From Fusobacterium sp. (lineage in GTDB: Bacteria > Fusobacteriota > Fusobacteriia > Fusobacteriales > Fusobacteriaceae), in assembly GCF_029258315.1 (NCBI RefSeq), contig NZ_JARHZE010000027.1:1-32001 (forward strand): a stretch of DNA of 32,001 bases, given 5' to 3'. Every line of letters begins with the position of its first letter. The stretch's first letter is position 1. The translations under genes were made by a program, and so were the position numbers. The notes under the pieces were generated by a model, which had not been told where the DNA came from, did no database searches, and saw only the letters and a list, made by a program, of their open reading frames with translations. Below are positions 1 to 32,001 of this stretch, one piece after another.

Positions 1-495
1 TGCTGCCGCTCCATCTCCAAAAAGAATAGCTGTATTTCTATCTTGCATATCCACTAATCTAGAAATAGATTCTGCTCCAATTACCAGTATTTTTTTATAC
101 ATACCACTTTGAATTAAAGCTTTTCCAACTGTAAGAGAATATATAAATCCACTACAAGCTGCTTGTATATCAAAAGCTGCTGCATTTACTGCCCCTATTT
201 TCTTTTGAATTAAAGAAGAACAGTTTTGTACTCTATAATCAGCTGAACAAGTAGCCAATATTATTAGCTCAATATCTTTTGCCTCAAGTCCTGCATCTTT
301 TAAAGCTTTCTTAGCTGCTTCTGCACCAAGGTCTGATGTCCCTTGCCCCTCTTCTACAAATCTTCTTTCTTTTATTCCAGTTCTTGTTGTAATCCATTCA
401 TCTGAAGTATCTACTAATTTTTCCCAATCAGCGTTACTCATAATTTTTTCAGGAACATATTTACCGAATCCTAATATTCCTACATTATTTATCAC
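1..495 (-). CDS. fabH: 3-oxoacyl-ACP synthase III (KAS III), C-terminus cut off by the window edge
   Basis: Not in the ORF track because it starts with GTG and runs off the left edge. The 165 visible codons read VINNVGILGFGKYVPE..., continuing through a region with WITTRTGIKERR and the active-site motif AACSGF, whose Cys accepts the acetyl primer. This is the FabH family, which condenses acetyl-CoA with malonyl-ACP to start type II fatty acid synthesis in the cytosol. The GTG start is supported by an AGGAGG sequence 8 bases upstream. It lies 19 bases after plsX on the same strand, so the two are almost surely co-transcribed, as in many bacteria. The His and Asn of the catalytic triad lie outside the window and cannot be checked. 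Confidence 0.95.
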   Translation of the reverse strand, partial: MINNVGILGFGKYVPEKIMSNADWEKLVDTSDEWITTRTGIKERRFVEEGQGTSDLGAEAAKKALKDAGLEAKDIELIILATCSADYRVQNCSSLIQKKIGAVNAAAFDIQAACSGFIYSLTVGKALIQSGMYKKILVIGAESISRLVDMQDRNTAILFGDGAAA

Positions 496-514
496 TTATT
501 ATTCCTCCTATAAA

Positions 515-1519
515 TTAATTCTCTATTTTTTCTTCAAAAGTAGAACTTAACTTTTCAACAAATTTATTTTTAGCAAATTCATTAGCAACTTTTATAGCAT
601 TTTTAAAAGCAACTGCATCTGAATTTCCATGAGCTTTTATAGATATTCCATTAAGCCCTAAAAATAAAGCTCCTCCATACTCTGAAGAATCCATTTTATT
701 TTTCATTTTCTTTAAAGCTTTTTTCATAAATAAAAATCCTATTTTTGCAAAAAAACTTCCCATTATCTCTTCTTTTAAAACATCAAAAATAAATTTAGAT
801 ACTCCCTCAGCTGTTTTTAAAACCATATTTCCTGTAAAGCCATCAGTAACAATAACATCAACTTTTCCATTCATCATATCTCTACTCTCTATATTTCCAA
901 TAAAATTTATATTTTTATTTTCTTTTAGTAGATTGTAAGCCTCTCTTGTTACCTCATTTCCTTTTCCCTCTTCACTTCCAATATTTAAAAGCCCAACCAC
1001 TGGTTTTTCTTTTTTTAAAATATCTTCAGCAAATTTACTTCCCATTAAAGCAAATTGATTTATAAATTCAGCCTTGGTATCTGCATTAGCCCCCATATCC
1101 ATAAATACAAAGTTTCCATTTTTGCAAGGAAAAACAGTTGCTATTGCTGGCCTCAAGATCCCTTTTATTCTTCTAAGTTTTAACTGACTAGCTGAAATAT
1201 GTGCTCCTGTATTTCCTGCTGACACAAAAGCATCTCCCATTCCATCTTTTACAAGTTGTAAACCTACATTTAAAGAGGAGTCTTTTTTCTTTCTAACAGC
1301 TTGAACTGGATCATCATCCATCTCTATAACCTCTGTTGCATTAACCACCTCAAGACGTTCTCTATCTAAATTCATAGTAGAAATTATTGAATTTAACTTC
1401 TCTTCTTTTCCTACTACTGTAATATTTATATCTGGCATTTCTTTAAGAGCTAAAGCTATCCCTTTTATTATCTCTTCGCTTCCTTTATCTCCTCCCATTC
1501 CATCTACAACTATTTTCAT
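515..1519 (-). CDS. plsX: Phosphate acyltransferase PlsX
   Basis: PlsX converts acyl-ACP to acyl-phosphate, the donor that PlsY uses to begin glycerophospholipid synthesis; it is a peripheral membrane enzyme. The protein (334 aa from the chosen start, normal for the family) opens with MKIVVDGMGGDKG and contains the family segments SAGNTGA and FVFMDMGANAD, and TDGFTGNMVLKT further on. The ORF track begins at a GTG three codons earlier, but that GTG is part of the AGAGGTG ribosome binding site, so I use the ATG. It is first in a plsX-fabH unit. It is separated from rpmF by a terminator and has its own extended -10 promoter. Confidence 0.96.
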   Translation of the reverse strand: MKIVVDGMGGDKGSEEIIKGIALALKEMPDINITVVGKEEKLNSIISTMNLDRERLEVVNATEVIEMDDDPVQAVRKKKDSSLNVGLQLVKDGMGDAFVSAGNTGAHISASQLKLRRIKGILRPAIATVFPCKNGNFVFMDMGANADTKAEFINQFALMGSKFAEDILKKEKPVVGLLNIGSEEGKGNEVTREAYNLLKENKNINFIGNIESRDMMNGKVDVIVTDGFTGNMVLKTAEGVSKFIFDVLKEEIMGSFFAKIGFLFMKKALKKMKNKMDSSEYGGALFLGLNGISIKAHGNSDAVAFKNAIKVANEFAKNKFVEKLSSTFEEKIEN

Positions 1520-1550
1520 AAAATGCACCTCTTCTTATAAACTTTAATCA

Positions 1551-1559
1551 ATTATACCA
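1551..1559 (-). promoter_or_regulatory. Extended -10 promoter for plsX-fabH
   Basis: On the minus strand TGGTATAAT gives a perfect -10 with an upstream TG. A start would fall about 25 bases before the plsX ATG. The -35 position (TTTATA at 17 bases) is weak, as expected when TGn is present. This is pattern matching in AT-rich DNA. Confidence 0.55.
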
Positions 1560-1630
1560 TAATTTGCTAATTATATAAAATTTTTTTCATTTTTCCACAA
1601 TAATATAACAAGTGTTATATTTAATATTAT

Positions 1631-1667
1631 AAAAAAAGCAAGTTGGTTAAATCCACTTGCTTTTTTT
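1631..1667 (-). terminator. Intrinsic terminator after rpmF
   Basis: A hairpin with stem GCAAGT/ACTTGC is flanked by seven A and seven T bases. Read on the minus strand it follows the rpmF stop within 10 bases and ends in a T run. It separates ychF-yceD-rpmF from plsX-fabH. Confidence 0.85.
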
Positions 1668-1674
1668 ATCTCGA

Positions 1675-1857
1675 CTATTCTGCTGATGCATTTAGTACTT
1701 GTTTTCCGTTATAATCTCCACACTCTAAACAAACTCTATGAGGTCTTTTAGTAGCTCCACATTTTTCACAAGTAACTAGAGTAGTTCCTGCGATTGCATG
1801 GTGAGATCTTCTCATATTTTTTTTAGCTTTTGAAGTCTTTTTCTTAGGTACTGCCAT
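1675..1857 (-). CDS. rpmF: 50S ribosomal protein L32
   Basis: A 60-residue basic protein beginning [20 protein letters not shown], the typical L32 N-terminus, followed by a zinc ribbon with two CxxC pairs (CEKC and CLEC). It is a component of the large ribosomal subunit. The zinc-binding (four-Cys) form is used here rather than a Cys-less paralogue. The ATG has a GGAGG sequence about 10 bases upstream. It lies downstream of yceD, a pairing conserved across many bacteria, and a terminator follows immediately, so it ends its transcription unit. Confidence 0.98.
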
Positions 1858-1888
1858 TTAGTTTCCCCCTCCTCACAAATTCATATTT

Positions 1889-2380
1889 TTAATTTTTTAT
1901 TTTTATATTCATCAGTCCTGCCCATCTTGAATCTGTCTCTTCTCCAGAATACTTTTCTAAGAAACTCTCATCTTCGCATTTCGGAGTACAAGAGGGATAT
2001 TGGGGCATATCTAATATTAACTGCTCTCTTACAAGTTCTGTGATATCAACTTCATCATTTTGTACCTCAATGTAGTCTTTATCATCCATTGAACCTTGTT
2101 TATCCAAACTATCTAAATATTTTTGATAATCTTTCTCAGTTATCGCCACTCCATAAAAATCTTTATCTTTTAATTCTATTTCAAGATCTGAAAGACATCT
2201 TACACAAGTAGTCAAAAACTTTGCTGAATATTTACCAAATATTATATATTCATTTTTTTCTTTTTGTATAGTTCCTTTTACTGTAATATCTTCTAATAAA
2301 TCTACATCATCTAATTGAGATATTGTAAAATTAAAACTTTTTGAGTTCACAACATCTATTTCGCTTAATTTTATTTTCAT
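1889..2380 (-). CDS. yceD: YceD/DUF177 family protein
   Basis: A 163-residue protein of the DUF177 (YceD) family, recognised from its position directly upstream of rpmF, the cysteine pair CVRC in the middle, the acidic stretch with VDITELVREQLILDMP, and the C-terminal CTPKC and DSRWAGL segments. YceD homologues have been linked to 23S rRNA accumulation, but the mechanism is poorly known. The ORF track start adds 20 residues. I use the internal Met (MKIKLSEIDVV) because AGGGGG precedes it at good spacing and homologous proteins start this way. Four Cys arranged as two pairs could bind zinc, which is inference. Confidence 0.88.
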   Translation of the reverse strand: MKIKLSEIDVVNSKSFNFTISQLDDVDLLEDITVKGTIQKEKNEYIIFGKYSAKFLTTCVRCLSDLEIELKDKDFYGVAITEKDYQKYLDSLDKQGSMDDKDYIEVQNDEVDITELVREQLILDMPQYPSCTPKCEDESFLEKYSGEETDSRWAGLMNIKIKN

Positions 2381-2457
2381 AACAAGCCCCCTATTATTGT
2401 GATACCTATTTATTCTACACGTTTTTTTGTTTTTTGTCAAGAAGATTTTATATTTTA

Positions 2458-3552
2458 TTATACATTAAATAAAAATTCCATTAAATCTCCATCTTGAACT
2501 ATATAATCCTTACCTTCAAGTCTCATTACTCCAGCTTCTTGAGCACCCTTCCATCCACCAAGTTTTACAAAATCTTCATAAGAACAAACCTTTGCTCTTA
2601 TAAATCCTCTTTCAAAATCTGTATGGATAACTCCAGCTGCTTTTGGAGCTGTATCTCCTATATTGATTGTCCAAGCTCTAACTTCTTTTACTCCTGCAGT
2701 AAAATATGTTTGTAAACCTAATAATTTAAATCCTGCTTTTATAAGTCTGTTAAGTCCTGCTTCTTCAACTCCTAGACTTTCTAAAAATTCTTTTTTGTCT
2801 TCTTCTTCCATCTCTTGTAACTCTTCCTCAACTTTAGCTGATACAATTACAACCTCTGAACCTAAATTTGCTGCATATTCTTTCACTTGATCTACATATT
2901 GGTTTCCTGTTGCTATATCATCTTCTGATACATTTGTTACAAATATCATCGGTTTTATTGTTAAGAATTGATAAACTTTTAAAATATCTTTTTCGTCATC
3001 AGTAAGGTCTAATGTTTTTAAAAGTTTTTCTTCCATTAAATGTTTATGACATTTTTCTAAAATTGGAACTAATTTCATAGCATCTTTATTTTTTGCCACT
3101 AAAAGTTTTTTATTTTTTTCTAAAGCTTTCTCAACAGTTTCTAAATCAGCTAAAATTAATTCTCCATTTATAACATTTATATCTTTTATAGGATCTACTT
3201 TCCCATTTACATGGACTACATTTTCATCATCAAAGCATCTAACAACTTGGCATATTGCAGCTGTTCCTCTGATATTTGATAAAAATTTATTTCCTAAACC
3301 TTCTCCTCTTGAAGCTCCTGCAACTAATCCAGCTATATCAACAAACTCTACTGTTGCATTTAATATTCTTTGTGGATTTATTATCTCAGATAATTTTTCT
3401 AATCTTTCATCAGGTACTGTTACCATCCCTACATTTGGCTCTATTGTACAAAAAGGATAGTTTGCAGCTTCTGCTGCTCCAGCTTTTGTTATTGCATTAA
3501 AAAGAGTAGACTTTCCTACATTAGGTAATCCAACTATTCCTATTCCTATCAT
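2458..3552 (-). CDS. ychF: Redox-regulated ATPase YchF (Obg-family P-loop protein)
   Basis: At 364 aa this is a full-length YchF/OLA1 protein. It starts [20 protein letters not shown] (Walker A/G1), has DIAGLV (G3), and TNVSEDD in place of the NKxD guanine-specificity motif, which is why this family prefers ATP over GTP. The C-terminal TGS-like part contains [10 protein letters not shown] and [14 protein letters not shown], typical of the family. It binds ribosomes and is linked to oxidative stress responses. The start has AGGAGG about 11 bases upstream and a good sigma-70-type promoter. It leads yceD-rpmF, with 77 bases between ychF and yceD. Confidence 0.97.
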
Positions 3553-3591
3553 TCTGTCCCTTTCCTCCTACAAAATTTTACTTTACTCTAA

Positions 3592-3620
3592 ATTTTATCA
3601 TAAATACTTTAATTTGTAAA
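3592..3620 (-). promoter_or_regulatory. Promoter for ychF-yceD-rpmF
   Basis: Minus strand: TTTACA, 17-base spacer, TAAAAT with a TG one base upstream (TGATAAAAT). A start would fall about 30-35 bases before the ychF ATG. Spacing and position are both ideal. Confidence 0.7.
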
Positions 3621-3654
3621 TTACTTATTCTTCAAAAAATTTTTTAAAATTATT

Positions 3655-3683
3655 TTGACTTATTTTGTCAATTATGCTAAAAT
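3655..3683 (+). promoter_or_regulatory. Promoter of the metal ATPase gene
   Basis: TTGACT, exactly 17 bases, then TAAAAT with the extended element TGC. The spacer itself contains GTCAA, so TTGAC-N7-GTCAA (3655-3671) forms an inverted repeat over the -35. The normal 17-base spacer argues against MerR-type (19-20 base) activation. Confidence 0.75.
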
Positions 3684-3687
3684 CAAA

Positions 3688-3708
3688 ATATAGGGTATAC
3701 CCCTATAT
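3688..3708. promoter_or_regulatory. Palindrome at the transcription start: candidate metal-sensor operator
   Basis: ATATAGGG-TATA-CCCCTATAT is a near-perfect palindrome (one extra C) lying right at the predicted +1, between the -10 and the ribosome binding site. The G/C core stands out in DNA this AT-rich. Its position suits a repressor that blocks transcription until metal releases it. The regulator family is not identifiable; a CsoR- or ArsR-type sensor is an inference. Confidence 0.5.
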
Positions 3709-3726
3709 ACTTTAAGGAGGCCTGTT

Positions 3727-6156
3727 ATGAATATAAAATTATCCGTAGAAAATCTACATTGTGCTCATTGTGGTGAAAAAATCACAGAAGCTATTTCTAA
3801 ACTTGAAGAGGTTGAACAATGTTCATTAAACTTTTTAGCCAAAAGATTTTCAGTTACTATTAAAGATGAAATTAATATAAATGAATTTATTAAGAAGGTT
3901 AATAATCTTGCTCAATCTATTGAAGATGGAGTTACTATTAAAAATCCTTCAAATGTTGAAAAGGAAAACCTAACATTAAAACTTTCTGTTGAAAATTTAC
4001 ATTGTGCTCACTGTGCTGAAAAAATCACTGAGGCTATTTCTAAGCTTGAAGAAGTTAAAGAGTGCTCTCTTAACTTTTTAGCTAAAAGATATTTAATCAC
4101 TGTTAATGGTGAAACTAATGAAAATGATTTTATAAGAAAAATTAATGATATTGCTCAAGGAATTGAAAAAGAAGTTATCATCAAAAGTCCAAGTAAAAAA
4201 ATTATTCCTAAGCATTCAGATCACACTCATATAAATTATTCAAATGAAAATAAAGTGTGTCATGATTCCTCTTGTGATTGTAGTTCTCACCATCATCAAA
4301 AAGAAAGCTTTATAAAAAAAATTAACTTTGAAAAATTATTCCTTGTAATTGGAATTTTATTATTTATTTCTGCTTATTTTATTAAAGTAGAAAATATTAA
4401 AATAATCACTTATATCATTGCTTATTTTATGGTTGGTAGTGATGTTTTATATAAATCACTTCTTAATATTAAAAGAAAAAATTTCTTAGATGAAAACTTT
4501 TTAATGTCAATAGCCACTATTGGTTCTATTGGTATCGGTGAGTATAGCGAGGCTGTTGGAGTAATGATATTCTATAAAATAGGTGAATATTTCCAAGATA
4601 AAGCCGTTAATAACTCTAAAAACTCTATTGAAAATCTTTTAAAATTAAAAGTTGTAACTGCTAACTTAAAAACTTCAGATGGTAGTATTAAAAAAATAAC
4701 TCCTGAAGAAATTAGGGTAAATGATATTTTAATTATAAAGGCTGGGGAAAGTATTCCTGTTGATGGAGTTGTAGTTTCTGGTAAATCAAATCTTAATCTC
4801 TCTGCATTAACTGGTGAATCTCTACCTATATATATAGAAGAAAATGATGAGGTCTTAAGTGGAAGTATCAATATTGATGGAGTTTTAGAAATAAAAGCTA
4901 CTAAACTTTATAAAAATTCTACTATAAATAAGATAGTTGAAATGATTGAAGAGGCTGGAGATAAAAAAGCTCATACTGAAAAATTTATTACAAAGTTTGC
5001 TAAATATTATACTCCTGTTGTAGTGGCCACAGCCCTTGTTGTTGCTTTTATCTTCCCGTTATTTTTAGGAGATTTTAAAACTTGGTTGGGTAGATCTCTA
5101 ATATTCTTAGTTATCTCTTGCCCTTGTGCTTTAGTTTTATCTATTCCACTTACTTTCTTTAGTAGTATTGGATATGCTTCAAAAAATGGTATTCTTATAA
5201 AAGGTGGAAACTTTTTAGAAAGATTAAAAAATATAGAGGCTGTTGTATTTGATAAGACTGGTACACTTACAGAAAATAGTTTCCAAATAGAAACTATCTC
5301 TGCTTTTAATTCTAACTCAAAAGAAAAAGTTTTAGAACTTGCTAAAGCTGGGGAAATCTATTCAAACCATCCTTTAGCAAAGGTTATTCTTAAATCTAAT
5401 GATATAAAGATCGATGAGAATAATATAAAAAATTATCAAGAAATCTCAGGAAAAGGAATATCTTGCCAATATAAAAACAACTCTCTTCTTGTTGGAAATA
5501 AAAAATTGATGGTTGAAAATAATATCTCTCTATCAAATGTAAGTGTTGAAGAAAATTCGATGATATATATTGCTGAAAATGGTATTTTAATAGGAACTAT
5601 TAGTTTCAATAGTATTATAAAAACTAATTCTAAACAAACAATTTCTGAACTTTCAAAAATGAAAGTAAAATCATTTATGCTTACTGGTGACAATGAAGTA
5701 TCTGCTAAAAAGATTGCTAGTAGTCTAAATATGGATCCTGAAAATATATATTCTAATCTTTTACCTCAAGACAAGGTTGCAACTTTTGAAAAAATTAAAA
5801 CTAAAAATGAGGGAGTTATATATATTGGAGATGGTATAAACGATGCTCCTGTTTTATCTCTAGCTGATGTTGGTATTGCTATGGGAGGAATGGGTAGTGA
5901 TATTGCTATCGAATCTGCTGATGTTGTTTTACTTCAAGATGATCCTTATAAAATAGTTCAGCTTTTAAAATTGGCTCAACTTAATAAAAAGGTTGTATTC
6001 CAAAATATAGTTTTCTCTCTTGGAATAAAAATTATTGTGATGATCTTAGGTATACTTGGACTAGCTAATATGTGGCTTGCTATCTTTGCCGATGTAGGAG
6101 TTTCTCTACTAGCAGTATTAAACGCTTCTCGTATACTTATGACAAAAAAATTATAA
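3727..6156 (+). CDS. Heavy-metal P1B-type ATPase, probably Zn2+/Cd2+/Pb2+ exporter
   Basis: An 809-residue integral membrane pump that uses ATP to move metal out of the cytosol. Order: two heavy-metal-associated domains (residues ~3-75 and ~84-156), each with CAHC; a His/Cys-rich linker (~164-192, HSDHTH, CDCSSHHH); transmembrane helices; actuator motif LTGES; metal-site CPC at 465-467; phosphorylation motif DKTGT with Asp509; the NHPLA motif; GDGINDAP hinge. The last helices carry LGIK and FADVG, matching the Lys and Asp that mark the Zn/Cd subgroup (P1B-2) rather than copper pumps; this is family knowledge applied by eye. Strong AAGGAGG binding site. Monocistronic, with its own promoter, operator-like palindrome and terminator. 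Confidence 0.9.
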   Translation: MNIKLSVENLHCAHCGEKITEAISKLEEVEQCSLNFLAKRFSVTIKDEININEFIKKVNNLAQSIEDGVTIKNPSNVEKENLTLKLSVENLHCAHCAEKITEAISKLEEVKECSLNFLAKRYLITVNGETNENDFIRKINDIAQGIEKEVIIKSPSKKIIPKHSDHTHINYSNENKVCHDSSCDCSSHHHQKESFIKKINFEKLFLVIGILLFISAYFIKVENIKIITYIIAYFMVGSDVLYKSLLNIKRKNFLDENFLMSIATIGSIGIGEYSEAVGVMIFYKIGEYFQDKAVNNSKNSIENLLKLKVVTANLKTSDGSIKKITPEEIRVNDILIIKAGESIPVDGVVVSGKSNLNLSALTGESLPIYIEENDEVLSGSINIDGVLEIKATKLYKNSTINKIVEMIEEAGDKKAHTEKFITKFAKYYTPVVVATALVVAFIFPLFLGDFKTWLGRSLIFLVISCPCALVLSIPLTFFSSIGYASKNGILIKGGNFLERLKNIEAVVFDKTGTLTENSFQIETISAFNSNSKEKVLELAKAGEIYSNHPLAKVILKSNDIKIDENNIKNYQEISGKGISCQYKNNSLLVGNKKLMVENNISLSNVSVEENSMIYIAENGILIGTISFNSIIKTNSKQTISELSKMKVKSFMLTGDNEVSAKKIASSLNMDPENIYSNLLPQDKVATFEKIKTKNEGVIYIGDGINDAPVLSLADVGIAMGGMGSDIAIESADVVLLQDDPYKIVQLLKLAQLNKKVVFQNIVFSLGIKIIVMILGILGLANMWLAIFADVGVSLLAVLNASRILMTKKL
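3736..3951 (+). repeat. First copy of duplicated metal-binding domain
   Basis: Encodes residues 4-75 of the ATPase. Residues 4-40 match residues 85-121 at 34 of 37 positions, with an offset of exactly 81 codons. The DNA copies differ at many third codon positions, so the duplication is not brand new. Confidence 0.9.
3979..4194 (+). repeat. Second copy of duplicated metal-binding domain
   Basis: Encodes residues 85-156 of the ATPase, the partner of the copy 243 bases upstream. Both keep the CAHC metal site, so both are probably functional. Confidence 0.9.
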
Positions 6157-6172
6157 TCAAAAATATTTTTTA

Positions 6173-6181
6173 TGATATAAT
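6173..6181 (+). promoter_or_regulatory. Possible extended -10 promoter for holA
   Basis: TGATATAAT is a perfect extended -10, but there is no good -35. The predicted start (about 6188) would lie inside the terminator hairpin of the preceding gene, which would leave that RNA with a partial stem. Confidence 0.35.
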
Positions 6182-6217
6182 AAAGCTATCTTAATTATTT
6201 TTAAGATAGCTTTTTTT
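6182..6217 (+). terminator. Intrinsic terminator of the metal ATPase gene
   Basis: AAAGCTATCTTAA and TTAAGATAGCTTT form a long perfect stem around a short loop, followed by a T run. It ends only about 14 bases before the holA TTG start codon. Confidence 0.9.
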
Positions 6218-6231
6218 AAGGAAGTGATATT

Positions 6232-7233
6232 TTGATATATTTTTTATACGGAGATATACCTCTTCAATTAAAATATGAAGAACTTTATAAAAAAATAAAA
6301 AGTGAAAACCCACAGATTGTCGAACAGTATTTCGATATCTCCCAAGATAATATTGATGATATATTTTTAGCTCTATCTTCAAATAGTATGTTTTCACCAT
6401 TAACTTTAATAACTATTAAAAGATTGGAAAAAATCAAAGATGTTTCTAAATTTATAAAATCTTTAGGGGAATTTAATTATTCACAAAAAATAATTATTTT
6501 ATTATATGAGGAGTTTTTAGGAGATTTCGGAAAAGCTACCAACGAGATAGATAAAACATCTCTTAAAAATGCTGAAAAAATTGCTGAAATTATCCCAGCT
6601 AGAAAAGCTCTAGAAAAAAAATCTCTCGAGTTTTATATAACTAAGGAACTTTCTTGCTCTCAATACGAGGCTGAAAAATTTTTAGAAATCGTGGGAGATG
6701 ATTTTTATAAAATAAAAAACGAAATAGAAAAAGTTAAAAATTTTCTTAATGGAGAGCCTTTTAATCTTGAAAAATCTATAAAAATTTTATCTGTTAGTAA
6801 CGAATATAGTTTAAATAAGTTGATTGAACTATTTTTATATAAAAAAGAAAAAGAGCGTCTTATTGAATATCTTCAAAGAGAAAAAAACTATATGCTATTT
6901 CTATCAATTTTTGTAGAAGAAATATCAATACTAGCAAAATTAAAAAATCTACAAAAACGTGGAATTATCTTTTCAAATGTTTCATATAATCAATTTAAAG
7001 CTGATGTTTACCCAAATATTAAAAACCTATTCAAAAAAGATAATTTTAGATTTATTGCTGAGTATCCATTATTTTTAAAACTTAAATATCTAGATAATTT
7101 TTCATATGATTTTTTTAACGATAAATTACTTAGATGTCTTGATGCTGAATACAATTTCAAAAGTGGACTTGTCGATGAAAATATTTCTATTGAAATGTTA
7201 ATAAATAGTTTTTTTGAAAAAAAATTGGACTGA
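6232..7233 (+). CDS. holA: DNA polymerase III subunit delta
   Basis: A 333-residue protein of the size and pattern of the clamp-loader delta subunit: N-terminal IYFLYGD, then a pattern of LTIITIKRLEKI and a central helical segment with SLNKLIELFLYKKEKE, C-terminal helical collar domain. Delta opens the beta sliding clamp during loading onto primed DNA. It lacks a working P-loop, as expected for HolA. The start is TTG, chosen because AAGGAAGTGA lies just upstream and no ATG is available nearby. A hairpin terminator begins within the last two codons. Confidence 0.85.
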   Translation: MIYFLYGDIPLQLKYEELYKKIKSENPQIVEQYFDISQDNIDDIFLALSSNSMFSPLTLITIKRLEKIKDVSKFIKSLGEFNYSQKIIILLYEEFLGDFGKATNEIDKTSLKNAEKIAEIIPARKALEKKSLEFYITKELSCSQYEAEKFLEIVGDDFYKIKNEIEKVKNFLNGEPFNLEKSIKILSVSNEYSLNKLIELFLYKKEKERLIEYLQREKNYMLFLSIFVEEISILAKLKNLQKRGIIFSNVSYNQFKADVYPNIKNLFKKDNFRFIAEYPLFLKLKYLDNFSYDFFNDKLLRCLDAEYNFKSGLVDENISIEMLINSFFEKKLD

Positions 7234-7258
7234 TAATCTCAGTCCCTTTTTTATTTTT
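7227..7258. terminator. Bidirectional terminator between holA and the glycerophosphodiesterase gene
   Basis: GGACTGA-TAATC-TCAGTCC overlaps the holA stop and is followed by CTTTTTT on the plus strand; on the minus strand the same stem is followed by AATTTTTTTT. It serves both convergent genes. Confidence 0.88.
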
Positions 7259-7982
7259 TATATTCCTCTATTATCTGTTTTGTTAAATCTGGATAGTTCC
7301 CTATTATTATATCTATCCCCTTATCTATCATATCTCTAATATCTTTCTCTTTATTTACTGTAAAAGTATTTATCTCTATATTATGAGATTTTATTTCTTC
7401 TACTATCTCTTTAGTCATATTTGGAAAATAGGGATGATAGCATTGAACCCCTACCTCTTCAGTATATTTTCCTGCATTTATTATCCAAGTTTCACTTAGT
7501 AATCCATACTTTAAGTTTGGAGCTATTTTTTTCATTCTAAGAATCGAAAAATGATTGAAACTAGAAATAATAACCTTATCTTCTAATTTATATTCTTTTA
7601 TAAGTTCCCAAACCTTTTCTTCAATTCCTAAATACTCTTTTACTCCTGTTTTTAACTCTATATTTGTAACTATATCTTTATCTTTTATATATTCAAAATA
7701 TTCTCTTAAAGTTGGTATTGGATTTATTCCATATTCCCCTTTAAATTTAAATGATGCATCAAATTTTTTTAATTCTTCATAATTATATGAAGAAACTGCC
7801 CCACTTCCATCTGTTGTCCTATCTATTGTTTCATCGTGGATAATAACAACCTCTCCATCTTTTGTTAATTGAACATCTAACTCAATCCCATCTGCACCAA
7901 CTTCCACTGCTTTTTTAAAAGCAATCATTGTATTTTCTGGATAGTTTCCACTAAATCCTCTATGAGCAAAATTTTTAGTCAT
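7251..7982 (-). CDS. Glycerophosphodiester phosphodiesterase (cytoplasmic, UgpQ-like)
   Basis: A 243-residue protein with the complete GDPD signature: HRGFSGNYPENT at the start, then IELDVQLTKDGEVVIIHDE with the metal-binding Glu, Asp and second catalytic His, and IELKTG and IISSFNH later, in a TIM-barrel pattern. It hydrolyses deacylated phospholipids such as glycerophosphocholine to glycerol-3-phosphate and an alcohol. There is no signal peptide, so it acts in the cytosol, like UgpQ rather than periplasmic GlpQ. A monocistronic gene with its own promoter and a shared bidirectional terminator; start has GAGAGG upstream. The precise substrate cannot be told from sequence. Confidence 0.93.
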   Translation of the reverse strand: MTKNFAHRGFSGNYPENTMIAFKKAVEVGADGIELDVQLTKDGEVVIIHDETIDRTTDGSGAVSSYNYEELKKFDASFKFKGEYGINPIPTLREYFEYIKDKDIVTNIELKTGVKEYLGIEEKVWELIKEYKLEDKVIISSFNHFSILRMKKIAPNLKYGLLSETWIINAGKYTEEVGVQCYHPYFPNMTKEIVEEIKSHNIEINTFTVNKEKDIRDMIDKGIDIIIGNYPDLTKQIIEEYKK

Positions 7983-8047
7983 CTTCTTAGCCTCTCTTTT
8001 TTCTTTACAAAAAAATAAAATAATTTTTGAATATTTCTAACAAATAT

Positions 8048-8076
8048 ATGATATTCATTTTTTATTATTTTGTCAA
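8048..8076 (-). promoter_or_regulatory. Promoter of the glycerophosphodiesterase gene
   Basis: Minus strand: consensus TTGACA, 17 bases, TATCAT. It predicts a leader of about 60 bases with no structure I can recognise. Confidence 0.65.
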
Positions 8077-8107
8077 TTATACCCAAATATTAATTATAAT
8101 ATTTAAT

Positions 8108-8136
8108 TTTACAAAATCATATTTTTAATATAAAAT
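8108..8136 (+). promoter_or_regulatory. Promoter of hydE-cbiK
   Basis: TTTACA, 17 bases, TAAAAT. The resulting leader (about 50 bases) contains a short A/T hairpin (TTCTAA/TTAGAA, 8155-8170) and then the GGGAGATGA binding site. No cobalamin or other riboswitch motif is visible in the 213-base gap. Confidence 0.6.
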
Positions 8137-8195
8137 ATAAGAGTAATCTTTTAAGTTCTAAGTTTTTAGAATTATTTTTAATTGGGAGATGATTA

Positions 8196-9278
8196 ATGAT
8201 AAAAGATATTTTGGAAAAGGAAAATCTTTCAAAAGAAGATTTATTAAAATTAATTCAAATAGAAGATCCTCAAGAATTACAACTTCTTTTGGACAAGGCC
8301 TATGAAATAAAATTAAAATATATAGGAAACAAAGTCTATTATAGGGGACTTATTGAATGTTCCAATATTTGTATAAAAAATTGTAGATATTGTGGAATAA
8401 GAAAAGGTAATGAAAATGTAGAAAGATTCATGTTAACTAAAGATGATATTCTAGAAATTTCTCAATGGATATATGAAAATGGATATGGTTCTCTCGCTTT
8501 ACAAAGTGGAGAAAGAAATGACTCTGAATTTGTAAATTTTATTGAAGAAACTTTGGTAGAGATACAAAAAAATTCTAATAATTCTTTAGGAATAACTTTA
8601 TCTCTTGGAGAACAAACTCTTGATACTTATAAAAGATGGTTAAAGGCTGGAGCTAGTCGTTATCTTTTGAGAATTGAAACTACAAATAGAGAACTTTTTA
8701 AAAAAATTCATCCAAATGATGAATTTCATACTTTTGAAAGAAGAATCAAGGCTTTAAAAGATTTAAGAACTGCTGGATATCAAGTTGGTACTGGGGTAAT
8801 GATTGGACTTCCTGGACAAACCTATGAAGACTTAGTAAATGATATCATTTTCTTTAAAGAAAATGATATTGATATGATAGGGATGGGTCCCTATATTATC
8901 CACGAAGAAACTCCTTTAGGTCAAGAGGCTTTGGGAAATATTTTATCTGATGGAAAAAGATTTCAACTAAGTTTAAAAATGATTGCTCTTTGTAGAATTT
9001 ATCTAAAAGATATTAACATTGCAGCAACAACAGCTCTTCACGCCCTTGATCCACTTGGAAGAGAGAAAGGAATTTTAGCTGGAGCAAATGTTATTATGCC
9101 AAATGCTACTTCAAAAAATATAAAACCTAAGTATCAACTTTATAGAGGAAAACCAAATCTTAATGATGATGCAATAAAAGGTAAATTAGCATTGGAAAAA
9201 AGTTTAAAAGAAGTTGGAGAAGAGGTTGTTTATTTTAAACAAGGAAATTCCCCACATTTTTATAACAGACAAAAATAG
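8196..9278 (+). CDS. hydE: HydE-type radical SAM protein ([FeFe]-hydrogenase maturase)
   Basis: A 360-residue radical SAM enzyme. The cluster motif CIKNCRYCGIR (CX3CX2C) preceded by ECSNI is the HydE form, distinct from biotin synthase. Further HydE-like segments are GTGVMIGLPGQTYEDL and MIGMGPYIIHEETPLG, and GANVIMPN near the end. HydE works on a cysteine-bound iron complex during assembly of the hydrogenase H-cluster, together with HydF and HydG. The C-terminus has no cysteines, so it lacks the auxiliary iron-sulfur cluster of some HydE enzymes, which is dispensable. HydF, HydG and hydrogenase genes are not in the window. A related radical SAM role cannot be excluded. cbiK follows after 10 bases, so they are co-transcribed. 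Confidence 0.85.
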   Translation: MIKDILEKENLSKEDLLKLIQIEDPQELQLLLDKAYEIKLKYIGNKVYYRGLIECSNICIKNCRYCGIRKGNENVERFMLTKDDILEISQWIYENGYGSLALQSGERNDSEFVNFIEETLVEIQKNSNNSLGITLSLGEQTLDTYKRWLKAGASRYLLRIETTNRELFKKIHPNDEFHTFERRIKALKDLRTAGYQVGTGVMIGLPGQTYEDLVNDIIFFKENDIDMIGMGPYIIHEETPLGQEALGNILSDGKRFQLSLKMIALCRIYLKDINIAATTALHALDPLGREKGILAGANVIMPNATSKNIKPKYQLYRGKPNLNDDAIKGKLALEKSLKEVGEEVVYFKQGNSPHFYNRQK

Positions 9279-9288
9279 AGAGGTGTAT

Positions 9289-10146
9289 ATGTATTTAGAA
9301 GGATATATTAAATCAGATTTTTTAGAAAACTTTGAAACTTGTGACAAAAAAGCTATTTTGGTAGCTAATTTTGGAACTACTCATGAAAATACTAGAAAAG
9401 AAACTATTGATTCTTTAATCAATGAAGTTAAACTCTCTTTTCCTGACTTTGAAGTTAGAGAGTGTTACACTTCAAGAATTATTCAAAAAAAATTAAAAGA
9501 AAAAAGAATATTTATTGATAATCCTGTTGAGGCTATGGAAAATTTAAAAAAGGATGGTTTCACTCATATTTTAGTTATTGTTAGCAATATAATTCCTGGT
9601 ATTGAGTATGACGCCCTACAAAAAAATATAGAACATTTCTCAAGTGATTTTAAAGAGATTAGAATAACTCCACCTCTTTTTAATAATAGTGATATTTATT
9701 TAGATGTGGCTCAAATTTTAAATGCTCATTTTAAAAATTCATCAAAGGAAAATTCTCTTGTTTTTGTAGGACATGGAACTCATGACTCTAGCAATTCTAT
9801 TTATCCTTGTATGGATTATGTTTTTAAATATCTAGGTTATAATTATTATGTAGGAACTATTGAAGGATTTCCAAGTTTAGAAGATGTAATAAAAATCTTG
9901 AAAAAAGATAATATAAAAAAAGTTTCTCTTATTCCTTTTATGTTTGTATCTGGAGAACACGCTAAAAATGATATAGCTATCGAATGGAGAGAGAAATTTA
10001 TAGAGGAAGGTTTTGAAACTGATGTTGATCTTACAAGTCTTGGTTCTATAAAAGAGATTAGAAATATTTTTATTGAGTTTGCTAAATTTTTACTAGACTA
10101 TAAAAAAGAAGATATAATTGCTAAAAAATTATTTTATAGTAAATAA
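9289..10146 (+). CDS. cbiK: Sirohydrochlorin cobaltochelatase CbiK
   Basis: CbiK inserts cobalt into sirohydrochlorin in the anaerobic route to vitamin B12. The 285-residue protein has the family opening LVANFGTTHENTRKETID, CYTSRIIQKKL, the chelatase motif GHGTHDSSN whose His binds metal, TIEGFPSLEDV, and SGEHAKND with the second metal His. No signal peptide is present, so this is the cytoplasmic form rather than the periplasmic variant. The ORF track starts 25 codons early inside hydE; the ATG at the chosen site follows AGAGGTG and gives the normal N-terminus. Second gene of an operon with hydE; a long terminator follows. No other cobalamin gene is in the window. Confidence 0.92.
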   Translation: MYLEGYIKSDFLENFETCDKKAILVANFGTTHENTRKETIDSLINEVKLSFPDFEVRECYTSRIIQKKLKEKRIFIDNPVEAMENLKKDGFTHILVIVSNIIPGIEYDALQKNIEHFSSDFKEIRITPPLFNNSDIYLDVAQILNAHFKNSSKENSLVFVGHGTHDSSNSIYPCMDYVFKYLGYNYYVGTIEGFPSLEDVIKILKKDNIKKVSLIPFMFVSGEHAKNDIAIEWREKFIEEGFETDVDLTSLGSIKEIRNIFIEFAKFLLDYKKEDIIAKKLFYSK

Positions 10147-10159
10147 ATCTATGTAAAAA

Positions 10160-10200
10160 AATTGCCCCATTATCTTAAAACTGAGATAGTGGGGCATTTT
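10160..10200. terminator. Bidirectional terminator between cbiK and the NhaC-family gene
   Basis: TGCCCCA and TGGGGCA extend, via one G-T wobble, to about 13 pairs around a short loop, with TTTT on the plus strand and TTTTTTT on the minus strand. It serves both convergent genes. Confidence 0.92.
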
Positions 10201-10201
10201 A

Positions 10202-11674
10202 TTATTTTTTTAATCTCACATCAGGTTCTGTTGATAATTTAAATAGTGGTATAAATCTATCCCATCCTGTAAGAGTAAGAATTAATAGTGAAAATACTGT
10301 TATTATTGCTAAAAAATTATATTTTATTATATCTGAAGGTACAAAGTTATATAATGGATAAACGACATTAGCTATCCCTACAAAAAATACTGTGTATGTA
10401 TGCCAAGGAATAAATTGAGAACCAAATACCCCCATAGAATTACTAAAACAAGCATTTCTTAATCTCAGATTATATTTATCTTCTTCAAACCCCTCTACAT
10501 TTTCATCAACTAAATTTTTTATTATTGGTCCAATAGTTACTATCTGTGCCATCTCATCAGCTAAGGCTACATTTCCTAAAATTGTAAATATTCCATTGTA
10601 AAACATAAGTTGTCTTATATTTTTAGAAAGCTTTCTCACAACTCTTGATAATGGTTCAAAGGCATTTATACTTCCCATTATTCCACCAAAAGCTGTTATC
10701 CACATCATCATAACAATTACACTTCCACCGGCTCCTGAAAAACCTGAATACATAAGATCTAAAAAATTTCTTACACTTGGAACAGTTCCAGCAAAAAGTC
10801 CAAAGATCAATGAACTAATTATACCAATGAACAAACATAATAAAGTTGGTAAACCTTTTATTGCTGATATAAAAACAAAAATTAAAGGAAGACCCATAAA
10901 TAATGGCACACCTTTTTTAACCTGCTCCAATAAAATAATTGCAGACTCTCTCTCTTTTGCCAAAGCAATCCATACATCTTTTGGAATTTCATTTATTGCA
11001 TCCTTTGCATTTCCAACTACATCTGGAAGACCCATTGCAACTGAAACCAAATAAAAAGATATTACACCTACTACCAAACAAGCTAAAGACCAAACTCCTT
11101 GATGTCTTACTCTGTGAATAACCTCTACTTTTTGCATCCCAGAACTTACAACAGTCGTATCTGAAATAAGCCCAATGTTATCTCCAAAACAAGCTCCCCC
11201 AGCAATAGCTCCCAATGTTAAAACTACATTTCCACCAACAATATGATTTAGCCACAAAAATATAGGTGCACAAGCTGCAAAAGTTCCCCAAGAAGTTCCA
11301 ATAGTTACTGATAAAATACTTGTAACCAAAATTCCTGTCATAGCTATTGTTTTGGCTGTAAGTCCAAAGTTAAGAGCCATTATAATGATTGATGCTCCTA
11401 CTCCTGTGGCCATAAAAGCCTCTGCCATAGCATAGGCAAGCATCAAAATAAAAAATACAATTTGAACTTCTTTTACACTATCAATAGCTTTATTAACAAT
11501 CTCATTAAAAGGAAGTCCCTCTGTGATCCAAGCTATAATAGCTACATATATAGTTGCTATTGGGGCAGCTATTAGAAAATCTAATTTTATAATAACCATT
11601 AAAACTCCCAGTAAAACAACTGGAGAAAGTTTTAATATCTCTATAAAAATTCCTTTTTTTTCAGTTTTTGTCAT
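10202..11674 (-). CDS. NhaC-family transporter, probable lysine transporter (LysW type)
   Basis: A 490-residue polytopic membrane protein (roughly 11-12 hydrophobic helices) of the NhaC/ion transporter superfamily: SVTIGTSWGTFAACAPIF, AGGACFGDNIGLISDTTV and NVALADEMAQIVTIGP are family core segments with the conserved polar helix breaks. NhaC proteins are usually called Na+/H+ antiporters. Here, however, the leader is a lysine riboswitch with a terminator, so lysine should switch the gene off. Comparative studies of the lysine regulon assigned such NhaC relatives as lysine transporters (LysW). So import of lysine, probably sodium- or proton-coupled, is my preferred function; this is inferred from regulation, not from binding residues. 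AGGAGGG precedes the ATG. Confidence 0.82.
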   Translation of the reverse strand: MTKTEKKGIFIEILKLSPVVLLGVLMVIIKLDFLIAAPIATIYVAIIAWITEGLPFNEIVNKAIDSVKEVQIVFFILMLAYAMAEAFMATGVGASIIIMALNFGLTAKTIAMTGILVTSILSVTIGTSWGTFAACAPIFLWLNHIVGGNVVLTLGAIAGGACFGDNIGLISDTTVVSSGMQKVEVIHRVRHQGVWSLACLVVGVISFYLVSVAMGLPDVVGNAKDAINEIPKDVWIALAKERESAIILLEQVKKGVPLFMGLPLIFVFISAIKGLPTLLCLFIGIISSLIFGLFAGTVPSVRNFLDLMYSGFSGAGGSVIVMMMWITAFGGIMGSINAFEPLSRVVRKLSKNIRQLMFYNGIFTILGNVALADEMAQIVTIGPIIKNLVDENVEGFEEDKYNLRLRNACFSNSMGVFGSQFIPWHTYTVFFVGIANVVYPLYNFVPSDIIKYNFLAIITVFSLLILTLTGWDRFIPLFKLSTEPDVRLKK

Positions 11675-11695
11675 TCGACCCTCCTAATTCTCTAA

Positions 11696-11729
11696 ATAAA
11701 AAAAACCTTATATACAAAATATAAGGCAA
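11696..11729 (-). terminator. Riboswitch-controlled terminator
   Basis: Minus strand: GCCTTATAT-TTTG-TATATAAGG followed by eight T. It stands between the aptamer and the transporter start codon, only about 20 bases before the ATG, as expected for transcriptional attenuation. I could not identify the antiterminator pairing with confidence. Confidence 0.85.
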
Positions 11730-11767
11730 AATTTCAAAATAGTAAAATTACAACTAACTTTACAATG

Positions 11768-11934
11768 GATAGCCCTACATTAGTTTTACTAATGTCAGTA
11801 TTAGAAATATTTTTCCTAATCCCAAGTATTCAAAGATAAGCCTCTCTAAATCTTTCGGCAAAATTCCCTTTCAATCCTTATCAATGCTCGGCTAAAACTC
11901 CAAAGATTTAATAATGTTTTTTGCAACCTCTATC
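11768..11934 (-). ncRNA. Lysine riboswitch (L box) aptamer
   Basis: About 167 nt on the minus strand. The ends GATAG-AGG and GGG-CTATC form P1 and match the L-box borders (AGAGG at the 5' side, GGGCTATC at the 3' side). Inside are the conserved GAAAGGG, GCCGAAAG and CTGACATTAG elements, and two clear stem-loops near the 3' end: ATTAG/CTAAT and ACATTAG-TAAAA-CTAATGT. The whole order matches the lysC leader of Bacillus as I remember it. An intrinsic terminator follows. Lysine binding should stop transcription of the transporter gene. Confidence 0.92.
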
Positions 11935-11959
11935 AAAATATTTAATTGTTCCAAAAAAA

Positions 11960-11989
11960 ATAATAACATCTTTTCTCTATTTTTGTCAA
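11960..11989 (-). promoter_or_regulatory. Promoter of the lysine riboswitch transcript
   Basis: Minus strand: consensus TTGACA, 18 bases, TATTAT with TG one base upstream. A start would fall about 20 bases before the aptamer, leaving a leader of about 280 bases. Confidence 0.7.
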
Positions 11990-12030
11990 TGTTTATTTTT
12001 CATTTTTTTGTTTCATTTTACTCTTATCAA

Positions 12031-12039
12031 TGTTATAAT
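12031..12039 (+). promoter_or_regulatory. Extended -10 promoter for rluD operon
   Basis: TGTTATAAT with a weak upstream -35. A start would fall about 25 bases before the rluD ATG. It diverges from the riboswitch promoter about 45 bases away. Confidence 0.5.
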
Positions 12040-12072
12040 TAATATAATAATTTATTTTATATGGAGAGTTTA

Positions 12073-13017
12073 ATGGAAAAAATTATCTTAAATGTAGATG
12101 AAAGTTTTAAAGGAAAAAGAATCGATGTTTTCTTGCAAAATAATATTTCTGATAAAAGTAGAGCTTTTATTCAAAAACTTATAGATGATAAAAATATCAC
12201 TATAAATAGTAAAATTTGTAGTAAATCATCTTTAAAATTAAAGGGAAATGAAATAATTGAAGTTTCTATTCCTGAAGAGATACCAAAAGAGATTTTGCCT
12301 GAAAATATTCCTTTAAATATTGTATATGAAGATAATGATATTGCAATTATTAATAAACCAGCCAATTTAACGGTTCACCCTGCTCAAGATATTATAAGTG
12401 GAACTTTAGTCAATGGACTTTTATTTCATTTTTCTACCTTAGCAAATATTGAAACTGATAAAATAAGACCTGGTATTGTTCATAGACTTGATAAAAATAC
12501 AAGTGGACTTATAGTTATTGCAAAAACAAATATTGCTTATGAAAAATTGATAGATAAATTTAAAACGAAGGATATAAGAAAAACTTATCTTGCTATATGC
12601 AAGGGAAATTTTAAAGATAAATCTGGAAGAATTGAAAATCTCATAGGAAGAGATCCAAATGAAAGAAAAAGAATGGCTGTTGTAGAAATAAATGGTAAGC
12701 CTGCTATAAGCAATTATGAAATTATTGATGAGGTTCAAGATTTTTCTTTAGTAAAAGTTAATATTGAAACTGGTCGTACTCATCAGATAAGAGTACATAT
12801 GAAATATTTAAATCATCCTATCTTAGGTGATGATACCTATGGAAGTCCTTCAAAATTAGCAAATAGACAGATGCTTCACGCTTATTTATTGGAGTTTTCA
12901 CATCCAATAACTGATGAGAAATTAAAAATATTTGGAAGTTTGCCAGATGATTTTTTAGATGTGGCTAAAAATTTAAAATTAGATGTTAATAAAAATAAAG
13001 AAAATGGTGATATATAA
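12073..13017 (+). CDS. Ribosomal large subunit pseudouridine synthase, RluD family
   Basis: A 314-residue protein: N-terminal S4 RNA-binding domain (~residues 10-75, RIDVFLQNN...SRAFIQKLI), then the RluA-family catalytic domain with HRLDKNTSGLIVIAKT carrying the catalytic Asp, and ETGRTHQIRVHMKYL. It isomerises uridine in 23S rRNA; RluD itself modifies helix 69, but RluA-family members cannot be fully separated by eye. The start is moved 4 codons in from the ORF track because GGAGAG lies 4 bases before the second ATG and overlaps the first. First gene of a six-gene run; its TAA directly abuts the rnhB ATG. Confidence 0.92.
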   Translation: MEKIILNVDESFKGKRIDVFLQNNISDKSRAFIQKLIDDKNITINSKICSKSSLKLKGNEIIEVSIPEEIPKEILPENIPLNIVYEDNDIAIINKPANLTVHPAQDIISGTLVNGLLFHFSTLANIETDKIRPGIVHRLDKNTSGLIVIAKTNIAYEKLIDKFKTKDIRKTYLAICKGNFKDKSGRIENLIGRDPNERKRMAVVEINGKPAISNYEIIDEVQDFSLVKVNIETGRTHQIRVHMKYLNHPILGDDTYGSPSKLANRQMLHAYLLEFSHPITDEKLKIFGSLPDDFLDVAKNLKLDVNKNKENGDI

Positions 13018-13623
13018 ATGAGTAATCTTTATGAATTTGATATTGAAAAAGGAAGTATTTTAGGAGTGGATGAGGCTGGTAGAGGTCCTTTAGCTGGACC
13101 AGTTGTTGCTGCTGCTGTTAAAATTCACGAATATCACGACTTTTTTGAAGGGATAAACGACTCTAAAAAACTTAGTGAGAAAAAAAGAGAGGAGTTATTT
13201 GATAAAATAATTTCTTATTGTGATGTTGGAATTGGTATAGCTTCTGTTGAAGAGATTGATGAGTTTAATATTTTAGAGGCTACTTTTATAGCTATGAATA
13301 GAGCTATTGAAGATATAAAAAAAGATGAGAACGTTAAGTTTGATACAGTTTTAGTAGATGGAAATAAGCTTATAAAGAAATATGATGGTAAACAGGAGTT
13401 TCTTATAAAGGGAGATGCTAAATCTTTATCTATTGCAGCTGCTTCAATTATTGCAAAAGTTACAAGAGATAGAATTATGTTAAAATTTGCAGAACTTTAT
13501 CCTGAATACCATTTTGAAAAACACAAAGGGTATGGTACAAAATTACATAGAGAAATTTTACTAGAAAAAGGTGTGCTACCTATCCATAGAAAAACTTTTT
13601 TGAAAAAAATTCTATCTAAATAA
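13018..13623 (+). CDS. rnhB: Ribonuclease HII
   Basis: A 201-residue enzyme with the RNase HII active-site opening GVDEAGRGPLAGPVVAAAV (first catalytic Asp and Glu), GINDSKKL, VDGNK and SIIAKVTRDR, all in the usual order and spacing. It cuts the RNA strand of RNA-DNA hybrids and removes single ribonucleotides from DNA in the cytosol. It starts with no gap after rluD, so translation is probably coupled. The rnhB-yraN pair is common in bacterial genomes. Confidence 0.97.
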   Translation: MSNLYEFDIEKGSILGVDEAGRGPLAGPVVAAAVKIHEYHDFFEGINDSKKLSEKKREELFDKIISYCDVGIGIASVEEIDEFNILEATFIAMNRAIEDIKKDENVKFDTVLVDGNKLIKKYDGKQEFLIKGDAKSLSIAAASIIAKVTRDRIMLKFAELYPEYHFEKHKGYGTKLHREILLEKGVLPIHRKTFLKKILSK

Positions 13624-13643
13624 TATAAATTTAAGGTGAGAAT

Positions 13644-14018
13644 ATGAAAAATTTTTTAAATAAAAGAACTCAAGGAGAATATTTTGAAAAATTAGCTCTT
13701 AATTTTTTAGAAAAAAATAATTTTACTCTTTTATATAAAAATTTTTACTGTAAATATGGAGAAATTGATATTATTGTTAAAAAAGAAAACTTGATAGTTT
13801 TTGTAGAAGTCAAACAAAGATCTTCTTTAAATTTTGGAAGTGGACTAGAGGCTATCAATTTTCAAAAACAAAGAAAAATTTTTCTTTCTGCTCAATACTT
13901 TCTCTATAAAAATCATCTTGAAAATTTTAATTTTAGATTTGATGCTATCACATTTGATAAAAATAACCAATGTGAATGGATTAAAAATATAATGCGAGGT
14001 GATGAAATTGGATTTTAG
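13644..14018 (+). CDS. yraN: YraN family (UPF0102) predicted endonuclease
   Basis: A 124-residue protein with the UPF0102 pattern: RTQGEYFEKLALNFLEKN, YGEIDIIVKKENLIVFVEVKQR and an aromatic, charged C-terminus. The E-ID...EVK arrangement resembles the PD-(D/E)XK nuclease core, and the family is often called an endonuclease-like protein; activity is not well proved. It follows rnhB by 20 bases with AAGGTGAG as binding site and overlaps the next gene by 11 bases. Linkage to rnhB suggests a DNA repair or recombination role, an inference. Confidence 0.93.
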   Translation: MKNFLNKRTQGEYFEKLALNFLEKNNFTLLYKNFYCKYGEIDIIVKKENLIVFVEVKQRSSLNFGSGLEAINFQKQRKIFLSAQYFLYKNHLENFNFRFDAITFDKNNQCEWIKNIMRGDEIGF

Positions 14019-14223
14019 ATGCCCTAAATGTGGGAGTGAAAATTACTTTGTAAAAACTGCTGTCTTTCCTGAAAAAGACTCTAAATTAAAATTTGATTTT
14101 GGCACTTATTATTTAAAAATTTGTTCTGATTGTGGTTATACAGAGATCTATTCAGCTAAAGTTGTAGATAAAGACATTAAAAAAATAAAAAAAGATGCAC
14201 CTAAGCCTAAGCCAGCACCTTAA
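14008..14223 (+). CDS. Small zinc ribbon protein (DUF2082/zinc_ribbon_13-like)
   Basis: A 71-residue protein with two Cys pairs, CPKC near the start and CSDCGYTEIY in the middle, the latter being the hallmark of small zinc ribbon nucleic-acid-binding proteins. The C-terminal tail is Lys- and Pro-rich (KKIKKDAPKPKPAP), suggesting nucleic acid contact. Function unknown. The ORF track starts at a GTG. That GTG and the next ATG lie inside the AGGTGATG binding site, so I place the start at the TTG five bases after AGGTGA, giving MDFRCPKC. It overlaps yraN upstream and comF downstream, so the three are translationally coupled. Confidence 0.75.
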   Translation: MDFRCPKCGSENYFVKTAVFPEKDSKLKFDFGTYYLKICSDCGYTEIYSAKVVDKDIKKIKKDAPKPKPAP

Positions 14224-14839
14224 AAAATTTTTTTACTATAATAAATGTAGTGTCTGTAATAAAACTTTAGATGATTCAGAATTATATATATGTAAGGAAT
14301 GCCAAAAACTTTTTAAGGAACAATCATCTTTAAAATTTTTTAAAGATGTGTATTATATTTTTGATTATGATCAAAATTTTAAAAGTTTAATAAAAAATTA
14401 TAAATTTTATAATAGGAAATATCTTGGATTTTTTATAAGTCAATTGGTTGATAAAAATTTAAAAAAAATTATTTTAGAAAATGATATTGATATTATCATT
14501 CCTGTTCCTTTAAATAAAAAAAGACTACTATCTCGTGGATTTAATCAAGTTTCGTTTATATTAGATATTTTAAATATAGAATATTCTAAAATTGTGAGAG
14601 TAAAAAATACCAAACATATGAGTCTTTTACTTGATAAAAATATGAGGAAACACAATATTTCAAAGGCATTCTATATTCCCATTGATATAAATAAAAAAAA
14701 TATTTTAATAATAGATGATATTATTACTACTGGAAGTACAATAAAAGAGATTATAAAAGAATTAAAAATTTCTGGTACTCCTAAAAGTATTACCATTTTT
14801 ACTTTTTCAATGGCACATTCTTATAAAAAATCTTTTTAG
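14195..14839 (+). CDS. comF: ComF family protein (phosphoribosyltransferase-like)
   Basis: A 214-residue protein. It has an N-terminal zinc finger (CSVC ... CKEC) and a C-terminal type I phosphoribosyltransferase fold, with IIPVPLNKKRLLSRGFNQ and the PRPP loop ILIIDDIITTGSTIKE, in the order found in ComF and GntX proteins. ComF is required in several species for DNA uptake during transformation; its biochemical role is unsettled. The start overlaps the zinc ribbon gene by 29 bases, has no clear Shine-Dalgarno sequence, and no alternative start codon lies before the first Cys, so expression probably depends on coupling. Position after rnhB and yraN is consistent with DNA metabolism. Confidence 0.88.
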   Translation: MHLSLSQHLKKFFYYNKCSVCNKTLDDSELYICKECQKLFKEQSSLKFFKDVYYIFDYDQNFKSLIKNYKFYNRKYLGFFISQLVDKNLKKIILENDIDIIIPVPLNKKRLLSRGFNQVSFILDILNIEYSKIVRVKNTKHMSLLLDKNMRKHNISKAFYIPIDINKKNILIIDDIITTGSTIKEIIKELKISGTPKSITIFTFSMAHSYKKSF

Positions 14840-14849
14840 GAGAAAATAA

Positions 14850-15452
14850 ATGAAAATCTTAGTTGATAATAAAGAATTTACATTAAATACTACTTTTAAT
14901 AGTTTCGGTGAACTTATTAATGAGATAATAAAAAAATTAAAAGCTGAAGAAAAAATTATCGAAACTATTATAGTTGATGGGGTTGTTCTTAATACAACTT
15001 CCATTGTAAATGTTTCAAAAATAACTTTACTTGAGATATTTACAAAAAGTCATAAAAATATTCTTTTTCACTCTTTATTCTTATTAGAAGAATATATTCA
15101 AGAATATTTTAAAACATTAAAGATTTTAGAAGATTATGAGTTAGATCCTCTAACTTACGATATGAAAGTCAATGAGGTTGTAAGTTTTCTCAACTGGACT
15201 TTAAATCTTTTATATAGTCTTAGAGAAAATACCTACATTGAATTTTTTTATGTTGGATATAATGAATTTTTAGAAGATTTTAAAAACAGTTATGACAATC
15301 TTATGAAAGCTCTTGAAAGCGGTGATTATGAAGCTGCTTTTGATATTCTTGAGTTTGAAATTTCAGATATGCTTTCTGCTCTTGGAGAAAATATTGAAAA
15401 TTACAAAAAGGATATTCTGATTGATGAAAACTCATCAACACATGCAATTTAA
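14850..15452 (+). CDS. Hypothetical protein, last gene of the rluD-comF run
   Basis: A 200-residue protein I do not recognise. It is acidic, has no signal peptide, no membrane helix and one or no Cys. The first ~65 residues alternate beta-strand-like stretches (KILVDNKEFTLN, TIIVDGVVLN, VSKITLLEIFT), which resembles a small ubiquitin-like/beta-grasp pattern. The rest is predicted to be helical with many aromatic residues (FLLEEYIQEYFKTL, LNLLYSL, IEFFYVGYNEFLEDF). AGGAG lies about 9 bases upstream. It follows comF by 10 bases, so it belongs to the same operon. No enzyme motif is visible; a structural or partner role is only a guess. Confidence 0.8.
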   Translation: MKILVDNKEFTLNTTFNSFGELINEIIKKLKAEEKIIETIIVDGVVLNTTSIVNVSKITLLEIFTKSHKNILFHSLFLLEEYIQEYFKTLKILEDYELDPLTYDMKVNEVVSFLNWTLNLLYSLRENTYIEFFYVGYNEFLEDFKNSYDNLMKALESGDYEAAFDILEFEISDMLSALGENIENYKKDILIDENSSTHAI

Positions 15453-15527
15453 TAATTTTTGAATAAAAATTAATCAAAAAACATGAATTTATTAACTTTT
15501 TCAAAATTAGTATTTTTTTTCAGAATA

Positions 15528-15536
15528 TGATAAAAT
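15528..15536 (+). promoter_or_regulatory. Extended -10 promoter for tpiA-gpmI
   Basis: TGATAAAAT, about 50 bases before the tpiA ATG; the -35 is weak. The gap 15453-15585 shows no convincing terminator for the upstream operon, only A/T hairpins. Confidence 0.5.
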
Positions 15537-15585
15537 CTAATAGTAAAGAATAATATAATTTTAAATTTTTTTAGGAGGATTTGTT

Positions 15586-16341
15586 ATGAGAAAAACAATA
15601 ATCGCTGGAAACTGGAAAATGAACAAAACTAATAAAGAAGCTGTTGAAATGTTAACAGAATTAAAAGAAATTGTTGCTGGAATAGATTCTGTTGGAATAG
15701 TTATCGGAGCTCCTTTCACTGCTCTTTCTGATGCTGTTAAAGCTGTTGCTGGAAGCAATATCAAAATAGCTGCTGAAAATGTTTACCCTAAAGAATCTGG
15801 AGCATACACTGGTGAAGTTTCTCCTGTTATGTTAAAAGAAATAGGTGTTGAATATGTAATCCTTGGACACTCTGAAAGAAGAGAATATTTCAACGAAACT
15901 AATGAATTTATAAATGAAAAAGTTAAATGTGTATTAGCACATGGAATGACTCCAATTCTTTGTATCGGAGAAAAACTAGAAGATAGAGAAGCTGGAAGAA
16001 CTAATGATGTAAATAAAACTCAATTAAGAGGTGGACTTGCTGGTCTTACTGCTGAAGAAGCTAAAAAAGTTGTTATTGCTTATGAACCTGTATGGGCAAT
16101 CGGAACTGGAAAAACAGCTACTCCTGAAATCGCTGAAGAAACTCATAAAGCAATCAGAACTGAATTAGCTGATATGTTTGGTGAAGAAGTTGCTAATGAA
16201 ATTACAGTTCAATATGGTGGATCTATGAAACCAAGCAACGCTAAAGAATTACTTGCACAAGCTGATATCGATGGTGGATTAATCGGAGGAGCTTCTCTAG
16301 CTGCTAAAGATTTCTCTGAAATTGTTAAGGCTGCATTATAA
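15586..16341 (+). CDS. tpiA: Triosephosphate isomerase
   Basis: A 251-residue TIM-barrel enzyme that interconverts dihydroxyacetone phosphate and glyceraldehyde-3-phosphate in glycolysis. All catalytic elements are present: GNWKMNK (Lys), GHSERRE (His), AYEPVWAIGTGKTATPE (catalytic Glu and the mobile loop), and YGGSMKPSN for phosphate binding. A strong TTAGGAGG binding site sits 7 bases before the ATG. Compared with neighbours the gene uses more of a restricted codon set (GGA, GCT, GTT, GAA), as expected for high expression. gpmI follows after 35 bases in one operon. Confidence 0.98.
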   Translation: MRKTIIAGNWKMNKTNKEAVEMLTELKEIVAGIDSVGIVIGAPFTALSDAVKAVAGSNIKIAAENVYPKESGAYTGEVSPVMLKEIGVEYVILGHSERREYFNETNEFINEKVKCVLAHGMTPILCIGEKLEDREAGRTNDVNKTQLRGGLAGLTAEEAKKVVIAYEPVWAIGTGKTATPEIAEETHKAIRTELADMFGEEVANEITVQYGGSMKPSNAKELLAQADIDGGLIGGASLAAKDFSEIVKAAL

Positions 16342-16376
16342 TTAAATTTTTATTTAGGTAGGAAGGATTAAAAAAA

Positions 16377-17894
16377 ATGACAAAAAAACCATTAATGTTA
16401 ATGATATTAGACGGTTGGGGAATTAGCAAATGCGATTCTTGTGTAAACGCTATAAAAAATGCTCACCCTGATTATTTCTTAAGTTTATTAGAAAAATACC
16501 CTCATTCAGAACTTTTTGCTTCTGAAGAATATGTAGGATTACCTGCTGGACAAATGGGAAACTCTGAAGTAGGACATTTAAATATTGGAGCTGGAAGAGT
16601 TATATATCAACCTCTTGTTCAAATCAGTAAAGATATAAAAGATGGAACTTTCTTTGAAATTCCTGTTCTTAAAGAAGCTTTCGAATTTGCTAAAGCTCAC
16701 AATAATACAGTTCACATTGGAGGACTTTTATCTGACGGAGGAGTTCACTCTCATATTGAACACTGTTTCGGACTTTTAGAAATGGGTAAAAAATATGGTG
16801 TTAAAATGTATCTTCACGCTTTCTTAGATGGAAGAGATACTGCTCCAACTTCAGGTGCTGGATTCTTACAACAAGTTGAAGATAAAATGGCTGAATTAAA
16901 CTATGGTAAAGTAGCTACTATGTCTGGTAGATATTTCGCTATGGACAGAGATAAAAACTGGGATAGAACTAAAAAAACTTATGACAATATGACTCTAGGA
17001 AATGGAATTGAAGCTACTTCTGTTTCTGAAGCTATAAAAGCATCTTATGAAAACGGAGTTACAGATGAGTTCGTTGAACCAACTGTATTTGATAAAGAAG
17101 GGCTAGTTAAAGAAGGAGATGTATTTATCAACTTTAACTTTAGACCTGACAGAGCTAGACAGATAACTAGAGCTCTAAATGATAAAGAGTTCCCATATTT
17201 TGAAAGAAGCATAGCTCCAGTTAAAGTTTATTGTATGAGACAATATGACGCTACAATAGATGCACCTGTTGTTTATGTTGATGAAGAGATAAAAAATACT
17301 TTAGGAGAGGTTATTTCTAAAGCTGGTTTAAAACAATTTAGAACAGCTGAAACTGAAAAATATGCTCATGTTACTTTCTTCTTTAACGGTGGAAAAGAAA
17401 CTCAATATGAGGGAGAAGAGAGAAAACTTGTTGCATCTCCAAAAGTTGCTACTTATGACTTAAAACCTGAAATGTCAGCTTATGAAGTAACAGAAGGATT
17501 ATTAGAAGCTTTAGATTCTAATAAATATGATGTATTCATCGTAAACTTCGCTAACCCTGATATGGTTGGACATACTGGTGTAGTTGAAGCTGCTGTAAAA
17601 GCTATAAAAGCTGTTGATGAATGTGTTAAAAAAGTTGCTACTAAAGTGTTAGAGCTTGACGGAACTTTACTTGTTACTGCTGACCACGGAAACGCTGAAC
17701 TTATGGTTGACCCTGTAACTGGTGCTCCATTTACATCTCATACTATAAACAAAGTTCCTTTTGTTTTCGTATCTAATCATACAGAAAATGTTCATCTTGC
17801 TGATGGAAAATTAGCAGATATAGCTCCTACTATGTTAAATCTTTTAGGAGTTGCTAAACCTGCTGAGATGACAGGAGATAACTTAGTTAAATAA
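16377..17894 (+). CDS. gpmI: 2,3-bisphosphoglycerate-independent phosphoglycerate mutase
   Basis: A 505-residue enzyme of normal length for the alkaline phosphatase superfamily mutases that convert 3- to 2-phosphoglycerate using two Mn ions. Motifs: MLMILDGWGIS with the first metal Asp, GQMGNSEVGHLNIGAG with the phosphorylated Ser, HIGGLLSDGGVHSH, HAFLDGRDTAPTS, NFRPDRARQ, NFANPDMVGHTG and TADHGNAE at the C-terminal metal site. All are in order. It is the cofactor-independent form, so it does not need 2,3-BPG. It follows tpiA with GGAAGGA as binding site, and the operon ends in a clear terminator. Confidence 0.98.
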   Translation: MTKKPLMLMILDGWGISKCDSCVNAIKNAHPDYFLSLLEKYPHSELFASEEYVGLPAGQMGNSEVGHLNIGAGRVIYQPLVQISKDIKDGTFFEIPVLKEAFEFAKAHNNTVHIGGLLSDGGVHSHIEHCFGLLEMGKKYGVKMYLHAFLDGRDTAPTSGAGFLQQVEDKMAELNYGKVATMSGRYFAMDRDKNWDRTKKTYDNMTLGNGIEATSVSEAIKASYENGVTDEFVEPTVFDKEGLVKEGDVFINFNFRPDRARQITRALNDKEFPYFERSIAPVKVYCMRQYDATIDAPVVYVDEEIKNTLGEVISKAGLKQFRTAETEKYAHVTFFFNGGKETQYEGEERKLVASPKVATYDLKPEMSAYEVTEGLLEALDSNKYDVFIVNFANPDMVGHTGVVEAAVKAIKAVDECVKKVATKVLELDGTLLVTADHGNAELMVDPVTGAPFTSHTINKVPFVFVSNHTENVHLADGKLADIAPTMLNLLGVAKPAEMTGDNLVK

Positions 17895-17926
17895 GTTTTC
17901 AATTAAATAGTTTCTTACTGATTTTT

Positions 17927-17965
17927 GGGATTATTAAATATCTAATATTTGATAATCCCTTTTTA
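17927..17965 (+). terminator. Intrinsic terminator of tpiA-gpmI
   Basis: GGGATTAT and ATAATCCC, extended by AAATAT/ATATTT, around a 3-base loop and followed by TTTTT. It lies 33 bases after the gpmI stop. Confidence 0.9.
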
Positions 17966-17968
17966 ATT

Positions 17969-18008
17969 AAAAAAATCCTTACTGTAAATAATTATAGCAA
18001 GGATTTTT
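17969..18008 (-). terminator. Intrinsic terminator of the Hsp70-like gene
   Basis: Minus strand: AAAAATCCTTGCTATAA paired with TTACAGTAAGGATTTTT around a short loop, with one wobble and a T run after the stem. It begins 6 bases after the stop codon. Confidence 0.88.
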
Positions 18009-18013
18009 GTTCT

Positions 18014-19912
18014 CTAAAAAATTAATATCTCTACATCTTGAGCTAATTTTTCTAACTTATTATTTAATTCCTTTGAAATATTTTCAGATAATTCAAAGGT
18101 AAAATTATTTTCAGATTTTTCTAACTCTTCCATTATTGATATACTTAATTTTTCTTTTGTTTTTTCAGAAAGGAATATATCTTTTCTTACAAGTTTTCTT
18201 AAAAGTATTGGAATAGATTTTTTTATAAAAAGATGTTTTGTCCTATTAAATCCAATAAGTCCAGCTATTATTCCTATTATAGCTCCTCCTAAAAATCCAA
18301 GTGGACCAGTGGCTATTAATGCTGTTCCACTACCACCACAAAGCATTCCCATTAAAATAGCAATTATTAAAGAAATTATTCCATTTATTATATTCTCTCC
18401 TTGAAGATTACTTATGGAAAAATTAATATTATGTAAATCCGTTCTCATATTTATAGATAAAAGGTTCATTTCCTCTCTTGGAATCATATATCTGTCACAA
18501 ATCTCATCAATAGGAATTTGTAATTTATCACATAAACTCACTGACCAATCGATAATGGATTTTTCTAAAAGAGGTCTTATTTTTTCAGGAACTAGTATAT
18601 CTTTTATTCTTTCTAAAAGAATACTATTCATCTCTTCTATTGTATCAATCTTTCCTTTTTTCCAAAGAACAATATTTGGTAAAATTCCCTCAGTTATCAC
18701 ATATTCTGTTAACTTTTCTACAAGTGGATAGATCAACTCTTTTATTTGGTTATCAACATTTTCTTTAACAACTCCACTTTTAATAAAATTTTTAACTTCT
18801 CCTCTAAACTCTCTAAGTCTTTCATCTATAATTCCAGAATAAGCTAAACCTTTTCCAATAGAAAATTCTGGTTCTTCAGAATTAACTATTATTGCATTTG
18901 GAAATGAAAACTTACACTGCTCCTTAAAGAACTTCATTCTTGAAGCTCCACCTGTTAATATTAAAAGTTTTGGTGGATTATCTTTAGTAACTTTTGCTGC
19001 CTCATATAGTGAATATTGTATTCCCTCTACAAAAGATTTACCATTCAATTCTTTTATTGGTTTATTTATTATATTTCTTATAATCTCTTCACTAGCTTTT
19101 ATAGAAAGATTTTGTACCCCATCATAATATAAAGAAACTATTTCCTCACAAAATGAATTTTTATATAATTCCTCATTTGTAAAATATTTTTCCTTAACCT
19201 TTCTCGAAACAAGTTGAGCATAACAACGCCAACCATAACTTTCAGTAAATATCTCATTTATTTTTTCAGAAGAATCACTATTTTTTATAGCCTCCTGCAA
19301 TAAATACTCATCTATTAAACCACTACCTAGGTTATTGTTTCCAAAAACCCCAATCCCTGTTTCCTTACCATTTACAATATATGCAAAATCTAAAGTTGAT
19401 GATCCAATATCTACAACTAAAACACTCTCTTTCAAAAGTTCTGGATTTACCCTTATATTTTTAGCCTCTCTAGCATATAAAAAAGCAGCTCTTGATTCTG
19501 ATATAACCCTAACATTTGGTATATTAGCTTTTACTAATAAATTTTTATATCTTTCTCTCATTGCTAAAGTCCAACCTGCTGGACAACCAACTGTTATTTG
19601 AATATCTTCTCCTATATCAAGATCTTTTAATTTTCTAACAACTCCCTTTACAAAAAGAATTATATCTTTTTCAGCAATTTCTGAATTTTCAGAGAAACGA
19701 CTTTTAAATCTAACTCTTAAAGAATTTTTATCCCCTAGAGATATAGCCTGTTCTCCTATTAAAATATTATCCTCTCCATCAACAGCCACTGCTGAAATAA
19801 AACTTCTTTTATCATCAAGGGATAAAATTATTGGCTCTATATCTTTACTAGCAGATGAGATTTGGGCAACTGTACTTTCTCCATCTCCTAAATCAAAACC
19901 TATATATTTCAT
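18014..19912 (-). CDS. Divergent Hsp70-like (actin-fold) ATPase with a glycine-rich membrane segment
   Basis: A 632-residue protein. Residues 1-~370 are an Hsp70/actin-type ATPase: phosphate-1 loop GFDLGDGESTVA (DnaK has GIDLGTTNS), TVGCPAGW, phosphate-2 VVDIGSSTLDFA and adenosine motif LILTGGASRM. ~370-505 is helical and unlike the DnaK substrate-binding domain. 508-555 is a Gly-rich hydrophobic hairpin-like stretch (GMLCGGSGTALIATGPLGFL then GAIIGIIAGLIGF), followed by a basic-to-acidic amphipathic tail. It is therefore probably membrane-associated. It follows a two-TM gene by 12 bases with AGGAGGGAG between, so they form an operon. Substrate and role are unknown; it is not a second DnaK, because the C-terminal half is unrelated. 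Anything beyond that would be guesswork. Confidence 0.85.
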   Translation of the reverse strand: MKYIGFDLGDGESTVAQISSASKDIEPIILSLDDKRSFISAVAVDGEDNILIGEQAISLGDKNSLRVRFKSRFSENSEIAEKDIILFVKGVVRKLKDLDIGEDIQITVGCPAGWTLAMRERYKNLLVKANIPNVRVISESRAAFLYAREAKNIRVNPELLKESVLVVDIGSSTLDFAYIVNGKETGIGVFGNNNLGSGLIDEYLLQEAIKNSDSSEKINEIFTESYGWRCYAQLVSRKVKEKYFTNEELYKNSFCEEIVSLYYDGVQNLSIKASEEIIRNIINKPIKELNGKSFVEGIQYSLYEAAKVTKDNPPKLLILTGGASRMKFFKEQCKFSFPNAIIVNSEEPEFSIGKGLAYSGIIDERLREFRGEVKNFIKSGVVKENVDNQIKELIYPLVEKLTEYVITEGILPNIVLWKKGKIDTIEEMNSILLERIKDILVPEKIRPLLEKSIIDWSVSLCDKLQIPIDEICDRYMIPREEMNLLSINMRTDLHNINFSISNLQGENIINGIISLIIAILMGMLCGGSGTALIATGPLGFLGGAIIGIIAGLIGFNRTKHLFIKKSIPILLRKLVRKDIFLSEKTKEKLSISIMEELEKSENNFTFELSENISKELNNKLEKLAQDVEILIF

Positions 19913-19924
19913 TTCTCCCTCCTT

Positions 19925-20782
19925 TTAATTTATTTTCTTTATTGCTACCCCTCTTACAAATACTTTATTACTATCTTTTTCTATAAAAGCTGATTTTATA
20001 GTCATTGTTGAATTTTTTGAAGGTAGTATATCAAAATATTTTTCTGTTTCCTTTGAATACTCTATCTTTTCTATATTATTTGACAAAAGAATATTCTCTA
20101 TCTCTTTATTTACAATAGGTACAATTACTTTATTATCTGTTTTTTCAATCTCATCAAATTTTTGAAAAACTTCAAGAATATTTTTATCAAGATTGCTCTC
20201 TTTTTTATTTTCCAATCCATTTAATATGGTTAACTCTTCTATATATCTATCTAGAGCCTCCATATTTCTATCCATAAATTCCATTATTTTATCTATATTT
20301 AAATTTATCTCAGTTTTTTGTACTGTTTCTACTATCTTCGAATCTTCCCTATATTTTTTTAAAATAAGCAACAATATTAAAATTTCGCTGACAAGTCCAG
20401 CTATCCCTACACCTATCATAATATAATAATTTAATTTTATTCCTTGAGAAAAACTATACCAGAGTGAATAAAATAAAACACAGTGCATTAAAGTTAAAAA
20501 AACTATATTTCCTTTTTGCTTATACACCTTAATATTTTCTTCTGACCATATTCTAACACTTCCTAGGGTATTATAAATATTAAAATTTTCTTTTAAAATT
20601 GTGAAAAGAATTCCTATCTGTTGACGAAGTTTAGAATTTTTTTCCTCTGACATAACATTATGCTGTATATTTTCTATTTTTTGTACCAAAATATTTTTTA
20701 TATCTTGAACTGTTTTATTTTCTGCTGATATTTCTTTTTTTGTTTCCTCTTTTAGCTCTCTCCATTTATCTACTGCCTTCAT
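19925..20782 (-). CDS. Two-TM membrane protein, partner of the Hsp70-like ATPase
   Basis: A 285-residue protein I do not recognise. N-terminal ~90 residues are charged and coiled-coil-like (KWRELKEETKKEIS, QKIENIQHNVMSEEK). Two membrane helices follow at ~94-112 (IVFLTLMHCVLFYSLWYSF) and ~118-141, with a short loop, putting both ends on the same, probably cytoplasmic, side. Then comes another helical segment (INLNIDKIMEFMDRNMEALDRYIEEL), and a C-terminal ~60-residue strand-rich part ending KVFVRGVAIKK. That layout (long helices, then small beta domain) resembles GrpE, the nucleotide exchange factor of Hsp70, but this is weak. GGAGGTG precedes the ATG. It lies upstream of the Hsp70-like gene, and I see no clear promoter in the 49 bases after the smpB terminator. 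Confidence 0.78.
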   Translation of the reverse strand: MKAVDKWRELKEETKKEISAENKTVQDIKNILVQKIENIQHNVMSEEKNSKLRQQIGILFTILKENFNIYNTLGSVRIWSEENIKVYKQKGNIVFLTLMHCVLFYSLWYSFSQGIKLNYYIMIGVGIAGLVSEILILLLILKKYREDSKIVETVQKTEINLNIDKIMEFMDRNMEALDRYIEELTILNGLENKKESNLDKNILEVFQKFDEIEKTDNKVIVPIVNKEIENILLSNNIEKIEYSKETEKYFDILPSKNSTMTIKSAFIEKDSNKVFVRGVAIKKIN

Positions 20783-20831
20783 AATACACCTCCAGTATAT
20801 TCTTTGACGAGTTTTACTATTAAAAAGATTG

Positions 20832-20861
20832 AAAAAAGGAAATCCTTAAATAAGGATTTCC
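20832..20861 (-). terminator. Intrinsic terminator of smpB
   Basis: GGAAATCCTTA and TAAGGATTTCC form a perfect stem with a very short loop, followed on the minus strand by TTTTTT. It begins 6 bases after smpB. Confidence 0.92.
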
Positions 20862-20867
20862 CTGATA

Positions 20868-21311
20868 CTAATATCTTTCTTTCATAGCTCTTTCAATATC
20901 TCTCTTCTGATCTTTCTTAGCTATACTTTCTCTTTTATCATAACTTTTTTTACCTCTACCAAGAGCTATGTCAATCTTTACATACCCTTTTGAAAGGTGT
21001 ACATTCAATGGAACAATAGTATAACCTTTTTGGCTAACTTTTTCGTGTAATTTTTTTATCTCTTTTTTGTGTAAAAGTAATTTTCTTACTCTTTTTTCCT
21101 CTGGGTTATACACACTTCCAAATTCCCAAGGAACAACTGACATTCCCATTATATACACTTCATCTTTTATTATTCTTACAAAAGCCTCCTTGATACTCAC
21201 TTTTGATGCTTTTATAGATTTTACTTCACTTCCAACTAACTCTATTCCAGCCTCTATTTTATCTTCAATGAAATAATCAAAGTATGCTTTTTTATTATTT
21301 GCTAATATCAT
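20868..21311 (-). CDS. smpB: SsrA (tmRNA)-binding protein
   Basis: A 147-residue basic protein with the SmpB signature: NKKAYFDYFIEDKIEAGIEL, GSEVKSIK, VKIDIALGRGKKSYDKRESI and the basic C-terminal tail RDIERAMK. SmpB brings tmRNA into stalled ribosomes for trans-translation. Its ATG overlaps the rnr stop in an ATGA, so translation is coupled. rnr-smpB linkage is common because RNase R degrades the nonstop mRNA released by the same system. The ssrA gene itself is not in the window. Confidence 0.97.
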   Translation of the reverse strand: MILANNKKAYFDYFIEDKIEAGIELVGSEVKSIKASKVSIKEAFVRIIKDEVYIMGMSVVPWEFGSVYNPEEKRVRKLLLHKKEIKKLHEKVSQKGYTIVPLNVHLSKGYVKIDIALGRGKKSYDKRESIAKKDQKRDIERAMKERY

Positions 21312-23455
21312 TTTTCACCTCTTTTATTTCTTTTTGTTGAAAAATATTCCTCTGTATAAGGAGCAACTTCAATTTCAAGTTCTGCCATATCAACTCTTAC
21401 AACAATAACCTCTAATTTATCTCCCAAGCTATAAATATCTCCTGTGTCTGTATCTGCCATCACATAATCTTTTTCATTAAATTCATAATAGTGTGGAGAA
21501 TTTGTTACATCCCACATACATTCAACTAACTCTTCAGTTTCTATAAATACTTTTCTATTACTTATTCCAACAATAGTTCCTTTAAATACTTCTCCTATTT
21601 TATCAAGCATATATTCAACTATTTTTATTTTTTTACTTTCATCCTCTACCTTCATAGCCTCTCTTTCTGTTTTAGAGATAGCTGTACATATTGTTGGTAG
21701 ATTTTTTTCAAGTTTCTCTATATATTTTTTCTTAGGATATCCAAAAAGTGTTTCTCCTAAAATTCTATGAATCATTAAATCTGAGTATCTTCTTATTGGA
21801 GAAGTAAAGTGAGTATAATAGCTTGATGCTAAACCAAAGTGTCCAATATTTTCTGGCGTATACTTAGCTTGTTTTAATGCCATCAATATCATTTTATGAA
21901 CTATCATACTAATTCCCTTAAGTTGAGAATCCTCTATTATTGATTGGAATTTTTTAGGATGAACTCCCTCTGATCCAAGAATTACTCTATAACCAAATTT
22001 TCCTAAAACTTCATTCAACCCTTCTATTCTCTCTGCATCTGGTTTTTCATGAGTTCTATAAATACTTGGAACTTCTAACCAAAATAGTTTTTCCGCAACT
22101 GCCTCATTGGCTTCGATCATAAAATCTTCTATAATCTTTTCTGCCTCTCCTCTTTCTCTTTTTTCTAAATGATCAACTCTTAGTTTTTCATCTAAAACAA
22201 CTTTTATTTCTGGAAGATCAAAATCTATACTTCCTCTATTATGTTTTACTGTTCTTATGATTTTAGAAAGTTCTAACATCATATCTATCATATCTTTTAT
22301 AGATGAATATTTTTTACAAGTTTCTTCATCATTTTCTATTATCTTATTAACATCAGTGTATGTCATTCTATAAGCTGTTCTTATTACTGCCTTGTAAGTT
22401 TTTACATCTTTTACTTTTCCAAGACTATCTATTTCCATCTCACAAGTAAAAGTTAATTTATCCTCATTGGGATTTAATGAACATATTCCATTTGAAAGTT
22501 CTCTAGGCAACATTGGTAAAACTCTATCTACTAAATATACTGAGTTTCCTCTTCTTAATGCCTCTTTATCCATAGCTGAACCCTCTTTTACATAGTAACT
22601 AACATCAGCTATACTAACTATCAATCTATAATTTCCATTTTCTTTTTTATCTACATATACAGCATCGTCTAAGTCTTTAGCATCTGCGCCATCTATTGTG
22701 ATAATTGGTAAATCTCTTAAATCCACTCTTAACTTTATTTCATCTTCGTGAACTATCTGTGGAGTTTCTCTTGCCTCTCTCATAACATCTGCTGGGAAAT
22801 CATCTCTTAAATTTTCCCTTCTAAGAAGCGCCTCCATCATAACCTTACTATCTAATGGATTTCCTAAAGCCTCTATAATTTTTCCCTCTGGTTTTCTCTC
22901 TTTATCACCAAAGAAATCTATTTTTACAACTACCAGTTCTCCATCTCTAGCCATTCCTAAAAACTTTTTCGGAATATATATATCTTTTCCAAAAGAGTGA
23001 GTTGGAGTAACAAAACCAAAACTTTTTTGTTTTTGTAAAATACCAATAACTGTATCATTAGTTCTTTTTATTATCTTATAAACCTCTCCCTCTTTTTTAT
23101 CAGTTTTTCTACTCTCTTTTGTTATTTTTACTAAAACTATATCTCCATTTAAAGCACCATTAAATCCATTTTTTGGAATGAATATCCCTTCAGTTTCTGT
23201 ATCAACAAAAGCGAATTTATTTCTTATAACACTGAATTCTCCACATATCATACCAATATTTTCAGGAATATTATATTTCCCCTTATTATTTTTTACCAAG
23301 TCACCTAATTCTATCCAAGTATCTAAAATTTCTCTATTTTTCTTTTTAAATTTTGAAGACCAAGATAATAATTTATAAATTTCATCTATCCCTATTGATT
23401 TTGTATTTTTTTTAAAGTATTCTTTTAAAATTTCTAAATCTTTTTTTATGTTCAT
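21308..23455 (-). CDS. rnr: Ribonuclease R
   Basis: A 715-residue 3'-to-5' exoribonuclease of the RNB/RNase II superfamily. An N-terminal winged-helix-like region (~1-70) is followed by cold-shock domains, the RNB catalytic domain (ITIDGADAKDLDDAVYV with the metal-binding aspartates, and HFTSPIRRYSDLMIHR), and a C-terminal S1 domain (~630-700, KGTIVGISNRKVFIETEELV). It is slightly shorter than the E. coli enzyme, which has a longer basic tail; here the tail is only KRNKRGEK. AGGAGG lies upstream of the ATG. Operon: yqeK 10 bases upstream, smpB overlapping downstream. Roles: structured RNA decay and tmRNA-linked nonstop mRNA removal. Confidence 0.97.
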   Translation of the reverse strand: MNIKKDLEILKEYFKKNTKSIGIDEIYKLLSWSSKFKKKNREILDTWIELGDLVKNNKGKYNIPENIGMICGEFSVIRNKFAFVDTETEGIFIPKNGFNGALNGDIVLVKITKESRKTDKKEGEVYKIIKRTNDTVIGILQKQKSFGFVTPTHSFGKDIYIPKKFLGMARDGELVVVKIDFFGDKERKPEGKIIEALGNPLDSKVMMEALLRRENLRDDFPADVMREARETPQIVHEDEIKLRVDLRDLPIITIDGADAKDLDDAVYVDKKENGNYRLIVSIADVSYYVKEGSAMDKEALRRGNSVYLVDRVLPMLPRELSNGICSLNPNEDKLTFTCEMEIDSLGKVKDVKTYKAVIRTAYRMTYTDVNKIIENDEETCKKYSSIKDMIDMMLELSKIIRTVKHNRGSIDFDLPEIKVVLDEKLRVDHLEKRERGEAEKIIEDFMIEANEAVAEKLFWLEVPSIYRTHEKPDAERIEGLNEVLGKFGYRVILGSEGVHPKKFQSIIEDSQLKGISMIVHKMILMALKQAKYTPENIGHFGLASSYYTHFTSPIRRYSDLMIHRILGETLFGYPKKKYIEKLEKNLPTICTAISKTEREAMKVEDESKKIKIVEYMLDKIGEVFKGTIVGISNRKVFIETEELVECMWDVTNSPHYYEFNEKDYVMADTDTGDIYSLGDKLEVIVVRVDMAELEIEVAPYTEEYFSTKRNKRGEK

Positions 23456-23465
23456 TTTTACCTCC

Positions 23466-24035
23466 TTATTCTCTCTCTTTTCTTTTAGAAAGTAAATCTT
23501 CCAATGTTTCCATTGTATTTTTATGTATTATTCCACCTTTTTCTTTTAAATATTCCAATTTTCTTTCTATTTCAAAAATTATTCCCTCATCTATATTTTC
23601 AAAAGTTTTTTCTCTTATCTTATCCACGTTTGGATAATCTCTTCCCTCTTCTATTGCATCTCCTATATAAACTATCTTTTCTAATAAAGACATATTTTTT
23701 CTTCCTATTGTATGATACTTTATACTATTTAATATATCTTCATCATCTATATTAAATTCTTTTTTCACTATCACAGCCCCTGCTAATCCGTGCAATATCT
23801 CTGGTAAATCATCATATCCCTTTACCTCTGGCATATCTTTGCAAATTTCTTTTAAATAATCAACCTTATCTTTCTTTAAATAGTCATGTAAAAGAGCTGC
23901 TATCCTTGCTTTTTCCACATCACATCCATATTTTTTAGCAAGTTCTACACAAGCCTTTTCAACACCCAATGTATGAATATATCTTTTTTCTGGCAATTTA
24001 TTTTTCACTATTTCTCTTAAAGCATCTATATCCAT
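23466..24035 (-). CDS. yqeK: YqeK-family HD-domain hydrolase (symmetrical Ap4A hydrolase type)
   Basis: A 189-residue HD-domain phosphohydrolase. The motif order is H (RYIHTLGVEKACVELA), HD (ALLHDYLKKD), H (EILHGLAGA), H (IKYHTIGRKNMSLLEKI) and D (YIGDAIEEGRDYP), which matches YqeK. Bacillus YqeK splits diadenosine tetraphosphate symmetrically into two ADP using iron. The ORF track adds 12 residues that overlap the preceding terminator; AAGGAGA 4 bases before the Met of MDIDALRE supports the shorter form. It is usually found beside nadD and rsfS, which are absent here; instead it heads rnr-smpB. Confidence 0.88.
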   Translation of the reverse strand: MDIDALREIVKNKLPEKRYIHTLGVEKACVELAKKYGCDVEKARIAALLHDYLKKDKVDYLKEICKDMPEVKGYDDLPEILHGLAGAVIVKKEFNIDDEDILNSIKYHTIGRKNMSLLEKIVYIGDAIEEGRDYPNVDKIREKTFENIDEGIIFEIERKLEYLKEKGGIIHKNTMETLEDLLSKRKERE

Positions 24036-24048
24036 TTTATCTCCTTGT

Positions 24049-24076
24049 AAAAAAAGGGTGTATTCAAACACACCCT
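24049..24076 (-). terminator. Terminator-like hairpin between the GerMN gene and yqeK
   Basis: Minus strand: AGGGTGT-GTTTGAAT-ACACCCT followed by seven T. It overlaps the GerMN gene stop and ends 13 bases before the yqeK ATG, leaving no room for a separate promoter after it. Confidence 0.85.
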
Positions 24077-24809
24077 ATATATCTTTTCTAAATTTAAAAT
24101 CTCTTTTTAGATTAGCATATTTTACTTTGTCCATATCTGCACCATTAATTAAAATCTTAACTGTATCTAGATTAGTATCTATATTTGTCATAGTATTTAC
24201 AATAGAATAGATTATAAGTAGTTCATCTGTTGGACTTTTTACCCTATCAAAAAGTTTTTCAGGAAGATCTAAATAAATTATATTATTTACTATATAGTAA
24301 TATACCTCTGTTTTCTCATTGATATTTGGTATCTTCTCAAGAGTTTTTAATTCGTTTAAAGTTTCATCTAAAGTTCTTCTTATTTTTGAACTTTTACTTA
24401 TATTTTTCTCAACCTCAATCTCTTTATTTGCTATTTTGTTTTTTTCTGGATAATATATGTATAACTTCTCTTTTTCATTCTGTTGTTTTAAACTTTCTCT
24501 TTCAAAAACTACTTTTGGTGTATTGTCTTTTGAACTAAAATATAAATACCCTGAAAAAATAGTTATAATCCATAAAATTGACATTATTTTTATGGAGCTA
24601 TTTTTACTATTAAAGAATCCTTCTTTAAAGTTTATTAGTTTTATTTTTAGTTCTTTTAACACCTCACCCATTCCACTTTTTGATGAAGTTTTTTTCCTTT
24701 TTTTATTAAAACTAAATTCTTCTTCTTCTAAATTTCCTTTTATATTTTTTTTATTTTTCTCTTCAAACTCTTTATTTTCTTTCTCATGATTTTTTTTTAA
24801 ATTTATCAT
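24075..24809 (-). CDS. Membrane-anchored GerMN-domain protein
   Basis: A 244-residue protein. The first ~70 residues are very charged (EKENKEFEEKNKKNIK, FSFNKKRKKTSSK) and cytoplasmic. One membrane helix at ~74-91 (IKIMSILWIITIFSGYLYF) anchors it, and the remaining ~150 residues face out. They hold a GerMN-like domain: KLYIYYPEKN, RRTLDETLNEL, YYIVNNIIYLDLPE and LIIYSIVNTMTN...VKILING. GerMN is known from spore germination GerM and from envelope proteins of non-sporulating bacteria; its ligand is unclear. It follows an amidase gene by 9 bases, so a role in cell-wall remodelling is a reasonable inference. AGGAGA precedes the ATG. Confidence 0.82.
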   Translation of the reverse strand: MINLKKNHEKENKEFEEKNKKNIKGNLEEEEFSFNKKRKKTSSKSGMGEVLKELKIKLINFKEGFFNSKNSSIKIMSILWIITIFSGYLYFSSKDNTPKVVFERESLKQQNEKEKLYIYYPEKNKIANKEIEVEKNISKSSKIRRTLDETLNELKTLEKIPNINEKTEVYYYIVNNIIYLDLPEKLFDRVKSPTDELLIIYSIVNTMTNIDTNLDTVKILINGADMDKVKYANLKRDFKFRKDI

Positions 24810-24818
24810 TCAAATCTC

Positions 24819-25844
24819 CTAATAAAAATAATTTCTTATATGCTCAGCTATTTTCTTAGCCATTTTTTTCTGATGAGAACGAGAGCTTATAATACTTGAA
24901 TCTTTTGGACTTTTTATAAATCCAACTTCTATTAATACCCCCGGACAATTAATACCTCTTAAAACAGCAAAGTTAGCTCCGTGTATCCCTCTATTTTTCA
25001 TTCCCATAGTCTTGGATAAATTTTTAGTCAATGAGTCTGCGAAAGGAATACTTTTTTCTTGGTTTTTATTATAAGCAATCTCTCCAGCTATTTGAACTAT
25101 GGAACTTGTATTTTCACCATATTTTTCTCCAAAACTGTTTTCATACCTAGCTATGCTAGCAGCATATGGAGAAGATTTTTTTGAAAAATAAAATATTTCC
25201 ATTCCGTTGTGAGCTGAACTATTTGAAGAGTTGGCATGAATACTCACGTAAATATCTGCCCCTATTCTATTTGCTATATTACTTCTATTTTTTAAAGATA
25301 TAAATTCATCTGTATCTCTTGTCATCACAACATTGAAATCCGATTTTAACTCATCTCTAAGATATTTTCCAATACTTAAAACAATATCTTTTTCTCTTAA
25401 ACTTTTAGAACCAATAGCTCCTGTATCTTTTCCTCCATGTCCTGGATCTATTACTACTGTATATTGTTTATTCGTTGCATTTCTTGATAAATCTATTACC
25501 AATCTATTAGGACTCCTTCTTATACTCACCTTATGAAAAATATTTTTTTGTAATTTTAAGAAAAATCCGTGGGATCTATCATATTTATATTCTTGAACAC
25601 TTTCTAAGTATTTTGATAATTTGTTTGTTACACTTTTATTATAAGGAGTATTAACTCCTCTAACTTCTACAAAAAGAGTTCTGCTATTTTCATCGTATTC
25701 TGTTACATAATTTGGATTACTTTCATCTAAATCCAAAACAACTTGTGGTGGATAACTATTAAATCTTACATCTTTTATATTTGAAGAAAATGTAAAAGAA
25801 AATAATAACATAAAAATTAGTACTGCATATATTTTTTTTATCAT
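24819..25844 (-). CDS. N-acetylmuramoyl-L-alanine amidase with AMIN domain (AmiC-like)
   Basis: A 341-residue exported zinc amidase. It has a signal peptide (MIKKIYAVLIFMLLFSFTFS), then an AMIN-like domain (~22-110, IKDVRFNSYPPQVVLDLDES) which in relatives targets peptidoglycan and the septum, then the Amidase_3 domain with VVIDPGHGGKDTGAIG (Zn His), LREKD (Zn Glu), VSIHANSS (Zn His) and CPGVLIEVGFI (catalytic Glu). It cleaves the bond between muramic acid and the stem peptide, for daughter cell separation, outside the inner membrane. The ORF track starts at a GTG two codons earlier; AGGATG before the ATG supports this start. Operon with the GerMN gene. Confidence 0.94.
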   Translation of the reverse strand: MIKKIYAVLIFMLLFSFTFSSNIKDVRFNSYPPQVVLDLDESNPNYVTEYDENSRTLFVEVRGVNTPYNKSVTNKLSKYLESVQEYKYDRSHGFFLKLQKNIFHKVSIRRSPNRLVIDLSRNATNKQYTVVIDPGHGGKDTGAIGSKSLREKDIVLSIGKYLRDELKSDFNVVMTRDTDEFISLKNRSNIANRIGADIYVSIHANSSNSSAHNGMEIFYFSKKSSPYAASIARYENSFGEKYGENTSSIVQIAGEIAYNKNQEKSIPFADSLTKNLSKTMGMKNRGIHGANFAVLRGINCPGVLIEVGFIKSPKDSSIISSRSHQKKMAKKIAEHIRNYFY

Positions 25845-25872
25845 AAACACATCCTATAACTTTTTAATATAA

Positions 25873-25912
25873 ATACAAAAAAACGACAATTAATTTAAAT
25901 TGTCGTTTTTAT
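25873..25912 (-). terminator. Intrinsic terminator of yajC
   Basis: AAAAACGACAATT and AATTGTCGTTTTT form a long perfect stem with A and T runs on both sides; minus strand T run of seven. It begins about 10 bases after the yajC stop. Confidence 0.9.
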
Positions 25913-25920
25913 TCATAAGC

Positions 25921-26190
25921 TTAATTTAAAGTACCAGCGATTGCTGACTTTCTAACAGTCATATGAACACCTTTATCTATTCTAATTACGACAAAAGCTT
26001 CTTCTACACTAGAAATAACACCTTTTATTCCACCGATTGTTACTACAGTATCTCCAGCTTTTAAGCTATTTAACATTTCATTTTGTTTTTTTTGCTTTTT
26101 CTTATTTGAAGCAAAAAGTCCATAAATAACAACTACCCATATAACTAGCATTATTCCTGTACTTCCATATCTAGCAAATAGTTCTTGCAT
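25921..26190 (-). CDS. yajC: Preprotein translocase accessory protein YajC
   Basis: An 89-residue protein with one N-terminal membrane helix (~12-27, GIMLVIWVVVIYGLFA), then a basic KKKQKKQNEMLNSLKAGDTVVTIGG stretch and IRIDKGVHMTVRKSAI, exactly the YajC pattern. It associates with SecDF and SecYEG at the inner membrane to aid export. It is not next to secD or tgt here, its usual partners. AGGAGG lies upstream of the ATG. It has its own promoter and terminator, so is monocistronic. Confidence 0.95.
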   Translation of the reverse strand: MQELFARYGSTGIMLVIWVVVIYGLFASNKKKQKKQNEMLNSLKAGDTVVTIGGIKGVISSVEEAFVVIRIDKGVHMTVRKSAIAGTLN

Positions 26191-26226
26191 CTGTTATTCC
26201 TCCTACTAATTTTTTATTCTAAATAG

Positions 26227-26255
26227 AGTATATCACAGACAGATTGATTTTTCAA
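26227..26255 (-). promoter_or_regulatory. Promoter of yajC
   Basis: Minus strand: TTGAAA, 17 bases, TATACT with TG at the extended position (TGATATACT). A start would fall about 30 bases before the yajC ATG. No terminator for dnaJ is seen in the 78-base gap. Confidence 0.75.
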
Positions 26256-26268
26256 TGATCTTTCAATT

Positions 26269-27426
26269 TTATTTAAATAAATCCTTCAATCTATCTAAAA
26301 AACTTTTATTCATTTTATAATTTTTATCTTTTAAACTTTCATCAAATTTTTTCAATAATTCTATTTGAGTATCATTTAAATTAGTAGGAACTTCAATAAC
26401 TATTTTTACAAGTTGATCTCCAGCTCCATAAGCTCTAGGGTTATTTATTCCCTCTCCTCTCAATTTAAATACTTTTCCATTCTGAGTTCCTGCTGGTATT
26501 TTTATAGCTTTTTTACCATTTAATGTAGGGATCTCTACTTCTCCACCAAGAGCAGCTTTTGCATAAGTTATAGGTACTTCACAAATTATATTTTCTCCAT
26601 CTCTCACAAAGAAGTCGTGATCTTTAACGTGGAAAAAGATATATAAATCTCCATCTTCTCCACCTTCAGCACTTGCATCTCCCATTCCATGGATTCTTAA
26701 TCTTTGACCATCATGAATTCCTACTGGTATTTTTATTTTTTTGCTGATTGTTTCTCTTTCTAAACCTGTTCCACCACATTTTTTACATTTTGTTTCAGGA
26801 ATTTTTCCTTTTCCTTTACATTTATCACATTCCTCTACACTTTTAAAGTTTCCAAGCATAGTTCTTTGGATTTTTTCTATTCTACCAGATCCACCACATT
26901 TGTCACAAGTTTTCATCTTGCTTCCTGGTTCAGCACCTGTACCATTACAAGTTTTACACTTTCCTCTTCTAGTATATTTTATTTCTTTTTCTCCACCTTT
27001 AGCTACTTCTTCTAGAGTGATTGTCACATCAACCCTTAAGTCAGCACCTGGTTCTGGTCCTCTTTGTTGAGCTCCACCAAATCCTCCAAAGCCACCATTT
27101 CCACCAAAGAATGATGAGAAAATATCTTCAAATCCACTTCCAGAGAATCCTTCAAATCCTCCACCATATCCGCCACCTGCTCCATTTTCAAAAGCAGCAT
27201 GACCAAATCTATCGTATTTTGATCTTTTATCTGCGTCAGATAAAACTTGATAAGCTTCGTTTATCTCTTTAAACTTATCTTCAGCTTCTTTCTTTTCGCT
27301 CTCACTTGCATTACTAAATCTATCAGGGTGGTATTTCATAGCTAATTTTCTATAAGCTTTTTTTATTTCTGCTTCAGAAGCTGTTTTTTCTACACCTAAA
27401 AGATCATAATAATCTTTCTTTGCCAT
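26269..27426 (-). CDS. dnaJ: Chaperone DnaJ (Hsp40)
   Basis: A 385-residue full-length type I J protein. Order: J domain (~1-70) with YHPDRF, a glycine/phenylalanine-rich region ([20 protein letters not shown]), four CxxCxGxG repeats forming two zinc sites (first [10 protein letters not shown]), and the C-terminal client-binding domain and dimer tail. It delivers unfolded proteins to DnaK and triggers its ATPase. The ORF track start is an upstream TTG four codons earlier inside the GGAGG binding site; the ATG at [12 protein letters not shown] is the standard start. It follows an epimerase-like gene by 20 bases. Confidence 0.98.
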
Positions 27427-27446
27427 TTTTTCCTCCAAAATTTATC

Positions 27447-28304
27447 TTAAAGTATTTTGATCTCTATACTTTTTTGATACATCTCACCTTTTTCTAATTT
27501 TTTAATTCCCTCTTTTTCTGTAAGTTGTCCATTAGAAGTTACTAGATCTCCTAATCCATCCCATGGCTCAAGACAAACAAATCCAGATTTTGGAACACTC
27601 CAAAATGCCATGTATTCAAAACCGTTATAATCAAACTCTACTATTCTATCACTTTTATCAGATTTTAGCCAGACTTTTTTAGAATTTGTATTTTTAAATA
27701 TAATTGCATCTTCTTTAAAAGTTTCATCTGTAAATCTTAAAATATTTCCTTCAAATATATCTCTTATCTTATCAGTAACACCTATACTTTCAGCTGTCAA
27801 AGATTTTCCAATCTCATCTTTTTCAAACTCGATATAGTTTTCTCCTGGTTGACCAAAAACATTAAATGCAGGATGAGCTCCTAATGAAAAATACATTTTA
27901 CCATCAGTTAAATTTTCAACTCTATACTCCATTTTTAAAGTATTCTCATCTAAAATATATTTTAAAAATAATTTAAAATCAAATGGATATTTTTTCTTTG
28001 TTTCTTCGTTTGATTCAAATAAAAACTCTAAGTAATTTTCTCCTCTATCACTTAATACAAACTCATTATCTCTAGCGAATCCGTGTTTAGTTTCTATTCT
28101 ATATTCTTTTTCATCATAAAAATATTTTTCATTTTTTATTCCACCTACAAATGGGAATAGTATTGGTGATGATTTTGCCCAAAAGTTTTTATCTTTCTGC
28201 CAAATATATTCAAAATTATCCTTCTTAGAAGTAAACTTTTCTAACTCTGCTCCCTTACTTTCTACTTGTATTATAAAATTTGAATTTTCTAATCTATATT
28301 TCAT
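27447..28304 (-). CDS. Aldose 1-epimerase family protein (galactose mutarotase-like, LacX type)
   Basis: A 285-residue protein of the mutarotase superfamily, in the LacX-like branch: GAELEKFTSKKDNFEYIW, SPILFPFVGG, HGFARDNEF (catalytic His region), MYFSLGAHPAFNV (second His) and CLEPWDG (Glu). Such enzymes interconvert alpha and beta anomers of a sugar in the cytosol; the sugar cannot be read from the sequence. It sits between dnaK and dnaJ, an unusual place, and a hairpin terminator precedes it by about 20 bases. GGGGAG precedes the ATG. No link to protein folding is known to me, so a heat-shock connection may be only positional. Confidence 0.87.
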   Translation of the reverse strand: MKYRLENSNFIIQVESKGAELEKFTSKKDNFEYIWQKDKNFWAKSSPILFPFVGGIKNEKYFYDEKEYRIETKHGFARDNEFVLSDRGENYLEFLFESNEETKKKYPFDFKLFLKYILDENTLKMEYRVENLTDGKMYFSLGAHPAFNVFGQPGENYIEFEKDEIGKSLTAESIGVTDKIRDIFEGNILRFTDETFKEDAIIFKNTNSKKVWLKSDKSDRIVEFDYNGFEYMAFWSVPKSGFVCLEPWDGLGDLVTSNGQLTEKEGIKKLEKGEMYQKSIEIKIL

Positions 28305-28324
28305 ATGAACTCCCCTGTATTAAT

Positions 28325-28357
28325 CTAAAAATAGGGAATAGAGTAAGCTCTATTCCC
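28325..28357 (-). terminator. Terminator-like hairpin between dnaK and the epimerase gene
   Basis: GGGAATAGAG-TAAG-CTCTATTCCC gives a perfect 10-pair stem; minus strand it is followed by TATTTTTAG. The run of T is interrupted, so it may be a partial terminator. Only about 20 bases remain before the next ATG. Confidence 0.8.
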
Positions 28358-28377
28358 AGAAAATAACAATCTAATTA

Positions 28378-30210
<1,833 letters not shown>

Positions 30211-30261
30211 TTAATATTCCTAAAAATATTTCTATTCTAAAATTTTTGATTACTGATTTAA

Positions 30262-30831
30262 TTATTTCTTACATACTTTAACCATTGAAGGTCTTATTAC
30301 TTTTCCTTTTAATTTATATCCTTTTTGGAACTCAGCTATTATATAGTTATCTTCAAAATCTTCACTAGCTTCAACCATAACAGCCATATGTTCTTCTGGA
30401 TTAAATTCTTTTCCTTCTGTATCTATACTTTCTAACCCTTCAGCTTTGAATATCTCTCTAAATTGATTTAATGTAAGTTCAACTCCTTTTACTAAACCAT
30501 CAAAATCTTTTGTTTGTTTTGATGTTTCAGCAGCTCTTGTTAAATTATCAATTCCATCTAAAAGTTTAGTAATAATTTTTTCAGAAGCAAATTTTCTAAG
30601 CTCATCCATCTCTTTTTCTTTTCTCTTTGTAAAGTTTTGGAAGTCAGCTTGCTTTCTCATATATGATTGTTTCCAATCCTCTACTTCAGCTTTTAATTTT
30701 CCAATTTCTTCTTGGATAGTTTCTAATTCATTTAACTCTTGATTATTTTCTTTTTCACAATTTTCTTGAGTTTCTTCACAGTTAACTTCCTGCTCCATCT
30801 CTTCTATATCTTTTAATTTATCTTCTGACAT
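30262..30831 (-). CDS. grpE: Nucleotide exchange factor GrpE
   Basis: A 189-residue protein. An acidic N-terminus with an EETQENCEKENNQ segment precedes a long coiled coil (~30-100, with SYMRKQADFQNFTKRKEKEM), and the beta domain contains GLESIDTEGKEFNPEEHMAV and FQKGYKLKGKVIRPSMVKV, the GrpE signature. It releases ADP from DnaK and acts as a dimer. The ORF track starts at a GTG one codon earlier; AGGAGA spacing favours the ATG. It sits 12 bases downstream of hrcA and upstream of dnaK, the usual order. Confidence 0.98.
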   Translation of the reverse strand: MSEDKLKDIEEMEQEVNCEETQENCEKENNQELNELETIQEEIGKLKAEVEDWKQSYMRKQADFQNFTKRKEKEMDELRKFASEKIITKLLDGIDNLTRAAETSKQTKDFDGLVKGVELTLNQFREIFKAEGLESIDTEGKEFNPEEHMAVMVEASEDFEDNYIIAEFQKGYKLKGKVIRPSMVKVCKK

Positions 30832-30843
30832 CACTATCTCCTT

Positions 30844-31866
30844 TTATTTTTCTTTATTTCCAATCAATTTTTCTTTATTTATAGTTTTTTCTAGTTCCTT
30901 ACTTATATAATCTATAAGTCCCATAGTTTTTGAATAAGGCATTCTCTTAGGTCCGATTACTCCGACAACCCCTTTTGAATCTCCTTTTTTATATACTGAA
31001 TAAACAAAACTATAATCTTCAAGTCCTTTTACTGGAAGGTCATCGCCTAGTATTACATTTACTTTACCTTCAACATATTCATTTGATTTTACAATCTCCT
31101 CAAATATATTTCTGACCTCTTGTTTTTCATTAAACATTTCCATAATATCTAAAACTTCATTTACATTTTTATTTTTGAAAATGCTTGGAGAATTACTTAA
31201 ATATAATTTTCCTTCTATATCTTTATATATCTCTTTTTCAATATCATTATAGGCTTCAAAATTTTCTTTTATTAAATCTACAATCTCATAACTTTTTATT
31301 TTTTGAGTTTTAATCTTATTATTAATTTTCTCTGATAACACTTGTAGTTTTTCTTTCGTTATTCCTGTTTGAAGCTTTATTTTTTTAGTTGTGACATTTA
31401 AATCTTCAGTAACTATTATTGCTAATATTAAATAATCATCAATATGAACCAATTCAACTTTTTTTATATTTTCTTTTTTATGATTTGGTTCTATTACAAC
31501 TGAAGCATAAGATGTAAGCTTTGAAAGAATTGATGAGGTTTCTTTTAAAATATTATCAAGAGCATTCATCTTTTGATCATATTCATTATTTATTCTTTTC
31601 TTTTCTTCCATCGATAATTTTTCAATCTTTAAAAGTTCATTAAGATAATATTTATAACCTAAATCTGTTGGAATTCTTCCAGAAGATGAATGGGTTTTTT
31701 CTATAAATCCTGCATCTTCCAAATCAGACATTACATTTCTGATTGTTGCTGAAGATAATTCAATATTATATTTTTTTACTAAAGTTCTTGAGCCTATTGT
31801 TTCTCCACAACTAAGATAGAAATCAATAATGGCATTTAGAACTAATTTTTCTCTTTCACTTAGCAT
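30844..31866 (-). CDS. hrcA: Heat-inducible transcription repressor HrcA
   Basis: A 340-residue repressor. The N-terminal winged helix (~1-75) reads LSEREKLVLNAIIDFYLSCG, GSRTLVKKY and LSSATIRNVMSDLEDAGFI, followed by HSSSGRIPTDLGYKYYL; the rest is the GAF-like and dimerisation part ending VIGPKRMPYSKTMGLIDYIS. It binds the CIRCE element upstream of this operon and is kept active by the GroEL chaperonin in known systems. The ORF track adds 10 residues that run into CIRCE; GGAAGGTGA 4 bases before the chosen ATG and the family N-terminus support the shorter form. First gene of hrcA-grpE-dnaK. Confidence 0.98.
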   Translation of the reverse strand: MLSEREKLVLNAIIDFYLSCGETIGSRTLVKKYNIELSSATIRNVMSDLEDAGFIEKTHSSSGRIPTDLGYKYYLNELLKIEKLSMEEKKRINNEYDQKMNALDNILKETSSILSKLTSYASVVIEPNHKKENIKKVELVHIDDYLILAIIVTEDLNVTTKKIKLQTGITKEKLQVLSEKINNKIKTQKIKSYEIVDLIKENFEAYNDIEKEIYKDIEGKLYLSNSPSIFKNKNVNEVLDIMEMFNEKQEVRNIFEEIVKSNEYVEGKVNVILGDDLPVKGLEDYSFVYSVYKKGDSKGVVGVIGPKRMPYSKTMGLIDYISKELEKTINKEKLIGNKEK

Positions 31867-31885
31867 CAAATCACCTTCCTGAATA

Positions 31886-31912
31886 TTAGCACTCATTACT
31901 AAAGAGTGCTAA
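31886..31912. promoter_or_regulatory. CIRCE operator (HrcA-binding site)
   Basis: TTAGCACTC-N9-GAGTGCTAA, a perfect match to the CIRCE consensus, located between the predicted transcription start and the hrcA ribosome binding site. HrcA binding here represses the operon until heat shock. It also implies autoregulation of hrcA. Confidence 0.98.
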
Positions 31913-31923
31913 CTAACAAATTC

Positions 31924-31952
31924 ATAGTATCACTTTTCAATAGGTTTGTCAA
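31924..31952 (-). promoter_or_regulatory. Promoter of hrcA-grpE-dnaK
   Basis: Minus strand: consensus TTGACA, 17 bases, TACTAT with TG at the extended position. The start would fall just upstream of CIRCE. Confidence 0.85.
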
Positions 31953-31962
31953 TAAATTTTTA

Positions 31963-31994
31963 TAAAAAAACTGAAGAAAATATTTTTCTTCAGT
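31963..31994 (-). terminator. Intrinsic terminator of a gene beyond the right edge
   Basis: ACTGAAGAAAA and TTTTCTTCAGT form a perfect stem; on the minus strand it is followed by TTTTTTT. It probably ends a gene upstream of hrcA, off the window, and isolates the heat-shock operon. Confidence 0.85.
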
Positions 31995-32001
31995 CCTTTT
32001 C

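Follow-up and report, generated by a model that had tools for sequence, protein, structure and literature searches.

Hsp70 proteins are familiar as soluble chaperones that bind peptides. In this work we ask what the Hsp70 cycle does in a pair of adjacent genes in which an ATPase keeps all catalytic residues of the Hsp70 motor domain, carries a predicted membrane arm in place of the gripping domain, and is encoded next to a protein with two predicted membrane helices of its own. The pair lies in a 32,001-nucleotide stretch of DNA from Fusobacterium sp. (the window), which also encodes canonical grpE and dnaK and a dnaJ-like ORF, as the original prediction, made from the sequence alone, had noticed; that prediction had inferred that the pair is a second machine serving another client. 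The dnaJ-like ORF (26269–27438) is listed with a TTG start, and the sequence suggests that its true start lies four codons downstream.

Genetic organization of the locus

Both genes lie on the minus strand, as do all features of the two proteins given below. The first (19925–20782) encodes the two-TM partner protein of 285 aa, and the second (18014–19912; ORF call and Foldseek) encodes the Hsp70-like ATPase of 632 aa. These co-directional ORFs are parted by a 12-base gap (19913–19924), a strong Shine-Dalgarno sequence is present at both starts (TGGAGGTG and AAAGGAGGGAG), and the pair is flanked by smpB and gpmI (G000 contig 27). A strong terminator hairpin (20836–20863, minus strand; z -4.2) is located between smpB and the pair, upstream of the latter, and another, also strong (about 17971–18008, no strand assigned; z -5.1), closes the pair beyond the second gene. 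The spacing of the genes and their placement between two terminators, both read from the sequence in the original prediction, were confirmed, and the terminators on both sides support its view of the pair as a self-contained two-gene unit. A promoter-like site (20823–20794) lies ahead of the pair, in a region whose promoter matches are not above the shuffle frequency, and the G+C content of the pair does not differ from that of the window (27% vs. 28%). When compared within the genus, both genes of the pair gave dN/dS values of 0.14–0.31; therefore, both are maintained by purifying selection.

The nucleotide-binding domain of the ATPase

We built AF2 models of the ATPase and of the partner, each from a four-sequence alignment. 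The model of the ATPase has a mean pLDDT of 67, with values mostly of 60–90 in residues 1–363 (18824–19912), which the model, Foldseek and the alignment assign to an Hsp70-type nucleotide-binding domain (NBD). Searching the PDB with this model returned 798 matches, 420 of them at E ≤ 0.001 (best E 3e-12, probability 1.00), and the best 50 matches listed were all Hsp70/DnaK NBD structures, so that the ATP-binding fold is retained in the predicted structure. The three Hsp70/actin nucleotide motifs that had been pointed out from the sequence (GFDLGDGEST, VVDIGSSTLDFA and LTGGASRM) are all present, and all ten of the DnaK-shared motif residues that we checked (D7, K70, E139, D168, G170, T173, D175, K240, G321 and G322) are invariant in 22 of 22 aligned relatives and identical in the window's own DnaK. 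Comparison thus establishes both the Hsp70 NBD and its intact active site. In DnaK from E. coli, the residues that correspond to K70, E139, D168 and T173 are K70, E171, D194 and T199, and on the strength of this equivalence ATP hydrolysis by the protein is expected.

The domain is nonetheless set apart from DnaK at the level of family models: the window ATPase misses the family cut-off of DnaK TIGR02350 (23 bits vs. 822.55) and has no match to the PF00012 profile, whose cut-off is cleared by one relative (46.3 vs. 20.6). Nearly all family members have DGES or HGET, not TTNS, at the phosphate-1 loop, and no curated family model in the libraries searched names this arrangement.

These searches also bear on the idea that the ATPase forms a membrane-anchored actin-like filament with a segregation or cytoskeletal role, as ParM, MreB and FtsA do. 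Weak profile matches to ParM, MreB and FtsA, an MreB match in the PDB and a phage partition family point that way, but the best 50 structural matches are all Hsp70, with no ParM or MreB among them, and we regard this explanation as very improbable. An identification of the ATPase as ParM or MreB was rejected, with the profile matches below cut-off and the structure search giving Hsp70.

A predicted membrane arm in the C-terminal half

Past about residue 351–363 the ATPase model is all-helical, with no beta-sandwich. A helical region (residues 364–475; 18488–18823) replaces the linker and the substrate-binding beta-domain in the model and alignment, and is followed by a glycine-rich, paddle-like putative membrane hairpin (residues 508–555; 18248–18391), conserved among relatives, with hydrophobic segments at 508–526 and 537–555 by hydropathy. 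The C-terminal helices come last (18017–18244), the final 14 residues (KLEKLAQDVEILIF) being identical in four members of the genus. The alignment of the ATPase with DnaK contains no counterpart of the DnaK interdomain linker. The claim that the C-terminal half is unlike that of any DnaK therefore holds as far as the model and alignment go: it appears helical, lacks the linker and the substrate-binding beta-domain, and carries a predicted membrane hairpin instead. By the same hydropathy scoring, the window's DnaK and GrpE have zero membrane segments, and both proteins of the pair are predicted to attach to the membrane through their hairpins.

Could the pair be a membrane-tied Hsp70 machine that folds or extracts membrane proteins, that is, a chaperone for envelope or membrane-protein quality control? 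The Hsp70 fold with its active-site residues, a GrpE-like partner (see below) and the predicted membrane anchoring are consistent with this. It is the absence of the substrate-binding beta-domain and the interdomain linker, together with the lack of any recognised dedicated J-protein gene beside the pair, that makes us consider such a chaperone distinctly unlikely.

A different comparison is with dynamins. LeoA, LeoB and LeoC are bacterial dynamins, and the paddle of LeoA is glycine rich (PMC4159319). The C-terminal halves of 6 of the 12 sequences scanned matched a model of the dynamin-like LeoBC, the arm matches among relatives reaching E 2.3e-11 (the best) and 1.8e-6 for LeoBC, 1.4e-8 for LeoA and 2.3e-7 for LeoB, all in the stretch after the dynamin GTPase domain. 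When the arm was aligned with LeoBC by hhalign, the probability was 96.7 (P 4e-10; controls: reversed 1.8e-4, 2-TM 3e-4). A profile of six dynamin C-termini had family members as its top six non-training matches among 434 frames. The window ATPase itself had no LeoBC match and no PADLOC hit, and it scored only E 0.016 with the dynamin C-terminal profile; the arm profile found nothing, and so no dynamin, among PDB sequences. Once the hydrophobic stretches were masked, the arm-dynamin signal dropped to P 7e-4 to 9e-4 (reversed: 0.08–0.32), with most ranks at background. Nearly all of the profile signal therefore comes from the membrane hairpin. Homology of the whole arm to dynamins was accordingly rejected as a candidate, its strong unmasked scores notwithstanding; at the level of architecture and hairpin the profiles point to a real resemblance, and we make no claim of whole-arm homology.

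These data form the basis of one explanation, an ATP-driven, dynamin-like remodeller in which an Hsp70 NBD replaces the dynamin GTPase domain on an arm of the neck/trunk/paddle type, and in which the pair would tether, bend or repair membrane, for instance against phage lysis. The Leo matches in relatives, an hhalign score above the controls, the family members at the top of the dynamin profile search and the glycine-rich LeoA paddle argue for it, as do the reports that bacterial dynamins usually come as gene pairs (PMC6104087) and that DynA delays phage lysis (PMC8844932). Against it stand the drop on masking, the poor score of the window ATPase and the failure to find a PDB dynamin by sequence. 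Taking these together, we judge the remodeller in this specific form unlikely.

The partner protein and its probable GrpE-like tail

The partner begins with helices (residues 3–75; 20558–20776) predicted to be cytosolic and containing an LRQQ-G motif conserved in closer relatives. Its two hydrophobic segments, at 93–111 and 123–141, form a predicted membrane hairpin (20360–20506; hydropathy, with low AF2 confidence in this part), and helices lie on both sides of them by AF2 and hydropathy, in agreement with the two membrane helices and helical arms described in the original prediction. A long helix (163–192) and two short ones (200–215 and 222–234) follow (20081–20296), and the protein ends in a six-strand domain (237–284; 19931–20074) that AF2, Foldseek and profiles mark as a probable GrpE-like beta-domain. 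In the model this tail, predicted to be cytosolic, therefore has one long helix ahead of two short ones and then six strands, which is the order of elements in GrpE, and its family motif is LF..LPS...T...PA[LIV]...[RK]G. The mean pLDDT of the partner model is only 59; block means in the last 55 residues are about 75–89, and those of the six-strand domain about 78–89.

The likeness of the tail to the GrpE beta-domain was noticed from the sequence before any model. In the Foldseek search, rank 1 of 350,542 PDB chains for the partner model was the GrpE of Thermus thermophilus (3a6m; E 0.41, probability 0.30). Column-shuffled GrpE profiles equalled the real score in 1 of 300 (global) and 6 of 300 (local) trials, and further column-shuffle tests of GrpE against the partner gave 0/250, 4/250 and 6/500; the alignment used for the first two of these included spurious upstream frames (L113 and L115) and was replaced for the third. 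By hhalign, the partner matched GrpE with P 0.002–0.05. A partner profile ranked GrpE proteins high among 758 open frames (rank-test p 4e-12, a value inflated by the kinship of the GrpE proteins); the reverse search with a GrpE profile does not place partners high. With PF01025 (GrpE), neither the partner in the window nor its relatives gave a match of E ≤ 1, and the partner profile found nothing among PDB sequences. Each of the GrpE tests, by Foldseek or hhalign, falls short of significance when taken alone; on balance, we consider it probable that the tail of the partner is GrpE-like.

Distribution and gene neighborhoods

The pair is present in 4 of the 7 genomes of the window's genus and in 4 of the 98 genomes of its phylum, all four in that one genus, where it occupies two sites: gpmI-smpB (G000 and G001) and yvcK-like-cobU-like (G003 and G005). 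A clean empty site in the genus could not be shown, the surroundings of smpB differing between species. In G001 a 476-aa ORF with no Pfam match above cut-off sits between the pair and smpB (L011:10509–11939).

Outside the phylum, Candidatus Limiplasma stercoravium (Bacillota) carries a relative of the ATPase with 38% identity over the full length, as well as a second copy. The pair was found in 12 of 386 genomes of the order of Limiplasma (Clostridia), in 2 of 391 of its class and in 2 of 399 from the phylum that includes G260, these frequencies being estimates from evenly drawn subsets. It is also present on the conjugative plasmid2 of the cyanobacterium Calothrix brevissima NIES-22 and on two IMG/VR contigs labelled viral (L022 and L023); phage records yielded no relative of the pair. 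Two distant matches from a simple protein search in 60 relatives (L005 and L006) were plain DnaK and were rejected.

Co-occurrence of the two genes had been set beforehand as a test of the original prediction. Comparison of the loci revealed a partner gene upstream of the Hsp70-like gene at every locus examined, with one small ORF in between at L023 and with the partner gene cut by the contig end at the second Limiplasma copy (L018). The annotated partner of Calothrix stops early (L015:7009–7992, AP018209.1), and its conserved tail goes on in another frame within the 177 bases that precede the Hsp70-like gene; this gene is either broken or hit by a sequence error.

On the two viral-labelled contigs the pair lies within a larger gene set (L022:3177–11499 and L023:2047–11475) that encodes either an EF-Tu-like GTPase or a protein with EF-Tu domain 2, as well as an ATPase of the HerA/DUF87 type and a putative metallopeptidase with an HEGRHA motif. 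Repeats of the type EDEQEYL..EEGEIS are present in the set, and neighbours there carry a repeat with a match to the candidate-defence family PDC-S48. The second Limiplasma copy is followed by a gene for a GmrSD-type endonuclease and a Sel1-repeat gene (L018:3996–5999 and L018:2425–3336). The neighbours of the pair in the window, as in G001, G003 and G005, are housekeeping genes, with no defence island.

A conflict or defence role of the pair is plausible in this light. Its specific form would be an anti-phage or other conflict module, in which the two-TM partner is the effector that perturbs the membrane and the ATPase serves as its sensor or threshold switch. For such a module speak the rare and patchy occurrence of the pair, which is missing from 3 of the 7 genus members and sits at two sites in the other four, the copy on a conjugative plasmid, the HerA-type ATPase, EF-Tu-like, GmrSD and PDC-S48 genes nearby, and the HSP70 with GrpE known from conflict systems (Kaur et al., 2020, PMC7159879). 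However, neither of the window proteins scores above noise with any defence model, and the housekeeping neighbours in the genus likewise count against it; we hold this module to be a possible but tentative explanation. The same rarity is too great for a general housekeeping role, a further point against the quality-control chaperone considered above.

We also observed other Hsp70 sets. Three Clostridia loci (L071, L074 and L075) carry a separate second set, consisting of a DnaK-like protein, a TPR protein and a J-domain/TPR protein, with a very divergent GrpE in two of them; this set lies outside the present family. At L072:4016–8828, an Hsp70 of 521 aa and a short GrpE are encoded beside a protein kinase and an integrase gene, an arrangement that looks conflict-type.

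Proposed function of the pair

The explanation that we prefer, and to which we would give an even chance, is that the ATPase is a switch of the Hsp70 type, anchored in the membrane together with a dedicated partner, and that the two probably remodel or move membrane or assemble a membrane complex. As the Hsp70 domain binds and hydrolyses ATP, it would shift the helical arm, which the glycine-rich hairpin is predicted to insert in the membrane. The partner, which a predicted hairpin of its own would keep in that membrane, may offer its GrpE-like tail to the ATPase and serve as a nucleotide-exchange factor, so that an exchange factor is seemingly fixed in the same membrane as the ATPase. The output would most likely be membrane movement or remodelling or the assembly of a membrane-bound complex and not classical peptide folding, a peptide-binding chaperone role being unlikely because the substrate-binding beta-domain is absent. 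The Hsp70 motor, which also serves in chaperones and filaments, would then have a third use, one that resembles the use dynamins make of GTP. The rarity of the pair, its patchy spread and its company elsewhere (a HerA-type ATPase, an EF-Tu-like protein, a GmrSD endonuclease and a plasmid) point to an accessory role in stress or conflict.

A stronger claim would be that the pair represents a membrane machine of a new class, with an Hsp70 ATPase that is controlled by a GrpE-like exchange factor bound to the membrane and that drives a dynamin-like arm inserted there, making it an ATP-powered counterpart of bacterial dynamins. We think this unlikely. With two genes, a presence in several phyla and easy expression, the pair makes the question of whether the Hsp70 cycle moves membrane directly testable. 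Four points go beyond the original prediction: a tail that is probably GrpE-like, the occurrence in other phyla, the settings that are mobile or involve several genes, and an arm that resembles bacterial dynamin-like proteins.

Comparison with known systems

The original prediction knew of no characterised system with this layout, and our search of libraries and papers, a scope outside which most subscription journals and preprints lay, turned up none. The literature covered on Hsp70s with a role in defence, on DnaK anchored in membranes and on combinations of Hsp70 with dynamin contained no matching system, and the pair as a whole had no confident match to a known one.

With DnaK-GrpE (PF00012, PF01025) the pair shares an Hsp70 NBD whose catalytic residues are conserved, the adjacency of the genes and, in the model of the partner tail, the order of elements of GrpE. 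It differs in having neither the linker nor the substrate-binding beta-domain, in the predicted membrane anchoring of both proteins, in a GrpE profile match that is not significant, and in DGES/HGET instead of TTNS at phosphate-1. LeoABC and Eleos, the latter described as a dynamin-like defence system (PMC11811056), resemble the pair in consisting of two adjacent genes and in the order of NTPase, helices, glycine-rich membrane hairpin and helices. The ATPase of the pair is, in contrast, an Hsp70 and not a GTPase, the partner is no NTPase, and the likeness is mostly in the hairpin; where a dynamin has a GTPase domain with G1–G4 motifs, the N-terminal domain here is an Hsp70 NBD. ParM, MreB and FtsA are likewise ATPases of the actin/Hsp70 superfamily, FtsA being membrane-tied, whereas the structure search with our ATPase returns Hsp70 NBDs first. 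The pair therefore resembles Hsp70-GrpE in its motor and perhaps dynamin in its arm, and it lacks a defining feature of each, namely the substrate-binding domain and the GTPase domain.

Closer in setting are the GAP1-N2 DO-GTPase conflict systems, which contain an extra HSP70 and GrpE, with some HSP70 domains lacking the peptide-binding domain. Those systems, in contrast, occur in linkage with genes for DO-GTPase, GAP1 and FNIII/DnaJ, and the available portion of the report describes no two-TM partner (PMC7159879). No such genes were recognised among the neighbours of the window pair or its relatives, in annotation to which no GAP1 or DO-GTPase model was applied. CnuD of the CoCoNuT systems is also an Hsp70-like protein in a defence system, made up of NBD/SBD units and HEAT repeats beside McrB/McrC homologues and with partly degenerate motifs (PMC11090510), whereas the present pair has no recognised McrB/McrC, invariant catalytic residues and a predicted membrane hairpin. 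The HSP70-GrpE pairs of the GAP1-N2 systems and CoCoNuT CnuD are the nearest described relatives in setting.

Follow-up and report, generated by a model that had tools for sequence, protein, structure and literature searches.

A gene pair in the window (the whole 32,001-nucleotide stretch of Fusobacterium sp. DNA that was analysed) encodes an ATPase with an Hsp70-type nucleotide-binding domain (NBD) and a conserved, uncharged, glycine-rich hairpin, together with an unannotated protein carrying two predicted membrane helices. With moderate confidence, the pair can be read as an Hsp70-type ATPase tethered to the inner membrane, where it would act on the cytoplasmic side with a dedicated cofactor, a membrane protein of two helices. 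The domain make-up of both proteins, their conservation and the pairing of their genes can be followed directly in the sequences compared. The partner gene just upstream, whose two-helix membrane product looks like an obligate partner, was missed by the first-pass annotation, which had drawn attention to the hairpin. No description or name for the pair was found in the open-access literature searched, and it may be described elsewhere. The ATPase gene and its parts are:

18014..19912, minus strand: Hsp70-NBD ATPase with hairpin (P0001), 632 aa; an open reading frame (ORF) with an RBS-like GGAGG
18818..19912, minus strand: Hsp70-type NBD, residues 1-365, from profile and Foldseek matches and catalytic residues
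18443..18817, minus strand: helical region, residues 366-490, occupying the position that the linker and substrate-binding domain (SBD) have in Hsp70, from AlphaFold2 and the end of the DnaK HMM match
18245..18394, minus strand: uncharged Gly-rich hairpin, residues 507-556 (putative TM1 507-525, GGSG turn 526-529, putative TM2 537-554)
18179..18247, minus strand: basic stretch that follows the hairpin (residues 556-578; R572 invariant)
18017..18166, minus strand: helical C-terminal tail of moderate amphipathicity (residues 583-632), from AlphaFold2 and hydrophobic moment

The ATPase half is Hsp70-type and probably active, as judged from its profile and fold matches and from its invariant catalytic residues. 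When a profile of the ATPase was built with 77 aligned homologues, its best solved relatives were the NBDs of DnaK and BiP (E about 1e-15 over positions 3-363; 1.5e-15 for the DnaK match); PPR matches in the same search were taken as noise. The AlphaFold2 model has a mean pLDDT of 87.5, its top 50 Foldseek matches are all Hsp70, and PF00012 matches 20 of 28 diverse family members (best E 2.5e-12), while family searches with the single sequence gave weak ParM, MreB and DnaK matches. Residues D7, K70, E139, D168 and T173 are invariant across 78 aligned sequences (the window protein and 77 full-length homologues, from the best 80 of 269 loci), and in an HMM alignment the last four fall on catalytic positions of the window's own DnaK; the DnaK catalytic set used for comparison (Asp8, Lys70, Glu171, Asp194, Thr199) is kept in the ATPase.

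The ATPase HMM aligns with this same DnaK over residues 2-362, including the Hsp70-type second lobe, and ends there. No interdomain linker, beta-sandwich SBD or helical lid of the Hsp70 type is present: the profile matches and the HMM match all end at 362-363, and the hairpin module stands in place of the linker and SBD. Beyond residue 348 the AlphaFold2 model consists of helices apart from isolated short bridges, those of the helical region (348-378, 381-418, 425-439 and 442-474) mostly having pLDDT above 85. The earlier description of an Hsp70-like protein thus holds for the NBD fold but not for the linker and SBD: to judge by its domains, the ATPase is neither a classical Hsp70 nor an Hsp70 with a hairpin added.

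The hairpin itself had been placed at 18248-18391 on the minus strand, and codon arithmetic agrees exactly with its assignment to residues 508-555. The nearly uncharged run claimed for it is in fact slightly longer, residues 507-556 having no D, E, K, R or H over 50 positions; the second-longest uncharged run in the ATPase is 16, and a run of 50 was reached in 1 of 20,000 whole-protein shuffles; the observation is thus exact, and chance does not explain it. Both sequence features pointed out at the time, the GGSGT (residues 526-530) and the small-xxx-small spacing (GAIIGIIAGLIG, 543-554), are present. Conservation of the glycine pattern, for which an alignment of homologues had been proposed as a check, is high across the 78 sequences: G536 is 100% identical, G527 95%, G526, G529 and G539 91%, G543 88% and G554 87%, with P537 at 87% and a small residue at 547 in 100%. 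The GGxG turn and GPxG motif are about 90% kept, and the 4-residue spacing of small residues at 539, 543 and 547 is a family feature. Mean column identity in the hairpin core (522-547) is 0.61, compared with 0.56 in the NBD and 0.44 in the helical region. At two positions inside the hairpin acidic residues occur in the family: E at the residue-535 position in 26 sequences, and E or D at 514 in 31.

A hydrophobic segment is found at the hairpin position in all 78 aligned full-length sequences (19-residue Kyte-Doolittle maximum at least 1.82), in a sample that may favour members keeping the hairpin, since its 80 loci were the top-ranking ones among 269 and the full-length protein was used to confirm them. 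Another stretch as hydrophobic occurs in only 3 of the 78, and the controls, the window's DnaK and 14 other Hsp70 ORFs, reach at most 1.47 on the same 19-residue window. The look of a double-pass or re-entrant hydrophobic hairpin is therefore conserved, on an ATPase of Hsp70 fold, and no aligned homologue lacks the segment. AlphaFold2 gives two helices here (506-525 and 537-553) with a poorly predicted turn between them, at pLDDT 46-77 for the block; burial in a soluble fold, the other ground on which the hairpin might have been doubted, finds no support in these low-confidence helices, the model having no confident buried core, though exposure is not thereby proven. By a crude biological hydrophobicity sum, the first helix (-1.0) favours insertion and the Gly-rich second (about +1.4 to +1.6) is borderline, so that a re-entrant or interfacial hairpin is possible beside a double-pass one.

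The basic patch expected after the hairpin is indeed there (RTKHLFIKKSIPILLRKLVRK, residues 557-577), and over residues 555-580 the family averages 5.3 K/R to 2.6 D/E, an excess of the kind expected if both ends of the hairpin are cytoplasmic. Conserved hydrophobic segments of membrane-crossing length with positive-inside flanks point to an integral membrane protein. The tail proposed beyond the patch is present too: it is helical (583-598 and 604-631 in the AlphaFold2 model), with amphipathicity no more than moderate (hydrophobic moment 0.48-0.56). Many homologues in an Oscillospiraceae clade (L057-L083) are about 670-707 aa long, with a longer C-terminal tail.

The partner gene and its parts are:

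19925..20782, minus strand: partner (P0002), an unannotated, predicted two-helix membrane protein of 285 aa, 12 bp before the ATPase gene
20441..20506, minus strand: predicted membrane helix 1, residues 93-114, from AlphaFold2 and hydropathy
20348..20428, minus strand: predicted membrane helix 2, residues 119-145, then KKYR, from AlphaFold2 and hydropathy
19934..20074, minus strand: conserved C-terminal beta domain, residues 237-283 (F250, P254, A265, G278)

In its AlphaFold2 model an N-terminal helical part is followed by the two membrane helices, further helices and the C-terminal beta domain, and K/R are in excess on either flank of the membrane helices. Foldseek found no match to the partner's fold in the PDB; weak single matches to unrelated Pfam and NCBIfam models were taken as noise. 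The pairing is close and recurs in several bacterial phyla: among the best 80 of 269 loci, the full HMM finds a partner homologue in 74, lying at -10 to +100 bp from the ATPase gene in 67 and overlapping it by 4 bp in 21, and one of the six loci without a partner is on a contig that ends 161 bases upstream. An HMM built from clostridial partners alone recovers the window partner (2.2e-25) and also the cyanobacterial ones, down to a Calothrix plasmid protein (1.2e-12), E-values which, like all those from the local family HMM runs, refer to small sequence sets. Genome-wide co-occurrence was counted in the window's genus only, where ATPase and partner are present together in the same four of seven genomes (species). 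The two genes are 0.8-1.5 kb apart at three loci (L052, L082, L085), with a methyltransferase gene inserted between them in L052 and an ankyrin-repeat gene in L082.

Two features bound the pair in the window:

20836..20863, minus strand: terminator-like hairpin after smpB, between the pair and the upstream genes, from a consensus scan
17971..18008, no strand assigned: 10-bp perfect inverted repeat AAAAATCCTT...AAGGATTTTT just past the ATPase gene, a possible terminator, read from the sequence

With smpB set apart by the one and the ATPase gene followed by the other, ATPase and partner probably form their own transcription unit. FtsH is a quality-control protease for membrane proteins; its gene (peptidase M41) lies directly upstream of the partner at two clostridial loci (L022:3071-5083 and L026:3021-5084), possibly in one operon, and the BLAST cluster containing it spans 7 loci. 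The remaining neighbours across loci are mixed housekeeping genes, sugar-metabolism genes for example, and give no functional clue; neither a client nor a J-domain partner of the ATPase was found, and no J-domain gene is adjacent.

The window also contains a dnaK-type chaperone operon (26269-31896, minus strand; DnaK at 28378-30198, GrpE at 30268-30756), in which ORFs of sizes fitting HrcA and DnaJ flank DnaK and GrpE. Its proximity to the hairpin ATPase is probably coincidental, since GrpE and the ATPase are on separate contigs in two congeners (G030 and G032). Three other ORFs of the window (14850-15452, 24075-24809 and 27447-28304; 200, 244 and 285 aa) have no NCBIfam match at 1e-5, the last of them sitting between dnaK and the dnaJ-sized ORF. 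Short (about 550 aa) Hsp70 genes in another family of the order have additional, divergent GrpE copies beside them (G068:C1:858121-858627 and G068:C1:1115635-1116147), distinct from the main GrpE.

Orthologues of the ATPase in three congeners are 75-81% identical. The wider family was opened by a full-length cyanobacterial homologue on a Calothrix plasmid (31%), the one match of a single-sequence plasmid search; single-sequence searches of genome contigs and viral contigs gave zero matches, and a search of phages gave none. An alignment search of GTDB species genomes then yielded the 269 loci, and the best 80 retained are mostly from Clostridia MAGs, followed by cyanobacteria, Beggiatoa/Thiomargarita (Thiotrichaceae) and a Phycisphaerales bacterium; one copy is on a conjugative plasmid. 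Among cultured cyanobacteria, Chlorogloeopsis fritschii PCC 6912 and Fischerella muscicola PCC 7414 have the pair. Within the phylum searched, the gene is present in only 4 genomes, all of one genus, whose sequences fall inside Bacillota in the tree. This placement, with the restriction to a single genus, suggests transfer from Clostridia, a reading kept tentative by the long joining branches. Two candidates from other genera of the family (L005 and L006, 31% matches) are ordinary DnaK, and a further group of 549-556 aa (L007-L018) are short Hsp70s without the hairpin; neither belongs to the ATPase family. The pair on a contig titled as a Klebsiella pneumoniae MAG (L089, CAMBFS010000076.1) has diverged, its long branch lying apart from the copies of other gammaproteobacteria; the contig is probably misbinned or mislabelled.

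In the mechanism proposed here, the glycine-zipper hairpin would enter the inner membrane from the cytoplasm and turn back, so that ATPase domain, basic stretch and tail all stay cytoplasmic; likewise, the partner would be a hairpin membrane protein with both ends cytoplasmic, and would most likely hold or regulate the ATPase. Membrane insertion and this topology, ATP hydrolysis, a physical complex of the two proteins and their joint function are what we infer from the features described. Opening and closing of the NBD, driven by ATP, would most likely be transmitted by the helical region, either to the hairpin or to a membrane-bound client, the pair serving as a device for membrane-protein assembly or quality control. 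The usual picture of Hsp70 is of a soluble chaperone with two domains, its motor acting through the peptide-binding one. A bolder suggestion, offered only tentatively and with low confidence, is that the pair represents a membrane machine of a separate class: an Hsp70 motor free of an SBD would drive a glycine-zipper hairpin with a dedicated two-helix partner, and its ATP cycling would act directly on the membrane or the proteins in it. Keeping the motor but giving up the peptide-binding domain for a conserved membrane hairpin, nearly always alongside a second membrane protein, a widespread family in bacteria would show another use of the Hsp70 cycle, and an unnamed two-gene module of gut Clostridia, Fusobacteria-like bacteria and cyanobacteria would gain a testable function.

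The main rival, although unlikely, is a membrane-bound actin-like scaffold, polymerising in an ATP-dependent manner like relatives of MreB, FtsA and ParM, the hairpin serving as its anchor and the two-helix protein as its membrane receptor. The missing peptide-binding domain and the helical tail would suit such a scaffold, as would MreB as the best PDB match by single sequence (E 8e-4), matches of MreB_Mbl to 14 and of ParM_N to 6 of the 28 family members, and a match to the phage partition family phrog_691 (1e-10); deeper profiles and Foldseek, however, clearly favour Hsp70, down to its second lobe, and no ParR- or centromere-like neighbour was seen in the window or the loci examined. Retaining the Hsp70 assignment, the partner might instead be a GrpE-related, membrane-anchored nucleotide exchange factor, making the pair a fully membrane-bound Hsp70/GrpE machine. 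Its pairing with an Hsp70 NBD, its long N-terminal helices and its C-terminal beta domain had suggested GrpE by eye, and hhalign sets its C-terminal part on the corresponding region of GrpE, but at a probability of 3.8%, which is not significant; with no GrpE among the family or Foldseek matches listed for the partner, the identification is not supported and the relationship seems quite improbable.

A more hostile role, as a pore-forming or conflict-system component, is very unlikely: here the glycine-zipper hairpin would oligomerise on a signal and permeabilise the membrane, the Hsp70-type domain being an ATP-dependent gate. The Gly-rich hairpin, the patchy distribution (4 of 7 congeners, one conjugative-plasmid copy) and the transfer suggested by the tree placement inside Bacillota are all compatible with this, and Kaur et al. 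(2020, PMC7159879) report bacterial Hsp70-only proteins without a peptide-binding domain from GAP1-N2 GTPase conflict systems. Against it, the PADLOC defence models give no match to the ATPase and one insignificant match to the partner, the neighbours are housekeeping genes and not nucleases, GTPases or DGR genes, and there is no phage or viral-contig match. Least probable of all, and hardly to be expected, is a hairpin outside the membrane, buried as a helical hairpin in a soluble oligomer; the borderline second helix and the low AlphaFold2 confidence across the hairpin would allow it, while 50 uncharged residues with a conserved K/R excess flanking them, a hairpin missing from no aligned homologue and a second two-helix hydrophobic hairpin in the partner speak for the membrane.

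Taken as a membrane-tethered Hsp70-type ATPase, the protein can be set beside several known systems. FtsA, MreB and ParM belong to the same ATPase superfamily, and the first two are located on the inner membrane face; the hairpin ATPase is closer to Hsp70 in sequence and fold, and would be anchored by a two-helix hairpin instead of a short amphipathic helix. The partner recalls GrpE in being encoded beside an Hsp70-type ATPase and in having helices followed by a beta domain, but differs in its two predicted membrane helices and has no significant sequence or fold match. The cyanobacterial DnaK3 has the substrate-binding domain of a complete Hsp70 and is not known to carry such a hairpin. It has been reported to bind thylakoid membranes (PMC7281324), and is thus like the ATPase in being an Hsp70-family protein at a bacterial membrane. 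The GAP1-N2 Hsp70-only proteins share with the ATPase an Hsp70 domain without a peptide-binding domain; they accompany GTPases, FNIII proteins, full HSP70 and GrpE, whereas the sole constant neighbour of the ATPase is the two-helix protein, and the portion of their description consulted does not mention a hairpin (PMC7159879). With DnaK, HscA and HscC (Mayer, 2021, PMC8215388) the ATPase shares the NBD fold and catalytic residues over residues 1-363; where these have a conserved linker, SBD-beta and SBD-alpha, it has a helical region and then the hairpin, with the basic stretch and helical tail behind it.
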